From assembly GCF_023006325.1 (NCBI RefSeq), contig NZ_JAINDF010000002.1:186001-250000 (forward strand): a stretch of DNA of 64,000 nucleotides, written 5' to 3'. This document shows positions 1-64,000 of this stretch, in pieces. Position 1 is the stretch's first letter. Every line of letters starts with the position of its first letter. A program made the translations under genes and the position numbers. This DNA comes from Kordiimonas marina (lineage in GTDB: Bacteria > Pseudomonadota > Alphaproteobacteria > Sphingomonadales > Kordiimonadaceae). Under the pieces are notes generated by a model, which did no database searches, was not told the origin of the DNA, and worked only from the letters and a program-made list of their open reading frames with translations.

Positions 1-55
1 GAACGACCTGCGGGTCCGACAGGGTCCGGCGGAACCAGTTGCTGATCATGTTCAT
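1..55 (-). CDS. Putative PerM/AI-2E family transporter, N-terminal fragment
   Basis: Only the first 18 codons lie in the window; the gene runs off the left edge. The start ATG is preceded by a strong AAGGAG ribosome site nine bases away, which supports a genuine start. The visible peptide, MNMISNWFRRTLSDPQVV, resembles the N-terminus of PerM/AI-2E family permeases, where a W-x-RR-x-x-SDP segment precedes the first membrane helix. No membrane helix is visible yet, so the family name rests on this short match alone. The fragment lies downstream of the dehydrogenase on the same strand with a gap of over 100 bases. Confidence 0.45.
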   Translation of the reverse strand, partial: MNMISNWFRRTLSDPQVV

Positions 56-172
56 GCCCTGTGTCTCCTTAGGGGGCGCCTTCATTGTTGGGGTCAACCC
101 CTTATCTGGCGCGGGATATGGGCGGTTTCAAGGCCGTGATAGGTGTCCGGTGTTTTCCGGCAAGCTTTGGTA

Positions 173-946
173 TCAGCCGTGCTGGCCGGTAGAGGTGCCG
201 CCGTCGACCACGACATTGGCGCCGTTCATATAGGCGGCTTCCTGGCTCGCGAGATAGAGCACGGTTTTGGCGACATCGGCCGGGTCGGCGGGGCCGCCCT
301 TCGGCAGGCCGCCCGCGAACTTGCTCATGTCGCCGCCGATATCGGCGAGCGCGCGCTCGAACATCGGGGTGCGCATCGGCCCCGGCGAGACCGCATTGAT
401 GCGGATGCCTGCGTCGGCGTAATCCAGCGCGGCGCTTTTGGTCAGGCCGATCACTGCGTGTTTGCTGGTGCCGTAGGCCGCCATCCATTCCGCGCCCGAA
501 CGCGACAGGATCGACGCGATATTGATGATGGTGCCGCCGGGCTTCGGTGCGTTCTTCAGCATGGTGCGGATTTCATGATGCATGGCGTGCCACACCCCCA
601 TGACGTTGGTGCGGAACACGTCCTCGACCATGGCGATGTCCTGGTCGGCGAACCGGGCGGCGGTGTGGCTGATCCCGGCGTTGTTGACCGCGATATCGAG
701 CCTGCCTGCCTCAGCTGTTGCAGCGGCAACAAAATCGGCGACCAGGCTGTTGTCGCGCACATCGGCGTGGTGATAGTGGGTTTTGCCAGGGTAATGGCGG
801 GTTTCATGGGCCACGCGCGCGCCTTCTTCGTCGATGAGGCCGCAGAAATGCACAGTCGCGCCTTCGCTCGCGAAAGCCTTGACGATGGCTTCACCGAACC
901 CTGACGTGCCGCCGGTTACAAGCGCGGTCTGGCCTTCAAAACGCAT
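173..946 (-). CDS. SDR family NAD(P)-dependent oxidoreductase
   Basis: A 257-residue classical short-chain dehydrogenase/reductase. It has the nucleotide-binding TGGTSGFG motif at residues 11-18, the NNAG motif at 88-91, and the catalytic triad Ser145, Tyr158 and Lys162 (Y-x3-K). Length matches the family norm of about 250. The start is supported by AAAGGA nine bases upstream. The substrate cannot be told from sequence; the family oxidises or reduces alcohols and ketones with NAD(H) or NADP(H) in the cytoplasm. It is followed on the same strand by the partial transporter, and a shared function is not evident. Confidence 0.93.
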   Translation of the reverse strand: MRFEGQTALVTGGTSGFGEAIVKAFASEGATVHFCGLIDEEGARVAHETRHYPGKTHYHHADVRDNSLVADFVAAATAEAGRLDIAVNNAGISHTAARFADQDIAMVEDVFRTNVMGVWHAMHHEIRTMLKNAPKPGGTIINIASILSRSGAEWMAAYGTSKHAVIGLTKSAALDYADAGIRINAVSPGPMRTPMFERALADIGGDMSKFAGGLPKGGPADPADVAKTVLYLASQEAAYMNGANVVVDGGTSTGQHG

Positions 947-1045
947 GGAACATCCTTTCGAAACTCGCGCATGGCTACCCTTTTTCGGGGCCGCGGGGCA
1001 AGTAAAATCAACGCCTGAGCAAGGGCAGAGGTCGCGGGGGGAAGC

Positions 1046-2161
1046 CTAGTGGCTGTGGCTATGGCCGTGGTGGTGGATGTGCACTGTGGGCAACAGGACC
1101 GAAAAGAACTTGCGCGCGCCGGTGTGTATGAGGATCGCGCAGACGCACGCCAGCCACAGCGAGAACAGCACATAGCCCCCGGACGGCAGTTTGACATCGA
1201 AGGGCAGCAGTTCGACCACGAAGGCCGCCGCGATCCAGAGCGCAACAGTCCAGGGCGCGATTTTCTGCAGGCCGTGATAGCCGCCAACCACAAGCGTGCG
1301 CACCCCGGTGTCATGTGGCTGCTTGTAAAGCTGCAGGAGAATGCCGCCCGCGACCAGGATCAGCAGAAGCCCCGGTGCGATGAAGCGGCCGACCGCGGCA
1401 ATGGTATCGACGGCATGATAGGCGCCGTGCACCAGCGTCGTGTCGAGCGGTCCCGCGACGTGATAAAGATAATGGGCATAGATAAGCGCGGTCACGAACA
1501 GGATGCCGAGCGCGGTACCGACCCTGTGGGCGCGCATGGTCTCCGGCTTCGGGGCCGTGCTGTGGTGCTCCAGCGGGTGCAGGATGACATGGAGGAGCGA
1601 GCCCGCGGCGAACGCCTGCCAGTAGCCGATCAGCGGTACGCCCCACCAGTCGGAAGCAAAGATCGCCATCAGATAGCCGATCACGGTCATGGCGCCGAGC
1701 GCGGCCAGCACGGCGATGCCGCCGGTGGTCGTCAGCACGGGGCGCAAGAGCCACCACACGGCGATCGCGACACCGATCCGGTGCAACAGAACCCCGCCGG
1801 CCACAAAGTCCCCTTGCGGGCTGTTTTTGGCCAAGGCGAGGATGGCGCCGTCACTGGTGGCATGGACCACAAGCGCAAGGGCAGCGACCAGCATCACGAT
1901 ACGGTGCGTCGACTGTTCGGGCTTATGGAAGACGAATTCGGCAATCCAGGGCAATGAAAAGCCGAGGATGGCGATCATAAGGCCTAAGAGACCGGCGTGT
2001 TCCAGCGCTTCAGGCAGCAGGGTCAGCGTGATAAGCCCGAGCACGGTCATCAGTACGAATCCGTCCAGCCCGCCCTTAAGCGCAGGCATACGCGTCACCG
2101 CGCGCGCAAGCAACGGCGCGGCCAGAAGGACCAGGACGGACAGTATCAGGGCGTAATCCAA
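1046..2161 (-). CDS. ZIP-like polytopic membrane protein with His-rich tail
   Basis: 371 residues with many hydrophobic helices. Two segments look like the metal-binding helices of ZIP transporters: HATSDGAILAL in one helix and LLHRIGVAIAVWW in the next, matching the H-x3-D-G and H-x3-x-x-G spacing. The C-terminus ends in HIHHHGHSHSH, a typical zinc-binding tail. I infer a divalent metal (probably zinc) transporter of the inner membrane; direction is unproven. The start is TTG with an AAGGT ribosome site about nine bases upstream and no better start nearby. A 13-bp palindrome resembling a Zur box lies 34 bases upstream, which fits zinc control. Confidence 0.6.
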   Translation of the reverse strand: MDYALILSVLVLLAAPLLARAVTRMPALKGGLDGFVLMTVLGLITLTLLPEALEHAGLLGLMIAILGFSLPWIAEFVFHKPEQSTHRIVMLVAALALVVHATSDGAILALAKNSPQGDFVAGGVLLHRIGVAIAVWWLLRPVLTTTGGIAVLAALGAMTVIGYLMAIFASDWWGVPLIGYWQAFAAGSLLHVILHPLEHHSTAPKPETMRAHRVGTALGILFVTALIYAHYLYHVAGPLDTTLVHGAYHAVDTIAAVGRFIAPGLLLILVAGGILLQLYKQPHDTGVRTLVVGGYHGLQKIAPWTVALWIAAAFVVELLPFDVKLPSGGYVLFSLWLACVCAILIHTGARKFFSVLLPTVHIHHHGHSHSH

Positions 2162-2194
2162 AACAGATGACCTTAACGCAACATATGATGTACA

Positions 2195-2207
2195 GTTATA
2201 ATATCAC
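2195..2207. promoter_or_regulatory. Zur-like palindrome upstream of the ZIP-like gene
   Basis: GTTATAATATCAC is a 13-bp imperfect palindrome (one mismatched pair around a central A). Alphaproteobacterial Zur sites have a core close to GTTATAnTATAAC, so this differs by one base. It overlaps the likely -35 region (TTGTGA on the minus strand) of the metal transporter gene. The assignment is inference from motif and context. Confidence 0.4.
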
Positions 2208-2330
2208 AATATGGAAAGCCAACCTAAATCTTCAAGGGTGACGATTTTATCAGGCCTGAAGGCTGGCCGGTTTGCCCCGGTTTGAGCGCCTAATCCATGC
2301 GGAAACGGCGCCCCAGGTGGGGATTTCGTA

Positions 2331-2360
2331 AGAAAAAGGGGCGCCGCATGGGCACCCCTT
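2331..2360 (-). terminator. Intrinsic terminator of the FKBP lipoprotein gene
   Basis: A ten-pair stem (one G-U pair) between 2336-2345 and 2351-2360 with a five-base loop. Read on the minus strand it is followed by TTTCTT. It sits 30 bases past the stop of the tandem-FKBP gene. Confidence 0.75.
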
Positions 2361-2389
2361 CATAATCTTTATGGTTTTACCTGAATGAC

Positions 2390-3427
2390 TTAGCTGTCGA
2401 CCGAGATCAGCTCGACCGTGAAGATCAGCGTGGCGTAGGGCGGAATACCGGCGCCTGCGCCATGCTCGCCATACGCCAGGTCATACGGCAGGAAGAATTC
2501 ATATTTGCCGCCTTCTTTCATCAATTGCAGGCCTTCGGTCCAGCCTTTGATGACGCGGTCAAGCGGGAAGGAGGCCGGTTGGCCGCGCTTGTAGCTCGAA
2601 TCGAACACGGTGCCGTTGGTCAGCTTGCCTTCGTAATTCACCGTGACGTTGGACGTGGGGCTCGGCGATTTGCCGGTGCCTTCGGTGATGACCTTATACT
2701 GCAGCCCGCTGTCCGTAACGTGAACGCCGTCCTTCTTGGCATTTTCTTTCAGGAAGTCAGCCTGCTGGGTCTTGAACTTTTCCATCTGGACCTTGGCTTC
2801 GGCTTCAGCTGCCGCCATGTCTTTCACGCCCAGAAGCTCGACATCGAAGATCAGCGTCGAGTTCGGCGGGATGACATTGCCAGCGCCATGTTCGCCATAG
2901 GCGAGGTCAGCCGGGATGGTGATTTCCCATTTGTCGCCGACATGCATCATCTGCAGCGCTTCGATCCAGCCGGGGATCACGCGGCCAAGCTGGAACTGGG
3001 CCGGGCCGCCATGGCGTTCGCTGGCATCGAACACTTTACCGTCGATGGTGCGGCCTTCGTAAGAAACCTTGACGATGTCTTCCTTGGTCGGGCTTTTGCC
3101 GGACGCATCACCGGATTTCAGGACTTTATACTGCAGCCCGCTGTCGGTGACATGGACGCCGTCCTTGTCCTTGTTGGTTTCGAGATAGGCCTCGTTTTCC
3201 GCCTTGTAGGCGTCAGTGTCGGTCATGGATTTCGATACTTTCTGTTCCGGGGTGGTGGCGCCAGCCTGATTGTCGGCCGCCTTTTCGACCGGTTTTTCAG
3301 CTTGGGCCTCAGCTGCCGTTGTTTTATCGGCCGCTTTGTGGGACTGGTCCTCATCCTTCTTGCCACAGGCTGCCAGGGAGGCGCCGAAGGCGAGAAGAAG
3401 AACTGCCGTCTTGATTGAGCTTTGCAT
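2390..3427 (-). CDS. FKBP-type peptidyl-prolyl isomerase lipoprotein, two FKBP domains
   Basis: 345 residues beginning with a lipoprotein signal peptide; the lipobox LAAC puts the lipidated Cys at residue 21. A charged, alanine-rich linker follows, then two FKBP domains in tandem. Each is introduced by the same GVHVTDSGLQYKV segment and contains the YEG, FD(A/S)S, GW and AYGEHGAG motifs. It should catalyse proline cis-trans isomerisation of envelope proteins from a membrane anchor. The in-frame ORF extends further upstream, but the AAGGAAG ribosome site seven bases before this ATG and the signal peptide fix the start. Most bacterial FkpA/Mip proteins carry one domain, so the duplication is notable. 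Confidence 0.92.
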   Translation of the reverse strand: MQSSIKTAVLLLAFGASLAACGKKDEDQSHKAADKTTAAEAQAEKPVEKAADNQAGATTPEQKVSKSMTDTDAYKAENEAYLETNKDKDGVHVTDSGLQYKVLKSGDASGKSPTKEDIVKVSYEGRTIDGKVFDASERHGGPAQFQLGRVIPGWIEALQMMHVGDKWEITIPADLAYGEHGAGNVIPPNSTLIFDVELLGVKDMAAAEAEAKVQMEKFKTQQADFLKENAKKDGVHVTDSGLQYKVITEGTGKSPSPTSNVTVNYEGKLTNGTVFDSSYKRGQPASFPLDRVIKGWTEGLQLMKEGGKYEFFLPYDLAYGEHGAGAGIPPYATLIFTVELISVDS

Positions 3428-3581
3428 AGAAGGCTTCCTTTTTGGCATGATGGCGGACCCTACCCTGTGGGGCCCATGCGCGAAAGAAAAAAACGCGGAA
3501 CTTGGGTGGAAAAACCAAGGAAAGGCTTGGTGCTCCGGCAGGAGGGCGTATTGAGTATATCCAGACAAGGAGACAGGCCCC

Positions 3582-3848
3582 ATGGCCGTAGGTGATGACG
3601 CGATCCGCAGTGAAATACTGAAGCAGATTACAGGGGACAAATCGGTCGCCCCCCGGGAGGTTGCCGAAGCGCTGGCGGAAGAAGGCTCCGATTGGCGCAA
3701 GCTGTTGCCGCGCGTGCGCCTCGCGGCCACCAAACTGCACGGGGAAGGCCTCCTGGTTTTCATCCGCAAGCGGAAAGTGGTGGGCCCCGAAGGCCTGAAG
3801 GGCGTTTACCGGCTGGCGCGTCCGGGGCTGATGGACGACAGTGAATAA
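3582..3848 (+). CDS. DUF3253 domain-containing protein
   Basis: An 88-residue soluble protein matching the DUF3253 pattern: an N-terminal helix leading to a PREVAEAL segment, then DWRKLLPRVRLAA, and a C-terminal KVVGPEGLKGVYRL strand region. The overall form resembles a small winged-helix domain, so DNA binding is conceivable but unproven. An AAGGAG-type site precedes the ATG. It lies 24 bases before the Hpt gene on the same strand and may be cotranscribed with it. It diverges from the FKBP lipoprotein gene, sharing a 150-base promoter region. Confidence 0.75.
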   Translation: MAVGDDAIRSEILKQITGDKSVAPREVAEALAEEGSDWRKLLPRVRLAATKLHGEGLLVFIRKRKVVGPEGLKGVYRLARPGLMDDSE

Positions 3849-3872
3849 GATGAACAGGAGAGGATAACGGCG

Positions 3873-4232
3873 ATGGCGGAGACTTTGGCAATCGTGGATC
3901 AACGGGTACTCGACCAGCTTGCCGAAGATGTCGGCGCGGAAACCCTGCCTGTGTTGATTGCGTCGCTCAAGCGTGAGATTGCCGGGGCGCAGGCTGCGCT
4001 GCCGGAGCATCTGGCCGCGGGCGATATGGAGCAGCTGGAGATCGGCTCCCATGCGCTCAAAAGCGCGGCGCGCAGTTTCGGGGCCATGCGGCTGGGGGAA
4101 GCTTGTCTGGCGCTTGAGGAAGCTGCCCGTGACGGTGCGGGAGAGGAGGCCCTTCACGGCCTGATGGATAAGTTTCTGGCGCAGGCGGAAGAAACGCTGG
4201 CGGCGTTCGAGCTGATGTTCGGGGCGCTGTAG
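3873..4232 (+). CDS. Orphan Hpt domain phosphotransfer protein
   Basis: 119 residues forming a single histidine phosphotransfer helical bundle. The phosphoacceptor is His60 within SHALKSAARSFGA, the canonical HxLK(S/G) motif. Such proteins shuttle phosphate between a hybrid kinase and a response regulator in the cytoplasm. No kinase or regulator gene is adjacent, so the partners lie elsewhere. An AGGAGAGG ribosome site lies upstream. It ends 14 bases from the convergent engB stop codon. A second, unrelated Hpt protein is encoded at 14012-14422. Confidence 0.85.
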   Translation: MAETLAIVDQRVLDQLAEDVGAETLPVLIASLKREIAGAQAALPEHLAAGDMEQLEIGSHALKSAARSFGAMRLGEACLALEEAARDGAGEEALHGLMDKFLAQAEETLAAFELMFGAL

Positions 4233-4246
4233 GCTTGAGGTGCAGC

Positions 4247-4900
4247 TCAGCTTGACGTCAGTGAGGCGACTTCGGCGCGAAGCTCCGGCAGGCCCCAGCC
4301 CTTTTCGGAGGAGCTCGGCATCACCAGCGGGTGGCAGGCGATGAAGGTTTTGGCATCGGCTTCCGTCTTGGCGATGATTTTTTCCTGCTCAGCTTTGTTG
4401 AGCTTGTCGAGCTTGGTGAGCACGATCTGGTAATTGACCGCGGCCTCATCAAGCATCTTCATGATCTCGCGGTCGTTTTCCTTCAGCCCATGGCGGCTGT
4501 CGATCAGCAGCATTACGCGCCTGAGGTTCGGCCGTCCGCGCAGGTAGGTCTTCACAAGCTTGGTCCATGCCTGGACCTTCTTGCGTTCGATCTTGGCATA
4601 GCCATAGCCCGGCAGGTCGACCAGATAGGACAGCTGGTCCAGCTCCCGGCCCATTTCGAAATAGTTGAGCTCCTGCGTGCGCCCCGGCGTGTTGGAGGTG
4701 CGGGCGAGCGACTTGCGGCCGGTCAGCGCGTTGATCAGGCTTGATTTGCCGACGTTCGAACGCCCGGCAAACGCCACCTCCGGCCGGTCGGCCGTCGGCA
4801 GGGTCTCCAGCGACACCGCGCCTTTGATAAACTCCACCGGGCCGGCAAACAAAAGCCGGCCACGGTTGAGGTCTTCATCGCTGTAAGTCTCTTCGCTCAC
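4247..4900 (-). CDS. engB: Ribosome biogenesis GTP-binding protein EngB/YsxC
   Basis: 217 residues with the TrmE-Era-EngA-EngB GTPase fold: P-loop GRSNVGKSS at 46-54, the NTPGRTQ switch segment, DLPGYGYA (G3), and TKLDKL (G4). EngB is needed for assembly of the large ribosomal subunit. It begins with GTG preceded by AAAGGA that overlaps the yidC stop, twelve bases upstream. This makes it the last gene of the rpmH-rnpA-yidD-yidC-engB operon, a common arrangement in Alphaproteobacteria. Length is normal. Confidence 0.97.
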   Translation of the reverse strand: MSEETYSDEDLNRGRLLFAGPVEFIKGAVSLETLPTADRPEVAFAGRSNVGKSSLINALTGRKSLARTSNTPGRTQELNYFEMGRELDQLSYLVDLPGYGYAKIERKKVQAWTKLVKTYLRGRPNLRRVMLLIDSRHGLKENDREIMKMLDEAAVNYQIVLTKLDKLNKAEQEKIIAKTEADAKTFIACHPLVMPSSSEKGWGLPELRAEVASLTSS

Positions 4901-4912
4901 GCAGGGCGTCCT

Positions 4913-6688
4913 TTAGGAAGATGTCTTCGACAGGCCGGCCAGACGGGCGTCTTCCCGGCGCATGATCACCCACTGCTGGAGGATCGACAGCGTGTTGTTG
5001 CAGGTCCAGTAAAGCACCAGGCCGGCGCTGAAGCGGGCCATGATGAAGGTGAACACCAGCGGCAGGAACTGCATTACCTTCGCCTGGGTCGGGTCCATCT
5101 GGGCTGACTGCGGGTTCATCTTCTGCTGCAGCCACATGGTGAAACCCATCAGCATCGGCAGCACACCGATGGCGATCGCGGTCGGCGGCGTCCAGGGGAT
5201 CAGGCCGAACAGGTTGACGATGGTCAGGTGATCGGCGGCCGACAGGTCATGGATCCAGCCGAAGAAGGGCTGGTGGCGCATCTCGATCGTCACATACAGC
5301 GTTTTATAGAGCGCGAAGAAGACGAACGTCTGCGGGATCATCGGCAGGCAGCCTGCGGCCGGGTTGATCTTCTCGGCTTTGTAAAGCGCCATCATTTCCT
5401 GCTGCTGGCGGGCTTTGTCGTCCTTGTAGCGTTCCTGGATCGCCTTGATCTTCGGCTGGGCCCGTTTCATGTGGCTCATGGAGCGGTAGGATTTGCTGGC
5501 GAGCGGGAACAGGAGCAGCTTCAAGATCATGGTCATCAGGATGATGGCGACACCATAGTTGCCGGTGATCTGGAACAGCCAGTGCAGGCCGTGGAAGATC
5601 GGCTTGGTGAAGAACCAGAAATAGCCCCAGTCGACCGCCTTGTCGAAGTCGGTGATGCCATACTTGGCCTTGTATGCGTCGATGACCTTGACGATCTTGG
5701 CGCCGGCATACAGGTGGTTCGTGGTCTCCACGGTTTGGCCCGCGGGAACATCCGTCCAGTTCTGGACGAAATTGACGTCGTAGCTGATTTGCCCGGCACT
5801 GTTGGTGTTGCGCTCCATCCGGGCGCGGGCCACCTTGGCTTTGGGGTCCGGGACCAGCGTTGCCATCCAGTATTTGTCGGTGATGCCGATCCAGCCGCCG
5901 GTACCGTCGGTGCCTTTGGTTTCGAAGTCGCCATCTTTGGTGAGGTTCTTGTAGGTCTTTTCCTCATAGATGCCGTCGAAGACGCTCATCGGGCCTTCAT
6001 GCAGGATGTAGAGGCCGGAGGTCTTCGGCTCACCCTTACGCGTGATGATGCCGTAGGGCGCTACTTTCATCGCGGCGCCGCTGGTGTTGATCACGCTCTG
6101 GTCCACGGTGAACATGAATTTGTCGTCGACCGAGACTTTCATCAGGAAGCGCGTGCCCTGGCCGTTGTCCCACGCCAGTGTCACCGGCTGGTCCGGGGTC
6201 AGCGTGTCATGGTCGGCGGTCCAGACGCTCATGTCGGTCGGCAGGGCACCTGCCGGGGTGCCCGCGGGGGCGACCCAGCCGAAGCGGGCGTAATAGCCGT
6301 CCGGCTTGTTCTCGGACGACAGCAGGCGGACCTTTTTGGAATCTTTGTCGAGGCTGGTGGTGAAATTGTTGAGGATGATATCGTCGAAGGTGGCGCCGCG
6401 GAGGTTGATGGAACCTTTCAGTTCCGGCGTGTCCACGGTGACCTGGCCGACATTCTCAAGAACCGGGGCCTTCTGGGCCGGGGCGCTGCTCGGGACGCCG
6501 CTTTCCGGCGGGGCGATCTTGTCGCCGGCCGCTTTCGCGGTTTCACCGGTTTTGGCCTCCTGGGCGATCTGAGCCTGCTGCGCCTCTTGCGCTTTCTGCA
6601 TCTTCGGGCCGAGGACGAAATACTCGTAGCCCATAAAGAACGCCAGCGACAGCACGGCGAAGAGGATAAAGTTCTTATTGTCACCCAT
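4913..6688 (-). CDS. yidC: Membrane protein insertase YidC
   Basis: 591 residues. The N-terminus has one membrane helix (NFILFAVLSLAFFMGYEYF), followed by a proline/alanine-rich linker and the large periplasmic beta-sandwich domain. The C-terminal third has the conserved YidC/Oxa1 core, including YRSMSHMKRAQPKIKAIQER and the final helices near LYWTCNNTLSILQQW. It inserts and folds inner-membrane proteins with or without SecYEG. I chose the ATG giving MGDNKNF; an upstream in-frame GTG would add four residues. It lies 17 bases after yidD. Confidence 0.97.
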   Translation of the reverse strand: MGDNKNFILFAVLSLAFFMGYEYFVLGPKMQKAQEAQQAQIAQEAKTGETAKAAGDKIAPPESGVPSSAPAQKAPVLENVGQVTVDTPELKGSINLRGATFDDIILNNFTTSLDKDSKKVRLLSSENKPDGYYARFGWVAPAGTPAGALPTDMSVWTADHDTLTPDQPVTLAWDNGQGTRFLMKVSVDDKFMFTVDQSVINTSGAAMKVAPYGIITRKGEPKTSGLYILHEGPMSVFDGIYEEKTYKNLTKDGDFETKGTDGTGGWIGITDKYWMATLVPDPKAKVARARMERNTNSAGQISYDVNFVQNWTDVPAGQTVETTNHLYAGAKIVKVIDAYKAKYGITDFDKAVDWGYFWFFTKPIFHGLHWLFQITGNYGVAIILMTMILKLLLFPLASKSYRSMSHMKRAQPKIKAIQERYKDDKARQQQEMMALYKAEKINPAAGCLPMIPQTFVFFALYKTLYVTIEMRHQPFFGWIHDLSAADHLTIVNLFGLIPWTPPTAIAIGVLPMLMGFTMWLQQKMNPQSAQMDPTQAKVMQFLPLVFTFIMARFSAGLVLYWTCNNTLSILQQWVIMRREDARLAGLSKTSS

Positions 6689-6705
6689 GAGACGAAACAC
6701 CCTGA

Positions 6706-7023
6706 TTAGTCTTGCCGGTCTTGGCCGGCCTGGTCAGTCTTGTCATGCCTGCAGCCCGGCATGGTATCGCCTTTTGGCACAGGATCGTAGCCGAATCCAC
6801 CCCAAGGATGGCAGCGTGCGACGCGCTTTATTGCCAGCCATCCGCCCTTAAGTCCACCATGAAGACGAATTGCCTCCAAGGCATAGGCGCTGCAGGTGGG
6901 CTGATACCGGCAACGGGCCGGGAAAAGCGGTGAGATGAAAAGCTGGTAGAAGCGCACAAACCCTACGGCCAGAAGCCCGATCGGAGAGAGGGGTTTTTCC
7001 CGGTTTTCCGCTGATTTTGGCAC
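6706..7023 (-). CDS. yidD: Membrane protein insertion efficiency factor YidD
   Basis: 105 residues of the YidD family: an amphipathic/hydrophobic segment near residues 15-35, then [25 protein letters not shown] and [14 protein letters not shown], all diagnostic. YidD sits at the inner membrane and assists YidC-dependent insertion. The GTG start overlaps the rnpA stop codon (TAGTG), so translation is probably coupled. An upstream extension in the same frame lies inside rnpA and is not family-like. The C-terminal tail of about 20 polar residues is variable in the family. Confidence 0.94.
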
Positions 7024-7430
7024 TATGGCTTCCTGGGCCCCTTGTTGGCGTCGCGGGGTCTTAGATCGGCACCCTCGGCCAGTTTTGCAAGGGCCCACTT
7101 GAGATCGGACGCCAATTTCGTGAAGGGATATTCGATGGCGGCCTGGCGTCCGACCACGACATAGGACCATCCCTTTTGGCCCTTTTCCGGCAGAATCGCC
7201 CGTGCTGTTTCCTTCAGCCGCCTGCGCGCCCTGTTGCGCATGACGGCGTTGCCGACCTTTTTGGAGACGGTGAACCCGGCCCGTGGGTCATGGTCGCCGT
7301 CGCCGGGCATCGCCTGGATGATGAAAGCGGGCGTCACCCATTTGCGGCCGGTGCGGGCCACGGCAAGATACTCGGGCCGCTTTTTCAGGCGGTCCATCTT
7401 GGTATCCGGCATGTCCTTGGGCTGCGACAT
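7023..7430 (-). CDS. rnpA: Ribonuclease P protein component
   Basis: 135 residues with the RnpA signature [10 protein letters not shown] (ARN/RNR motif region) preceded by [12 protein letters not shown]. It binds the RNase P RNA and helps cleave 5' leaders from pre-tRNAs. It lies between rpmH and yidD as in most bacteria. The start is not decisive: MSQPKDM at 7430 gives a normal length, while an in-frame extension to 7520 would run nearly to rpmH. The RNase P RNA gene is not in this window. Confidence 0.93.
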
Positions 7431-7538
7431 CGTGGGATATGTCCCTGAAAACAAGAAAAGCCGACCGGATATCTCTCGGTCGGCATTCTCTATCGTGTGG
7501 TGTGGCACCCTTTCGGGCACCAGGCCTTGCTGCCTGTC

Positions 7539-7673
7539 TTAGGCGGACAGACGCTTACGACCGCGGGCACGACGTGCGTTCAGCACTTTACGGCCACCAA
7601 CAGTAGCCATGCGCGCACGAAAACCGTGACGGCGTTTGCGGACCAGCACACTCGGTTGATAGGTGCGTTTCAC
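7539..7673 (-). CDS. rpmH: 50S ribosomal protein L34
   Basis: A 44-residue basic protein with the full L34 pattern: KRTYQPS at the start, [11 protein letters not shown] in the middle and [18 protein letters not shown] at the end. The start codon is GTG, with CTGGAG nine bases upstream, in place of the usual ATG. It is the first gene of the operon and follows a consensus-like promoter by 70 bases. L34 is part of the large ribosomal subunit. Confidence 0.98.
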
Positions 7674-7744
7674 TTGTCTTACTCCAGCTTATCGCCCGGC
7701 AGGGTGCGACTGCGCAAAAGCCCGGCGTCCAAATTTCGAGCGCG

Positions 7745-7773
7745 GTATATAGCCGTGCATAAAAGCGAAGTCA
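7745..7773 (-). promoter_or_regulatory. Sigma-70-type promoter of the rpmH operon
   Basis: On the minus strand TTGACT (7773-7768) is followed by a 17-base spacer and TATATA (7750-7745). This is five of six and four of six matches to the consensus with optimal spacing, about 72 bases before the rpmH start. The rest of the 300-base gap up to the divergent kinase gene shows no gene; I saw no DnaA-box cluster in it. Confidence 0.8.
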
Positions 7774-7976
7774 ACAGCGTAAGCCGTGGTATCTCCGCCA
7801 TGAGGGAGCTTTTTTATCATATTTTGATGTCTCACGCCCCCGGTTTTTGTGGTGGCGGTGGCGAATCCCAGTTAAACAAATGGTCTGAGCCCGGTTCCGC
7901 GTAATATTATTACCCGGTCTCTCAAGAGGCTTTTGTTTACTTGCTTTTAAACGCCGGATGGGATTCATAGCGTTCT

Positions 7977-9371
7977 ATGCCCGAGCATTACCGACCTTTC
8001 ACCTCAAGCCTGAGGTCCCGGCTTCTGATTCTCACCTTCCTCTTCATGATGGTGATGTCGGCGTTCGTCTATGTGCCGGCGATTGCGACCTACCGCCAGG
8101 ATTTCCTGGAAAAACGCATGGAAAACGCCCAGATCGCGGCGATGGCGCTGGAGGAAGCGCCGAATCATGCTGTCAGCCCGGCCCTGGAGCATGAGCTGTT
8201 GAAAACGGCCGGGGTTATCGCGGTGATTCTGAGGCGGGAGGACATGAGCCTGTTCCTGGGCTTCGATGTCATGCCGGAATCGGTCGACGCCACCTTCGAT
8301 ATGCGCAATGCGTCCCTGGGTACGCTGATTGTGGATGCCTTCGGTACGCTCAAGGCCCGTGGCCACAGGATCATCCGGGTGGTCGGCATGCCGATGGTGC
8401 CCAACACGCGCTGGCTCGAGGTCACGCTCGATGAGGGCGAGCTCTATGCCGCGCTCACCAATTATTCGAACAATGTCCTGATTCTCTCGATCGTCATTTC
8501 GCTGTTTACCGGGATTCTCGTCTATCTCGCGCTCCATTGGCTTATGGTCCGGCCGATGCGGCGGGTGAAGGACAGTATCGTCGCCTTCCGCCGCCAGCCT
8601 GAAGCGGTGCGCCGTGCGCCCAAAACCAGCCCGCGGACGGATGAGATCGGCCTGATGGAGCGGGAGCTTCTGAGGATGCAGGATGAGGTGCGCCAGAGCC
8701 TCCTGCAGAAAAGCCATCTGGCCGCGCTCGGGGAAGCGGTGGCCAAGATCAACCATGACCTCCGCAATATCCTCTCGACCGCGCAGATTGCGTCCGATGC
8801 CCTGCAGACGGTCGAACATCCGCGGGTGCAGAAGATTTCCCGCCGCCTTATGACGGCGGTAAGCCGGGCGGTGGCCCTGTGCGAAAGCACGATTCGCCAC
8901 GGCAAGGCCGACGATCCGGAACCGGAGAAGGAATGGGTGCCGCTGCTGCCCATCGTCGACGATGTCGCGCTGCTGCTCGGGCTTAATGAAGAAGAACATT
9001 TCACTTTCGATGTCGATATCACCGAGGACCTGAAGGTCCTTGCCGATGCCGAACAGCTGCACCGGGTGCTTCTGAACCTGTGCCGCAACGCGCGCGAGGT
9101 GCAGACCGCGGAAGGGGCTATCGCCATCCAGGCGCGCAAGGATGCGGACGGCACCGTGCATATCACCATTACCGATAAGGGCCCCGGTATCCCGGAGCAT
9201 GTGCTGCCGTCGCTCTTCAAGGCGTTCAGCTCGGCCCGGGCAGGCGGTACCGGCCTCGGGCTCGCCACCGCGCGGGATATCGTGCTGGCCCACGGCGGCC
9301 AGATCATGCTGGAGAAAACCGGGCCCGAGGGCAGCAGCTTCCTGGTCTGCCTGCCGGGCGTGGAAGACTAG
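7977..9371 (+). CDS. Membrane sensor histidine kinase
   Basis: 464 residues. A first membrane helix lies at about 15-37, an extracytoplasmic sensor region of some 130 residues follows, then a second helix at about 167-190 and a HAMP-like linker. The dimerisation box contains His260 in KINHDLRNILS. The ATPase domain has NLCRNARE (N box), DKGPGIP (G1) and GGTGLGLA (G2). It autophosphorylates on His260 in response to an unknown envelope signal. No response regulator is adjacent, so it is an orphan. The peptidase gene follows after nine bases and is probably cotranscribed. Confidence 0.92.
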   Translation: MPEHYRPFTSSLRSRLLILTFLFMMVMSAFVYVPAIATYRQDFLEKRMENAQIAAMALEEAPNHAVSPALEHELLKTAGVIAVILRREDMSLFLGFDVMPESVDATFDMRNASLGTLIVDAFGTLKARGHRIIRVVGMPMVPNTRWLEVTLDEGELYAALTNYSNNVLILSIVISLFTGILVYLALHWLMVRPMRRVKDSIVAFRRQPEAVRRAPKTSPRTDEIGLMERELLRMQDEVRQSLLQKSHLAALGEAVAKINHDLRNILSTAQIASDALQTVEHPRVQKISRRLMTAVSRAVALCESTIRHGKADDPEPEKEWVPLLPIVDDVALLLGLNEEEHFTFDVDITEDLKVLADAEQLHRVLLNLCRNAREVQTAEGAIAIQARKDADGTVHITITDKGPGIPEHVLPSLFKAFSSARAGGTGLGLATARDIVLAHGGQIMLEKTGPEGSSFLVCLPGVED

Positions 9372-9380
9372 GGGCCCGCG

Positions 9381-10295
9381 ATGGTCACGATCAGCGCCAA
9401 ACCCGGCCCCAGCGATTCGTTTACCGATATTGACGGCCTCCGCGTCGGTCAGGCCCATGATGCGGCTGTCCGCACCGGGGTGACCGTGATTCTGCCGGAC
9501 GCGCCTGTCGCCATGGGCGTGGATGTACGTGGCGGCGGCCCCGGCACGCGCGATACCGATGCGCTCGACCCCACCTGTCTTGTGGATAAGGTCCACGGCC
9601 TTGTTCTTTCCGGCGGCTCCGTCTTTGGCCTGGCCGCCGCGGACGGTGTTGCCGCGGCACTGTCTGAACGCGGCATCGGCCTGCCGCTGGGTCCGCGCGC
9701 GGTGCCGGTGGTGCCGTCGGCGATCCTGTTCGACCTGATGAACGGCGGCGACAAGGATTGGGGCACGGAGCCACCCTACCGGCGCCTCGGCGTGCAAGCA
9801 CTTGATGCTGTAAGCGTGGATGTGACCGAAGGCGCGGCGGGTGCTGGCTATGGTGCGCGCGCGGGTGGCAGGGCAGGCGGCATCGGCACGGCAAGCCTGG
9901 TGACGGATGACGGCCTGATGGTGGCGGCGATTGTCGCGGTCAACAGCTTCGGGGCGGTGATGGACGGCACGCCGGAGCATGGCACGGTCGACCTACCCAA
10001 GCTGGGGCTCGTCGGTGCCAACACCACCATCGGTGCGGTGGCCACCAACCTCACACTCGATAAGGCCGCCTGCACGCGGCTGGCCATCATGGCGCAGGAC
10101 GGCTTCGCCCGGGCGATTCGCCCGATCCACACCCCGTTCGATGGCGATACGATCTTCGCCATGTCCACCGGTGCAAAGCCGCTAGACGGCCCGCTCGCGC
10201 CGGTCATGGCGGTCCTGGGCACCTTGTCTGCGGACTGTATGGTCCGGGCGATAGGGAAAGCGGTGAAGGCGGCAGGCGTTACGACTGGGGCTTGA
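9381..10295 (+). CDS. P1 family (S58, DmpA-like) peptidase
   Basis: 304 residues of the P1/DmpA family, N-terminal nucleophile hydrolases that self-cleave into two chains. Features include DGLRVGQAHD near the start, the GGSVFGLAAADG segment, GGIGTAS, and NTTIGAVATN, where cleavage normally exposes the nucleophile Thr or Ser. The IRPIHTPFDGDTIF segment near the C-terminus is also typical. Members are aminopeptidases or amidases with varied substrates; the substrate here is unknown. AGGGG precedes the ATG. Its last 17 bases overlap the convergent lipoprotein gene. Confidence 0.9.
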   Translation: MVTISAKPGPSDSFTDIDGLRVGQAHDAAVRTGVTVILPDAPVAMGVDVRGGGPGTRDTDALDPTCLVDKVHGLVLSGGSVFGLAAADGVAAALSERGIGLPLGPRAVPVVPSAILFDLMNGGDKDWGTEPPYRRLGVQALDAVSVDVTEGAAGAGYGARAGGRAGGIGTASLVTDDGLMVAAIVAVNSFGAVMDGTPEHGTVDLPKLGLVGANTTIGAVATNLTLDKAACTRLAIMAQDGFARAIRPIHTPFDGDTIFAMSTGAKPLDGPLAPVMAVLGTLSADCMVRAIGKAVKAAGVTTGA

Positions 10296-10815
10296 GCCCG
10301 GCCAGCCGCTGACGCTCATCCACGACAAATTTCTCGATAATTCCAGCTTGTGATTCTGCGGCTTCCGCGACGCTTGCGAGCGCCGGGTCGGTGGCGGCGA
10401 TGAGCTTATCCAGCCGGCTCGCGGTCTGGCTCAGCCGCGTCAGCGCGGCTTGCGCGTCATACCAGGCATCCAGCCGGGCCTCAGCCGCCGCTTCGTCAAC
10501 CTTGGCGACAGCTTCGCGGTAGGCCAGCGTGTCGGCCTTGAGGTCGGTCTTGATTTCAGTGAGGAGCGCATCGGCCTCAGCGGCGGTTTTGGGCAGGGTG
10601 TCCTCGGTCCGTCTGGTCGGGGCTGCGGGCTCCGCATGGGTGCTGGCGCGCTGTTGGTCGGCGGGCTTTTTCGCGGGATGAAGCGGCTTGGTGCGGGCGG
10701 ACTGGTCCGGCAGCGGTTCGGAAAGAGTCGGCCATGTGTCGCCCCTGCCTGCGCAGGCCGCCAGAAGGCCACATAAAACGAGTGGAAACAGGTTTTTAGC
10801 GCTGCCGAATTTCAT
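10279..10815 (-). CDS. Putative lipoprotein of unknown function
   Basis: 178 residues with a lipoprotein signal peptide (LLAAC, lipidated Cys21). Residues 25-75 are proline, lysine and charge rich and probably disordered. The remainder is alanine/glutamate-rich and predicted helical, perhaps a coiled coil. No enzymatic motif is visible and I do not recognise a family. The gene is convergent with, and overlaps by 17 bases, the P1 peptidase gene. It could be a periplasmic structural or adaptor protein, but that is speculation. Confidence 0.75.
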   Translation of the reverse strand: MKFGSAKNLFPLVLCGLLAACAGRGDTWPTLSEPLPDQSARTKPLHPAKKPADQQRASTHAEPAAPTRRTEDTLPKTAAEADALLTEIKTDLKADTLAYREAVAKVDEAAAEARLDAWYDAQAALTRLSQTASRLDKLIAATDPALASVAEAAESQAGIIEKFVVDERQRLAGLKPQS

Positions 10816-10977
10816 GAAAAGGCCTTATTTTCTATGTGCTTCCTACCCTAAGGCTAACTTTCCTTTGTGGCGGAAACAAGAAAAAGCGATTTCCCTCTTG
10901 CAATATAAAAGCAATCTTATTAGGTTCCGCCGCACACCGCAGCCGGAACACTGGTGGTGGTGACATTTCGATGGTAT

Positions 10978-11054
10978 GCGCCGGTAGCTCAGCTGGATAG
11001 AGCATCAGACTACGAATCTGAGGGCCGGGGGTTCGAATCCTCCCCGGCGCACCA
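10978..11054 (+). tRNA. tRNA-Arg (anticodon ACG)
   Basis: A 77-base cloverleaf with acceptor stem gcgccgg/ccggcgc, the D arm (agctcagctggatagagc), anticodon stem tcaga/tctga around the loop ctacgaa, and the T arm with ggttcgaatcc. The anticodon is ACG, read as inosine-CG for CGU/CGC/CGA arginine codons. The terminal CCA is encoded. A Rho-independent terminator follows within 14 bases. Confidence 0.97.
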
Positions 11055-11067
11055 CTCGAAACAGAAC

Positions 11068-11094
11068 AAACCCGCCTCCCCGGCGGGTTTTTTG
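11068..11094 (+). terminator. Terminator after tRNA-Arg
   Basis: Stem cccgcc/ggcggg (extended by A-T pairs) at 11071-11087 with a five-base loop, followed by a run of six T and then GTTTT. It ends the tRNA transcript. Confidence 0.85.
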
Positions 11095-11121
11095 TTTTGG
11101 GCTTAGGCTGGGGAGGTGGTG

Positions 11122-11673
11122 ATGCGGTTGTTTCTGGACGAGGGCGAACGGCAATTGCTGGCGCGACTGGGTGCAGGTGTGTCGAACGTATCCGTTTATC
11201 GGACGGGGATGTATCCAACTGCCGTTGTGTTCACAGTACCGGACTGTAGCCAAATCAAACTTTTTGCCACTGAAGAAGTGATAGATTCGGAATTCGAGGT
11301 GTTTCCGGCACGGGCCTCTGCTGGAGGTGTCGGTGATGCGCCCGGCATGACTATGGATTGGATGGTAGGCCTACCTGTGGTGCGTGTCAGTATATTGCGA
11401 AAGTCGGAGTGGATTGAAGCAGCTGACAACGAGACGAAAGCCTTGATGTTGGGTGGCTCCGAAGGGGCGACAGTTCAGCATGAGGGTAAGTCACAAGATA
11501 TTCCGGCAGGGGCCTTATCTGAGGTCAGTTTGGATGCTGGAATTGAAATAGAGTTCGATGACGGACGGACCCTCCTTGTGGCGACCTCTATGTTTCCATA
11601 TGCGCTATACGTTTCGGGGTGTGATTTTTCAGAGTCATCCGATGCCCAGATTTATGAACGGCAGTCACTCTAA
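11122..11673 (+). CDS. Hypothetical protein, AT-richer than neighbours
   Basis: 183 residues, cytoplasmic by appearance, with no signal peptide or membrane helix and no family I recognise. The protein is acidic and looks mainly beta, with a C-terminal DDGRTLLVATSMFPYALYVSG segment. The ATG follows GGGAGG by five bases; in-frame GTG codons just before it are alternatives. Base use is visibly less GC-rich than the flanking genes, and the gene begins 68 bases after a tRNA, a classic landing site for foreign DNA. No integrase or repeated tRNA end was seen. Function unknown. Confidence 0.7.
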   Translation: MRLFLDEGERQLLARLGAGVSNVSVYRTGMYPTAVVFTVPDCSQIKLFATEEVIDSEFEVFPARASAGGVGDAPGMTMDWMVGLPVVRVSILRKSEWIEAADNETKALMLGGSEGATVQHEGKSQDIPAGALSEVSLDAGIEIEFDDGRTLLVATSMFPYALYVSGCDFSESSDAQIYERQSL

Positions 11674-11694
11674 GGTCAGTATGTCGCCGCTAGC

Positions 11695-12285
11695 TCAGCG
11701 CGCTTTCCGCCACATGCGCCAAAGCGGCGGGCTTCCCTTTACGGGCGTGACCTCTTCCATAAGCTCGAACCCGTGGTTTTGGTAGAAGCCCAGATTGTCG
11801 CGCTTCGAATTCTCCAGATAGGCCGGCATGTGGGCTGCATCGATGGCCTTGAGCGCCTGGCGCATCACAAGGCCGCCGAGTCCCTTGCCCTGCTTGCCGG
11901 GGCGAACGCCGATCGCGAACAGATAATAATGTGGTTCCGCCGGGTGATTCTTGGTCATGAAGGCGTCGATCGCCAGCGAGCGGAGAACCGCGCGCGGGCC
12001 GCCATAACGCAGGATGGGGTATGCAAGCGACAGCGTGCTCAGGAGGCTGAGGTCTTTGCCTACGCCCGGCGGCAGCCATAAGGCCCCGGCGCTGCCGTCC
12101 GCCGTGACATGGCCGAAGCCGTCCTTCAGATACAGGTCCCGCGCGAGCCCCGTGAAGGTGGGCTTAAGCGCCTTCACGTTCCGGAATGTCCACAGGTTCA
12201 TCGGGTCGTCGGCGAAGGCATCGGCAATGATGCCCCCGATCAGGGTATGGTCGGCCGGGGTCAGGGGTCTGACGTCAGGCTGCAT
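11695..12285 (-). CDS. GNAT family N-acetyltransferase
   Basis: 196 residues with a GNAT fold. The acetyl-CoA-binding segment is IGVRPGKQGKGLGGLVM (the Q/R-x-x-G-x-G/A pattern), followed by the AYLENSKRDNLGFYQNHGFE region typical of strands 5 to helix 4. The acceptor substrate is unknown. GGAGA precedes this ATG; an upstream TTG in frame would add five residues. It is transcribed towards the orphan gene at 11122. Confidence 0.87.
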   Translation of the reverse strand: MQPDVRPLTPADHTLIGGIIADAFADDPMNLWTFRNVKALKPTFTGLARDLYLKDGFGHVTADGSAGALWLPPGVGKDLSLLSTLSLAYPILRYGGPRAVLRSLAIDAFMTKNHPAEPHYYLFAIGVRPGKQGKGLGGLVMRQALKAIDAAHMPAYLENSKRDNLGFYQNHGFELMEEVTPVKGSPPLWRMWRKAR

Positions 12286-12382
12286 CGGGCGTCTCCACAA
12301 AAATGAATATGTTTCACTTTATGGGGTGAGACGGGAAATGCAAGCCCGGGCTGACGGTATGCGCAGGCCCGGGCAAGCTGGG

Positions 12383-13234
12383 TCAGCCAAGTTTATCCTT
12401 CAGGAAGGTCATACTGCGCCCCCAGGCCAGGTCGGCGGCCGCCTTGTTGTAGCGCGCGGCGTTGGTGTCATTGTTGAAGGCGTGCTGGACGCCGTCATAG
12501 ATGAAAAGCTGATAGTCGACGCCAGCCGCCTGAAGCGCCGCCTTGTAGGCGTCGATACCTTCGCCGATGCGTTTGTCGAGCCCGGCGTAATGCAGCATCA
12601 TCGCGGCCTTGATATGGGAGGCCGCCTCGGCGGAAACCTGCCTGCCATAATAGGCGACACCGGCACTGAGGTCCGGCGCGTGTGCTGCGAGCTGGTTGAC
12701 CATGCCGCCACCCCAGCAGAAGCCCATGGCCCCTACCTTGCCGCTTGAGGCAAAATGATCGACCGCGGCGACCAGGCTCGCCACCGTGTGGGGATCCTCG
12801 AGCTGATAGATCATCTTGCGGGCTTCATCCTCATCCGCAGGTGTGCCACCCATGGGGGACAGCATGTCCGGCGCGACGGCATGAAAGCCTGCCAGCGCAA
12901 CCCGGCGGGTGACATCCTTGATGTGCGGGTTGAGGCCTCTGTTTTCATGGATGACAAGAACGGTCGGTCGTTTTTCCGCCGGGCTGTCCGCCCGATCGGC
13001 GACATAGGCCATCAAGGGCCCGGTGGACAGCTTGAGCGTGACGGACCCGGTCTTCAGCCGCGGGTCGTCTTCGGGGATGACCGCGGCGGCGGCATAGTTA
13101 TTCTGGAGAAGCGGCAACAAGGTGGCCGCGGCGGCGGTACCTCCCGCCAGAAACGCCAGACGTTTGAGAAACGCCCGTCGTCCCATCGTGCCGTGGGTGA
13201 AGCTGTCGTAAAGATCGATGATATCCTGGCGCAT
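12383..13234 (-). CDS. Dienelactone hydrolase family protein, Tat-exported
   Basis: 283 residues with a twin-arginine signal at 18-45 (GRRAFLKR followed by a hydrophobic stretch), so it is probably exported folded. The alpha/beta hydrolase core has the dienelactone hydrolase nucleophile elbow GFCWGG with Cys173, and likely Asp220 and His251 (VQHAFNN) complete the triad. The conserved HENRGL segment near residue 96 also fits. The family hydrolyses lactones and esters; the substrate here is unknown. A GGGGAGG ribosome site supports the start. Confidence 0.92.
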   Translation of the reverse strand: MRQDIIDLYDSFTHGTMGRRAFLKRLAFLAGGTAAAATLLPLLQNNYAAAAVIPEDDPRLKTGSVTLKLSTGPLMAYVADRADSPAEKRPTVLVIHENRGLNPHIKDVTRRVALAGFHAVAPDMLSPMGGTPADEDEARKMIYQLEDPHTVASLVAAVDHFASSGKVGAMGFCWGGGMVNQLAAHAPDLSAGVAYYGRQVSAEAASHIKAAMMLHYAGLDKRIGEGIDAYKAALQAAGVDYQLFIYDGVQHAFNNDTNAARYNKAAADLAWGRSMTFLKDKLG

Positions 13235-13340
13235 GGCATCCTCCCCTTTGATCAGGGCAGTTTACCATGAAATGGCTGTGGCCAGAATAGAGCCAGAATA
13301 GAAGATGGGAAGGGGGCGGAGGCCCCCAGCTCTTGCCCTG

Positions 13341-13571
13341 CTAGTCTTTCTTCAGGCTGACGATGTCTTCCATCATTTTGCGCTGTGACCGGTCCCGCAC
13401 CACCATGAAGGCATGGATGGCGAGGATGGCCCAAAGCACGAAGCCCGCCCCGAAAAAGACGAAGGTGAACCAGGATACGACCCAGAAGATGCCGCTGATG
13501 ATGGCCTGGATCGGCTTGCCGGACAGAAGAAGCGCCAATGGCGGCGCGAGAAAAGCGATGAGATACAGCAT
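13341..13571 (-). CDS. YqaE/Pmp3 family small membrane protein
   Basis: 76 residues with two membrane helices: LYLIAFLAPPLALLLSG with the characteristic PP, and a second from IISGIFWVVSW through VLWAILAIHAFMVV. This matches the Pmp3/YqaE proteolipid-like family, linked to membrane potential and stress tolerance in other organisms. The ORF extends upstream, but the GGGGGGA ribosome site and the family's N-terminus favour this ATG. It follows the DUF3126 gene with a 26-base gap and is probably cotranscribed. Confidence 0.72.
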   Translation of the reverse strand: MLYLIAFLAPPLALLLSGKPIQAIISGIFWVVSWFTFVFFGAGFVLWAILAIHAFMVVRDRSQRKMMEDIVSLKKD

Positions 13572-13597
13572 GGTCAGTCCCCCCTGTTTGGCCTGCC

Positions 13598-13813
13598 TTA
13601 CACTTTGGGCAGGTCTTCCTCGATGACGCACATATGGAACTGGAACGACACCTCGCCCTCGTCTTCGTCCCGGTAGGCGACGCCGATGAATTCGTCGGCG
13701 AGCATGACCTCAACGGAATCGTCGGCGTTCGGGCGGCGAACCAGTCTGATCTTGTCATTGTTGAAAGTGGTCTGCAGATAGGCTTGCAGGCGTTTGATTT
13801 CAGTCGGGTTCAC
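13598..13813 (-). CDS. DUF3126 family protein
   Basis: 71 residues matching DUF3126, a small family found in Alphaproteobacteria: EIKRLQAYLQTTFNN, then RLVRRPNADDSVEVML, EFIGVAYRDEDEGEVSFQF. It is soluble and acidic with alpha then beta content; function unknown. The start is GTG with AAGGAG upstream. It heads a short minus-strand pair with the YqaE-like gene. Confidence 0.88.
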   Translation of the reverse strand: MNPTEIKRLQAYLQTTFNNDKIRLVRRPNADDSVEVMLADEFIGVAYRDEDEGEVSFQFHMCVIEEDLPKV

Positions 13814-14011
13814 CCTGGTTGCTCCTTATTCTTGTGCACTATGCAGTTGCCATGGTTTATCCAAGCCGAGGGACAGGATGCAAGAAAAACTGGACCAAAT
13901 GGCTCATTCGATGCCGATTCGGTGCGTTGAGACTTGTCTGGGCCGTGGGATCGGGTAACGTGAGGCGCCATAAATACCCTCTAAAAATACCCTCTAATGG
14001 GCGGAGTTTGT

Positions 14012-14422
14012 ATGAGCGACACCGACGACAATGAGTTTTCCTACGCCAATGATGCGGAACTGGTCGGTCAGTTCCTCAGCTGGACTGAGGGAGCGCTCAC
14101 CGAGCTTCGGGAATTGACGGACGGGATGGCGGAGGTCGAGTCGAAATCGAGCCCGACGGTGGAACGCGTCTATGACCTCGCTCACAATATCAAGGGTATG
14201 GGCGCCAGCTTCGATTATAGCCTGATGACGGAGGCCGGCGCGTCCCTGTGCAATTACATCAAGAAGCTGGAGGACGGCGCCACCGCCAGCCGCCGGGTGA
14301 TTGATGCCCATGTACGGGTGTTCGAGGTGGTGATCCAGAACAAGATACGGGGGGACGGTGGTCCGTCCGGCCAGGCGCTCATCGATCGTCTCGCAGCCAT
14401 GATTGCCGAGGAACGGGGCTAA
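14012..14422 (+). CDS. Orphan Hpt domain protein
   Basis: 136 residues. The histidine phosphotransfer motif is AHNIKGMGASFDY with His58; the flanking helices are consistent with a four-helix Hpt bundle. It probably relays phosphate between a kinase and a regulator encoded elsewhere. It differs in sequence from the Hpt protein at 3873-4232, so the two likely serve different relays. I chose the ATG at 14012 after a GGCGGAG element; an in-frame upstream ATG adds five residues. A possible terminator overlaps its stop codon. Confidence 0.85.
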   Translation: MSDTDDNEFSYANDAELVGQFLSWTEGALTELRELTDGMAEVESKSSPTVERVYDLAHNIKGMGASFDYSLMTEAGASLCNYIKKLEDGATASRRVIDAHVRVFEVVIQNKIRGDGGPSGQALIDRLAAMIAEERG

Positions 14423-14436
14423 AAGTTCCCTTTTTG
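14410..14436 (+). terminator. Possible terminator overlapping the Hpt stop codon
   Basis: A five-pair stem ggaac/gttcc (14410-14414 and 14425-14429) followed by cTTTTTGTTCTTTTTT. The TAA stop lies in the loop. The stem is short, so this is tentative. Confidence 0.4.
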
Positions 14437-14522
14437 TTCTTTTTTCTTGCCTTTAAATCGAGGGCTTTTCATCCTGTCTGCCTGTCATGGCTGCGCCCAT
14501 GGCTTCAGGATGGGGACACCTG

Positions 14523-14981
14523 ATGACCCAAACAGACACAATCACCCGCGGTGCCGCCCGGCTGTTGACCGAGCTTGGTTTTGCCCCGCTTGCTGAGGTG
14601 CCGCTCACCAACGGGCGCCGGGCCGATTTGGTCGGTATCGGCCGTACGGGGGAGCTCGTGGTGGTGGAGGTCAAGTCCGGTCTGCAGGATTTCAGAAGCG
14701 ACAATAAATGGCCCGAGTATCTGGCCTATGCCGACCGCTTCTTCTTCGCGGTCGATCGCGATTTCCCGTTTGAGGTGTTGGACGAGGAAGCGAGCTTGCC
14801 CGCACGCACCGGCATCATCATCGCTGACCGCTTCGGTGGCGATATCGTGCGGGAGGCCGCCGTCCATAAAGTCAATGCCGCGCGGCGGAAGAAGCTGACG
14901 CTCAGTATCGCGCGGCTCGGCACCTCCCGGCTTGCAGCCGGGCTTTATGGTCAGGTGTCGTCGCTCATGCGTTCGCCGTAG
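14523..14981 (+). CDS. mmcB: MmcB family DNA repair protein
   Basis: 152 residues matching MmcB, a predicted nuclease of the PD-(D/E)xK type found in Alphaproteobacteria and linked in Caulobacter to mitomycin C damage repair. The core is RRADLVGIGRTGELVVVEVKSG, where Asp and E-x-K are the presumed metal-binding residues, followed by DFRSDNKWPEYL and YADRFFFAV. The chosen ATG follows GGGGACACCTG. Its 3' end overlaps the convergent HD-GYP-like gene by 31 bases. Confidence 0.88.
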   Translation: MTQTDTITRGAARLLTELGFAPLAEVPLTNGRRADLVGIGRTGELVVVEVKSGLQDFRSDNKWPEYLAYADRFFFAVDRDFPFEVLDEEASLPARTGIIIADRFGGDIVREAAVHKVNAARRKKLTLSIARLGTSRLAAGLYGQVSSLMRSP

Positions 14982-17014
14982 CTCTGCCAGCGCGCGCGGC
15001 CACCCTTGTTTTCCAGAATGTTCTGGAGCGCGGCCACCGTGCGGCGTTCATAACGCGTCCCGGCATCCCCGTGCAGGATGTCGATGGCTTTGTCGAAGCC
15101 GAGGCCGTCCCGGTGCGCGCGGGCTGAGACCATGCCGACGAAGGCGTTGGCGACCGACAGCACCCGGGCGCCGGGTTCGATCGCCTCACCCTTGAGGCCG
15201 TCGGGTTCGCCGCTGCCGTCCCAATGCTCGCGCATCTCACCCAGGATGCGGGCAACCGGGCCTTTGAAATCAAGACCTGCCACAAGGCTGGCGCCTTTCT
15301 GCATACTGTCACGCACAAGCGCCAGCTCATCGGGCGTGAGCGGGGTTTCTTTGGTCAGGATATCGATGGGCACGAAAATTTTGCCCAGGTTCACAAGCTG
15401 TCCGGCGATGCCGACGCTTTCGACCATATCCTCATCCCAGCCCATCTCACCGGCGATGACGCTGGCGACATCGGCCACGCGTTCGGAATGGTGGCGGCTC
15501 CAGGGGTCACGCGAATCGATGATTTCGGTCAGCGTGGTGACCAACTGCTTGAACAGCGTCTCGCTGCGTTCGCGCGCGCTGACAAGTTCGGTGATATCCT
15601 GCATCACCAGAAGCGCGTTTGCGTCTGCGTCGCCGCGCGCTTTCAAGGGCAGGGTTTCGGTCTGGAATGTCCGGGTGTCGCCGCCGACTTTGAGGTCGAG
15701 CTGAAGCTGGCTTTTCGTACCCTGGGCCGCTTTGGTCACCGCGTCCTGCAGCAGGGTGGTGGTTTCATTGTCGAACGCGGTGCCGAGGCGCCGGTCCTTA
15801 AGCTCGCCCACCGGCAAGCCGGTGATTTCCCCGACCTTCGTGTTGGCGAAATGGACGGTCATGCTGTCATCAAGCGCGGCAATCGCGGTTGGTTGACTGT
15901 CGCTGACCGACTGCAGGAACTCACTGAGCGCACGGTTGCTTTCGCTGAGTGCGGTCTGTTCGCGGTAGGAGGCTTCCAGCCGTCTCGACACACCGTGGCG
16001 CCACACCAGGATAAGGGCGGCAAGCACGAACAGGGTGGCGAGCGATAGTGTGATGATCAAGCTGTTGCGGCGGCTGTTGATATCGGCGAGCGCTTCATCA
16101 GCATCGATGGTGCGCACCAGAATCCACGGCACCGGAGCGCTAAGCTCGCGGCCGGTGACCAGCACCTTCACCCCGGCGTAATTGTTGAGAATTTTGAAGG
16201 CCCGGGGTTCGCGCGCGGCGAAGCTTGCGGCCGGGTCTACCCGTGCCTCGCCCAGGCGGCCGCCGCCCTTGAGCGGGGTGATCGGGTGGACGAGGTCACC
16301 ATCACCGCGGGTGACGATGTAGGTTTCCGCCGTCTGGCTTTGGGCGCCGGGTTGGTCCAGGGTTTTGAGGAATTCGCCATCCAGCGGGCGGGCACCGATG
16401 ACCCACACGGTTTCCTTGCCCTTTTGGCCGCCCATGCCTTCGTCTGAGGTAACCGGTGCACCAAACAGCACAAGCGGGGTCTTGTCAGCAAGCTCGGGGC
16501 CGAGGGCGATGAAGGAACCGCGGCTGTCCGCCGGCCATTCGCCGGGGCGCAACACCGGCATCCCCGTGGTCATGACAAGCGGGGTGCCGTCGCTCTTGAT
16601 CAGTGCGAGCCCGGCGCGGCGCGGCCGTTTGACGTTGGCGGCGACCTTGTCGATCGGCGTGTTCTGGTGGAAGCCGCTGCGTTCCGCCGTGGCGGAGAGC
16701 AGGGAGTAGACATAACCGCGCTGGGCCTCGGCGGCTTCGGGTGAGGCGGCAGCCATCATCTGGCCGGCATAAAGCTGGATGGAGGCATCGCCCGCGACAT
16801 CCTCAACGCTGGACAGGTAGCGGTTGAGCCAGGCGGAAACCTCGGCTGTGCGGCTGTCGGCCACCAGGTCCAGCCGGTCATGCCAGCGTTCCATATTGCG
16901 TTGGGATTCGGAGGCGGCGAAGCGGAGGATGAGGAAAAGCCCGGCCGCCAGTGCGATCAGAAGCCCTCCTGCCACGATGAGATATGATTTCCCTGATCCG
17001 CTCGACTGTGCCAC
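14951..17014 (-). CDS. Membrane PAS / degenerate HD-GYP-type protein
   Basis: 687 residues. One membrane helix at about 12-34, a long extracytoplasmic region (to about 325) of double-Cache type, a second helix, a short coil, a PAS domain (about 375-490, SDSQPTAIAALDDSMTVHFANT) and an HD-GYP-like C-terminus. Only the first metal-binding His (RHHSERVADVA) remains. The HD pair is replaced (QLVNLGK for the usual LHDIGK), the next His is absent, HHE-x-WDGSGYP reads REHWDGSGEP, and the later Asp is lost. It is therefore unlikely to cleave c-di-GMP and may be a receptor or scaffold. I chose GTG at 17014 with AAGGGG upstream over a TTG 25 codons earlier. Confidence 0.85.
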   Translation of the reverse strand: MAQSSGSGKSYLIVAGGLLIALAAGLFLILRFAASESQRNMERWHDRLDLVADSRTAEVSAWLNRYLSSVEDVAGDASIQLYAGQMMAAASPEAAEAQRGYVYSLLSATAERSGFHQNTPIDKVAANVKRPRRAGLALIKSDGTPLVMTTGMPVLRPGEWPADSRGSFIALGPELADKTPLVLFGAPVTSDEGMGGQKGKETVWVIGARPLDGEFLKTLDQPGAQSQTAETYIVTRGDGDLVHPITPLKGGGRLGEARVDPAASFAAREPRAFKILNNYAGVKVLVTGRELSAPVPWILVRTIDADEALADINSRRNSLIITLSLATLFVLAALILVWRHGVSRRLEASYREQTALSESNRALSEFLQSVSDSQPTAIAALDDSMTVHFANTKVGEITGLPVGELKDRRLGTAFDNETTTLLQDAVTKAAQGTKSQLQLDLKVGGDTRTFQTETLPLKARGDADANALLVMQDITELVSARERSETLFKQLVTTLTEIIDSRDPWSRHHSERVADVASVIAGEMGWDEDMVESVGIAGQLVNLGKIFVPIDILTKETPLTPDELALVRDSMQKGASLVAGLDFKGPVARILGEMREHWDGSGEPDGLKGEAIEPGARVLSVANAFVGMVSARAHRDGLGFDKAIDILHGDAGTRYERRTVAALQNILENKGGRARWQSYGERMSDDT

Positions 17015-17108
17015 CCTTTGCCCCTTTCCGTATCCGTTTGACGCATCCGCGTCAGGCGGTATGTTGGTACAGAATACCGATTGGCTCAAACTATTTCGAT
17101 TTGATTTT

Positions 17109-17810
17109 ATGGTTCACCGCAAGGGGTTGAGTAAGTTTATCTGTTTGGCGCTGCTGTTTTTTGCGGCCTCGCCCCTTCATGCCGCGCCGGTGCCGATGAA
17201 ACTGTTCGGCAGCCGGGAGATCATGTCGACCAACATGAAGGCTTTCACGAAATGGTCCGACATGTGGCGCAAATATAATTTGCCGCGTACTGCCGACCAG
17301 CCGCAAACGTCGCTGCCGCCCCAAAATGAGGGCGCGGAGCTGAAGTGCGCCGGGCTTGAACGCATTGCCTGCGGGCGCAAGGCCTGGAACAGCCTCATCG
17401 AGGCCCAGAAGGGCAAGCCCGAGCGGGAACAGCTCGATGCCGTCAATCTCTATATGAACAAGTCGCCCTATATCATCGACCCGGTGAATTGGGGTGTGCC
17501 GGATTATTGGGAAACGCCGGACGAGTTTTTCCTCAAAGACGGTGATTGCGAAGACTATGCGATCAGCAAATATATCACGCTCAAGCGCCTGGGTGTGGAC
17601 CCGGACACCATGCGGCTCGTGATCGTACAGGACGAAAACCTCCGCGCGGCCCATGCCATTCTGGCTGTCGCCCTGAAGGGGGTGACCTATATTCTGGATA
17701 ACCAGGTCAACACGGTTTTGCCGGACACCCAGATCCTGCATTACAGGCCGGTTTATTCGATCAATGAAAGTGCATGGTGGCTGCATCAGGTGCGCCGTTT
17801 TTCACACTAA
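17109..17810 (+). CDS. LapG-like transglutaminase-like cysteine peptidase
   Basis: 233 residues with an N-terminal signal peptide (hydrophobic stretch 10-20, cleavage after LHA). It belongs to the bacterial transglutaminase-like cysteine peptidases (BTLCP, DUF920): Cys147 in GDCEDYA, His182 in HAILAV and Asp197 in LDNQV form the triad, and PDEFFLKDGDCED is the family signature. In pseudomonads the relative LapG cuts biofilm adhesins in the periplasm under c-di-GMP control. It is divergent from the HD-GYP-like gene and precedes a degenerate EAL gene. No good ribosome site precedes the ATG, so the start is uncertain. Confidence 0.87.
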   Translation: MVHRKGLSKFICLALLFFAASPLHAAPVPMKLFGSREIMSTNMKAFTKWSDMWRKYNLPRTADQPQTSLPPQNEGAELKCAGLERIACGRKAWNSLIEAQKGKPEREQLDAVNLYMNKSPYIIDPVNWGVPDYWETPDEFFLKDGDCEDYAISKYITLKRLGVDPDTMRLVIVQDENLRAAHAILAVALKGVTYILDNQVNTVLPDTQILHYRPVYSINESAWWLHQVRRFSH

Positions 17811-17894
17811 ATTAAGGACTTGTGTGTTGAAGTTGCGCCGGTCCGATGTGGCAGATTAAGGGCCCAATCAAGGGGCGAAGTACGAGTAGCGGGT

Positions 17895-19271
17895 ATGAGC
17901 AGTAAGACAAAAGTCATTGAACAGATGGTTGATTATGTGCACCAGCTGCGCCGTCACACGGACGGTCGCCGCGCGGTTCACATCAGGCTTTCTGCGCTTG
18001 AACGCCCCTACCGTGAGGAACATTACCGGCTGTTTTGCGCGTCTACGTTGCGCGGCGTCATCACCAAGTTCGGGGGCACGATCTTTTCCCTGCCCAATAC
18101 CGACCTTGTCCTGATCACAAAGGGGGCAGCAGTAGACAATATCGATCCGCAATTGACGCTGATCCGGCGCAAGCTCCGCGGCTCCAGCCTGATCGCAAGC
18201 CAGGACCCGGCCCAGGGGGTCAGCGACGCCTTCGTTGAATGGTTCGACCTTGAAGCCCAGTATGCGGATTTCCGCAGTTATATCGATGCCCTTGCGGCGT
18301 CATTGAGTGGGGATGAGGAGGCTGCGCCCGCGCAGACCACCCGCAAGGCCCCGGCCAGGAAAGCCCAGCCCCCGCTTGTGGCGTTGCCGGCAGAGTTCGA
18401 AGGCGATGAAACTTCAAACCTGCTCGCGGAAATCAAGCGCAAGATATTGGATGGCGACGCGATGACGCCGCCCCGGCCCGCGCCCAGCCGTAAAATTCGT
18501 TTCGTCCAGATATCTGCTCCCAAACAGGCGGTTGAGCAGAAGGAGCTGGACCCCGACCTGTTGATCACGCTTTTCAAGGCGCTGCGCGGCACCGACGTGA
18601 CAGGGCTTCTGAGGCGTCAGTGCGTGATGGCGATTATGGGCGATGAGGAACCGATGGAGGTTTTCGTCCATCAACAGGTGCCGCAGAAGCTGCTTTTTCA
18701 AAAGCTGTTTAAAAGCGAAGTGCTCGCGCCCAACCGCTGGCTCAGCGGCTATCTGGATGATTATGTCACCACGCGCATACTGCATTCGCTGCCGTCGATG
18801 GAGGCGGAAAAATCCCTGGCATCCAGTATCCGGGTAACATCCTCGGGGGTGATGTCGGAGGCTTTCGAGATGTTTGACCAGTCTCTCGGTCCGCAGCCGC
18901 GCAGCCGGGTGATTTTGGAATTCACCGTCCTCGACATGATGGCCAACCCGCATCTCTATATGGCGGCCGTGCGCAAGGCGACGGGCAAGGGGTTCCGCCT
19001 CGCCCTTGCCGATATGGACCCGATTTCCTTCTCCTGGCTCGACCAGGCCCATTTCACGGCGGCCTTCGTCAAGATCCGCAAACCGGACTTGCCGGAATCC
19101 GAATGGCTGACACCTGAACTGGAAAGTTCCATCAGCTACAAGGTGGACAGGATCGGTATGGCCCGCGCGATCTTTGATGGCTGTGACAGCCCGGAAGACA
19201 TCGAACTCGGCCACAGGCTCGGCTTCACCCTGTTCCAGGGCGACGCCGTCGACCCGCTGACCAAGGCCTGA
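17895..19271 (+). CDS. Degenerate EAL domain protein
   Basis: 458 residues, no membrane helix. Residues 1-140 may be a remnant GGDEF-like domain, residues 150-225 a proline/alanine-rich linker, and the C-terminal 230 an EAL-type fold. Landmarks are displaced: ILEFTVLDMM sits where ELTET would be, LADMDPISFSWLDQ where DDFG-x-G-x-SSL would be, and GHRLGFTLFQGDAVD matches the terminal GIDYGQGYLFG strand. No E-x-L or paired Asp is seen, so phosphodiesterase activity is unlikely. It follows the LapG-like gene by 84 bases. A c-di-GMP effector role is inference only. Confidence 0.7.
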   Translation: MSSKTKVIEQMVDYVHQLRRHTDGRRAVHIRLSALERPYREEHYRLFCASTLRGVITKFGGTIFSLPNTDLVLITKGAAVDNIDPQLTLIRRKLRGSSLIASQDPAQGVSDAFVEWFDLEAQYADFRSYIDALAASLSGDEEAAPAQTTRKAPARKAQPPLVALPAEFEGDETSNLLAEIKRKILDGDAMTPPRPAPSRKIRFVQISAPKQAVEQKELDPDLLITLFKALRGTDVTGLLRRQCVMAIMGDEEPMEVFVHQQVPQKLLFQKLFKSEVLAPNRWLSGYLDDYVTTRILHSLPSMEAEKSLASSIRVTSSGVMSEAFEMFDQSLGPQPRSRVILEFTVLDMMANPHLYMAAVRKATGKGFRLALADMDPISFSWLDQAHFTAAFVKIRKPDLPESEWLTPELESSISYKVDRIGMARAIFDGCDSPEDIELGHRLGFTLFQGDAVDPLTKA

Positions 19272-19304
19272 TTTTCAAGCTATTTTGGAAGCCCGCGCGG
19301 CCCC

Positions 19305-19853
19305 TTATTGGGGCGAGCGTTTGGCGAGAATACGCTGAAGCGTACGGCGGTGCATGTTCAGGCGCCGGGCGGTTTCCGACACATTGCGGTCGCAGAGCTC
19401 ATAGACGCGCTGGATATGCTCCCATTTGACCCGGTCGGCCGACATGGGGTTTTCCGGCAAGGGCGGGGTGCCGCCTTCGATGTTGAGAAGCGTGTTGGCG
19501 ATCTCTTCCGGGTCGGCGGGCTTGGCGAGGAAATCGACCGCGCCGGCTTTCACCGCCGCCACGGCGCTTGCGATATTACCGTAGCCGGACAGCATGACGA
19601 TGCGCATGTCACTGCGGATCTGCCTGAGCGTCGGGACGAGGTCGAGCCCATTGCCGTCCGCCAGCTTCATGTCGAGTACCGCATATTGCGGGCGCTGGTT
19701 GGCGGCGATCAGCGCGGCTTCTTCCAGCCCCTCAGCGTCAAAGACGGTGAAACCGCGTCGTTCCATGCTGAGTTTCAGGCGCGAGCGAAACGCCTTGTCG
19801 TCTTCAACGATCAAGAGACGCTTTTCGTCGCTCCGGCTCACATCATCCGTCAT
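19305..19853 (-). CDS. regA: Redox response regulator RegA/ActR/PrrA
   Basis: 182 residues: receiver domain with the phosphoacceptor Asp61 in VLDMKL, Thr/Ser and Lys positions in MLSGYGN and AKPADPEE, a proline-rich hinge, and a Fis-like helix-turn-helix at the end (RRLNMHRRTLQRILAK), nearly identical to known RegA/ActR. It globally controls respiration, carbon and nitrogen fixation genes in response to redox. GGAGG lies seven bases before the ATG. Its start overlaps the 3' end of regB by 11 bases, so the two are translationally linked. Confidence 0.96.
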   Translation of the reverse strand: MTDDVSRSDEKRLLIVEDDKAFRSRLKLSMERRGFTVFDAEGLEEAALIAANQRPQYAVLDMKLADGNGLDLVPTLRQIRSDMRIVMLSGYGNIASAVAAVKAGAVDFLAKPADPEEIANTLLNIEGGTPPLPENPMSADRVKWEHIQRVYELCDRNVSETARRLNMHRRTLQRILAKRSPQ

Positions 19854-21198
19854 CGCTTTCCTCCTCATCCGCATCCGTATATTCGTCGAGGTCGCCACGG
19901 CGCCAATCAATCGCGACCCTGGCACCGCCTTGGGGCGACCGGTCGAAGGTCACCGTTGCGCCCGTGCGTTCTAGCAGGGTTTTGGCGATAAACAAGCCCA
20001 GACCCAGCCCACCATCGCGGCCTGCGGCCAATTGGCGCGTCGTAACATAGGGTTCCCCCAGCCGTTTGACAATCTGCGGGTCGAAGCCTGGGCCATCATC
20101 GTCGACCGTAATCGAAATACTGTCCGGGTCCCAATAGGTGCGGATTTCCACCACGCTATTGGCATAGCCTGTCGCGTTTTCGACAATGTTGCGCACGGCA
20201 TGGACCAGCTCGGGCAGGCGCCTGACTGTCAGCATCCCCTCCTTGACCGTGGCGAAGCGGATATCGACACCCCGGCCTTCATGCGGGGCGGCGGCTTCCC
20301 GGAGGATGGCCTCAAGCGCCATATAACTGAAATGGTCCTGTCCGTCCGTGCGGCGCAGTTCCCGCAGCTCCGACAGGATGCCGCGGCACCGTGTGGCCTC
20401 CGCAACGATAAGTTCCAGGTCGTTTTCCGTGTCCGGGTCGCCCGCTTGGGCCTTAAGGGTTTCAAGCCTGTCACGGGCAGCCAGCAGGATGGTGCCGAGC
20501 GGTGTGCCCAGTTCATGGGCTGCCGCCGCGGCCAGTGTGCCGAGCGCGGACAGGCGCTGTTCCTGCTCAAGCGCGATCTGCGTGGCGGTCAGGGCCTGGG
20601 CGCGGTACCGCCCTTCGCGCACGACCCGCGCCATGTAAAGCGCCAGGAACATCAGCGTGAAACACAGGCTGACCCACAGCCCGGCCATGACCAACCGGTG
20701 GATCTTGGGCGGCGTGCCGTTCCAGGGCAGCGGAAACGGGGTGAAAGCAAGGGCCGTAACCAGGATCAGCGACAGGACGATCAGGAACTTGGTGCTGGTC
20801 CTGCCGAGGATCGATGCGGACACGGTTGTCGGCGCGAGCAGGAGGATCGAGAACGGGTTCGCCAGGCCGCCGGTGACGAATAGAAGCGTCGCCAGGTGGG
20901 CAAGGTCGAACGCCAGATGCGCGGCCGCCTGCCTGTCGCTCAGCCGCGTGTTGGCATCGGCCCGAAAGGAAAACCACAGGTTCAGCATGGCTGACGTCAG
21001 CACGATCGGGACCGTGATATGGGGACGGACATCGAAATGCAGCACCAGGCCAACGACACCGAGCGCGGCCAACTGGCCCGCCACGGCCATCCAGCGGATC
21101 AGCACCAGCGTGCCGAGGCGGACACCGCCGCCGTGGGCGAGGTCGAGGTCGCTGTCGACCAGGATCAGGTCGTCCGAGGCTTTGTGGCTTTGTGGCAC
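19843..21198 (-). CDS. regB: Redox sensor histidine kinase RegB/ActS/PrrB
   Basis: 451 residues with six predicted membrane helices in the first 190 residues, including the quinone-sensing GGLANPFS motif at 110-117. The kinase core has His228 in AAAAHELGTPLGTI and the redox-active cysteine equivalent Cys271 in RCRGIL. ATPase motifs include DDDGPGFD and GLGLGLF. It phosphorylates RegA when the quinone pool or thiol state is reduced. The start is GTG with GGGAGG nine bases upstream, two bases after the stop of the CobD-like gene. Confidence 0.96.
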   Translation of the reverse strand: MPQSHKASDDLILVDSDLDLAHGGGVRLGTLVLIRWMAVAGQLAALGVVGLVLHFDVRPHITVPIVLTSAMLNLWFSFRADANTRLSDRQAAAHLAFDLAHLATLLFVTGGLANPFSILLLAPTTVSASILGRTSTKFLIVLSLILVTALAFTPFPLPWNGTPPKIHRLVMAGLWVSLCFTLMFLALYMARVVREGRYRAQALTATQIALEQEQRLSALGTLAAAAAHELGTPLGTILLAARDRLETLKAQAGDPDTENDLELIVAEATRCRGILSELRELRRTDGQDHFSYMALEAILREAAAPHEGRGVDIRFATVKEGMLTVRRLPELVHAVRNIVENATGYANSVVEIRTYWDPDSISITVDDDGPGFDPQIVKRLGEPYVTTRQLAAGRDGGLGLGLFIAKTLLERTGATVTFDRSPQGGARVAIDWRRGDLDEYTDADEEESDDG

Positions 21199-21200
21199 GG

Positions 21201-22160
21201 TTACAGGCCTCCCGTCAGGAAAAAGGATGTCGCCATCATGATTATAAGCAGGATTAACGCTTCTGCCACCAGCACCATGCGGCCTGCCTGGGCGATGTCT
21301 ATCGCATTCAGGCGGGCGCGGCCGTCCTTGGGGCCGATCCAGCGTGGGGCACCGTCGCCTTTTTTGATTGCGGGGCCGGAATCGAACGCGAGCGTCAAGC
21401 CTTCAGCGACCACGGCCAGCGGCCACAGGCGAAGCGGCAGCCTACCGGTGACGGGGGCGGCAAGTCCCCGGACGGCACCGGCCCTGGACCCCGGCAGGAT
21501 GAGGGGGCTCATCGCAAGCGCAAGCGCCGACAGGGCCGCGGCAGGGAGCGACGTGAGGGTATAGAAAAACGTGGCGGCAGCATAGAAAGGCCCGCTGGGT
21601 CGTCCGGCGCCTTCCGGCGCGCCACGGGCAATCAGCGCGGCGAGAAAGCGGAACGGCAGGAAAAAGGCAAACCCGCCCGCGGCGAACAGGGTCAGCCCCG
21701 CGACCACGGTTTCCGAGAAGGTGAAGACCAGCCGTTCGGCCCCGCGCCGCGCCGCATTATAGTGGTTTTCCGATTGACGATCGGGGCCGCTGCTCGCACT
21801 TTTCCGGGCATCCTGAAGAACCTTGTCCCAGCCGCGGCGCTGTCTGACCATCAGGGTCAGCAATACGGCGCCGACCGCCATGCCGGTTGAGCCACTGGCG
21901 ACCAACTTGTTCAGCCACAAGCCAGCCCATGCGAGCGCAGGGAGCAGGGCAAAAAGCACGATTAACCCACGGACCCGCCGTTCCGTGGTAGAGCGTTGCG
22001 GCCGGTTGAGACGCGTGTCCAACAGGGCGGCGAGACGTGCGATAAGGTCGTCCGGTCCCGGCAGCTTGCCAAGAAGGGCCTGCGACCCGAGAACAAGGTC
22101 AATAAGGAAAGCCAGGCCAAACAGGGTTAGCCAACTGACGATTGCGTGCCCGTAAGCCAG
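21201..22160 (-). CDS. CobD/CbiB-like membrane protein
   Basis: 319 residues if started at the CTG at 22160. The N-terminal LFGLAFLIDLVLG and the following RLAALLDTRLNRP match the CobD/CbiB (AmpE-related) start, and HYNAARRGAERLVFTFSETVVAG matches the segment usually containing ENFSDG. Key residues of true adenosylcobinamide-phosphate synthase (the GRDTS and ESxxEN segments) are missing, so the activity is doubtful. Several membrane helices are present. No ATG, GTG or TTG is in frame until codon 47; CTG follows GGGAGG at a good distance. It heads the operon with regB and regA. Confidence 0.55.
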   Translation of the reverse strand: MAYGHAIVSWLTLFGLAFLIDLVLGSQALLGKLPGPDDLIARLAALLDTRLNRPQRSTTERRVRGLIVLFALLPALAWAGLWLNKLVASGSTGMAVGAVLLTLMVRQRRGWDKVLQDARKSASSGPDRQSENHYNAARRGAERLVFTFSETVVAGLTLFAAGGFAFFLPFRFLAALIARGAPEGAGRPSGPFYAAATFFYTLTSLPAAALSALALAMSPLILPGSRAGAVRGLAAPVTGRLPLRLWPLAVVAEGLTLAFDSGPAIKKGDGAPRWIGPKDGRARLNAIDIAQAGRMVLVAEALILLIIMMATSFFLTGGL

Positions 22161-22209
22161 AAGGCCCTCCCTGTTTTATCCCGTGTGTTGGATGGTGACC
22201 CGGCCTGGA

Positions 22210-22779
22210 TCAATAATCCATGGCGCCGGCTTCTTTCAGCACGTCGATCATGCGGCGGCTGCGGCTCAGCCGGGCATATTCAAGCGCGGATTTGCCGGTA
22301 AGGTCCTGGACGTTCGGGTCCGCCCCGGCTTCGAGAAGCAGGGAGACGACACGAAGCTTACGGCCGCGGACGGCCTTGATCAGCGCGGTTTCCTGGGAGA
22401 TGTCGGTCTTGTTTGGGTTGGCATGATGCTCAAGAAGCAGTTTGACCATCGGGACATCCCCGGCCCCGGCTTTGCGCATGAGCGCGGTTTCGCCGCGGGT
22501 TTCTTCGGCCACATCCGGGTCTGCATGATACTTTAGCAGCAGCTTCACGACGTCCATGTCACCGCCATCCACAGCCATCATGAACGCGGGCATTCCGTCG
22601 CTGCGCTGGCGCGTATCGGGCGAAACACCCTTGGAAAGAAGCTCGGTCATCTTGTTGATATCCCGGTCCTTGATCGCCTTCATAAGGTCATATTGCGGGG
22701 ACATGGCATGAGCGACCGAGAAGAAACCGCCGACGAGGACGATGGTCAGGAAGACGAACGCGCGTTTAATCGCAAACAT
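22210..22779 (-). CDS. Exported ankyrin repeat protein
   Basis: 189 residues with a signal peptide (residues 1-25, cleavage after AHA) and about four ankyrin repeats between 30 and 185. The repeats show the usual pattern, for example DVVKLLLKYHADPDV, PMVKLLLEHHANPN and RVVSLLLEAGADPNVQD. It probably mediates protein contacts in the periplasm; the partner is unknown. It stands alone on the minus strand, some 50 bases before the CobD-like gene and divergent from the SCO1 gene. Confidence 0.9.
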   Translation of the reverse strand: MFAIKRAFVFLTIVLVGGFFSVAHAMSPQYDLMKAIKDRDINKMTELLSKGVSPDTRQRSDGMPAFMMAVDGGDMDVVKLLLKYHADPDVAEETRGETALMRKAGAGDVPMVKLLLEHHANPNKTDISQETALIKAVRGRKLRVVSLLLEAGADPNVQDLTGKSALEYARLSRSRRMIDVLKEAGAMDY

Positions 22780-22933
22780 GGAAACTCCGTTTTCACTTAT
22801 TTGTCATTGAGGCTGTCGGGGTGACGGTCTTTCCGTGACATGTGCGGTACATATTTCTATAACACCGGCAGGATCACAAGCCCTCCGGTGGTTTTTTCGG
22901 GTCTGGGTAGATCACAAAAAATGGAGATGTGAC

Positions 22934-23536
22934 ATGAAAATTGTACGGCTGATGTTATGGGCTGCCGTCGTTTTGGTCGGGATATTTTTTGTAGGACGCC
23001 ATTTCATGACGGCGCAAGACGCGGGATCCGGCCCCGGCGGACCGTTTACCCTGACATCGCAGACCGGTCAAAAAGTCTCCGATACCGATTTTCGTGGCCG
23101 TTTCATGCTGGTTTATTTCGGCTACACCTACTGCCCGGATGTCTGCCCGCTTGAGCTTGAAAAGATGAGCCGCGCGCTTGAGACCCTGGACAAGGAAGGC
23201 TACGACACCACGCCCTTGCAGCCGATCTTCATTTCGATCGACCCTGAGCGCGACACGGTCAAGGAAATGGCCGAATACGTGCCGCAATTCTATCCGCGCC
23301 TTCTGGGCCTGACGGGGACACCTGAAGAAATTGCCAAGGTCGCCAAGGAATATAAGGTTTATTATAAGAAGCGGGTTGTGAAGGACTCGGACGGTTACCT
23401 GATGGATCACCAGTCGATGATCTTCGTCATGGGGCCGGACGGCAAGTTCCAGCGCATTTTCTCCAGCCGGAATACGCCTGACCAGATGGTGGCGGCGCTC
23501 CGGCCGGTTCTAACGAAGGTCAAAGACACCAAGTGA
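22934..23536 (+). CDS. SCO1/SenC family copper chaperone
   Basis: 200 residues: N-terminal membrane anchor (about 5-22) and a thioredoxin-like domain facing the periplasm. Copper ligands are Cys67 and Cys71 in TYCPDVCPLE and His159 in DHQSMIFV. SCO proteins deliver copper to the CuA site of cytochrome c oxidase or act in thiol chemistry there. GGAG lies seven bases before the ATG; longer in-frame starts upstream lack the anchor position. The YcgN gene overlaps its stop by four bases. Confidence 0.94.
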   Translation: MKIVRLMLWAAVVLVGIFFVGRHFMTAQDAGSGPGGPFTLTSQTGQKVSDTDFRGRFMLVYFGYTYCPDVCPLELEKMSRALETLDKEGYDTTPLQPIFISIDPERDTVKEMAEYVPQFYPRLLGLTGTPEEIAKVAKEYKVYYKKRVVKDSDGYLMDHQSMIFVMGPDGKFQRIFSSRNTPDQMVAALRPVLTKVKDTK

Positions 23537-23964
23537 CAGCTTTCTGGAAAGAAAAATCGCTCACCGAGATGAGCCGCGAGGAGTGGGAATCGCTCTGCGA
23601 CAGCTGTGGCAAATGCTGCCTGCACAAGCTGGAGGATGAGGATACAGGCGAGATCCATTATACCGATATCGCCTGCCGCTTCCTCGACCCGGAGACCATC
23701 AAGTGCGGCAAATATTGGGTGCGCCAGCGCTTTGTCGGCAACTGTGTCGTCATGACTGCGGATATGCTGGACAAGCTGCCCTGGATGCCGTCCACCTGTG
23801 CATACCGGCTGCTTTATGAAGGCAAGGACCTGCCGGAATGGCACCCGCTTGTGAGCGGCGACCCTGACAGCATGATCAAAGCCGGAAAAACCGTGAAAGG
23901 CCGTGTGGTCGATGAGCGGGAAGCCGGTGACTTTGAAGACCATCTGGTCGATTGGCCAGCCTGA
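23533..23964 (+). CDS. YcgN family cysteine cluster protein
   Basis: 143 residues matching YcgN/UPF0260. Cysteines cluster as CDSCGKCC near residue 22 with further Cys in ACRFLD, KCGKYW, GNCVVM and TCAYRL, suggesting a metal or iron-sulfur site. Function is unknown. The GTG start overlaps the SCO1 stop (GTGA), indicating coupled translation. It is followed after 13 bases by a metalloprotease gene. Confidence 0.92.
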   Translation: MTAFWKEKSLTEMSREEWESLCDSCGKCCLHKLEDEDTGEIHYTDIACRFLDPETIKCGKYWVRQRFVGNCVVMTADMLDKLPWMPSTCAYRLLYEGKDLPEWHPLVSGDPDSMIKAGKTVKGRVVDEREAGDFEDHLVDWPA

Positions 23965-23977
23965 AGGAAGGGCGCTG

Positions 23978-24682
23978 ATGGCGGAAGAACTCCGGCTGAT
24001 ACTTGATGGTCAAGACGTGCCGGTAAAGGTTCGCCGTAACGCACGCGCGAAAAAAATGATCCTCCGGGTCTGCAGCCGCACGGGCGACGTGCGGCTGACG
24101 CTGCCGACGCGGGTCAGGCTATCCGCCGCCGAAGATTTCGTTCTAAAACATACCAGCTGGCTGGTTGCCGAACGCGGCAAGCTCATCTCTACCGAAAGCC
24201 TCGGGGACGGCGATAGGGTGTCGTTCCGGGGGCAGCCGCATACCATCCGTTTCCTCGGGTCGGGCGGTCGTACCGTCACCCTGCAGGATGGGCAGTTGCT
24301 GATCGGCGGTCCTGCCGATATGGCGCCGTCCCGGTTGGAGAAGTGGCTGAAGGCTGAAGCGCGGATACAGCTGAATGCCCGCGCCCAGTATCACGCCGGG
24401 GCGCTTGATGTGGTTTTTGCCCGTGTCAGCATCGGCGATATGCGCAGCCGCTGGGGCAGCTGTTCAAGCCGGGGCACGCTTCGCTTCAACTGGCGCCTTA
24501 TCATGGCGCCCGATGCCGTGCTCGATTATGTCGCCGCGCATGAAGTTGCGCACCTTCTGGAAATGAATCATTCGGACCGCTTCTGGGCCCATGTCGAACG
24601 CTGTGTGCCGGATTACCGCGCGCACCGCCGCTGGCTCCGCTCCGACGTGGGCGCGGGGCTCATGTCGGTCAGTTTCGGCTAG
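23978..24682 (+). CDS. YgjP-like (DUF45) M48-type metallopeptidase
   Basis: 234 residues. The zinc site is HEVAH at 188-192 followed by the third ligand in MNHSDRFW (His198), the YgjP/WLM-type arrangement. The preceding RSRWGSCSSRGTLRFNWRL segment is diagnostic for DUF45. An N-terminal region of 130 residues is mixed alpha/beta. No signal peptide, so cytoplasmic. GAAGG precedes the ATG. Its last four bases overlap the convergent hemoglobin gene. Confidence 0.92.
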   Translation: MAEELRLILDGQDVPVKVRRNARAKKMILRVCSRTGDVRLTLPTRVRLSAAEDFVLKHTSWLVAERGKLISTESLGDGDRVSFRGQPHTIRFLGSGGRTVTLQDGQLLIGGPADMAPSRLEKWLKAEARIQLNARAQYHAGALDVVFARVSIGDMRSRWGSCSSRGTLRFNWRLIMAPDAVLDYVAAHEVAHLLEMNHSDRFWAHVERCVPDYRAHRRWLRSDVGAGLMSVSFG

Positions 24683-25059
24683 CTTGCCTGCGGGCGGAAG
24701 AACAAGCCTTGTTGCAGGCTGTCGGCGATGCGGTGGGCGCGTTCAACGGCCTTCTCTGCAAGCGCGGGGGACAGCATTTCAGGCGCGGTCTGTTCAAACA
24801 GGGTCAGCCACTCGGTGAACAGCTCGGGCGTCAGGTCGGGCAGCATCTGATGCACTTCGAACGGATTGCCCTTATAGGCGGGCGTCCCCAGAAGGATGGT
24901 GACCCAGAAGTCGGTTAGCCGTTTGAAATGGACGGCCCAATGACCATCCAGCCGTTCGTTGAAGATCGGCCCCAAGTCTTTATGCGCGCGGACGCGGTCA
25001 TAAAAGGCGACGACGAACGCATGGATTTCTGCCCGGCGGGCCGGATCTGTCTGCGGCAT
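24679..25059 (-). CDS. Group III truncated hemoglobin
   Basis: 126 residues of the group III (TrHbP) type. The heme pocket shows FNERLDGHWAVHFKRLTDFW in the B-E region and VHQMLPDLTPELF, whose His is the expected proximal ligand, followed by WLTLF. The small alpha-helical fold binds heme and may handle oxygen, nitric oxide or peroxide. I chose the ATG after AGGGACAATACC; an in-frame ATG eight codons upstream lacks a ribosome site. It converges with the metalloprotease gene. Confidence 0.9.
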   Translation of the reverse strand: MPQTDPARRAEIHAFVVAFYDRVRAHKDLGPIFNERLDGHWAVHFKRLTDFWVTILLGTPAYKGNPFEVHQMLPDLTPELFTEWLTLFEQTAPEMLSPALAEKAVERAHRIADSLQQGLFFRPQAS

Positions 25060-25159
25060 GGTATTGTCCCTGAGCTTACGCATAACTGTTTGTTGGCTTC
25101 ATCGGGCATATCCCTTCGGGCGGTGAAGCGCAAGCGAGCGATTGACGCAGGCTGTCGGC

Positions 25160-27163
25160 TTAGTCTCCGCCGAACAGGCGGCTGAAAAAGCCCTTCTTCT
25201 TTTTCTTCTTCTGCGGCGGCGGGACCTGTTCCGCGGTTTTGGCTGCGGCGTCATACATGCCGGCGTCCGCGAGGAGCGGCCTGACCGGATGGCCGATATG
25301 GGCATCGAGCATATAGTCCGCCCAGATGCGGGCGGGCAGGCCGCCGCCTGTTACCCATTTCATCGGTGAGCCGTCGTCATTGCCGACCCACACGGCGGTC
25401 GTCAGGTCGCTGGTGAAGCCGACGAACAGCGCATCGCGGCTGTCCTGCGAGGTGCCTGTCTTGCCGGCAATCGGGCGGTCGATCGCGGCGTGGCGGCCGG
25501 TGCCGGACCTGACAACCGCGGTCAGAAGCTCGACCATCTTGTCGACGATCGGCCGGGCGAGCACGGGCACGAGCGGCGTGGGGGCACGCCTATACAGGAC
25601 TTCGCCTTCAAGCGAGGTGATCTCGACAATGCTGTAGGCCTCAGCCCGGAAGCCGCCGTTGGCGACGGCGTCATAGGCGCTGGCCAGGTCGGTCAGGTGA
25701 ATTTCCTCACTGCCCAGCGGCAGGCTGGGAACCGGCTGCACAGGGGTGGTGATGCCCAGCCGGTGTGCCATGGCGACCACATTGTCGAGCCCGACCTTCT
25801 CGGCGATTTGGACTGCAATGGTGTTGATCGAGTGGGCGAAGGCATCCTTCATGGTCATTTCGCCACGGAATTTATTGTCATAGTTCTTGGGTGCCCAGCC
25901 GTTGATCATGATCGGGGTGTCGTCGAACTTATCATCCGGCTCGATCCCGGCTTCGAGGGCGGTGAGGTAAGCGAATAGCTTGAAGGCCGACCCCGGTTGC
26001 CTGAGGGCCTGTGTCGCCCGGTTGAACTGGCTTTTGGCATAATCCTCACCGCCGACCATGGCGCGCACGGCACCGTCCAGGTCAAGCGAGACAATCGCCC
26101 CTTCCGTGGCGTGGTGTTTGGCGCCTTCGGTCTTGAGGCCGCGGTCGAGCGCGAGGGTGGCGGCGCGCTGGGCGGCGGGGTCGAGCGTCGTGTAGATGAT
26201 CAGCGATTGCCCGGCCGCTTTCGGCAGCAGGCGATAGGCCTCCCCGGTCACCCAGTCGGTAAAGTAGCGCACGTCGCGCCCGGCAACGGCGCTGACGATA
26301 TGGGGCGGTTCCTTCTTCAGCTTGATCGCGGCAGATGGCGTCAACACGCCAGTTTCGACCATGGTGTCCAAAACCACCTTGGCCCGTTCCCAGGCACCGT
26401 CCGGGTTGATGTGGGGCGCCAGGCGCGAGGGTGATTTCACCAGCCCCGCCAGCATGGCCGATTCGGTGATCGACAGGGTGCGGGCGCTGTGGCCGAAGAA
26501 TTTGCGTGAAGCGGCATCGATGCCATATGCGCCACCGCCGAAATAGACCCGGTTCAGATACAGCGTCAGGATCTGGTTCTTGGTGAATTTCTGTTCCAGC
26601 CATAAGGCGAGCAGCAGTTCCTGCGCCTTGCGCTTGATTGTCCGGTGGCTTGAAAGAAACAGGTTTTTGGCCAGCTGCTGGGTCAGCGTGCTGCCGCCTG
26701 CGCGCACGCCGCCTGCCCGCAGGTTGGTCAGCACCGCCCGGGCAAGGCCGCGGAAGTCGATGCCGACATGTTCGAAAAAGTGCCTGTCTTCCACAGCGAC
26801 GATGGCGTGGACCATCGAATCCGGAATTTCGCGGAAAGCGACCCAGTCACCATAGATCGGGCCGGTGCGCACCAGCGTCGCACCGTTCGATGCCTTGACG
26901 ATCACCGCGGGGTCGGTTTCGCCGGGCAGCGGTGGGTTATCCAGGTCCGGCATGTCGAGCGACAGGTAGAAGATGCCGACAAGCCCGAGGATGAAACCCC
27001 AGACCCCGGCGACTGCAAGGCCATACACGATCCGCCTGATAAGCGGCTTGCGGGCTTTTTTCTGTGCCGTGTCGGTGGGGGCGACGGGCTCGCGGCGGCG
27101 GCCCTTATGGGGGGCATCCGACTTTTTGGCCTTCTTCGTCTTGTTGTCCGTGCGTTTCGCCAC
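25160..27163 (-). CDS. Penicillin-binding protein 1A (glycosyltransferase/transpeptidase)
   Basis: 667 residues: basic cytoplasmic tail, membrane helix at about residues 45-68, GT51 glycosyltransferase domain with EDRHFFEHVGIDFRGLARA and GGSTLTQQLAKN, then a transpeptidase domain with GSAFKLF (nucleophile Ser), HSINT and KTGTSQD. It polymerises and cross-links peptidoglycan. The C-terminus is a lysine run before GFFSRLFGGD. The GTG start follows AAGGAAG; an in-frame extension of 16 codons upstream is less likely. Length is normal for the class. Confidence 0.95.
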   Translation of the reverse strand: MAKRTDNKTKKAKKSDAPHKGRRREPVAPTDTAQKKARKPLIRRIVYGLAVAGVWGFILGLVGIFYLSLDMPDLDNPPLPGETDPAVIVKASNGATLVRTGPIYGDWVAFREIPDSMVHAIVAVEDRHFFEHVGIDFRGLARAVLTNLRAGGVRAGGSTLTQQLAKNLFLSSHRTIKRKAQELLLALWLEQKFTKNQILTLYLNRVYFGGGAYGIDAASRKFFGHSARTLSITESAMLAGLVKSPSRLAPHINPDGAWERAKVVLDTMVETGVLTPSAAIKLKKEPPHIVSAVAGRDVRYFTDWVTGEAYRLLPKAAGQSLIIYTTLDPAAQRAATLALDRGLKTEGAKHHATEGAIVSLDLDGAVRAMVGGEDYAKSQFNRATQALRQPGSAFKLFAYLTALEAGIEPDDKFDDTPIMINGWAPKNYDNKFRGEMTMKDAFAHSINTIAVQIAEKVGLDNVVAMAHRLGITTPVQPVPSLPLGSEEIHLTDLASAYDAVANGGFRAEAYSIVEITSLEGEVLYRRAPTPLVPVLARPIVDKMVELLTAVVRSGTGRHAAIDRPIAGKTGTSQDSRDALFVGFTSDLTTAVWVGNDDGSPMKWVTGGGLPARIWADYMLDAHIGHPVRPLLADAGMYDAAAKTAEQVPPPQKKKKKKGFFSRLFGGD

Positions 27164-27284
27164 GCGCTTCCTTTCCGTCCCACAGTCCAGGCACGCCCAT
27201 TTCGGGCGCATGCCAGCATGGCGGCAAAATAAGGCAAAGTTACGGGGGGCGGCAAGGCTTGTCGCACCATGGGGTTATTTCAAT

Positions 27285-27313
27285 TTGACCGAACATTCGG
27301 TTGGGAATAACAT
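27285..27313 (+). promoter_or_regulatory. Promoter with overlapping TetR-type operator
   Basis: TTGACC (27285-27290), a 17-base spacer and TAACAT (27308-27313) form a good promoter 23 bases before the TetR gene. The perfect inverted repeat ACCGAA-CA-TTCGGT (27288-27301) overlaps the -35 box and spacer, the position expected for an autorepressor. Confidence 0.75.
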
Positions 27314-27336
27314 GAGGATGTAAACAGGAGACTGCC

Positions 27337-27900
27337 ATGGCCCGCCCGGCGCGACTGACAAAGACAGGCCTTGCCGAAAAACTGAGCCCGGTGTTTGAGC
27401 GCTACGGCTATGACGGGGCGAGCCTGTCGATGCTGGCAGCGGCCACGGGGCTTTCGAAGGCGAGCCTTTATCATCATTTTCCCCGCGGCAAGGAAGACAT
27501 GGCGCTCTATGCGCTCGCCCACGCGGGCGCCCGGCTTCAGAAGCTGATTTTGGCGCCGCTTGCAGGCAAGGACGACCCGCGCGACCGGCTTGAGGCATCG
27601 CTTGCCGGCACCGGTCGCTATTATGGCGGCGATATCCCGCACTGCCTGATGAACAGCTTGCTCCTCGGTGAAGGGCGGGTGCTTTTCGCCGACAGGATTG
27701 CGACGGCCGTGACGGCATGGCGCCAGGGTTTGATGGCGGCTCTCAGCGACAGTGGTGTGCTGGGTGCCGAAGCAGATTCCTGGGCGCGGGAGATGATAGA
27801 ACGTATCCAGGGCGCCTTGGTTTTGTGCCGGGTTTCTGGCACGCGGGAGCCCCTGGAGACTTGCCTGGATGCGCTGATTTCCGAGCTTCCTCTTTCCTAA
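27337..27900 (+). CDS. TetR/AcrR family transcriptional regulator
   Basis: 187 residues. The N-terminal helix-turn-helix is typical: GYDGASLSMLAAATGLSKASLYHHFPRGKEDM. The C-terminal ligand-binding region includes a SLLLGEG segment and is not assignable to a specific ligand. AGGAG precedes the ATG. An inverted repeat overlapping its own promoter suggests autoregulation. Downstream, NfuA starts about 95 bases on, with its own ribosome site, so its regulation by this protein is not implied; the true target may be elsewhere. Confidence 0.93.
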   Translation: MARPARLTKTGLAEKLSPVFERYGYDGASLSMLAAATGLSKASLYHHFPRGKEDMALYALAHAGARLQKLILAPLAGKDDPRDRLEASLAGTGRYYGGDIPHCLMNSLLLGEGRVLFADRIATAVTAWRQGLMAALSDSGVLGAEADSWAREMIERIQGALVLCRVSGTREPLETCLDALISELPLS

Positions 27901-27995
27901 AATTTGACGGCTGTCTATAAGGTGCGGCGCATTGACCCTTGACGCGCGCGCTCAAAAGCCCCAAATCAATCCCGAGAAATAAGAAGGATTCAGTC

Positions 27996-28559
27996 ATGTT
28001 TATCGAAACCGAGCCGACACCGAACCCCGATACGCTGAAATTCCTGCCTGGGCGCGTGGTGATGGAGCGTGGCTCCGCCAACTTCCCCGATGCGGAGAGC
28101 GCCGTGGGCGCCAGCCCGCTTGCCGAGGCGATGTTCGCCCTGTCGGCCGTGCGCGGCGTGTTTCTCGGCTACGATTTCATCACCATCACCAAAGATACCG
28201 GTGAAAACTGGGACAGCCTGAAGCCTGCGGTGCTGGCGGCACTGATGCAGTTTTATGCCTCCGGCATTCCTGCCTTCATCGAACATGCATCCTCAGGGGA
28301 AAATGCGGTTGATGAAGATGAGGCCGATGCTGACATCATTGATCAGATCAAGACCCTCCTTGATGAAAAGGTCCGCCCGGCGGTCGCGGGTGATGGCGGC
28401 GACATCGTCTATCGCGGCTTCAAGGAAGGTGTGGTTTATCTGCAGATGCAGGGCGCATGTGCAGGCTGCCCCAGCTCGACCCTGACCCTCAAGCACGGGA
28501 TCGAAAACCTGCTCAAATATTATGTGCCGGAAGTCACCGACGTCCGCGCCGTTGAGTGA
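27996..28559 (+). CDS. nfuA: NifU family iron-sulfur carrier NfuA
   Basis: 187 residues with the Nfu N-terminal domain (FIETEPTPNPDTLKF, up to about residue 90) and the C-terminal NifU-like domain carrying Cys155 and Cys158 in GACAGCPSS. Two protomers share a 4Fe-4S cluster for delivery to target proteins. This architecture is usual in Alphaproteobacteria. AGAAGGA precedes the ATG; an in-frame extension upstream is not supported. It precedes the tsaB-rimI pair by 1.3 kb. Confidence 0.95.
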   Translation: MFIETEPTPNPDTLKFLPGRVVMERGSANFPDAESAVGASPLAEAMFALSAVRGVFLGYDFITITKDTGENWDSLKPAVLAALMQFYASGIPAFIEHASSGENAVDEDEADADIIDQIKTLLDEKVRPAVAGDGGDIVYRGFKEGVVYLQMQGACAGCPSSTLTLKHGIENLLKYYVPEVTDVRAVE

Positions 28560-28588
28560 TCAGGGCCATTGAGTAAGCGGCAGGCCGG

Positions 28589-29641
28589 TTAGTCGAGCTT
28601 GCCGCCCGGCACCAGGAAGAATTTCCCATACCAATACCAGCGGCCATGGCCTGCGGGCATGGTGCAGTTGATGCGGTTCCGCCCTTTGGGGAACGGCTTG
28701 TCGAACCGGACTTCGATCCGGTTACCGGCAAGCCGCATCAGCTTGGCCGGGCCGCCCAGATGGCTGGGGTAGCAGGCCAGCGCGCCCAGGCCCTTTACCA
28801 TATCATCGACGGTAAAGCCGAAAAGCGGCGGGTTGCGGTCATCGGTCACCAGCGGGTTGAGGGGCACGACATCGCTGACCGGCAGGGCGATCGCCTGGCT
28901 CACCAGCTTGAAGCGGGTCATGTCGCCATAATGTTCATTGATCGGAAAGCGCGGCAGCGCGAAGGGGTCGCTCCACTGCGCCGCGGCGCCTGAAACCTGA
29001 GCGAAAGCGGCCGTGAAGCCTTCTTTCATGACCGCTTTCTTGATGTCCAGATCATACTCACCATAAGGATAGGCAAACAGGGTCGGCTTTTCCCCCAGTT
29101 CATCTTCGAACCGCTTGTTGGCGGCTTTGATGTCGGCGATGGCGGCTTTGACCCCGGCGTGCGGCATATGCATGTGGCTGGCCGAATGATGGCCGATTTC
29201 GACACCGTCGGCTTTAAGCGCGCGGATGTCGTCCCAGGTCATGTAATTGCTGCTGCCTCTGTCGACCGCATCGGTGGAGACAAACAGGGTCATGGGGATG
29301 CCGGCGGCCTTGAGGCGCGGCCAGCCGTTCACAAAAACAGACTTGTATGCGTCATCGACAGTGATGGCGATGGTGCGCGGGGGCAGGTCCTCACGCGCCT
29401 TCAACCTGCGGACAATTTCCCCTAAAGGCAGAAAATGGTAGCCGCCGGATTTGAGCAGGGCGATCTGGGCCTCGAACTGGTCTATGCGGATATTGGTCGA
29501 GGGGATGCTATCCTCGCCGATGCGGTGATAAAGCAGGACCACGGCCGACTGGTCAGCGGCGGCAGGAAAGGCAAAAAACCCTGTCGTGGCCAGCCAGATT
29601 GATAGAAGCCTCAGGACAAATTTAAACCGATACACCGTCAT
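28589..29641 (-). CDS. Exported polysaccharide deacetylase family protein
   Basis: 350 residues with a signal peptide (cleavage near AAADQ, residue 30) and an N-terminal CE4/NodB-type deacetylase domain at about 30-240. Motif 1 is ITVDDAYKS, with the catalytic and metal-binding Asp pair. Motif 2 is GHHSASH, and FAYPYGEYD is motif 3. The remaining 110 residues, ending in RWYWYGKFFLV, form an extra beta-rich domain I do not recognise. It presumably removes acetyl groups from an envelope polysaccharide. AAGGGGAA precedes the ATG. Confidence 0.9.
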   Translation of the reverse strand: MTVYRFKFVLRLLSIWLATTGFFAFPAAADQSAVVLLYHRIGEDSIPSTNIRIDQFEAQIALLKSGGYHFLPLGEIVRRLKAREDLPPRTIAITVDDAYKSVFVNGWPRLKAAGIPMTLFVSTDAVDRGSSNYMTWDDIRALKADGVEIGHHSASHMHMPHAGVKAAIADIKAANKRFEDELGEKPTLFAYPYGEYDLDIKKAVMKEGFTAAFAQVSGAAAQWSDPFALPRFPINEHYGDMTRFKLVSQAIALPVSDVVPLNPLVTDDRNPPLFGFTVDDMVKGLGALACYPSHLGGPAKLMRLAGNRIEVRFDKPFPKGRNRINCTMPAGHGRWYWYGKFFLVPGGKLD

Positions 29642-29840
29642 TTCCCCTTGTCATCAGGACGCTAGTCTTGCCTTGTTTGCGCCAAGCTGGCAAGACGATG
29701 TGCGAATATTGGTGCATCAAGGTGCGCCATGTGGGAAGCGTGTCCGGGGTGCATGGAAGCCGTTGATACCTCTCCGGGTTGAACCCGTCTGCCCACGCTA
29801 TGGTATAATGACTTTCGTCTCAAAGCAGGACCGCTCATTC

Positions 29841-30494
29841 ATGACGATTCTCGCCATCGATACATCGGAGGCTTATTGCAGCGCCGCACTTGTGCGAGGA
29901 GGCAATGTGCTGGCTTCCCGCTGTGACAATATCGGCCGGGGCCATGCCGAGCACCTGCTGCCCATGATCGAAGGGCTCCTGGAGACAGCGGGCACGGGCT
30001 ACCCGGATATAAGCCGGGTCGCGGTCACGTGTGGCCCCGGTACCTTCACGGGGCTCAGGATTGGCTTGTCGGTTGCGCGCGGTTTGGCGCTGGGGCTTGG
30101 CGTTCCCTGCCTTGGCCTGTCCGGGCTTACCGTTTTGGCGGCAGCGGCTGAAGGCGATGGCCCTGTTCATGCCGTGATGACCGGCAGGGGCGGTCAGGCT
30201 TATCATCAGGCGTTCGAGGGCCGCAGTGAAGACGGCTTGCCCATGCCGATATCCGAGCCCGCTTCCTTGCCGGTTGATGAAATCCTCCGCCGGATCACGG
30301 CGACCCCGGGCCGGATTGTCGGGAGCGGCAGCCCTTCCGTGATGCCTGGGGCGGTTCCCACAGGGGGCATTGACCCCGAGGTTCTGGCATCGCTTGCAGA
30401 GACCCTTGCGCCAGAGAGCTTCCCGCCTGATCCGCTTTATCTGCGGGCGGCGGACGCGGCCAAAGCAAAGCCGCTGCTACCTGTCGCGCCATGA
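29841..30494 (+). CDS. tsaB: tRNA t6A biosynthesis protein TsaB
   Basis: 217 residues of the ASKHA fold: AIDTSEAYCSAAL at the start and VTCGPGTFTGLRIGLSVARGLALGL in the middle are diagnostic. TsaB forms the complex with TsaD and TsaE that installs threonylcarbamoyl adenosine at tRNA position 37. It overlaps rimI by four bases (ATGA), a widespread pairing. The start is taken at the family-typical MTILAIDTS; the ribosome site (AGGA) is ten bases away. Confidence 0.95.
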   Translation: MTILAIDTSEAYCSAALVRGGNVLASRCDNIGRGHAEHLLPMIEGLLETAGTGYPDISRVAVTCGPGTFTGLRIGLSVARGLALGLGVPCLGLSGLTVLAAAAEGDGPVHAVMTGRGGQAYHQAFEGRSEDGLPMPISEPASLPVDEILRRITATPGRIVGSGSPSVMPGAVPTGGIDPEVLASLAETLAPESFPPDPLYLRAADAAKAKPLLPVAP

Positions 30495-31003
30495 CGGGGC
30501 ACGGGCGAATGGCTGCTCTGCACATGGCTTTCGTCAGCCTGGAGGGCGAAAACGGGCCTGACCTTTTGTCTCATCTGCATGAATTGGCATTTGCCGGGCA
30601 AGACGAAAAGCCGTGGTCGGCAGAAGAGTTTCGCCAAATGGTGGTATTGCAGGGAGTATCGGCTGCAGTGGCCTATGTCGATGAAATTCCTGTGGGATTT
30701 GCTCTTTGGCGTCGGGTGCTCGATGAAGCGGAGCTTATCACCATCGGGGTGGTGCCGGCAGCCCGCGGCCAAGGGTATGCCCGGCACATGCTGACTTTTA
30801 TCGGGGAACAGCTAAAAGCGGCGGGTGGAGAAAAACTGTTCCTTGAGGTCCGGGCAGATAATGCGCCCGCAATTGACTTATACCGGAGTTCGGGCTTTCA
30901 AGAGATCGGCCAAAGAAGGCGGTATTATCAAACTCAAAGTGGTAAACGTGTTGATGCGCTTTGTTTAATGTTAATTCTAAATAATCCAGATGCTGATAAA
31001 TGA
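30491..31003 (+). CDS. rimI: Ribosomal protein S18 alanine N-acetyltransferase RimI
   Basis: 170 residues, GNAT fold. The acetyl-CoA loop reads VVPAARGQGYARHML, and the following FLEVRADNAPAIDLYRSSGFQEIGQRRRYY is the RimI signature. It acetylates the N-terminus of S18 and sometimes other proteins. The start codon overlaps the tsaB stop (ATGA), indicating coupling. The 3' end is AT-rich and converges with the TusA-like gene 14 bases later. Confidence 0.93.
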   Translation: MTGHGRMAALHMAFVSLEGENGPDLLSHLHELAFAGQDEKPWSAEEFRQMVVLQGVSAAVAYVDEIPVGFALWRRVLDEAELITIGVVPAARGQGYARHMLTFIGEQLKAAGGEKLFLEVRADNAPAIDLYRSSGFQEIGQRRRYYQTQSGKRVDALCLMLILNNPDADK

Positions 31004-31017
31004 AATAAAATGATTCA

Positions 31018-31320
31018 TTACTTCTTTACTTGAACTTCAATTACGATTAACTGTAGCGTGTTGACAGGGGGACGGCTGGCAGCGTCGACGTCCGCAGATA
31101 TGAATGATGGGAGCGAATGGGTGTCGGTTTCCGACAAAATCTCATGCCCCAAGGACCGGATCGAGCGTACCAGCGGTTCGTTTGACCGTGTTTTTTCATA
31201 GACGATGCTTGCTATATCCCCGTTAACCAATGTGTCCAGGAACAGACGTGTTTTCACGAATGCCATGGGGCACGTGGTGCCGCGTAGATCGAGGGTCCGC
31301 CGGGGGCTGGTGGTCTGCAT
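31018..31320 (-). CDS. TusA-like sulfurtransferase domain protein
   Basis: 100 residues with the TusA/SirA fold: TLDLRGTTCPMAFVKTRLFLDTL contains the active Cys in the CPM motif near residue 18. The protein could relay sulfur or have a redox role. A C-terminal extension ending in LIVIEVQVKK is slightly longer than TusA. GGAG lies ten bases before the ATG. It diverges from the mucR-like gene. Confidence 0.83.
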   Translation of the reverse strand: MQTTSPRRTLDLRGTTCPMAFVKTRLFLDTLVNGDIASIVYEKTRSNEPLVRSIRSLGHEILSETDTHSLPSFISADVDAASRPPVNTLQLIVIEVQVKK

Positions 31321-31439
31321 AGGAAGACGGCTCCGGGAAGTTAAATATTATTTTGTCTCAATAAGGCTTTCGGATCGGGAAAGCAAAGGCAAGTAGGAAA
31401 AACGTGGCCACAGCCGCCTGGTAAAGTGGAACGAGGGTT

Positions 31440-31850
31440 ATGGAAGACAAAGATATACAGAAAGAAGAATTGCTGGCACTGACGACAGATATTGTGGCGT
31501 CGCATGTTGCCAACAACGAAGTTGCCGTTGACGATCTCCCCAATCTCATTCGTCAAGTTTATGGCACGCTGGCCGGTTTGGGTGGGTCACAGGCAGCTGA
31601 AGAAGAAAAGCCTCAGCCTGCTGTGCCGATCAAGAAGTCCATCACGCCGGACTATATTGTCTGTCTGGAAGACGGCAAGAAGCTCAAGATGCTGAAACGC
31701 CATCTGAAGACACAATATAATATGACCCCGGAAGACTATCGGGAACGCTGGGGTTTGCCCATGGACTATCCCATGGTTGCGCCCAATTACGCCGACCAGC
31801 GGCGGGAACTGGCCAAGAAAATCGGCCTGGGCCGCGGACGCAAGAAATAA
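31440..31850 (+). CDS. MucR/Ros family transcriptional regulator
   Basis: 136 residues. The N-terminal half is acidic and helical (oligomerisation region); the C-terminal DNA-binding domain has VCLEDGKKLKMLKRHLKTQY followed by MTPEDYRERWGLP. In relatives the zinc ligands are C-x2-D-x9-H-x3-H; here Cys75, Asp78 and His88 are present but position 92 is Gln (CAA). Some Mesorhizobium homologues fold without zinc, so function may survive. MucR proteins are broad regulators binding AT-rich DNA. The upstream gap is AT-rich. It precedes the fur-like gene by 136 bases. Confidence 0.93.
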   Translation: MEDKDIQKEELLALTTDIVASHVANNEVAVDDLPNLIRQVYGTLAGLGGSQAAEEEKPQPAVPIKKSITPDYIVCLEDGKKLKMLKRHLKTQYNMTPEDYRERWGLPMDYPMVAPNYADQRRELAKKIGLGRGRKK

Positions 31851-31873
31851 TCTAAAAATCTACTATTTTTACA

Positions 31874-31912
31874 GCAAGCCGGGTGTCCCAAATCAGGGGA
31901 TGCCCGGCTTGC
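31874..31912. repeat. Strong inverted repeat between mucR-like and fur-like genes
   Basis: A perfect ten-base stem GCAAGCCGGG/CCCGGCTTGC with partial inner pairing. Neither strand has a T run after it, so it is not a standard terminator, though it may still end or protect the MucR transcript. Confidence 0.55.
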
Positions 31913-31985
31913 TCTTGCCTGTCCCATGTGCCATCTTGCGGACATAAAGTATCAGTATTGAAAACCCGAGGAGCCTGACGAGGTC

Positions 31986-32420
31986 ATGGATAACGCCAAC
32001 CCGGACATTGAAGCCCTTTGCCTGCAAAAAGGTATGCGGATGACGGACCAGCGACGGGTCATTGCCCGTGTACTGACCGAGGCAACAGACCATCCGGACG
32101 TTGAAGAGGTCTATCGCCGGTCGACAGCTGTCGATTCGGGGATCAGCATCGCCACCGTATACCGGACCGTGCGGCTCTTTGAGGAAGCAGGCATCCTGGA
32201 GCGTCATGATTTCCGTGATGGCCGCTCGCGCTACGAGGCCGTGACGGAAGAACATCATGACCATCTCATCAATGTGGAAACCGGCGAAGTGCTGGAGTTT
32301 CATAATGATGAAATAGAAGTGCTTCAGGAAGAAATTGCACGCCGGCTGGGATTCAAGCTGGTGGATCACCGGATGGAGCTGTATGGCGTGCCGGTGGACC
32401 GGGACAAAAAGGGCTCTTGA
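31986..32420 (+). CDS. Fur family transcriptional regulator
   Basis: 144 residues: winged helix with MRMTDQRRVIARVL and ISIATVYRTVRLFEEAG, then the metal-binding HHDHLINVETGEVLEFHNDEIE hinge and dimerisation region. This is the Fur/Mur subgroup pattern; in Alphaproteobacteria such proteins may respond to iron or manganese. The usual C-terminal cysteines are absent. It begins an apparent run with plsC-like and miaB genes. The metal specificity cannot be set from sequence. Confidence 0.93.
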   Translation: MDNANPDIEALCLQKGMRMTDQRRVIARVLTEATDHPDVEEVYRRSTAVDSGISIATVYRTVRLFEEAGILERHDFRDGRSRYEAVTEEHHDHLINVETGEVLEFHNDEIEVLQEEIARRLGFKLVDHRMELYGVPVDRDKKGS

Positions 32421-32441
32421 GTAGGGGCCGCGGAGTGAGCG

Positions 32442-33347
32442 ATGGCGGAAGAATATGGCGGGCTGAAATCCAACCTGGGCTCTGAGGGCTGGTCCCTTCT
32501 GGGCTATGCCCGCGTTGCTGCCGCGCTTGTCGTCACGGTTCCCCTGGCTTCCCTTCAATATCTGATGGTCAATTTTGTGCCTGGCGCCTGGTGGCCGGTC
32601 GCGGGGCTTTGGCACCGGACAATCACCGCCCTTCTGGGGATCCGGGTTACGGTTGTCGGGCAGGAACGGCATGAAGGGCCGGTTCTCTATGCCGCCAACC
32701 ATATCTCCTGGCTTGATATCATGGTGCTCGGCGGCTTGTTACCGAACGCCAGCTTTATCGCCAAATCCGAAATTTCCGGTTGGGGGGTCATTGGCTCCCT
32801 GTGCAAGCTTCATAAAACCGTATTTGTAAACCGCTCGCGCCGCACCGATAGTGTGCGCCAGCGCGACAGCCTGACCGAGCGGGTGCGCGGCGGCGACAGC
32901 CTCATCCTGTTCCCTGAAGGCACATCGACAGATGGCATGCGTGTCTCGCGCTTCAAGTCGGCGCTCTTTTCCGTGGCCGAACAGGCGGATGCGGCGACGG
33001 AACATAATCTGGTCATCCAGCCGATCACGCTGGCCTATACCGAAATGAATGGGATGCCGCTTATCCGCTCGCAAAAGCCCTGGGTTGCCTGGGTTGGCGA
33101 TATGGAGCTTTTCTCCCACCTCCGGCAGTTCCTCGGCCGGGCCCGGGTGGAGGCGACGCTGGAATTTCATGCTCCGATCACGCTTGCGGAGGCCGGTGGC
33201 CGTAAGGAACTGGCCGCTTATTGTGAGCGCGAAATCCGCATGGGGCTCGAGCGGGCACACCGTGCCGAACTGCGCCATGGTCCGCGTGCAGGCCTGCCGG
33301 CACCGGCCGAGTCTCCGCTTCTGGGCGGGGACCAGCGCCTGGCCTAG
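32442..33347 (+). CDS. Lysophospholipid acyltransferase family protein (PlsC-like)
   Basis: 301 residues with one or two N-terminal hydrophobic segments (about 20-60). The acyltransferase motifs are NHISWLD (H-x4-D, catalytic), FVNRSRRTDS, and FPEGTSTDG. This matches 1-acylglycerol-3-phosphate acyltransferase, which makes phosphatidic acid at the inner membrane. A proline-rich tail ends the protein. It begins 21 bases after the fur-like gene and is followed by miaB, a conserved order in Alphaproteobacteria. Confidence 0.92.
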   Translation: MAEEYGGLKSNLGSEGWSLLGYARVAAALVVTVPLASLQYLMVNFVPGAWWPVAGLWHRTITALLGIRVTVVGQERHEGPVLYAANHISWLDIMVLGGLLPNASFIAKSEISGWGVIGSLCKLHKTVFVNRSRRTDSVRQRDSLTERVRGGDSLILFPEGTSTDGMRVSRFKSALFSVAEQADAATEHNLVIQPITLAYTEMNGMPLIRSQKPWVAWVGDMELFSHLRQFLGRARVEATLEFHAPITLAEAGGRKELAAYCEREIRMGLERAHRAELRHGPRAGLPAPAESPLLGGDQRLA

Positions 33348-33496
33348 GCCTTGGGCCCGCTTCCAAGGTTGACTCCTGAAGCTTGTTTGGTAGTCTCCGG
33401 CACCTTTTTGAGGGTCCCGGTGATGGCACGAAAATGCCCGATAACCGGGGCTGTGGCTGAGATAGATGATGTCCGAGCAGTGGACAGGAGTGCGCC

Positions 33497-34900
33497 GTGA
33501 GTAAGAAAGTCCATATCAAGACCTATGGCTGCCAGATGAATGTTTACGACAGTAAGCGTATGGCGGATGTCTTGAAGCCGCATGGCTATGAACTGTCGGA
33601 CGACGCTGAAAACGCCGATCTTGTCATCCTCAACACCTGCCATATCCGTGAAAAAGCGGCCGAGAAGGTCTATTCCGAAATCGGCCGCCTGCGCGCCACC
33701 AAGGATGAGAAGGCGGCCGACGGCAAAAATATGTTCATCGCCGTTGCTGGCTGCGTCGCCCAGGCCGAAGGGCCGGAGATGATGCGCCGCGCGCCCGCGA
33801 TCGACATGGTCCTCGGGCCGCAGACATACCACCGCCTGCCGGACATGCTGAAGGCAGCGGAAGAACAGCGCACCGGTGGGCGCCGGTCTGCCCGGGTGCT
33901 CGATACCGACTTCCCGGTCGACACCAAGTTCGACCACCTGCCGGATGACAGCACGTTCGACGGCCCGGCCGCGTTCCTGACCGTGCAGGAAGGCTGCGAT
34001 AAATTCTGCACTTTCTGCGTGGTGCCCTATACCCGCGGCGCCGAATATAGCCGCCCGGTGGCGGACATTGTTGCGGAAGCGAAACGATTGGTCGCGAAGG
34101 GTGTGGTCGAGATCACGCTCCTCGGCCAGAACGTCAACGCCTATCACGGCGATGACGGCCAGGGTGGCACCGCCTCCCTCGGCGAGCTCATCGCTGAGCT
34201 CGACAAGATCGAAGGCCTCGGCCGTATCCGCTACACCACCTCGCACCCGCGCGATATGGATGATGAGCTGATTTTCGCGCACCGCGATGTGGCATCCTGT
34301 ATGCCTTACCTGCATTTGCCGGTGCAAAGCGGGTCTGACCGTATCCTCGATGCCATGAACCGCAAGCATACCCGCGAAGACTATTTCGCCATCATCGACC
34401 GACTTCGGGCAGCAAACCCGGACCTGGCCCTGTCGTCCGACTTTATCGTCGGTTTCCCGGGCGAGACGGATGAGGATTTCGAAGCCACGCTCGACCTTGT
34501 GCGCCGGGTGAAATACGCCCAGGCCTACAGCTTCAAATACAGCCCGCGCCCGGGCACGCCCGCGGCAATCCTGGAGGAGCAGGTCCCCGAAGATGTGAAA
34601 AGCGAGCGCCTGGCCCGCCTGCAGGACCTGTTGAATGAGCAACAGTTGGCGTTTAACGAAGCTTCTGTCGGCAAGGAAATGGACATTCTGCTGGAGCGCG
34701 AAGGCAAATATCCCGGTCAGCTTCTGGGCCGTAGCCCCTACCTTCAGGCGGTCCATGTGGATGTCTCATCGGCTGACAATGCGCTGGACGCGGGGGCCGA
34801 TAAACCATACAGTGAATACATGGGCCGATTGGTTCGCGTGAAAATCGTCGAAAGCGGACCGAACAGTCTCAAAGGGGAACTTGTCAGCACGCTTTCGTGA
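33497..34900 (+). CDS. miaB: tRNA-2-methylthio-N6-dimethylallyladenosine synthase MiaB
   Basis: 467 residues: an N-terminal UPF0004 domain ([11 protein letters not shown]; Cys ligands also in LNTCHIRE and VAGCVAQ), the radical-SAM core with [15 protein letters not shown], and a C-terminal TRAM domain ([15 protein letters not shown]). It adds a methylthio group to i6A37 in tRNAs using two 4Fe-4S clusters. The ATG-like start is a GTG with AGGAG nearby (gacaggagtgcgccgtg). PhoH begins shortly after its stop. Confidence 0.97.
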
Positions 34901-34943
34901 GGACGAAGGAGGCTGGCAAACAGGAGCCGCGAACCATTTGAAT

Positions 34944-35981
34944 ATGCACGCCAAGGCCAGCTCAGCGCCCGCACTCTCGGGTAAAGCGTCCGACAACCGC
35001 AAGAAAGTGGTTGAATTCGAAGATAACCGTCTCGCCGCCGTCGTTTTTGGACAGCATGACCGAAATCTAGCCCGTATCGAACAACGCCTCGGCGTTGTGC
35101 TCATCAACCGTGGCAACCGCATCGCGATCGAGGGCTCACCCGAGAGCACCAAGGTGGCGCGCGAAGTCCTGAACGATCTTTATGAAATGGCGCGTGATGG
35201 CCGCTCGATCGACATCGGTGATGTCGACGGCGCCGTACGCATGGCCGAAGGCTTACGCCCCGAAGGCACGGAGCCGCCGGCCTCCAACCGCCCGACCCAG
35301 ATGATGCCGCGCGTCGACAGCGACATGAAAATCACCACCCGCAACCGGGTGATCATGCCGCGCACGCCCGGCCAGGCGGACTATATCCGCAAGCTTAGCA
35401 AAAACGACATGGTGTTCGGTGTCGGCCCCGCGGGGACCGGCAAGACCTACTTGGCCGTCGCCATGGCGGTCGCCCGGATGCTGGCGGGCGAGATCGACCG
35501 CATCATCCTGTCGCGCCCGGCGGTGGAAGCGGGGGAGAATCTCGGCTTCCTGCCCGGTGACCTGAAGGACAAGGTCGACCCCTACCTGCGACCGCTTTAT
35601 GACGCGCTTTATGACATGATGCCGGCCGAACAGGTTGAAAAACGCATCGCCAGTAACCAGATCGAGATCGCACCGCTTGCCTACATGCGTGGCCGGACGC
35701 TTTCAAACGCCTATGTCATCCTGGACGAAGCCCAGAACACGACGCCGATGCAGATGAAAATGTTCCTCACCCGTTTTGGTGAAAACAGCCGCATGGCGGT
35801 CTGTGGTGATATAAGCCAGGTCGATCTGCCGAAAAATACCCGCTCGGGTCTTGCGCACGCGCTTGATGTCCTTGATGGTATCCAGGGCATCGCCGTAACC
35901 CGTTTCACCGGAGCGGATGTGGTACGCCACCCGCTTGTGGGCCGAATTGTCGACGCATATGGTGACGACGACGGCCGCTGA
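34944..35981 (+). CDS. PhoH family ATPase
   Basis: 345 residues. A small N-terminal KH-like domain (about 25-100, FEDNRLAAVVFGQHDRN) precedes the P-loop domain with GPAGTGKTYLA (Walker A) and VILDEAQNT (Walker B). PhoH proteins are ATPases associated with YbeY and RNA metabolism. The start is unclear: ATG at 34944, TTG at 34938 closer to an AGGAG, or a TTG inside miaB. It is followed by ybeY after 11 bases. Confidence 0.94.
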   Translation: MHAKASSAPALSGKASDNRKKVVEFEDNRLAAVVFGQHDRNLARIEQRLGVVLINRGNRIAIEGSPESTKVAREVLNDLYEMARDGRSIDIGDVDGAVRMAEGLRPEGTEPPASNRPTQMMPRVDSDMKITTRNRVIMPRTPGQADYIRKLSKNDMVFGVGPAGTGKTYLAVAMAVARMLAGEIDRIILSRPAVEAGENLGFLPGDLKDKVDPYLRPLYDALYDMMPAEQVEKRIASNQIEIAPLAYMRGRTLSNAYVILDEAQNTTPMQMKMFLTRFGENSRMAVCGDISQVDLPKNTRSGLAHALDVLDGIQGIAVTRFTGADVVRHPLVGRIVDAYGDDDGR

Positions 35982-35992
35982 TATAGAAGACC

Positions 35993-36568
35993 ATGACAGA
36001 CGATATTCCTCCCAGTAGCATCGGCCGGCCGACGATTAACGCGTTGCCCGGCCTCACCTTCGATCTTGATCTTGCCGATCCTGGCTTGGGGGACGATGCC
36101 GCCGTTCAGGCGACCCTTGAAGCCGCTGCCGTTCAAGCCCTTTCCGAAGCGCTGACACATCCCGATGCCGCGATGGAGCTTTCCGTGCGTGTGGTCGGGA
36201 ACGACGAAAGCCAAACGCTCAACCGGGACTATCGCGGCAAGGACAAGCCGACAAACGTGCTGTCATTCCCGGGGGTTGAGCCCGATGACCTGTCGGATGC
36301 TTTCCGCCTGTCCAAAATGGGCGGTCCGCCCGTGATGCTGGGGGATCTTGTGATCGCGGCACCCGTTGTGGTGCGCGAAGCGGCGGAACAGGACAAACCC
36401 CTCCTCGACCATTTGAGCCACCTGACGGTGCACGGCATCCTGCATTTGCTCGGCTACGACCATATCGAGGATGAAGAGGCTGAGGAAATGGAAGCGTTTG
36501 AAGCTGAAATCCTCGCGCATCTCGGCATAGAGGACCCCTACAGGGTGGAGCATGACGATGACCGATGA
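35993..36568 (+). CDS. ybeY: Endoribonuclease / rRNA maturation factor YbeY
   Basis: 191 residues with the metal site [11 protein letters not shown], the YbeY signature, and a preceding [12 protein letters not shown] segment. YbeY is involved in 16S rRNA 3' processing and 70S quality control. The N-terminal 40 residues ([19 protein letters not shown]) are an extension relative to E. coli and vary in Alphaproteobacteria. Its 3' end overlaps the CorC-like gene by 17 bases, suggesting coupled expression. Confidence 0.96.
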
Positions 36569-37451
36569 CCGCGCCAAAAACGGCGGCGGCTTCTGGCGCG
36601 GCCTGAAGGAAAAACTGGGGTTCCGGTCCCAGGAAGTCACCTTGCGCGAAAGCCTGGAAGAAGCGCTTGAGGAGCATGAGGACGAAGCCCACGGCCAGAC
36701 CCTGGGCCAGGAAGAGCGCAAGATGCTCTTCAACGTGCTCGAATATGGCGCGCTGAGGGCCTATGACGTCATGGTGCCGCGCGCCGACATCATCGGCGTC
36801 CCTGTGGATACGGACTTCAACGGCCTGATCCGGCTGTTCGCCAATGCGGCACATTCCCGGATGCCGGTCTACCGCGATACGCTCGACGACGTTCTCGGCA
36901 TGGTTCATGTCAAGGACGCGCTCAAGGTCATGGCGGACGGTGATAACACGTCCGATTTCCGGATGGCGTTGATCCAGCGGCCCGTTCTCTATGTCGCGCC
37001 GTCAATGAAGGTGATCGACCTTCTGGCTCGGATGCGGGCGACCCGGACCCACATGGCCATCGTGGTCGACGAATATGGTGGTACGGACGGCCTGGTGACG
37101 GTTGAGGATATCGTTGAGGAAATCGTCGGTGAGATCGAAGACGAGCATGATGTCGTCACCGAGCCCGAACTGGTGCCACTGCCGGGTGGCGGCTATGACG
37201 CCGATGCCCGCCTGGAGGTGGAGGAACTTGAGGAAGTGCTCGGGTTCGACCTACTGCCTGAAGGCGACCGCGAAGATGTCGATACGCTCGGTGGGCTGGT
37301 GTTCAGCCTCGCGGGTTCCGTGCCTGAAATCGGAGAAGTCATCGTTCACGATAGCGGATGGCGTTTTGAGGTTGTCGATGCCGACCCCAGGCGCATATAC
37401 AAGGTACGCATCCATCCGCCCGTGAAGGACCAGCTGCCAAGCGATGACTGA
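36552..37451 (+). CDS. CorC-like hemolysin family protein with CBS domains
   Basis: 299 residues without membrane helices: an acidic N-terminus, two CBS domains ([13 protein letters not shown] to about residue 200, including [27 protein letters not shown] split over the pair), and a C-terminal CorC/HlyC transporter-associated domain. Relatives take part in magnesium/cobalt homeostasis. It sits between ybeY and lnt, overlapping both (17 and 8 bases), the conserved order. Confidence 0.94.
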
Positions 37452-39090
37452 CCAAAACACGCAGACCTATGGTGCGGGGCCTTATGTTGCCCGCGCGCTC
37501 GACTGGCTTGACAGCCGCCCGGGGATAACACGACGCGCCTTCGCTTTCCTGCTCGGGCTTTTGCTGTCGCGCACCTTTTCGCCGGTGAACGCGTTCCCGC
37601 TTCTGTTCGTTGTGATCCCCTTCATGATCCTGCTGATCGACCGCGCCCGAAATGGCCGCGACGCTTTCGCCCAGGGCTGGTGGGTTGGCTTCGGCCTTTT
37701 TGTCATGGGGATGAACTGGGTCGGCTATAGCTTCACCCAGCAAAGCGCGATCCCGGCCGCCCTGGGGCCTGTGGCCGTCATCATCATGGCAGCGGTGCTG
37801 GCACTTTATATTGCCGTGACCTTCTGGGTCGCCTGGCGGCTGTGGCCCAAGGGCCCGTCGCGTATTCTTTATTTCGCGGCGGTCTGGACCCTGATGGAAG
37901 TCGCGCGCGGGACCTGGTTTACCGGGCTGCCATGGCTGCTTGTCGGCTCCGCCTGGTCGGACTGGCTTCCGGTTGCGCAGAGCGTTCTGTGGCTCAGCGT
38001 TTACGGCCTCACCTTCCTGACCATGCTGACCGCGGGCAGCCTCGTGGTGCTGATCGACAAGGGGACCGGCTGGCGCCGCTTCGGCTGGGCTGTGGGCGGG
38101 ACACTGTTGATGGCGGCGGTCGCGCTTGCCGGTTTCATCCGGCTGGAAGAGGGCAAGACCCATTATCATATCGGTCTGTCCATGCGTCTTGTGCAGGCCA
38201 ATGTGCCGCAGAAGGAAAAATGGGTCACACGGCTGATCGACGATCATTTCGAGCAGTATATGAAACTGTCGCGCCAGGGGGATGCCCATGGCCGCGCCCA
38301 CGGTATTCGCCTGCTCATCTGGCCGGAAACGGCAGTCCAGCGGGAGGATTTCGACCGGGAAGGCTCGCTCCTGCGCTGGCAGGTTTCGCGGCTTCTGGAA
38401 TATGGCGCCTTCGCCATCACCGGCGCCCCCCGGTATGAGCGCAAGGCGGATGGCCTCCATTTCTACAACAGCCTGTTCGCGATTAATTCCCAGGCAGACC
38501 TGTTTGCCCGCTATGACAAGGTCAAGCTGGTGCCGTTCGGCGAATATATCCCGTTCGAAAGCTTCTTCAAAAAGCTGGGCCTTGAACAACTGGTCGGTGG
38601 GTCGGCTTTCACGTCGGGGGAACGCCATCAGGTCATCCACCTGCCGGGCATCCCGACCTTCTCGCCGCTTATCTGTTATGAGGTCATCTTCCCGGGCCAT
38701 GCTTTCCCGCCGGGGCAGCGGCCGGACTGGCTGCTGAATATCACCAACGACGGTTGGTTCGGTATGACCGAAGGTCCGCACCAGCATCTGGCGCTTGCGC
38801 GGCTTCGGGCGATCGAGGAAGGCCTGCCGCTCGTCCGGTCCGCCGGTACCGGCATCAGCGCCGTCATTGACCCCTATGGCCGGATCATCAACCAGATGGG
38901 CCTGGGCCGGAAGGGCGTGCTGGAAAGCCCCTTGCCGCGTCCGAACCCGGCGCCGATGATCCCGTCCGCGCTCAGGATTATGCTGACGCTCATCCTGTCG
39001 GCGGTGATCATCATGGTGCGCATGTGGCGTCACACCATCCCGGGGACGTCCGCGGATCAGGATTCCAAGGACGCCGAAGAGGCAAAATAG
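37444..39090 (+). CDS. lnt: Apolipoprotein N-acyltransferase Lnt
   Basis: 548 residues: about seven to eight membrane helices in the first 230 residues, then a nitrilase-type catalytic domain facing the periplasm. The triad is Glu in WPETAVQ, Lys in YDKVKLVPFGEYIP and Cys in ICYEVIFP. A final helix lies near the C-terminus. It adds the third acyl chain to lipoproteins such as the FKBP lipoprotein encoded in this window. It overlaps the CorC-like gene by eight bases and precedes trmB. Confidence 0.96.
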   Translation: MTDQNTQTYGAGPYVARALDWLDSRPGITRRAFAFLLGLLLSRTFSPVNAFPLLFVVIPFMILLIDRARNGRDAFAQGWWVGFGLFVMGMNWVGYSFTQQSAIPAALGPVAVIIMAAVLALYIAVTFWVAWRLWPKGPSRILYFAAVWTLMEVARGTWFTGLPWLLVGSAWSDWLPVAQSVLWLSVYGLTFLTMLTAGSLVVLIDKGTGWRRFGWAVGGTLLMAAVALAGFIRLEEGKTHYHIGLSMRLVQANVPQKEKWVTRLIDDHFEQYMKLSRQGDAHGRAHGIRLLIWPETAVQREDFDREGSLLRWQVSRLLEYGAFAITGAPRYERKADGLHFYNSLFAINSQADLFARYDKVKLVPFGEYIPFESFFKKLGLEQLVGGSAFTSGERHQVIHLPGIPTFSPLICYEVIFPGHAFPPGQRPDWLLNITNDGWFGMTEGPHQHLALARLRAIEEGLPLVRSAGTGISAVIDPYGRIINQMGLGRKGVLESPLPRPNPAPMIPSALRIMLTLILSAVIIMVRMWRHTIPGTSADQDSKDAEEAK

Positions 39091-39128
39091 CCTTTGCGTG
39101 CGCCCGCCTTTGCGCTATAGGGCGGGCC

Positions 39129-39860
39129 ATGACCGATACGCCTGAAAATAACACCGAAGACAAGACCGGCTTTGTAGGCCCGGAGCGCCGCTTTTTCGGC
39201 CGCCGCAAGGGCAAGCCGCTGTCGGGCCGCAAGCAGTCCATGATGGATGAGCTGTTGCCGCGCCTTTCTGTCACTGTGCCTGAAGGCGACACCATGATCG
39301 ACCCGGCGGCGCTGTTTGGCGCGCCGAAGAAAGAACTATGGCTAGAGATCGGGTTCGGCAAGGGCGAACATCTGGCCTGGCAGGCCCAGGCGCACCCGGA
39401 CGTGGGCCTGATCGGCTGTGAGCCGTACCTCAACGGTGTGGCCGGTCTTCTGGCGCACATCGAGGATAACGATATCCAGAATATCCGCATCTATGGCGAC
39501 GATGCCCGCCATGTGATCTGGAAGCTGCCGGACGCGTCGGTTGACCGGGTCTTCCTGTTGCATCCGGACCCATGGCCGAAGACGCGCCATGCCCGCCGGC
39601 GGTTCGTTGGCCGCCATAACCTGGATGATCTTGCGCGGATCATGAAGGACGGGGCTGAATTCAGGGTGGGCACCGACCATCCGATCTACCGCGAATGGAC
39701 CGCGCTTCAGATGAGCGGCCGGACCGATTTCGAATGGCTGGCGAACGGCCCCGAAGACTGGCTTACCCGCCCGGACGATTGGCCGGAAACCCGCTATGAA
39801 GCCAAGGCGCTTGAAGGCCGGGCAACCTATTTCCGCTTCCGGCGCGTGCCCCGCGGCTAA
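39129..39860 (+). CDS. trmB: tRNA (guanine-N7-)-methyltransferase TrmB
   Basis: 243 residues. S-adenosylmethionine-binding motif LEIGFGKGEHLAWQA near residue 75, then GCEPYLNGVAGLLAHI and the TrmB signature FLLHPDPWPKTRHARRRF. It methylates G46 of tRNA. The basic N-terminal 45 residues (RRFFGRRKGKPLSGRK) are typical of alphaproteobacterial forms. In rhizobia and relatives an XRE regulator and metK lie between lnt and trmB; here only 38 bases separate them. Confidence 0.96.
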   Translation: MTDTPENNTEDKTGFVGPERRFFGRRKGKPLSGRKQSMMDELLPRLSVTVPEGDTMIDPAALFGAPKKELWLEIGFGKGEHLAWQAQAHPDVGLIGCEPYLNGVAGLLAHIEDNDIQNIRIYGDDARHVIWKLPDASVDRVFLLHPDPWPKTRHARRRFVGRHNLDDLARIMKDGAEFRVGTDHPIYREWTALQMSGRTDFEWLANGPEDWLTRPDDWPETRYEAKALEGRATYFRFRRVPRG

Positions 39861-39876
39861 GGACCGAATCGGTCCT
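39860..39876 (+). terminator. Hairpin at the trmB stop, possible terminator
   Basis: A seven-pair stem aggaccg/cggtcct with an AAT loop starts at the last base of the trmB stop. There is no T run after it, so termination is uncertain. Confidence 0.35.
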
Positions 39877-39945
39877 CGCTTCAGACCCCGGCAAGCCCAT
39901 GTGGCTTTGGCGTCTCAAAGGCAGGCGGTGCCTATAATTCTTCAC

Positions 39946-39974
39946 TTGCCCGAGCGGCCCACAGGCGTTATATA
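39946..39974 (+). promoter_or_regulatory. Putative promoter of the rimP-nusA-infB operon
   Basis: TTGCCC (39946-39951), a 17-base spacer and TATATA (39969-39974). The transcript would have a leader of about 130 bases before rimP, with a hairpin at 40013-40030. Confidence 0.55.
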
Positions 39975-40012
39975 GATGCCGCTTCTCCTAGAGTATTGGT
40001 CTTTATTCCGGG

Positions 40013-40030
40013 AGTGGGCTTAGGCCCACT
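40013..40030 (+). other. Leader hairpin upstream of rimP
   Basis: A seven-pair stem AGTGGGC/GCCCACT with a four-base loop in the 5' leader. No T run follows, so it is not an attenuator of the usual kind. It may affect leader stability or protein binding. This leader does not contain the tRNA-fMet gene found at this place in enterobacteria. Confidence 0.4.
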
Positions 40031-40113
40031 GTTGCGATAGCCTATACCCTAAGAACTGTGGCCGTGTAGCGTTTTGGCCCCGGCAAGAGCCGGAAGCAGA
40101 AAGGACTGGATTG

Positions 40114-40641
40114 GTGAGCGAAGCCGCGAATCAGATTGCTGAGATCATTGAAAATACCGTCGAATCCCTGGGGTTTGAACTGGTACGGGTCACCTATGGC
40201 GGTGGCCGGAAACCGACTCTGCAAATCATGGCCCAGCGGCCTGACGGCACCATGAGCGTTGATGACTGTGCGCGCCTGTCGCGTGAAGTATCGCTGATCC
40301 TCGATGTCGAAGATCCACTGCCGGGGGAATATCTCCTCGAAGTCAGTTCACCCGGTATCGACCGGCCGCTGACCCGGCCGAAGGATTTCGAACAATGGGT
40401 CGGCTTCGACGCCAAGGTCGAGCTCGGTACGCAGATCGATGGCCGCCGGCGGTTCCGCGGGCGTATGCTGTCCTTCGATGGCAAGACGCTGGTGATGGAT
40501 ACCGACGAAGGTGAAGTTTCGCTGGACTTTGATGATATTGCCAAGGCGAAGCTGCTCCTGACGGATGAGCTTCTGGAAGCGGTGCAGAAACAGGCCCGTA
40601 ACCATGACGATGCCGAGGCGGAAGTCCTGGCGGAAAAATAG
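40114..40641 (+). CDS. rimP: Ribosome maturation factor RimP
   Basis: 175 residues with the RimP two-domain form: N-terminal IIENTVESLGFELVRVTY, the DDCARLSREVSLILDVED and YLLEVSSPGIDRPL signature, then a C-terminal Sm-like beta domain (FRGRMLSFDGKTLVMDT). It is needed for 30S subunit maturation. The start is GTG, with AAGGA about eight bases upstream. First gene of the operon leading to nusA, infB, rbfA, truB, rpsO and pnp. Confidence 0.95.
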   Translation: MSEAANQIAEIIENTVESLGFELVRVTYGGGRKPTLQIMAQRPDGTMSVDDCARLSREVSLILDVEDPLPGEYLLEVSSPGIDRPLTRPKDFEQWVGFDAKVELGTQIDGRRRFRGRMLSFDGKTLVMDTDEGEVSLDFDDIAKAKLLLTDELLEAVQKQARNHDDAEAEVLAEK

Positions 40642-40701
40642 AGTTTTTGGCAGGCGCCGGGGGCCTTGGTCCCGTGCCTCAAAAGCAATGGAGTGAATGT
40701 A

Positions 40702-42360
40702 ATGGCACCTGCTGTCAGTGCAAACAGGCTGGAACTGCTGCAAATCGCGGACATGGTTGCCCGCGAGAAGGCGATTGATAAAGATATCGTGTTGGAGGCG
40801 ATGGAAGAAGCCATCCAGAAAGCAGCGCGGTCTCGCTATGGTGCGGAAAACGAAATCCGGGCCCAGATCGACAAGAACACCGGCGACATTCGCCTGTTCC
40901 GCGTTCTGGAAGTGGTTGAAGACGTCGAAAATCCGGCGGTGGAAATCAGCCTCGAAGACGCCCGCGAAGACAAGCCGGACGCCGAAGTGGGTGACTATCT
41001 GGCCTCGAGCCTGCCGCCGATGGACTTCGGCCGTATCGCGGCCCAGACCGCCAAGCAGGTCATCGTCCAGAAGGTGCGCGACGCTGAGCGTCAGCGCCAG
41101 TATGACGAATATAAAGACCGTGTCGGTGAAGTGATCACCGGCATCGTCAAGCGCGTTGAATATGGCAACGTGATTGTGGATCTCGGGAAAGCCGAGGCGA
41201 TCATGCGCCGGGATCAGGTTATCCCGCGGGAGCATATCCGCCAGAACGAGCGTATCCGTGGTTACATTTACGAAGTCCGCCGGGAAAACCGCGGCCCGCA
41301 GATTTTCATGTCGCGGACGCGCCCCGAATTCATGGCCTCCCTGTTCGCGCAGGAAGTGCCGGAAATCTATGATGGCATCATCGAGATTCGCTCGGTCGCC
41401 CGTGATCCGGGTTCGCGCGCCAAGATCGCCGTTATCTCGAATGACAGCTCGATCGATCCGGTCGGTGCCTGTGTCGGGATGCGCGGCAGCCGCGTGCAGG
41501 CTGTTGTGAACGAGCTTCAGGGCGAGAAGATCGACATTATTCCGTGGTCGCCCGATGTGGCTTCCTTCATCGTCAATGCACTGCAGCCGGCCGAAGTGAC
41601 CAAGGTGGTGCTGGATGAAGAACGTACCCGGGTTGAAGTCGTGGTGCCGGATGAGCAGCTTTCGCTCGCCATCGGCCGTCGCGGCCAGAACGTGCGTCTG
41701 GCGTCGCAACTGACCGGCTGGACCATCGATATCATGACGGAAGCCGAGGAATCGGAGCGCCGTCAGGAAGAGTTCATGGCGCAGAGCCGCCGCTTCATGG
41801 AAGCGCTCGATGTCGATGACACGCTGGCGCACCTCCTGGTGGCTGAAGGCTTCACCGAGCTTGAAGAAATCGCGTATGTCGAGCCGGAAGAACTTCTGTC
41901 CGTCGAAGGCTTCGATGAAGACCTGGTGACCGAACTTCAGCGTCGTGCCCGTGACTTCCTGGAAGCCGAAGCCCGTGCCGCTGATGAACGCCGGGTCGAG
42001 CTGGGCGTTGAAGACGCGCTCGCCGATGTTGAAGGCCTGACGCCGCAGATGCTGGTTGCTCTCGGTGAAGCCGAAGTGAAGACGCTTGAAGACTTCGCCG
42101 GCTGTGCCGCCGATGAGCTGACGAGCAAGGAAGATGGTATCCTGAAGGGCTTCTCTCTCGCAGAGGATGTCGCCAGCGATATGATCATGTCCGCACGTGT
42201 GGCTCTGGGCTGGATTTCGGCTGAGGATGCTTTCGGCGGCAACGAAGAAGCTGCGGAAGAAGGTGATGTTGAAGCGGAAGCTGCGGCTGAAACTGAAGCT
42301 GAAACTGAAGCCGCTCCGGCTGCTGAGGCACCGGCCGTGGAAGAAGAGCCTCGGGCCTAA
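40702..42360 (+). CDS. nusA: Transcription termination/antitermination factor NusA
   Basis: 552 residues: an N-terminal RNA-polymerase-binding domain, S1 domain ([19 protein letters not shown]), two KH domains ([39 protein letters not shown]), and C-terminal acidic repeats of the HhH type ([20 protein letters not shown]). It ends in an alanine/glutamate-rich tail. NusA governs pausing, termination and antitermination at rRNA operons. GGAG lies upstream of the ATG. Internal order and length match Alphaproteobacteria. Confidence 0.97.
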
Positions 42361-42396
42361 GGTCCGGGGCCCGCACCGAAGATCGGCAGGGTAACC

Positions 42397-43026
42397 ATGC
42401 GGGAACGACGGTGCGTCTTGAAAATGCAGGCCGAAGCAGAGGAAAGTCTGGTTCGGCTGGTCCTTGACCCTGATGGCACCCTGGTGCCGGATGTGGCGGC
42501 CCGTCTGCCGGGACGCGGTGTATGGGTCAGTGCCGATGCGGCGCTGATTGACGCGGCGGTAAGTTCGGGGCAGCTCGCGAAAGCGGTTAGCCGGTCCTTG
42601 AAGACCGGGGTTCCGCGGAGCGCGGTGCCAGAGGACCTTTCGGCGCAGATCGACCGGCTTTTGGTCAGGCGCCTTCTGGACCGGTTGGGGCTTGAACAGC
42701 GCGCCGGTCACGTGGTGACAGGCTTTGACAAGATCAAAGCCGCGCTGGCGAAAAGAGGGGCGGGCAAGCCGCGCCTCCTGCTCGCCGCCACCGACGGTGC
42801 CGACGACGGGCGCCGGAAATTGAAGGCCGCTGTGGGCGATACTGTGCCCGTGGTAGCGCTGTTTGACCGGGAAGCGCTTTCGAAAGCGCTCGGTCGGGAT
42901 AATGTTGTGCATGTGCTGCTGATGAACAGCGGCGGTGCCGATAAGTTTGAGGCCGATGTTGGCCGATTGATGATGATGCGTGGGGTTGCCCCACTGACTT
43001 GTGACGCACAAGGGAACGAAGGTTAA
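42397..43026 (+). CDS. RNA-binding protein, YlxR (DUF448) plus L7Ae-like domain
   Basis: 209 residues. The N-terminal YlxR/DUF448 domain ([29 protein letters not shown]) is followed by an L7Ae/L30e-like domain ([27 protein letters not shown]). This fusion at the nusA-infB junction is typical of Alphaproteobacteria. It probably binds RNA, perhaps in ribosome or RNase P related processes. The stop is one base before the infB ATG. Confidence 0.9.
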
Positions 43027-43027
43027 T

Positions 43028-45655
43028 ATGAGCGACGAGAAAAAACTTACGCTGTCTGGACGTACGCTGGGTGTCAACAAAGGTGTTGAGACCGGGCAGG
43101 TACGTCAGAGCTTCAGCCATGGGCGCAGCAAGGCAGTGGTGGTTGAACGCAAGAAAAAGCGCGTTCTGACCAAGGGTGAAACCCCGGCTGCGCCACAAAC
43201 CGGACCGGCCCAGAAACAGAAAACTTATGTGCCCAAGCGCCCGGCATCTGACGCAGGTCAGAGCCTGACCAACGCCGAGCAGGAAACCCGCATGAAGGCG
43301 CTTGAAGACGCCAATCGTCGTGCCGAGGAAGAAAAGCGCCGAGCCGAAGAAGAGGCCGAGCGCCGTGCCAAGGAAGACGCTGAGCGCAAGAAGCGCGAAG
43401 CGGCTGAAGCGGCGGCTCAGGAAGCCGCAGCCCATGACGATGAAGCCGATGCCCGCAAGCGCGCGGAAGAAGATGCCAAGCGCAAGGCCGGGTTAGAGGC
43501 CAAGCGCAAAGCCGAAGCCGAAGCCGAGAAGAAGGCTGCGGACGAACTGAAAGTACGTGAAAAGGCCGAAGCGGAAGCCCGCAAGAAAGCCGACCTTGAA
43601 GCCCGTACCGTGCAGCTCAAGAAGGCGAGCGAGGCGCGTCAGGCTACGACGACCGAACAGGACGAAGAAGGCCGCCGTCGTGGTGGCAAGCGTACCAAGA
43701 AGGCCGGCGTCCCGGCACAGCAGGAGCGCCCGGCCCGTGGTCGTGGCCGTGGTGATGACCGCCGTTCTGGCCGCCTGACCCTCAACCGTGCGCTTGAGGG
43801 CGAAGAAGCGCGTCAGCGCTCGCTCGCAGCTTACAAGCGGGCGCAGGCCAAGAAACGCGGCAACCATGGTATGGACGCCAACAACCAGCCCAAACAGGCG
43901 CGTGAGGTCACGATCCCTGAAGCCATCACGGTCCAGGAACTTGCCAACCGGATGGCCGAGAAAGCCACCAGCGTGATCAAGACGCTGATGGGTATCGGCG
44001 TCATGGCGACGATCAACCAGACGCTTGACCAGGATACCGCCGAGCTGGTGGTTACCGAATTTGGCCATGCACCGAAGCGCGTGAGCGCGGCCGACGTTGA
44101 GATCGGCATGGTGGGCGAGGCCGATGCGGCTGAGGATCTGCTGCCGCGCGCGCCGATCGTGACTGTTATGGGCCACGTCGACCACGGTAAAACCTCGCTT
44201 CTCGATGCTCTCCGCAAAGCTGACGTGGTGTCGGGTGAGGCCGGGGGCATTACCCAGCATATCGGCGCCTATCAGGTCGATGTCGGCAATCAGAAGATCA
44301 CCTTCCTTGACACGCCGGGCCACGCTGCCTTCACGCAGATGCGGGCGCGCGGTGCCAGTGTGACCGATATCGTGGTTCTGGTGGTGGCAGCCGATGACGG
44401 CGTGATGCCGCAGACGATCGAAGCCATCAACCACTCGAAGGCTGCTGGCGTGCCGATGATTGTTGCCATCAACAAGATGGACAAGCCGGCTGCCAACCCG
44501 GACCATGTCCGCCAGGAACTGCTGCAGCATGAAGTTGTGGTCGAAACCTTCTCGGGTGATACCCAGGAAGTGGAAGTTTCCGCCAAGACCGGTGCTGGTC
44601 TCGACAAGCTCAAAGAAGCCATCGCGCTTCAGGCTGAAATCCTTGAGCTGAAGGCCAACCCGAACCGCTCCGCCGAGGGCGTCGTTGTCGAAGCCGAGCT
44701 GGACAAGGGCCGCGGGCCTGTGGCCACCGTGCTCGTGCAGCGCGGTACCCTTCGGGTGGGTGACATTTTCGTCGCCGGTCCGGAATGGGGCCGTGTGCGG
44801 GCGCTTGTCAACGACCGTGGCCAGCAGGTGAAAGAAGCAGGCCCCAGCCAGCCGGTAGAGGTTCTGGGCGCCAATGGCACGCCGGGTGCTGGTGATGAGT
44901 TCGCCGTCGTTGAAAACGAGGCGCGTGCCCGTGAAGTCACGGCGTATCGCCAGGATCTCATGCGTGACAAGCGCCATGCCGCCGCCGCCGCACCCAAGAC
45001 GCTGGAGTCCATCTTCTCCCAGATGAAGGAGAATGAAGGCCTCATGCAGTTCGACGTGGTTGTCAAAGGCGACGTTCAGGGCTCGGTCGAAGCCATCACC
45101 CAGGCGCTTGCCAAAGCCGGGAACGAGGACATCCAGTGCCGCGTGATCCACGGGGCTGTTGGCGGTATCACCGAAACCGATATTGCGCTTGCGCAGGCTT
45201 CCGGTGCCCTGGTGATCGGCTTCAACGTCCGCCCGAACAAGCAGGCGCGTGACCTTGCCGAAGCCGAGGGCATCACCATCAAATATTATTCGGTCATCTA
45301 TAACCTGATCGATGATGTGAAAGCCGCGATGGCCGGTGAGCTTGGCCCCGAATTCAAAGAGAATGTCGTTGGCCGTGCCGAAATCCGCGATGCCTTCCAG
45401 GCTGGCAAGGCCGGCAAGGCCGCAGGCTGCTTCGTGGTCGAAGGCAATATCCGCCGCGACTGCAAGGCCCGTATCCTGCGCGACGATGTCATCATCTATG
45501 AAGGCGAGATCGACAACCTTCGCCGCTTCAAGGATGACGTCAAGGAAGTCCATTCCGGTCAGGAATGTGGTCTGACGTTCGAAAATTACCATGACTTCAA
45601 AGCCGGTGACGTGCTTGAAGTTTACGAACTCGAAGAAATCCAGCGCACGCTCTAG
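43028..45655 (+). CDS. infB: Translation initiation factor IF-2
   Basis: 875 residues. Residues 1-40 are an IF2-associated N-terminal segment. A long Ala/Glu/Lys/Arg-rich, probably coiled region runs to about residue 260. Then the IF2-N domain ([20 protein letters not shown]) and the GTPase domain with [23 protein letters not shown] and NKMDKP, followed by domains II to IV. It places initiator tRNA on the 30S subunit. The low-complexity region carries internal near-repeats of [14 protein letters not shown] type. The start is ATG after AGGTTAAT. Confidence 0.97.
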
Positions 45656-45691
45656 GCGGCGCTGGTTTTCCAGGAAAGACGAGGGCACATC

Positions 45692-46114
45692 ATGTCCAGG
45701 TCTCAGCATTCAGGCGCGGGCGGGCCAAGCCTGCGTCTCTTGCGCGTGGGGGAGAACATCCGTCACGCCATGTCCGCTATCCTGACCCGCGGCGAGGTTC
45801 AGGACCCGGCGCTGAATACCGCTTCGATTACGGTCTCTGAAGTCAGGGTCAGCCCGGACCTCCGGAACGCGACCATTTTTGTCATGCCGCTCGGCGGTGA
45901 CAAGGAGGGGGCGATCGTGAAGGCGCTCAACCATCATGCCACCTTTATCCGCGGGCAATTGAGCCGCTCGGTGACCATGAAATATATGCCGCGGCTGAGG
46001 TTCCTCATCGACGAAAGCTTCGATGAAGCCAGTCATATCGAGGCGCTTCTGAAGGACCCGCGTGTGGTCCGGGATCTCGAGCACGACGAGCCCCAAGAAG
46101 GCGATGAAGACTAG
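45692..46114 (+). CDS. rbfA: 30S ribosome-binding factor RbfA
   Basis: 140 residues with the RbfA KH-type fold: RVGENIRHAMSAILTRGEV, ITVSEVRVSPDLRNATIFVMPLG and YMPRLRFLIDESFDEASHI. It assists late 16S rRNA maturation and cold adaptation. The C-terminus is acidic. It follows infB by 36 bases and precedes truB by three, as expected for this operon. Confidence 0.96.
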   Translation: MSRSQHSGAGGPSLRLLRVGENIRHAMSAILTRGEVQDPALNTASITVSEVRVSPDLRNATIFVMPLGGDKEGAIVKALNHHATFIRGQLSRSVTMKYMPRLRFLIDESFDEASHIEALLKDPRVVRDLEHDEPQEGDED

Positions 46115-46117
46115 GCC

Positions 46118-47017
46118 ATGGCCCGTAAGCGTAAAGGTGAAAAGGTTGATGGCTGGCTGGTCATCGACAAGCCGCTTGGTATCTCCAGCGCCAAGGTGGT
46201 CGGCACGGTCAAACGTGTGACCAACGCGCAGAAGGTCGGCCATGGCGGCACGCTCGATCCGCTTGCCAGCGGTATCCTGCCCATCGCGCTTGGCGAAGCC
46301 ACCAAAACCATGCCCTATATTGTCGATTCCACGAAGGAATACGCCTTCACCGTCGGGTGGGGCAAAGCGACCGATTCGGACGACCTTGAGGGCGCTGTCA
46401 TCCACGATGGCGGCAGGGTCCCCGATCGGGCGGAAATCCTCGCGGTTCTGCCGGAATTTACAGGCATCATCGAACAGGTTCCACCCGCCTACAGCGCCAT
46501 CAAGGTGGACGGCAAGCGCGCCTATGCCCTCGCACGCCAGGGTGAAACGGTCGAACTGAAGCCAAGAAATATTGAAATTCAATCACTTAGTGTAACAGGC
46601 CATGATGCCGAGAAAGGTGAGACCACCTTCCATGTGAGCTGCGGCAAAGGCACCTATGTGCGCTCGCTCGGACGGGACATTGCGCTCAGGCTCGGCACCT
46701 ATGGTCACATCACTATGCTCAGGCGTTTGCGCGTTGGTCCGTTCGGTCTTGAAGGATCGATTTCTCTGGCATTGCTCAGTGACTTAGGCCATAGTGCGCG
46801 CGCTCGGGCCGTAATTTTACCGCTTACGACTGCGCTGGACGACATCCCGGCGGTAGCCGTGACGGTACCGGAGGCAGACCGCATCAGATGCGGACAATCC
46901 CTCCACCTACCCGATGCCAAGCTTGGTACGATTGTACTGATGGATGGTGATACGCCTCTGGCGATTGCCGAAAACATCGATGGTACGGTTAGGTCCAGGC
47001 GGGTCTTCAATATGTAA
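46118..47017 (+). CDS. truB: tRNA pseudouridine(55) synthase TruB
   Basis: 299 residues with the active-site segment [19 protein letters not shown], whose Asp is catalytic, plus [17 protein letters not shown] and [12 protein letters not shown]. It makes pseudouridine 55 in the T loop of tRNA. A PUA-like C-terminal domain is present. The ATG starts three bases after the rbfA stop, with a weak ribosome site, implying coupling. Confidence 0.97.
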
Positions 47018-47037
47018 TCTTTTTTAGGAGAAGATCG

Positions 47038-47307
47038 ATGTCGATTACTGCGGAACGCAAACAAGAAGTTATCAACGAATACGCCGTCAAAGAAGGCGAC
47101 ACCGGTTCGCCGGAAGTACAGGTTGCTATCCTGACTGAGCGTATTGTTAACCTTACCGAACACTTCAAAGACCACAAAAAGGACAATCACTCCCGCCGTG
47201 GCCTTCTGAAGCTGGTGAACCAGCGGCGTAGCCTGCTGGATTATCTGAAAGCCAAAGACAGCGCGCGCTATCAGACTCTGATTGGCCGCCTGGGTCTTCG
47301 GAAGTAA
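47038..47307 (+). CDS. rpsO: 30S ribosomal protein S15
   Basis: 89 residues matching S15 throughout: [42 protein letters not shown] and [25 protein letters not shown] precedes the ATG. A terminator follows its stop, and pnp begins 235 bases later behind a structured leader, as in many bacteria. Confidence 0.98.
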
Positions 47308-47315
47308 GGTTCTTC

Positions 47316-47355
47316 AAAGCAGGGCCGGTTCCAAGGAGCCGGCCCTCCTGCTTTT
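47316..47355 (+). terminator. Terminator after rpsO
   Basis: Stem with aaagcagggccgg on one side and ccggccct-cctgcttt on the other, ending in CTTTT. It partly separates rpsO from pnp expression. Confidence 0.7.
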
Positions 47356-47420
47356 CCCGGGGGCACTTCACGGAACCGATTGGTCGGAAGGGCTTCTGCT
47401 GATAAGTCAGGAAATCACAT

Positions 47421-47523
47421 CGCCTGGGCTTTAATGAGGGAGCCCGGGTTTATTCGCAAAGCGGGGCATATCCATAGGGGGTGTGCCGGGGTCAGACGGC
47501 AAGGTTAGTGCGATACCCGTCTG
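47421..47523 (+). promoter_or_regulatory. Structured 5' leader of pnp
   Basis: Two inverted repeats: CCTGGGCT/AGCCCGGG (47423-47448, one G-U pair) and CAGACGG/CCGTCTG (47493-47499 and 47517-47523), the latter ending 20 bases before the pnp start. In E. coli, PNPase represses its own mRNA through an RNase III-cut leader stem; similar control here is inference. Confidence 0.45.
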
Positions 47524-47542
47524 GCTGCTGAAAGGTTAGAAA

Positions 47543-49711
47543 ATGTTCAATATTCATCGCAAAGAAATCGAATGGGGTGGTCGTACCCTGGTACTTGAGA
47601 CCGGCCATGTGGCCCGTCAGGCAAGCGGTGCCGTTATGGCAACCTATGGCGACACCACCGTGCTGTGTACGGTTGTTGGTGCCAAATCCCAGCGCCCTGG
47701 GCAGGACTTCTTCCCGCTCACGGTAAACTATCAGGAAAAATTCTACGCAGCCGGCAAGATCCCGGGTGGCTTCTTCAAGCGTGAAGGCCGTCCGAGCGAG
47801 AAGGAAACGCTGACGAGCCGTCTTATCGACCGTCCGATCCGCCCGCTGTTCCCGGATGGGTTCAAAAACGAAGTGCAGGTTGTCTGCACGGTCATGAGCT
47901 ACGACATGGAAAACGATTCCGACATCGTTGCCATGATCGGTGCTTCTGCCGCCCTGACGCTGTCCGGTCTGCCGTTCTTCGGCCCGATCGCCGGTGCCAA
48001 GGTTGGTTACAAGGATGGCGAATACATCCTGAACCCGACCATTGAAGAACTTAAGGAAAGCGAGCTTGAGCTCACGGTTGCGGGTACCCGCGAAGCCGTG
48101 CTGATGGTGGAAAGCCAGGCCAAGGAACTTTCCGAGGAAGTCATGCTCGGCGCCGTTGTCTTTGGTCATGAGCAGCAGCAGAAGGTTATCGATGCCATCA
48201 TCGACCTCGCCGAAGCTGCCGCCAATGAGCCGTGGGAACTGCCGGAAGGCCGTGACAACACGGACCTCAAGGCGAAAATCGCCGAGATCGCGGAAGACGA
48301 CCTGCGTGCTGCTTACGCCATTACCGCGAAGCAGGACCGTGTCCTCAGCATCAAGGCCGCCAAGGACAAAGTCTTCGAAGCCCTCGCCGACATGATGGCG
48401 GAAGATGCGGAAATCACTGACCAGCTGGTCGGCGGCCTCCTCAAGAAGCTCGAAAGCGACATTGTTCGCGGCAACATCATCAAGACCGGCAAGCGTATTG
48501 ACGGCCGCGCCCTTGATGAAGTCCGTACGATCGTTTCCGAAGTTGGCGTTCTGCCGCGCACCCACGGGTCGGCTCTCTTCACCCGCGGTGAAACCCAGGG
48601 CATGGTTGTTGCCACCCTCGGCACCGGTGACGACGAGCAGATCATCGATGCGCTTGAAGGCAGCTATCGCTCCGGCTTCATGCTGCACTATAACTTCCCG
48701 CCCTATTCGGTCGGTGAGTGTGGTCGCATGGGCTCGCCTGGGCGTCGCGAAATTGGTCACGGCAAGCTTGCTTTCCGTGCGGTTCAGGCGGTTCTTCCTC
48801 CCAAGGAAGAATTCCCTTACACCATCCGTCTCGTGTCCGAGATCACCGAATCGAACGGCTCGTCCTCGATGGCGACCGTCTGTGGTTCGGCTCTTGCCAT
48901 GATGGATGCCGGTGTGCCGATCACGCGTCCGGTTTCCGGTATCGCCATGGGTCTGATCAAGGAAGGCGACGACTTCGCCGTTCTCTCCGACATCCTGGGT
49001 GACGAAGATCACCTCGGTGATATGGACTTCAAGGTTGCCGGTACCGAAAAGGGTGTCACTGCACTGCAGATGGACATCAAGATCAACGGCATCACCAAAG
49101 AGATCATGGAAGTCGCGCTCCAGCAGGCCAACGGTGGCCGTGCGCACATCCTCGCTGAGATGAGCAAAGCGCTGACCGGGGCTCGTGAAGAGCTGTCGGC
49201 TCACGCTCCGCGCATCGAGACGATCAAGATCCCGACCGACAAGATCCGTGAAGTGATTGGTACGGGTGGTAAGGTGATTCGCGAAATCGTCGAAACCACT
49301 GGCGCCAAGATCGACATCGAAGACGATGGCACGATCAAAATCGCATCGGCTGATCTTGCGAAGATCGACCAGGCGAAAAACTGGATCCTCGGCATTGTGG
49401 CCGAGCCGGAAGTTGGCGCGATCTATAAAGGTAAGGTTGTCCGCATCATGGACTTCGGTGCCTTCGTCAACTTCATGGGCAGCCGCGATGGCCTCGTCCA
49501 TATCTCGGAACTCGTTGAAGAACGTGTGGAAAAAGTCACCGATGTCGTCAACGAAGGCGACGAGGTTTACGTGAAGTGCCTCGAAATCGATGGCCGTGGC
49601 AAGGTTCGCCTCTCCATGCGTGTCGTGAACCAGGAAACTGGTGAAGAGATCCCGGATGCGCGTCCGCCGAAATCCGGCCCGCCGAAGAAGGACCGTCCGA
49701 AGCGCGACTAA
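47543..49711 (+). CDS. pnp: Polyribonucleotide nucleotidyltransferase (PNPase)
   Basis: 722 residues: two RNase PH domains (second with [23 protein letters not shown]), the alpha-helical linker, a KH domain ([20 protein letters not shown]) and an S1 domain ([20 protein letters not shown]). It degrades RNA phosphorolytically from the 3' end as part of the degradosome. Length is normal. A long-stem terminator follows its stop. Confidence 0.98.
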
Positions 49712-49742
49712 GAGCAGTTGACGCTACGGCATTAATTGAAAA

Positions 49743-49775
49743 GAAACCGGCGTGTGGTAAAGTCACGCCGGTTTC
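49743..49775 (+). terminator. Terminator-like hairpin after pnp
   Basis: A perfect 12-pair stem (gaaaccggcgtg/cacgccggtttc) with a nine-base loop 31 bases past the pnp stop. The tail is GCCCTTT with few T, so efficiency is uncertain. Confidence 0.65.
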
Positions 49776-49847
49776 GCCCTTTAAGGGAAGGGCGCAAAAT
49801 ACCCCGTAGGGGACCGGATTTCGGTGGGGGTGTATTGGGAGAGTTTG

Positions 49848-51242
49848 ATGAGTTTTTCGCTGAATTCGATCCGTCTGGCCGGTAAGGACGTTCTGCCGCT
49901 TATTGAAGGCGGCAAGGGCGTTGCCATTTCGACCGGTGCGAGCTCCGGCCCATGGGCTGGCGCAGGCGGTATCGGTACCGTGTCCGCCGTCATTACCGAC
50001 GCGTATGACGAGCATGGCAATGTTATCCCGCATATCTACAATGGCCGCACCCGCCGGGAGCGCCATGAGGAAATGATCGACTTTTCGATCCGGGGCACCA
50101 TCGACCAGGTGCGCAAGGCGTGGGAGCTTTCCCGCGGTGAAGGTTTCATAAATATCAACATGCTGTGGGAGTTGGGCGGCGCCCAGCGCATCCTGCATGG
50201 TGTCTTGGAAAAGACCCGCGGCATGATCCACGGTGTGACCTGTGGCGCCGGTATGCCTTATAAGCTTGCCGAGCTCGCCCAGAAATACGGCGTGCATTAT
50301 TATCCGATCGTATCTTCCGGCCGCGCGTTCAACGCGCTGTGGAAGCGGGCTTACAAAAACGTCGCCGACCTTCTGGGCGGTGTCGTTTACGAAGACCCGT
50401 GGCTCGCCGGCGGTCATAACGGCCTCTCGAACGCCGAAGACCCGACCAAGCCGGGGGACCCGTACCCGCGTGTGCTTGAGCTCCGCAAGATCATGCGGTC
50501 GCTCGGGCTCGACCATGTGCCGATCATCATGGCCGGTGGCGTGTGGAACCTGAAGGAATGGAAAGACTGGATCGACAATAAAGAGCTCGGCCCGATCATG
50601 TTCCAGTTCGGTACCCGTCCGCTCTTAACGAAGGAAAGCCCGATTTCCGACCGCTGGAAGAAGAAGCTCATGGACCTGAAACCGGGTGACGTGCTTCTGC
50701 AGAACTTCAGCCCGACCGGCTTTTTCTCGTCGGCGATCAAGAACCGCTTCCTGGGTGAACTGGTGGGCCGCAACGAGCGCCAGATCGAGTTCCGCACCGA
50801 GAAGGATGAGGACTTCAACGCTGAGCTGACGGTCGACCGCAAGACCTATATCGTCCGCCGCGAAGACCTGGGCAAAGCCGAAGCCTGGATCCGTGAAGGC
50901 TATGAGCGCGCGCTCAAGACCCCGGACAACAGCATCATTTTCGTCGACGCCGAAAAATGCGCCGAAATCCGCAAGGATCAGGCCGATTGTGTCGGCTGTC
51001 TAAGCCAGTGCCGCTTCTCGGCCTGGGCGGACAACGAAAAGAACAGCAGTGGCCGCCTGGCCGACCCGCGCAGCTTCTGTATCCAGAAGACGCTGGATGA
51101 TGTGGCGCACGAAGGCTCGATTGACGACAACCTCGTCTTCGCCGGTCACAACGCCTTCCGCTTCGCGCGCGACCCCTTCTATTCGAACGGCTTCATCCCG
51201 ACAGTGAAGCAGCTCGTCGACCGGATCGTCACCGGCGACTAA
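49848..51242 (+). CDS. Nitronate monooxygenase family protein with Cys-rich tail
   Basis: 464 residues with an FMN-binding TIM barrel of the nitronate monooxygenase/2-nitropropane dioxygenase type: GAGGIGTVSAV near the start, MIHGVTCGAGMP, GGHNG, IIMAGGVWN and MFQFGTRPLLT. Beyond the usual barrel, a tail of about 150 residues has Cys371, Cys381, Cys384, Cys388 and Cys411 (DCVGCLSQC), an arrangement that may hold an iron-sulfur or zinc site. GGGAGAG precedes the ATG. The substrate is unknown. It stands alone between terminators. Confidence 0.87.
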   Translation: MSFSLNSIRLAGKDVLPLIEGGKGVAISTGASSGPWAGAGGIGTVSAVITDAYDEHGNVIPHIYNGRTRRERHEEMIDFSIRGTIDQVRKAWELSRGEGFININMLWELGGAQRILHGVLEKTRGMIHGVTCGAGMPYKLAELAQKYGVHYYPIVSSGRAFNALWKRAYKNVADLLGGVVYEDPWLAGGHNGLSNAEDPTKPGDPYPRVLELRKIMRSLGLDHVPIIMAGGVWNLKEWKDWIDNKELGPIMFQFGTRPLLTKESPISDRWKKKLMDLKPGDVLLQNFSPTGFFSSAIKNRFLGELVGRNERQIEFRTEKDEDFNAELTVDRKTYIVRREDLGKAEAWIREGYERALKTPDNSIIFVDAEKCAEIRKDQADCVGCLSQCRFSAWADNEKNSSGRLADPRSFCIQKTLDDVAHEGSIDDNLVFAGHNAFRFARDPFYSNGFIPTVKQLVDRIVTGD

Positions 51243-51261
51243 CGGCCACGAACATGAAATC

Positions 51262-51293
51262 AAAAAAGGCGGGGCCTCGGCTCCGCCTTTTTT
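51262..51293. terminator. Bidirectional terminator between NMO and GNAT genes
   Basis: The stem ggcggggcc/ggctccgcc (one G-T wobble) is flanked by six A and six T, so it can terminate transcripts from both sides: nitronate monooxygenase (plus) and the acetyltransferase operon (minus). Confidence 0.85.
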
Positions 51294-51311
51294 GTTGCTT
51301 AGCTCCGGGCC

Positions 51312-51779
51312 TCAAAAGTCTTCAAGCGCCCGCTTCATGTAAACCACGTCGGCTTCGGGGTTGAAGTTGTAGGGCTCGATGTCCTCGAAGCCGAGCTTGC
51401 GGTAGAGCGCGACGGCGGCCTCCAGCCGTTCCAGGCTATCGAGCAGCATGGTCTGGAAACCGAACGCTTTGGCGTCCGTCATCAGGCGCTCGCAAATCTT
51501 GCGGCCCGCGCCGGTGCCTTGCGCTTCCGGCAGCACATAAAGCCGCTTCATTTCGCACACGCCGTCCCCGAGGTCCCGGAGGGCGACGGCGCCCACGGGT
51601 TTGCCGTCCAGCTTGGCCAATAGCACATGGACGAAACCTTCGGGGAAGCGCGCCATTTCACCCTCAAAATCCTGGAAGCCAAGGTCGATGGGCAGCCACT
51701 CGGAAAAGGCGCGGAAGATTTCCTTGGCGGCGGCCAGGTCTTCCGTGCTTTCAGCTTTTTCTATGGTCAAGTCCGTCAT
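51312..51779 (-). CDS. GNAT family N-acetyltransferase
   Basis: 155 residues with the GNAT pattern: MKRLYVLPEAQGTGAGRKICERL (acetyl-CoA loop), MLLDSLERLEAAVALYRKLGFEDIEPY. The substrate is unknown. The start ATG overlaps the upstream gene's stop (ATGA). It is the third gene of a minus-strand operon with another GNAT gene and a MarR-GNAT fusion. It is clearly less similar to those two than they are to each other. Confidence 0.92.
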   Translation of the reverse strand: MTDLTIEKAESTEDLAAAKEIFRAFSEWLPIDLGFQDFEGEMARFPEGFVHVLLAKLDGKPVGAVALRDLGDGVCEMKRLYVLPEAQGTGAGRKICERLMTDAKAFGFQTMLLDSLERLEAAVALYRKLGFEDIEPYNFNPEADVVYMKRALEDF

Positions 51780-52294
51780 GATGGTCGCCACTCCATATAA
51801 CAATCGGTGCCTTCATACTCGTCTGCACCGGGGTTTTTCGTGAGCCTGAAGTCCAGGGCCTCGTAAAGATGCATCGCCGGCTTCAGTTTGGTGTGGGTTT
51901 CCAGAAAGAGACGCACACCGTCGGGCTGGGCCTTATACCAGTCGATGACGGCTTGGCACAGTTTGCGGCCGATGCCATAGCCTTGCGCCGCAGGGTCGAC
52001 GCCCAGCTTGGTTAGCTCGTAGGCGCCGCCGCCGTCCGCGCGTACCGCAACGGTGCCGACGGGCTTGCCGTCCAGAAGTGCGAAGAAAATCTCACCGCCC
52101 TTGGCGATAATCTCCCCTTCCGGGTCGCGGAGCACCTTCAGATGCACGGGCTCAACTGTGAAATATTTTTCAAGCCAGGCGAGGTTAAGGTCATGAAAGG
52201 CCTGGCGGTGCACAGGGGCGTACGGCACAAGGCTGACGGTCCCGCGCCCGGCCAGGCGACTGCCTTCAGGCTGCTTCGGTCGTGCGGTCGGCAT
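51776..52294 (-). CDS. GNAT family N-acetyltransferase, paralogue of the adjacent fusion's GNAT domain
   Basis: 172 residues. FFALLDGKPVGTVAV, ELTKLGVDPAAQGYGIGRKLC and LFLETHTKLKPAMHLYEALDF form the GNAT core. The stretch from DLNLAWLEKYF to the C-terminus aligns closely with the acetyltransferase half of the MarR-GNAT protein encoded just upstream, so one arose by local duplication. GGGAGG precedes the ATG, which lies inside the end of the fusion gene (28-base overlap). Confidence 0.92.
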   Translation of the reverse strand: MPTARPKQPEGSRLAGRGTVSLVPYAPVHRQAFHDLNLAWLEKYFTVEPVHLKVLRDPEGEIIAKGGEIFFALLDGKPVGTVAVRADGGGAYELTKLGVDPAAQGYGIGRKLCQAVIDWYKAQPDGVRLFLETHTKLKPAMHLYEALDFRLTKNPGADEYEGTDCYMEWRPS

Positions 52295-53243
52295 TGCGGC
52301 CCTCCCATTCCATATAATAGTTGGCACGCTCATAAGGGCTGGGCGCGGGCGGCTCCTTGGCGACGAAATTCAGGGTTTCATACAGCCGGATCGCGGGCTT
52401 GAGGACCGTGTTGGTCTCGAGGAACAGCAGCGTGCCGCCGCGGGCCTCGAACCGGCGGATGACTTCCTCGCACAGCGCCCGGCCCATGCCGCCGCCCTGT
52501 GCCGTGGGGTCGACGCCCAGCTTGGTCAGCTCGAACACGCCTTCCGAGGTCGGCTTCAAGGCCACGGTGCCGACGGCCCGGCCGTCCCGGATTGCGAAGA
52601 ATATCTCGCCGCCCTTGGCGAGAATCTGGCTTTCGGGGTCACTGAGCACGGTTTCATCGATGGGTTCGATGACGAAATATTTCTTCAGCCAGTCGACATT
52701 GAGGTCATAGAAAGCCTGCCGGTATTTGACGTCAAACGGTTCAATGGTGAAGGGCGCAGGCTGGCCCGCGGCCAACTTCTCACTGGCGCGGGCATACAGT
52801 CCCTTGTTGGCAAGGCTTGTCTCCAGTCCGGTGATGCCGGCCAGAATGTCGGCGCCGCTTTCCTCGACCGCTTCCTTGACCGCACCTTCGAGGGCTGCCC
52901 ACAAAGGGGTGCTGCGCTTCACGATTTCCGCGCCTTTTTCGGTGAAGCCGATCACCTTCTGGCGCGCGTCATCACCAGGCTCAGCCTCCAGATAACCAAG
53001 ACTGATCAGCTTCTTCACCGTCTGGCTGACGGCCGAATGGGAAAAACCGGCGAGCCGGGCAATATCGCTGATCGGCATGGCACCGCGCTCGGCCAGGGCA
53101 TAGACCACATAGAAATAGCTGGCCTTGAAGTCCATCCCGGCTTCTGCGTAAAGCCGTTCGGCATCGGTGCTGAGGGTTTCCAGGAGGCGGCGCATCCGCG
53201 TGCCGAGTCCCAGTTCGAAATATAACTCGTTAGACGACTGCAT
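52266..53243 (-). CDS. Bifunctional MarR-type regulator / GNAT acetyltransferase
   Basis: 325 residues. Residues 1-150 are a MarR winged helix (ISDIARLAGFSHSAVSQTVKKLISLGYLE, then RQKVIGFTEKG). Residues 160-318 are a GNAT domain (FFAIRDGRAVGTVAL, KLGVDPTAQGGGMGRALC, FLETNTVLKPAIRLYETLNF). Such fusions may sense or modify the same metabolite they regulate by. It heads the operon with two more acetyltransferases. Palindromes in the upstream 50 bases suggest self-regulation. The ATG precedes MQSSNELYFELGLGTRM; the ribosome site is GGGGGGAT in reverse, about seven bases away. Confidence 0.92.
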   Translation of the reverse strand: MQSSNELYFELGLGTRMRRLLETLSTDAERLYAEAGMDFKASYFYVVYALAERGAMPISDIARLAGFSHSAVSQTVKKLISLGYLEAEPGDDARQKVIGFTEKGAEIVKRSTPLWAALEGAVKEAVEESGADILAGITGLETSLANKGLYARASEKLAAGQPAPFTIEPFDVKYRQAFYDLNVDWLKKYFVIEPIDETVLSDPESQILAKGGEIFFAIRDGRAVGTVALKPTSEGVFELTKLGVDPTAQGGGMGRALCEEVIRRFEARGGTLLFLETNTVLKPAIRLYETLNFVAKEPPAPSPYERANYYMEWEGRNADRTTEAA

Positions 53244-53252
53244 GGGGGGATC

Positions 53253-53290
53253 CTTACATCATACTATGCAAGAAATTATGTAAGTACTTA
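53253..53290. promoter_or_regulatory. Palindromic operator region of the MarR-GNAT operon
   Basis: CTTACAT (53253-53259) is repeated inverted as ATGTAAG (53278-53284), and TAAGTACTTA (53281-53290) is a perfect ten-base palindrome. CATACTATG at 53258-53266 is a further palindrome. The AT-rich palindromes immediately upstream of a MarR gene are the usual kind of MarR-family operator. Confidence 0.6.
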
Positions 53291-53345
53291 TATAAACCGG
53301 TCAATCAAAATAATCTGACGCTCAGATAAGCGATATTTGTCTGTG

Positions 53346-53390
53346 GGAAAAAGCGTGGAAATCCATCAGGAATGCAGGATTTCCGCGCTT
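53346..53390 (-). terminator. Terminator of the SH3-domain gene, overlapping its stop
   Basis: A 14-pair stem (53351-53364 with 53377-53390, one G-U pair) with a 12-base loop; on the minus strand it ends in CGCTTTTTCCC. The TAA stop of the gene forms the base of the stem. Confidence 0.8.
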
Positions 53391-53898
53391 ATTTGAACTC
53401 TTCGCGCGGGAAGACACCCCAGAGGTACTTGCGCTCGGTCCAGGCCTTGGTGCCATCGATCTCAAGCCGGCACCAAGTACCCTGGCAGGCGAGCAGGTCC
53501 CCGATAACCCCCGGGTCCGCGGTCAGGCGCAGGGGCGAGCGTGGGTCCGGGTCGGCATACAGCTTATGCATCCGGCCCGTGATCATCGCGGTCCGGTGCC
53601 CGGTCAGTAGGGTCACGTGAATCCAGCCGGTAGCGCCGTCGATATCCTTGACCTGGCGCCAGGGGCCATCTTCGTCCACCACCTCGAACGGTAGCCCCTT
53701 GAGGGTATAGACCCATTCGATCGGATACTGGCGGCCGGGGCCTGTGCGCATATAGGCCTTCTCGGCGTGAAGCGAAACATAGCGTGGCAGCGGTGCGCCG
53801 CTTGGCCCTGTGGTCGCGGCCGATGATGGCAGGGCGCTAACGCTAGAGAGTAGGCTAAAGGTCAGGATCAGTGAAAAAATGCTGAAAAAGCGCCGCAT
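53389..53898 (-). CDS. Exported SH3 domain-containing protein
   Basis: 169 residues with a signal peptide (residues 1-28) and two SH3-like beta repeats (DUF1058 type): YMRTGPGRQYPIEWVYTLKGLPFEVV and HKLYADPDPRSPLRLTADPGVIGDLLACQGTWCRLEIDG. Trp-containing turns (GPWRQVKD, TEWKYL-like) fit the fold. It probably binds cell wall or other proteins in the periplasm. No enzyme motif. The stop codon is within the terminator stem. Confidence 0.87.
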   Translation of the reverse strand: MRRFFSIFSLILTFSLLSSVSALPSSAATTGPSGAPLPRYVSLHAEKAYMRTGPGRQYPIEWVYTLKGLPFEVVDEDGPWRQVKDIDGATGWIHVTLLTGHRTAMITGRMHKLYADPDPRSPLRLTADPGVIGDLLACQGTWCRLEIDGTKAWTERKYLWGVFPREEFK

Positions 53899-54011
53899 CT
53901 GTGCATGTCCCCCGTCGCTTGGCGTTTGATTGAGGCGCCACCTTCTGGTACAGAAGCCTGAGTCTGAAACCGGGCAGCCTTTTCGCCCGTCAGAAAAGGT
54001 TATTTTACCGC

Positions 54012-55004
54012 ATGAGTCAAACAGGAAACCGAAACCGGCCCAAGGTTGTGGTCACGCGTAAGCTGCCGGACATTATTGAGACCCGGATGGCAGAGCTGTT
54101 CCATGTGTCCCTCAATCTTGCCGACAAGCCGTATGACCAGGAGGCCCTGAAGGCCGCCGTGGCGGATGCCGACGTGCTGGTGCCCACCGTGACGGACAAG
54201 ATCGATGCGGACGTCATTGCCGCGGCCGGTGACAAGCTGAAGCTGATTGCCAACTTCGGTGTCGGGGTCAACCATATCGACCTGGCCGCCGCGCAGGCGA
54301 AGGGCATCACCGTTACCAACACGCCGGGTGTGCTGACCGAAGACACAGCGGACCTGACGATGGCGCTTTTGCTTGCTGTGCCGCGCCGCCTGTTTGAAGG
54401 CGAGAAAATTCTGCGCGCAGGCGACTGGACCGGCTGGACGCCTACCTTCCTGATGGGCCACCGTATCCAGGGTAAGCGCCTTGGCATCATCGGCATGGGC
54501 CGCATCGGCCGCGCGGTCGCGCGCCGCGCCCAGGCCTTCAACATGGCGGTGCATTACCATAACCGGACCCGCCTGCCGGAAGAGGTGGAGACCGATCTCG
54601 AAGCCACCTTCTGGGAGGATCTGGACCAGATGCTGACGCGGATGGATTTCGTCTCGGTCAACTGTCCGCTGACCGAAGAAACCCATCATCTTCTGAACCG
54701 GGACCGGTTGAAGAAGCTGCAGGCCCATGCCGTGATCATCAACACCGCCCGCGGTGAGATCATCGATGAAGAAGCGCTCGCCGACCTCATCGAAGTCGGC
54801 CGTATTGCAGGCGCGGGCCTTGACGTGTTCGAGGCCGAACCCGAGATCAACCCCAAGCTTCTGGAGCTCGATAACGTGGTGCTGACCCCGCACATGGGCT
54901 CGGCCACCATCGAGGCCCGTGTGGCGATGGGGGAAAAGGTGCTGATCAATATCCGCGCCTTTGTCGACAAACACCGGCCGCCTGACCGGGTGCTGCCCTA
55001 CTGA
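54012..55004 (+). CDS. D-2-hydroxyacid dehydrogenase (glyoxylate/hydroxypyruvate reductase-like)
   Basis: 330 residues of the D-isomer-specific 2-hydroxyacid dehydrogenase family. The nucleotide-binding loop is GIIGMGRIGRAVARRAQ. Catalytic residues are Arg in INTARGEIID, Glu in FEAEPEI and His in LTPHMGSAT. Sequence style matches glyoxylate reductases/D-glycerate dehydrogenases, which reduce glyoxylate or hydroxypyruvate with NAD(P)H. The preceding bases (aaggttattttaccgc) give a weak ribosome site. It lies before lepA on the same strand. Confidence 0.93.
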   Translation: MSQTGNRNRPKVVVTRKLPDIIETRMAELFHVSLNLADKPYDQEALKAAVADADVLVPTVTDKIDADVIAAAGDKLKLIANFGVGVNHIDLAAAQAKGITVTNTPGVLTEDTADLTMALLLAVPRRLFEGEKILRAGDWTGWTPTFLMGHRIQGKRLGIIGMGRIGRAVARRAQAFNMAVHYHNRTRLPEEVETDLEATFWEDLDQMLTRMDFVSVNCPLTEETHHLLNRDRLKKLQAHAVIINTARGEIIDEEALADLIEVGRIAGAGLDVFEAEPEINPKLLELDNVVLTPHMGSATIEARVAMGEKVLINIRAFVDKHRPPDRVLPY

Positions 55005-55109
55005 CGGGCGCTGAGGCGACTGATTAAAACGGGGGGCGGCAACTGGTGCCGTCCTTCTCTTGTTCCGGCGGTGTGCGGAGCAGCTTTTGAAACGAGTAAC
55101 TGAACGGCC

Positions 55110-56912
55110 ATGACCGAGCTTAAAAATATTCGCAACTTTTCCATCATTGCCCACATCGACCATGGCAAGTCGACGCTGGCGGACCGGCTTATTCAGTCCA
55201 CTGGCGCGCTGACCGACCGGGAGATGAAGGCGCAGATCCTCGATTCGATGGATATCGAGCGCGAACGCGGCATCACCATCAAGGCGCAGACCGTGCGGCT
55301 GGAATATAAGGCCCAAGACGGTGAGCATTATGTGCTCAATCTGATGGATACGCCCGGTCACGTCGACTTCGCCTATGAGGTCAGCCGCTGCCTTGCTGCG
55401 TGCGAGGGCTCGCTTCTCATCGTTGATGCTAGCCAGGGCGTTGAGGCCCAGACGCTGGCCAACGTCTATCAGGCGATCGAGAACGACCATGAGATCGTGC
55501 CTGTTCTCAACAAGATCGACCTGCCGGCAGCCGAGCCCGAAAAGGTGCGCGAGCAGATCGAGGATGTCATCGGGCTCGATGCGTCGGAGGCCGTGCTGTG
55601 TTCGGCCAAGTCCGGCATTGGCATCGACGACGTGCTGGAAGCCATTGTGACGCGCCTGCCGGCGCCTGAGGGCGACAGGAATGCGCCCCTCAAGGCCATG
55701 CTGGTTGACAGCTGGTATGACAGCTACCTCGGCGTTGTCGTGCTTGTGCGCGTGATCGACGGCAGCATCAAGAAGGGCCAACTGGTCAAGATGATGGCGG
55801 CAGGGACCGACCACCAGATCGACCGGGTCGGTGTCTTCACGCCGAAAGGCGTCATGGTACCTGAACTCGGCCCGGGCGAGATCGGCTTTATCACCGCCTC
55901 GATCAAGGAAGTGGCCGACACCCATGTGGGCGATACCATCACGGATGCGAAAAAGCCGTGTGCCAAAGCACTGCCGGGCTTCAAACCCAGCCGGTCGGTG
56001 GTCTTCTGCGGTCTGTTCCCGGCCGATTCGTCCGAGTTTGAGCGCCTGCGCGATGCGCTGCAGAAGCTTCGGCTCAATGACGCCAGCTTCGAGTTTGAGG
56101 CCGAAAGCTCGGCCGCGCTCGGCTTCGGTTTCCGCTGTGGCTTCCTTGGGATGCTGCACCTGGAGATTATCCAGGAGCGCCTGTGGCGGGAATTCGATCT
56201 GGAGCTCATCACCACCAGCCCCAGCGTTATCTATAAAATCTATATGACCGACCGCACGATGGTCGAGCTGCATAACCCGGCCGATATGCCTGAGGTGGTG
56301 CGGATCGACCATATTGAGGAACCCTGGATCAACGCTACAATCCTGGTGCCGGATGACTATCTCGGCGCGGTCCTGAAGCTTTGTGAAGACAAGCGCGGTA
56401 TTCAGGATGACCTGACCTATGCCGGTAACCGGGCGATGCTCAAGTACCGTCTGCCGCTCAACGAAGTGGTCTATGATTTCTATGACCGCCTGAAGTCGGT
56501 CAGCCGCGGCTATGCGAGCTTCGATTATGAGCTGGCGGGCTATGTGGAATCCGACCTGGTGAAAATGTCGATCCTTGTCAATGCCGAGCCGGTGGACGCG
56601 CTTGCCATGCTTGTACACCGTAGCCAGGCTGAGGCCCGTGGCCGCGCGCTGTGTGAACGCCTCAAGGACCTGATCCCGCGGCAACTGTTCAAGATCCCGA
56701 TCCAGGCGGCGATCGGCGGCAAGGTTATCGCCCGCGAGACTATTTCCGCTATGCGCAAGGACGTGACCGCCAAATGTTACGGCGGCGACGTCACCCGGAA
56801 GAAGAAGCTTCTGGAGAAGCAGAAGAAGGGTAAGGCGCGTATGCGCATGTACGGTAAGGTCGAAATACCGCACGATGCCTTCATCGCCGCACTTAAAATG
56901 CGCGAAAACTGA
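55110..56912 (+). CDS. lepA: Elongation factor 4 (LepA)
   Basis: 600 residues: GTPase domain with [26 protein letters not shown] and NKIDLP, followed by EF-G-like domains II, III and V and the LepA-specific C-terminal domain ([23 protein letters not shown]). LepA affects translation elongation and subunit biogenesis under stress. It is normal length. It stands 105 bases after the dehydrogenase gene. A hairpin with a strong T run, possibly belonging to a small RNA, lies 170 bases beyond. Confidence 0.98.
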
Positions 56913-57037
56913 GGTAATTCAATCCGTTCGGTGAATTCTTTATATCTTCAAGTTCATCTTGGCGGTTACTTGAAATAAAATAGATCAGGGTGCTTTTTTG
57001 TTTACCCGTTGTTAACAGCTCTTCGGGTATAAAGAAG

Positions 57038-57125
57038 CTGCTGATACAGCTCAATAGCTCCCTTGATCTGACTGTGTCGCGCGGAACCGTCTGTCCTCCC
57101 CCGATAGCGGTTCCGCATTTTTTTG
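57038..57125 (+). ncRNA. Candidate small RNA ending in a Rho-independent terminator
   Basis: A nine-pair perfect stem (gcggaaccg/cggttccgc, 57081-57089 and 57108-57116) with an 18-base loop containing TCCTCCCCC is followed by seven T. A TATAAA box (57028-57033) lies just ahead of the proposed 5' end, but no good -35 box is spaced properly. The C-rich loop resembles anti-Shine-Dalgarno motifs of alphaproteobacterial sRNAs. It could instead be only the lepA terminator. Confidence 0.35.
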
Positions 57126-57202
57126 TGCCGCATTCGTGGCTTAGCCTCTTGCATCAAATCGATGAATGACTTTCAATGGCCCAAAGCAGGAGCAGGCACT
57201 TT

Positions 57203-58042
57203 ATGCGGGCATTTTGGAAGCTATCAGGCGTACTAGCGGCAATGGTCTTATGGGCCGTGCCGGTTTTCGCCCAAAGTCTTGACCTTCAGAACGACCCGCG
57301 CCAGCTGGGGCTTGATATCTATGGTGATATCAAGCGCGAAGTTCCGCCCGCAACCGTCGGGCTCAAGCTCGGCGAGCTGATCCAGATTTACCGGTTCCGC
57401 TGCACGCGCGTGACCGATTATCAGCTCTTCACCGTCCGCGCCAACCTCATCGACATCAAGGTCAAATGCAGCGGCGACCCGCTTTATGGTGTGACTGTGG
57501 CGTCGAACGGCTATGTGGCTGTGTATGGCGGGAATGGCATCCTTGGCGAGCTCGACCGGCGGGATGCGGTGATCTACAGCTTTGCCGCCGATGGCGCGCT
57601 CGCCCGCGATTCCCGCCTGACGGTCAAGCAGGCTGTCAGCGAAACCGTTGACCGTATGGACCTGACCCAGGGCTATAACTGGGTCTATATGTTGGGTATG
57701 GCCGGATTGATCCTGCTGATCGGGGTCGGGGGGGTGATGATCTGGTTCAAGGCCTGGCGCCGCCGCAAAGGCCGTCCGCGCAAGCGCCGGATCAGCGAAC
57801 CCTTAAGGCGCAGTTCCACCCTCACGACAACGGCCGCCAAGGATATCCTGGTGCTCGAAAGCGAGCGCGTCATGCCGCATATCTACAGGCACCCGTCGGG
57901 GGTTTTCATCGCGCAGGGCCGGCGTGGCAAGCGGCGCTTTTTCAACTCCATCATCTGGGCTGTGACCTATCGGATACTGGGGTGGAAACTGTTCCAGACC
58001 GTTCCGCCCAAGGTGGAAACTGCGCCCGAAGATCATCAGTAG
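57203..58042 (+). CDS. Hypothetical exported membrane protein
   Basis: 279 residues: a signal peptide (about 1-23, cleavage after VFAQ), an extracytoplasmic beta-rich domain to about 165, a single membrane helix (WVYMLGMAGLILLIGVGGV), and a basic cytoplasmic tail (RRRKGRPRKRRISEPLRR). I do not recognise the family. The start is uncertain: an in-frame ATG nine codons upstream has no ribosome site, while GGAGCAGG precedes the chosen ATG. It converges with the two-helix gene at 58047. Confidence 0.72.
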   Translation: MRAFWKLSGVLAAMVLWAVPVFAQSLDLQNDPRQLGLDIYGDIKREVPPATVGLKLGELIQIYRFRCTRVTDYQLFTVRANLIDIKVKCSGDPLYGVTVASNGYVAVYGGNGILGELDRRDAVIYSFAADGALARDSRLTVKQAVSETVDRMDLTQGYNWVYMLGMAGLILLIGVGGVMIWFKAWRRRKGRPRKRRISEPLRRSSTLTTTAAKDILVLESERVMPHIYRHPSGVFIAQGRRGKRRFFNSIIWAVTYRILGWKLFQTVPPKVETAPEDHQ

Positions 58043-58046
58043 GCCA

Positions 58047-58259
58047 TCAGTGGCCTGTGGGGGACTTCCAGTTGATGCCGGTCACCAGCGAAATCAGGTT
58101 CGCGGTCAGGACCAGGAACGCCACCAGGGCGGCGAACTGGATATAAAAGGCGGGGATCAGCGGTACCTCCCCCAGCTTGGTGCGTTTCTCACGCCAGCGG
58201 GCGAACAGCCACACGACAAGCGACGCCACAAGCCCGACGATATTCATTCTAAGCGACAC
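58047..58259 (-). CDS. Small two-helix membrane protein
   Basis: 70 residues with helices at about 6-19 (IVGLVASLVVWLF) and 38-62 (YIQFAALVAFLVLTANLISLV). Between them lies a basic REKRTKLGEVPLIP loop. Unknown function. The start codon is GTG, 15 bases after the EAL gene's stop, so the two are probably cotranscribed. An internal ATG four codons on is an alternative. Confidence 0.6.
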   Translation of the reverse strand: MSLRMNIVGLVASLVVWLFARWREKRTKLGEVPLIPAFYIQFAALVAFLVLTANLISLVTGINWKSPTGH

Positions 58260-58274
58260 AGGGGTATCTCACGG

Positions 58275-59885
58275 TTATTCGGTTTTGGGGCTGAAGTCGG
58301 GCTTGCCGAAATAGAAGCCCTGGCCGAAATCGACATTGAGTGACCGTAGGAAGTCGGCCTGATACTGGGTTTCGACATGTTCACCGATGGTTTTGATGCC
58401 GAGGTCCGCACACAGGCGCACGATCGACAACAGGAAGGTGGGCGAATACTCGGGCTCGGCCATGCCCTCGACGTAGGAGCCGTCGATCTTGACATAATCG
58501 ACGTTGAAGGCGCGCAGATACTGATAGCCTGATGCCCCGGCCCCGAAATCATCCAGGCAGAGGTGATAACCCATCGCCTTGATGTCATTGAGGATGCCCT
58601 GCACGGTATCCAGGTTCTTGATCGCGGTGGTTTCCGTCAGCTCCAACAGGATGGAGCGGGACACATCCTTGGACTGGGACAGCAGTTTTACCAGCTGGTC
58701 GACATAACGGCCGCTATCGAGCGTCCGGCCGGAGATATTGAGCGCCAGCTTCAGCGGCGTGCCCAGCTTTTTCATCTTGCGGATATAGTCGGTCGCCTTG
58801 CGGCAAACCGCCAGGTCGAACTCCTCGATCATGCCGACATCTTCGGCGAAGCGGATGATCTCGGTCGGGGTTCCGTCCTGTATGCCGTCGTCGAACCGGC
58901 TCAGCACTTCGTTATGGTGGACCTCGCCGGTGGTCAGCGACATCACCGGCTGGAAGGCGATCTTGAAGGTGCCGGTCTCGATCATCGAACGGATGCTGGA
59001 AACGCGCCGCTGTGTGGCGCTTGCCATATCGTCATAAGCGGCGGACAGGCGGTCGAAGCTGACACTGCCGGGGTCTTCGCAGAATTTGGCGAGAATATAG
59101 GAAAGCGTCCGCAGGACCTGGTCTTCCGAAATCTGCTGGGTGTCGGATGCCAACGTGGAATAGGCGGTCTTGAGCCGGACATTCTCATCCACCTTGCCGA
59201 GACTGTCGCCCAGGATGCTGCCGTCGGCCTTGGCCCGGTGCAGGAAGGCGAAATGCCGGTCGCCGATCTGGCCCGCGAGCTCCCCGTCCACGGACAGGGT
59301 CTTGAGGTGGGCGGCAACGCGGTGGAGGAGGGCGCGCATATATTGCGGGCCGAACTTCTGGCGGGCTTCATCCAGCCCTTCCACCTCAACCGCAGTCATA
59401 TAGAGATTGTTGCCTGCCGGGTTCTCTTTCATCGTGCGAGAGGCAAGGTCCATGAATGTCTGCTGGCTCAGGAGGCCGGTTTCCCGGTCCATGCCGTCAT
59501 CGCGGCTGCTGCTGCCGAGCGGTGCGGCACGGAGCGCGAGGAAGATACGGCCGTCCGCGTCCGGCATCCGGAGCGCAAAAAGCCTGAGGGCATGGTTGCG
59601 GCCGCTGCCGGCGATAAAGCGGATCGGGATCGGCCCGATACGGCCTTTGTGGGTCAGGTGCAGGAGGAGGGCGGCGAACACGTCGCGGTCATCGCTGTCG
59701 ATTGTGTTAAAGATATTGCCGCCAACAAGGCTGGCGCCCGGCTTGGCGCCGATGCGTTCCACGGCCCCGCCTTCGAAAAGGATCAGGCCGTCCTTGTCGA
59801 TTTCAAAGAAGATTTCCGCCGCAGCAAAAGCAAACGCGACAAATCGCTCACGTTCCTTTTTCAGCTCTTCCATCTGGCCCGTCAT
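58275..59885 (-). CDS. PAS - degenerate GGDEF - EAL domain protein
   Basis: 536 residues, cytoplasmic. Residues 15-130 are PAS-like. Residues 130-280 are GGDEF-like, but the signature reads QIGDRHFAF, so cyclase activity is unlikely. The EAL domain (about 285-530) retains NEVLSRF, LNISG, ELTETT, DDFGAG, KIDGSYV, GEHVET and GQGFYFG, so c-di-GMP hydrolysis is plausible. GGAG precedes the ATG. It is followed by a two-helix membrane protein gene that may tether it, though that is inference. Confidence 0.92.
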   Translation of the reverse strand: MTGQMEELKKERERFVAFAFAAAEIFFEIDKDGLILFEGGAVERIGAKPGASLVGGNIFNTIDSDDRDVFAALLLHLTHKGRIGPIPIRFIAGSGRNHALRLFALRMPDADGRIFLALRAAPLGSSSRDDGMDRETGLLSQQTFMDLASRTMKENPAGNNLYMTAVEVEGLDEARQKFGPQYMRALLHRVAAHLKTLSVDGELAGQIGDRHFAFLHRAKADGSILGDSLGKVDENVRLKTAYSTLASDTQQISEDQVLRTLSYILAKFCEDPGSVSFDRLSAAYDDMASATQRRVSSIRSMIETGTFKIAFQPVMSLTTGEVHHNEVLSRFDDGIQDGTPTEIIRFAEDVGMIEEFDLAVCRKATDYIRKMKKLGTPLKLALNISGRTLDSGRYVDQLVKLLSQSKDVSRSILLELTETTAIKNLDTVQGILNDIKAMGYHLCLDDFGAGASGYQYLRAFNVDYVKIDGSYVEGMAEPEYSPTFLLSIVRLCADLGIKTIGEHVETQYQADFLRSLNVDFGQGFYFGKPDFSPKTE

Positions 59886-60080
59886 ACCGTCTCCGTCAGT
59901 CGGCCCCCGCGTCTTACCCTACCTATAGGAGCCTTGCGCGTTAAAGGCTATCCAAAATGCCTGGCTGGTCAGTTCGGGAGTAAATTTTCAGGGCGTACAC
60001 CGGAATTTTACTTGCCCCGCGCCGGTTGGCATGGCTTCTGGTAGGACGCATTATAAACAAATCAAAGGGGGAGGATGACG

Positions 60081-62129
60081 ATGTTCCTACGTGGCATTTT
60101 CATGGTGGCCCTGGCGGCGATGAGCCTGAAGGCCGTCGCCGACGACACCAAAATCGACTATCAGGATATCTTCAATCTCGAATACGCCTCAGATCCAAGG
60201 ATCACGCCGGACGGCAAATCGGTCGTCTATGTGCGCAATTCCATGGACATCATGACCGACAGCACCCGCGCCAACATCTGGACTGTGGGGCTCGACGGCA
60301 AGGGCCATAAGCCGATCCTGTCCGGCAAGGCCAACTACCGGATGCCGCGTTTCTCGCCGGACGGCACGCGCATGGCTTATGTGTCCTCGGTCGAAGGCAA
60401 GACGCAGATCTATGTCCGCTGGCTCGCCACGGGGGAGACCGCGCGGGTAACCGACTTGCAGTTTGGTCCCAGCTCGCTGGCCTGGTCGCCGGACGGCACC
60501 CAGATCGCCTTCACCATGTTTGTGCCCAAGAAGCAGAAGACCTTTTTCTCCCTGCCCGCGAAGCCCAAGGGCGCCAAGTGGGCCGGTCCCGCGCAGGTGA
60601 TCGATCGCGCCACCTACCGCATCAACGAAGTCGGCTATCTGCCGCACGGCTATACCCAGATTTTCGTGGTCCCCGCCGATGGCGGCACGCCCCGGCAGGT
60701 GACCAAGGGGGACTATAACTACGGCGGCCAGATGGCCTGGATGCCGGACAGTAAAACCATCGTCCTGTCGGTCAACCGCTCCGAAAACTGGCAGCTCAAC
60801 CCGCTTGAGAGCGAGATTTACACGCTGGGCATCGATGACGGCAAGCTGACGCAGCTCACCCACCGCAAGGGCCCGGACGCAGGCCCACAGGTGTCGCCGG
60901 ACGGCAGTCTGATCGCCTATGTCGGCTTCGACGACAAGGGGATGCAAAGCCAGAACCAACAGCTTTATGTTATGGGCGCGGACGGCAGCAACCCACATAT
61001 GCTGACGCCGGACCTGGACCGTGCCATCGCCGAGTTCCAATGGAGCAAGGACGGCAAGGGCCTTTACTATAGCTATGACGACCGTGGCACCCGCCATGTG
61101 TCCTACGTCACGCTCGCAGGTGCTGGCCGCAAGATCACCGGCAAGGTTGGCGGCCAGTCGCTCGGCCGTCCCTACACCAGCGGTGATTTCCGCGCGGCCC
61201 CTGATGGCCGTGTCGTCTTCACGCTGGGCCGCACCGAACGTCCGGCTGACCTGGCGGTTGTGGACCGGATCGGCCGCGTAACGCCGATCACCGCGCTCAA
61301 CGAGGACATCTTCGGCCACAAGAAGCTGGCGGGTGTTGAGGAGCTGAATTTCGATTCCTCCGTCGACAAGACGCCGATCGAAGCCTGGCTGATGAAGCCG
61401 GTGGATTTCGACCCATCGAAGAAATATCCGCTGCTTCTGGAAATCCACGGCGGCCCGCACGCGGCCTACGGCCCGGATTTTGCCGCCGAGGACCAGCTTT
61501 ATGCCGCCCATGGCTATGTGGTCGTTTACGTCAACCCGCGCGGCAGCACCTCGTATGGCGCGGCGTTCGCCAACATGATCCATCATGACTATCCGTCGCA
61601 CGACTATGACGACCTGATGGATGCGGTGAACCTGGTGATCGGCCAGGGCTATATCGATACCGACCAGCTTTATATCACCGGTGGCTCCGGCGGCGGTGTG
61701 CTGTCGGCCTGGACCATCGGCCACACCAACCGCTTCCGCGCGGCCGTGGTGGTCAAGCCGGTCATCAACTGGACCAGCTTCGTGCTGACCGCCGACTTCA
61801 GCCCTTATTTCGTCAAATACTGGTTCCCGGACATGCCGTGGAACGCGCAGGAAACCTACTGGAAGCATTCGCCGCTCGCCTACGTCGGCAATGTGAAGAC
61901 CCCGACCATGATGATGGTCGGCCAGGAGGATTACCGCACCCCGGATTCGGAGACCGAGCAATTCTATGAAGCGCTTAAGCTTCAGGGCATCGATTCCGTC
62001 ATGGTGCGCATCCCGCAGTCCGGCCACCATATCGCCGCCAAGCCCAGCAACCTGGTGCAGAAGGTCGGCAACATCCTCGCCTGGTTCAAAGACCATGACG
62101 GCAAGGACGAGAAAAAAGCGGCCGAGTAA
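60081..62129 (+). CDS. S9 family prolyl oligopeptidase, exported
   Basis: 682 residues with a signal peptide (cleavage after VADD region, about residue 20). A seven-bladed beta-propeller-like region with repeated FSPDG/WSPDG motifs precedes the alpha/beta hydrolase domain. Catalytic residues: Ser536 in GGSGGG, Asp617 in GQEDYRTP and His649 or His650 in SGHHIAAKP. It likely removes dipeptides or short peptides in the periplasm. GGGGGAGG precedes; the second ATG (60081) has the better spacing. A terminator follows. Confidence 0.95.
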   Translation: MFLRGIFMVALAAMSLKAVADDTKIDYQDIFNLEYASDPRITPDGKSVVYVRNSMDIMTDSTRANIWTVGLDGKGHKPILSGKANYRMPRFSPDGTRMAYVSSVEGKTQIYVRWLATGETARVTDLQFGPSSLAWSPDGTQIAFTMFVPKKQKTFFSLPAKPKGAKWAGPAQVIDRATYRINEVGYLPHGYTQIFVVPADGGTPRQVTKGDYNYGGQMAWMPDSKTIVLSVNRSENWQLNPLESEIYTLGIDDGKLTQLTHRKGPDAGPQVSPDGSLIAYVGFDDKGMQSQNQQLYVMGADGSNPHMLTPDLDRAIAEFQWSKDGKGLYYSYDDRGTRHVSYVTLAGAGRKITGKVGGQSLGRPYTSGDFRAAPDGRVVFTLGRTERPADLAVVDRIGRVTPITALNEDIFGHKKLAGVEELNFDSSVDKTPIEAWLMKPVDFDPSKKYPLLLEIHGGPHAAYGPDFAAEDQLYAAHGYVVVYVNPRGSTSYGAAFANMIHHDYPSHDYDDLMDAVNLVIGQGYIDTDQLYITGGSGGGVLSAWTIGHTNRFRAAVVVKPVINWTSFVLTADFSPYFVKYWFPDMPWNAQETYWKHSPLAYVGNVKTPTMMMVGQEDYRTPDSETEQFYEALKLQGIDSVMVRIPQSGHHIAAKPSNLVQKVGNILAWFKDHDGKDEKKAAE

Positions 62130-62153
62130 GAGGCTCACTGCTGAAGCAATAGA

Positions 62154-62180
62154 AAAGGGCCCCGCTTGGGGCCCTTTTTG
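62154..62180 (+). terminator. Terminator after the S9 peptidase gene
   Basis: Stem aaagggcccc/ggggcccttt with a four-base loop GCTT, then TTTTTG. It lies 25 bases past the stop. Confidence 0.9.
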
Positions 62181-62251
62181 TTTGGATAAACGCTGCGACT
62201 TCTGAATATTGGACTATGTTGAATTTATATTTGCCAGGGGAGAGTCACTAA

Positions 62252-62686
62252 GTGACCGGTGTAGGGAAAGGTGTGGAGAGATTGGGTATAAAGGTATTGG
62301 CGTTTTGGCTCGTCCTTTGCCTGCTATTCCCTCTAATTGAGAAGGTTTCTCCAGTCGGGTCAATTTCCCCTTTTCTGCTGGTTCTGGATAAATGCATGGG
62401 ACTGGCAAATGACACCAATTGGGGTTTTTTATTTGCAGCCCTCATTATGTCGTTCATCCATATCCTTCTCTATTGGGGAGGTGGGCGGTATGTCGCAAAC
62501 CATAAGTACCGAGCCACGCATTTGGCATTGGCTGCGGGGACTTTGTTGGGGGTCGGTGCTTTGAGGGGAGATGTATTTCCGGTGTACGGTCTTTTGGCCC
62601 TTGGTTTGGCCTGCATATATTTTTTCGGTAAGCGTGCTGGCCCTGCATTTTGGTGGGTTAGTTCGGTGTTGTTAATTATGATGTGA
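62252..62686 (+). CDS. Hypothetical membrane protein, AT-rich
   Basis: 144 residues with four hydrophobic segments (about 13-35, 52-74, 86-103 and 112-142). No family recognised. The GTG start follows GGGGAGAG by nine bases. Base use is distinctly less GC-rich than the S9 peptidase before it. It lies in a small AT-rich segment with the next gene, between two ordinary metabolic genes. It may be foreign or fast-evolving. Confidence 0.55.
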   Translation: MTGVGKGVERLGIKVLAFWLVLCLLFPLIEKVSPVGSISPFLLVLDKCMGLANDTNWGFLFAALIMSFIHILLYWGGGRYVANHKYRATHLALAAGTLLGVGALRGDVFPVYGLLALGLACIYFFGKRAGPAFWWVSSVLLIMM

Positions 62687-62847
62687 CTGCCTCTGGGCAT
62701 TCTGGGAGTAAGCCTAATTCCCCAGTCACAAGCTCCCGGCCTTAATCTGAAGCTGGGTACGTCGGGCAACTGGTTTCCAGACGAAAAAGAGCAGAAAATT
62801 AATTGCGGTGGCCGGTTTTCAGAGGCCTCTTGAGAAGTGAATAAACT

Positions 62848-63096
62848 ATGAGAGCAGACATTAAAGCAAATCTACTGACGTTAGCGACGCCGGTGATTTT
62901 TATTGGTTCCGCATTTTTGTGGCCGTGGCCGTATCCACTTATTTCTCTGGTGTTTTTATTGGGACTCAATCTCGCGATCATGGAAATTGGCAGTTGTCCG
63001 CATTGTGGTAATAGCTTGTTCTGGAGGGCAAACGGATACTATGCGCCGTGGGCGTCTAGAAGATGTAGCCAGTGTGGTTCACTGGTTGACGAATAG
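62848..63096 (+). CDS. Small membrane protein with zinc-ribbon motif
   Basis: 82 residues: two membrane helices (about 8-25 and 28-44) and a C-terminal treble-clef-like ribbon CPHCG-x20-CSQCG. The four cysteines probably bind zinc. No family recognised. GAGAAG precedes the ATG. AT-rich like its neighbour. Its last 58 bases overlap, in antisense, the C-terminal extension of the amidohydrolase gene. Confidence 0.6.
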   Translation: MRADIKANLLTLATPVIFIGSAFLWPWPYPLISLVFLLGLNLAIMEIGSCPHCGNSLFWRANGYYAPWASRRCSQCGSLVDE

Positions 63097-64000
63097 AGCA
63101 CAATACCTACACGACTACAATAGAAGGCTCCCGGCCTTGACCGGGAGTTTTGTTTTATAGGCGTTTGGGCTTGCTGCGCAGCAGGGGCCTCAGCACCTTC
63201 TTCCGGTGCCTCATAGACCACCTTGCCTTTCACCATCGTCAGCACCGCGTGGCCCTTGGGGATTTCCATGGGGTCGACGGTCATCAGGTTGATGTTGAAG
63301 GCCGAAAGGTCCGCATCCTTGCCCACGGTGATGCTGCCCAGGTGATCTTCCTGGAAACTGGCATAGGCCGGCCACAGGGTGAACATCTTCAGGGCCTGTG
63401 CGCGGGTGACAGCCTCCTCCGGGTGCCAGTCCGGCGCCTGGAAGCCCTTCAGGTCATGGCGGTAAACGGCGGCGTAAAACTCGATCATCGGGTCACCGCG
63501 CTCGACCGGCGCGTCCGAGCCGCCGGGGACGATGTTACCGTCCTTGATCAGCGTCTCCCACGCGTAAGCGCCTTTGAGGCGGTCTTCCCCCAGGCGGGCC
63601 GGGGCGAAGTGGAAGTCCCCGATCGCGTGCGAGGGCTGCATCGACGGGATGATGCCCAGCGCGTGGAAGCGCGGAATGTCCGCGGGGTTGATGATCTGGC
63701 TGTGTTCGTCGCGCCAGCGCGGGTTGGCGATCTTGCGCTCGCTCACCGGCACATCGTTGAAGGCCTCCTGGTACCAGTCCAGCAGCAGCCGGTTGCCCCG
63801 GTCACCGATGGCGTGGGTGCAGACCTGGAAGCCCATCTTGAGCGCCTGTTCCATCACCGGCAGCACGTCGCTTTTTTCCGATACCAGCAGGCCGCTGGTG
63901 TCAGCGTCCGAATAGGGCTGAAGAAGCGCCGCGCCGCGGGAGCCGAGCGCGCCATCCATATAGAATTTGATCGCGCGGGCGATGATGCGGCCGTCGGCAT
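63039..64000 (-). CDS. Amidohydrolase family protein (YtcJ-like), C-terminal part
   Basis: The visible 320 residues are the C-terminal part of a YtcJ-like amidohydrolase; the gene continues past the right edge. KFYMDGALGSRGAALLQPYSD, CTHAIGDRGN (metal-binding His), DEHSQI, SMQPSHAI and GGSDAPVERGDP (catalytic Asp) are diagnostic. The family hydrolyses amides or related bonds using metal. Past the normal end (MVKGKVVYEAPEEG) about 55 residues of low-complexity and unrelated sequence run through a terminator and into antisense of the zinc-ribbon gene, suggesting an altered 3' end. Confidence 0.9.
   Translation of the reverse strand, partial: ADGRIIARAIKFYMDGALGSRGAALLQPYSDADTSGLLVSEKSDVLPVMEQALKMGFQVCTHAIGDRGNRLLLDWYQEAFNDVPVSERKIANPRWRDEHSQIINPADIPRFHALGIIPSMQPSHAIGDFHFAPARLGEDRLKGAYAWETLIKDGNIVPGGSDAPVERGDPMIEFYAAVYRHDLKGFQAPDWHPEEAVTRAQALKMFTLWPAYASFQEDHLGSITVGKDADLSAFNINLMTVDPMEIPKGHAVLTMVKGKVVYEAPEEGAEAPAAQQAQTPIKQNSRSRPGAFYCSRVGIVLYSSTSEPHWLHLLDAHGA
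63128..63156 (+). terminator. Terminator after the zinc-ribbon gene
   Basis: Stem ctcccgg/ccgggag (63128-63134 and 63141-63147) with a six-base loop, then TTTTGTTTTA. It lies inside the antisense coding end of the amidohydrolase. Confidence 0.75.

Follow-up and report, generated by a model that had tools for sequence, protein, structure and literature searches.

The stretch of DNA examined here (the window) comprises 64,000 nucleotides of Kordiimonas marina, and at 51312-53243 it holds three adjoining minus-strand genes, here called A, B and C in operon order, whose open reading frames and Pfam matches confirm what an initial annotation had described, namely an operon of three GNAT acetyltransferases headed by a MarR-GNAT fusion (Table 1). 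The Pfam family Acetyltransf_1 scores above its cutoff in A, B and C alike, and in A this match (2.5e-14, residues 203-293) is preceded by one to MarR_2 (8e-10, residues 39-94; 39.2 bits against a cutoff of 27), PF01047 MarR falling slightly below its own cutoff (24.2 against 24.6 bits). A was found to contain a MarR winged helix-turn-helix, and the A2 profile is also matched by solved MarR proteins; with helix-turn-helix and GNAT in a single chain A is a protein of the kind that NCBI names bifunctional HTH/GNAT. An AlphaFold2 model of A, built from a 4-row alignment (mean pLDDT 70.5, pTM 0.48), consists of a MarR-like and a GNAT-like part and has a GNAT fold, with Z up to 20.7 against solved folds.

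Table 1. Genes and sequence features of the operon and its flanks
Feature	Position	Strand	Description
A, MarR-GNAT fusion	52266-53243	minus	325 aa; MarR about residues 5-150, GNAT about 167-314 (family-profile bounds)
B, GNAT	51776-52294	minus	172 aa; Pfam; old duplicate of A's GNAT half, judged by sequence
C, GNAT of different branch	51312-51779	minus	155 aa; Pfam
Terminator-like hairpin	51266-51278	minus	consensus scan; between operon and convergent gene 49824-51242
Predicted operator	53276-53295, 18-bp core 53277-53294	–	TTATATAAGTACTTACATAA as read on the minus strand; upstream of A
Promoter-like site	TTGACC 53304-53299, 18-base spacer, CATAAT 53280-53275	minus	overlaps predicted operator

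There are three candidate starts for B (ATG 52333, a GTG and ATG 52294), and the last was chosen, the mechanical open reading frame running from 52333; GGGAGGG lies directly upstream of the chosen ATG. With this start A shares 29 bases with B, where 28 had been given at first, and the ATGA junction with the third gene is a 4-base overlap of B and C, as described. The terminator scan returned four candidates in the region where shuffles gave 2.7, a difference that is not significant. Upstream of the operon (53389-53898, minus strand) is a gene for an SH3_4 bacterial SH3-domain protein (9.7e-26), relatives of which occur in 10 of 33 neighbourhoods compared.

Duplication and divergence of the acetyltransferases

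The likeness between the GNAT half of A and the protein that follows it, including the shared segments AKGGEIFFA and ELTKLGVDP, had been pointed out in the initial annotation and is borne out by 81 identities in 149 positions and a local score of 419, shuffled sequences averaging 33 with a maximum of 55 (n=200). Comparisons of A with C (33/85 identical, score 143) and of B with C (44/124, score 148) are above shuffles but far weaker, which places C outside the duplication. A tree built from 68 GNAT domains places B in a single clade (n=14, support 100/98) drawn from two genera, which implies one duplication early in the family, and C in one clade of its own (support 100/100). The phylogeny that had been proposed as a check thus, on sequence evidence, makes B one old duplicate of A's GNAT half and C a different GNAT from another branch. 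Amongst A domains that are not fused to MarR, those of G009, G023 and G027 nest inside the fused-A clade, that of G025 groups with the fusions of family f8 on a long branch and is of unsure placement, and that of G029 lies outside on a long branch. The G009 locus (L054, G009:C167) has an A-clade free copy where B would stand, suggesting a second, separate duplication or an exchange. The fused A of this same locus is unusually diverged, with 48% identity to the window's A.

Wherever both rates could be measured at modest divergence by the NG86 method, estimates that were saturated or failed being left out, dN was well below dS, examples being 0.050 against 0.565 for B in the pair G010/G014, and 0.028 against 0.236 for A and 0.039 against 0.375 for B in G028/G021. 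For C the sole unsaturated pair was G012/G016, with dN 0.0 and dS 0.035. Residues E238, K241, G252, G254 and Y288 are kept in all 28 fused A and all 14 B, and C has E238, G254 and Y288 in 21/21 and G252 in 19/21. From the alignment to RimI we take E276 and Y288 to be the positions of the RimI catalytic Glu and Tyr. Judged by these features and the Pfam matches, A, B and C each belong to the GNAT superfamily by fold, acetyl-CoA loop and catalytic residues.

A different pattern is seen at three other positions. D196 is kept in 88/88 sequences (28/28 fused A, 5/5 MarR-less A, 30/30 distant and 25/25 further relatives) and R306 in 87/88 (28/28, 5/5, 29/30 and 25/25 respectively), N278 being looser at 79/88 (27/28, 5/5, 24/30 and 23/25). 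In B, however, position 196 is H in 14/14, position 306 is G in 12/14 and C in 2/14, and position 278 is H in 12/14 and N in 2/14. The model of A has D196 in helix 194-201, N278 immediately after strand 272-277, which bears E276, and R306 in the loop preceding strand 309-313. The helix, the end of the strand and the loop presumably line the acceptor site, a placement that draws on the secondary structure of the model, the alignment to RimI and general GNAT anatomy. As D196 and R306 are replaced while pairwise dN/dS stays low, B appears to be an enzyme whose acceptor pocket has changed. The initial annotation had described B as a free copy of the fused enzyme and suggested a unit acting on one small molecule, a view that loss of GNAT pocket residues in one or both copies would count against. 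In B the acetyl-CoA and catalytic residues are indeed kept, but those at the probable substrate side, D196 and R306, are lost; neither the label of free copy nor the single small molecule is supported, C coming moreover from another GNAT branch. It could still be argued that the fusion and B share one molecule and that B just raises enzyme dose in one loop, given the 81 identities and the fact that all checked catalytic and acetyl-CoA positions are common to A and B; set against the replacement of two otherwise near-invariant residues throughout the B clade, and of N278 in 12/14, this seems unlikely. A bolder guess would be that the invariant Asp and Arg of the pocket fit an acceptor that bears an amine together with a carboxylate, and that the loss of the two residues in B fits an acceptor lacking this pair of groups.

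Assignment of a substrate from sequence or fold was attempted and abandoned, as the NCBIfam models were below their cutoffs and the fold neighbours mixed. The named acetyltransferases of NCBIfam (RimI, ArsN1, PaiA and others) reached no more than 33, 31 and 32.5 bits where the cutoffs are 86.4, 86.4 and 170, no NCBIfam equivalog reached its cutoff for A, B or C, and several of the solved relatives found by sequence are titled just "putative acetyltransferase". The fold neighbours of A include protein and small-molecule enzymes at close Z, and it is therefore conceivable that the GNAT half acetylates a protein (A itself, or another N-terminus or lysine) and not a small molecule. RimI, Ard1, HP0935 and NatC all stand in the top rows of the nearest solved folds, and acetylation of K73 of SlyA, a lysine in a MarR-family protein, is reported to block DNA binding (PMC11254643). 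Phosphinothricin acetyltransferases and PaiA, however, appear at similar Z in the same list, with nothing to separate both kinds, and we regard acetylation of a protein as improbable.

There are also cases in which two of the GNATs have become one protein. MarR, A and C form a single 501-aa chain in G004, B and C are fused in G011, and A and C are fused without MarR in G023 and G025, the GNAT-GNAT linkers being 18 to 42 aa long. The tree of C indicates that the fusions of G004 and G011 were separate events and that G023 and G025 may share one; the G004 assembly is a draft of 170 contigs, those of G011, G023 and G025 having 1 to 10. Unfused A, B and C genes mostly overlap by a few bases, which makes fusion an easy mutation. 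The fusions show that joining is tolerated and hint at joint work, and nothing further.

The predicted operator and the MarR domain

The promoter-like site upstream of A matches the consensus at 10 of 12 positions, and with one found against a mean of 0.7 in shuffles it is by itself near chance. It overlaps a palindrome that fits all 16 core positions of the pattern TATRTAAS-NN-STTAYATA, a fit equalled in 0/200 shuffles. This pattern is an 18-mer with 16 scored positions, was sought in about 120 bases and was fixed after the first loci had been seen. When the 3.68-Mb genome of the window was searched with the 20-mer allowing up to 3 mismatches the promoter of A was the sole site and a reversed control had none; a looser search with the 18-mer at up to 2 mismatches gave one extra site (2 mismatches) against five for the control, the A promoter remaining the only mismatch-free site. 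The 20-mer search was also run on 19 further chosen genomes. Fifteen of the genomes searched carry a fused A; in 14 of these, G008 being the exception, the promoter of A has a site, and in 11 there is no other. Sites elsewhere were found in G008, G011, G020, G021 and the MarR-less G027, but little weight can be given to single extra sites, as 10 of the 20 genomes have sites for the reversed control as well. Beyond the genus the 20-mer proves too narrow, missing the A promoter of G008.

An important consideration is whether the palindrome goes with the MarR domain. A match of at least 14/16 was found upstream of 23 of 28 MarR-first genes of the window's family and f8 (24 and 4 respectively) and of 14 of the 16 drawn from other families and classes, the f8 members first examined and G008 fitting at just 12 or 13 of 16. 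Amongst GNAT genes lacking MarR none of 19 reached 14/16 (14 distant, best 13; five in the order, 9 to 11). A further 25 loci were fetched later and held out (nine from f5, 12 from f8 and four MarR-less), but the families were partly represented in the first set and the test is thus not independent in ancestry. At least 14 positions were matched by 11/21 of the held-out MarR-first genes and at least 13 by 20/21: those of f5 scored 13 or 14, with at most 1/200 shuffles as good, and those of the AT-rich f8 scored 12 to 15, values that between 0 and 56 shuffles in 200 equalled. The MarR-less loci scored 10 to 12, 0/4 reaching 13. The genomes G020 and G027 belong to the same genus and have the gene at the same chromosomal place; G020 has both MarR and palindrome and G027 neither. 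These observations tie the palindrome to the presence of the MarR domain and point to self-regulation, as far as DNA sequence can do so.

Two further observations concern the sites themselves. A palindrome with 3 mismatches (G021:C1:3331315-3331334) lies just before a separate MarR-like gene (3331352-3331717) whose product has 32% identity to the MarR half of A, and this stand-alone relative may use a similar site. In several of the f5 promoters (L149-L154) what seem to be tandem palindromes overlap one another (in L149, for instance, CCATATCACGTTATATAACACGATATGG), and such an arrangement may allow the binding of two dimers.

Conservation and distribution

All 29 genomes of the window's family were searched. 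A full-length fused A is present in 24 of them, G023, G025 and G027 have A without MarR, and no A-type match was found in G022 and G024. The B-clade gene is present in 14/29 and missing in 15/29, and C adjoins or is fused to A or B in 20/29 and is missing from that place in nine, so that neither B nor C would appear to be needed for the unit. A, B-clade B and C occur together in 9/29, including G011 with its B-C fusion. Conservation of the trio, which the initial annotation had offered as a check, therefore holds in the sense that the genes recur together in the family, but their content varies. Free GNATs do come after A in most family genomes, and a fusion of sensor and DNA-binding domain would be enough for control, which makes it conceivable that the GNAT half of A is a mere sensor of acetyl-CoA or a ligand and that B and C do the chemistry. 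This has little probability in our view, as E238, Y288, G252 and G254 are kept in every one of the fused A, and neither B nor C accompanies the fused A of G019, of G026 and of the first four f8 genomes studied.

The surroundings of the operon were compared by means of four landmarks, a nitronate-monooxygenase-like gene (Pfam) and three genes identified by eye, which we recognise as presumably 2-hydroxyacid dehydrogenase, lepA and pnp. At least one landmark lies in the fetched stretch at 22 of 27 family loci with an A-type gene, from which the operon looks old and vertically kept. None was seen in the stretches from G009, G012, G016, G020 and G025; genes of AT-rich genomes can escape the simple gene caller used, and the G009 contig has 5856 bases. 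On the same landmarks a mobile element was rejected. The neighbours kept at the locus look like housekeeping genes and point to no pathway. Beside the four f8 fusions first examined, which are of the same order, there was no adjoining second GNAT of these types and no landmark, and relatives of C outside the family, in the stretches compared from seven other genomes of the order, were not beside the window's other neighbours, save for a weak dehydrogenase match in G039.

Beyond the family the A2 profile was run at 1e-30 on a phylum sample of 398 genomes and matched in 30, of which three belong to the window's family; the other 27 and three from a class sample make up the 30 distant loci examined, in which there are 15 MarR-GNAT fusions and 15 GNATs with no MarR detected in the chain. 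One of the latter (L109, G657:C11:163436-164363) has MarR and GNAT as separate genes that share a few bases, a 15/16 palindrome lying upstream, and it is possible that this pair represents either the state before fusion or a split. For the remaining 14 no MarR was found in the same or a neighbouring gene when 1.5-kb flanks were scanned. Within the class two overlapping samples gave the fusion in 4 genomes out of 288 others at 1e-25 and in 5 out of 384 at 1e-45, and within the order 59 of 246 genomes, the window's family included, matched at 1e-45, some without MarR. A Sphingomonas plasmid protein named bifunctional HTH/GNAT by NCBI aligns at 33% identity to 86% of the length of A. Solved chains matching A2 number 104, and in each of the best 60 the best stretch is confined to one domain. 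In L100 (G574, ORF 1486-2874, minus strand) an A-type GNAT occupies residues 310-458, at the C-terminal end, of a 462-aa frame in which there was no MarR match.

The pairing of a GNAT with a DNA-binding domain raises the idea of a toxin-antitoxin module merged into a single chain, GNAT toxins with RHH or HTH-Xre antitoxins being described in the literature (PMC9561280). Vertical inheritance, as indicated by the landmarks kept at 22/27 loci, and the 14 distant relatives that have no MarR alongside make this very improbable indeed, and there was no PADLOC match, PADLOC being no toxin-antitoxin library. The same search returned no match for phage defence.

A proposed self-limiting operon and its known relatives

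The gene order, the overlaps, the link between palindrome and MarR, the single good site, the catalytic residues and the changes in B were all read from sequence, and the best-supported reading of them, which we hold with moderate confidence, is that of a self-limiting, autorepressed acetylation operon. MarR proteins usually act as repressors at promoter sites, and this behaviour, together with the position of the palindrome over the promoter, makes A a probable repressor of its own transcription. Its MarR half would bind the palindrome over the -35/-10 region as a dimer and so repress the operon that A heads. A small molecule would release it, the simplest candidate being whatever the GNAT half of A itself acetylates, or a similar compound, whereupon A, B and C would be made together through overlapping translation and would acetylate their acceptors, repression returning as the inducer was consumed. 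A would retain the residues that mark the pocket across MarR-GNAT proteins at large, B would be the old duplicate with a changed acceptor pocket, and C would add an unrelated GNAT activity, the three perhaps working in one pathway. The notion of a feedback unit made of a regulator and its enzyme, already present in the initial annotation, thus gains from the conserved MarR-linked palindrome, which suggests self-regulation, but not in the form of a unit confined to one small molecule.

A wider proposal, which we advance tentatively and at somewhat less than an even chance, is that MarR-GNAT proteins constitute a self-controlled class throughout the phylum, each acting via TATRTAAS-NN-STTAYATA chiefly to repress the promoter of its own gene and sensing the acceptor by or near the catalytic pocket, and that the cassette of the window's family arose by duplication, recruitment and fusions. 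If this is true, then in this family a single duplication of the enzyme half was followed by changes at the same positions in the acceptor pocket of all the duplicates, a GNAT of unrelated origin was taken in, and GNATs joined one another more than once. A predicted operator common to several families and three positions that separate A from B make an anonymous annotation testable, and bear on whether one protein can serve as sensor, repressor and enzyme for one compound whilst its duplicate has moved to another.

MarR-GNAT fusions are an already known, annotated kind of protein present in many genomes, although the NCBI name bifunctional HTH/GNAT is an automatic annotation that says nothing on tested function. 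A search of the open-licence literature found no study of a characterised MarR-GNAT fusion among the matches listed, as judged by titles and the openings of abstracts. A gene for a "bifunctional HTH regulator/GNAT" is described as exclusive to Cutibacterium acnes phylotype IA1, where it occurs with cadmium genes (PMC13295564). The NCBI proteins share with A the arrangement of MarR then GNAT in a chain of about 320 aa, but the window's fusion heads an operon with a diverged GNAT duplicate and a further GNAT. In Pseudomonas aeruginosa the MarR protein PA3458 negatively regulates the PA3459-PA3461 operon, which holds a GNAT gene; this is a system of separate divergent genes with more than 300 binding sites, the motif TTTCAG//TTGGAA and the product NAGGN (PMC8070244), whereas the window has a fused chain and one good predicted site. 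The GNAT-RHH and GNAT-Xre toxin-antitoxin pairs are alike in having a GNAT beside a DNA-binding partner (PMC9561280), but here the partner is MarR, not RHH or Xre, the two are in one chain and the locus appears to be vertically kept. Finally, class III acetyltransferases, as defined by Christensen et al. and quoted in PMC11254643, have two GNAT domains like the A-C and B-C fusions of G004, G011, G023 and G025; the window's own three GNATs are on separate chains.
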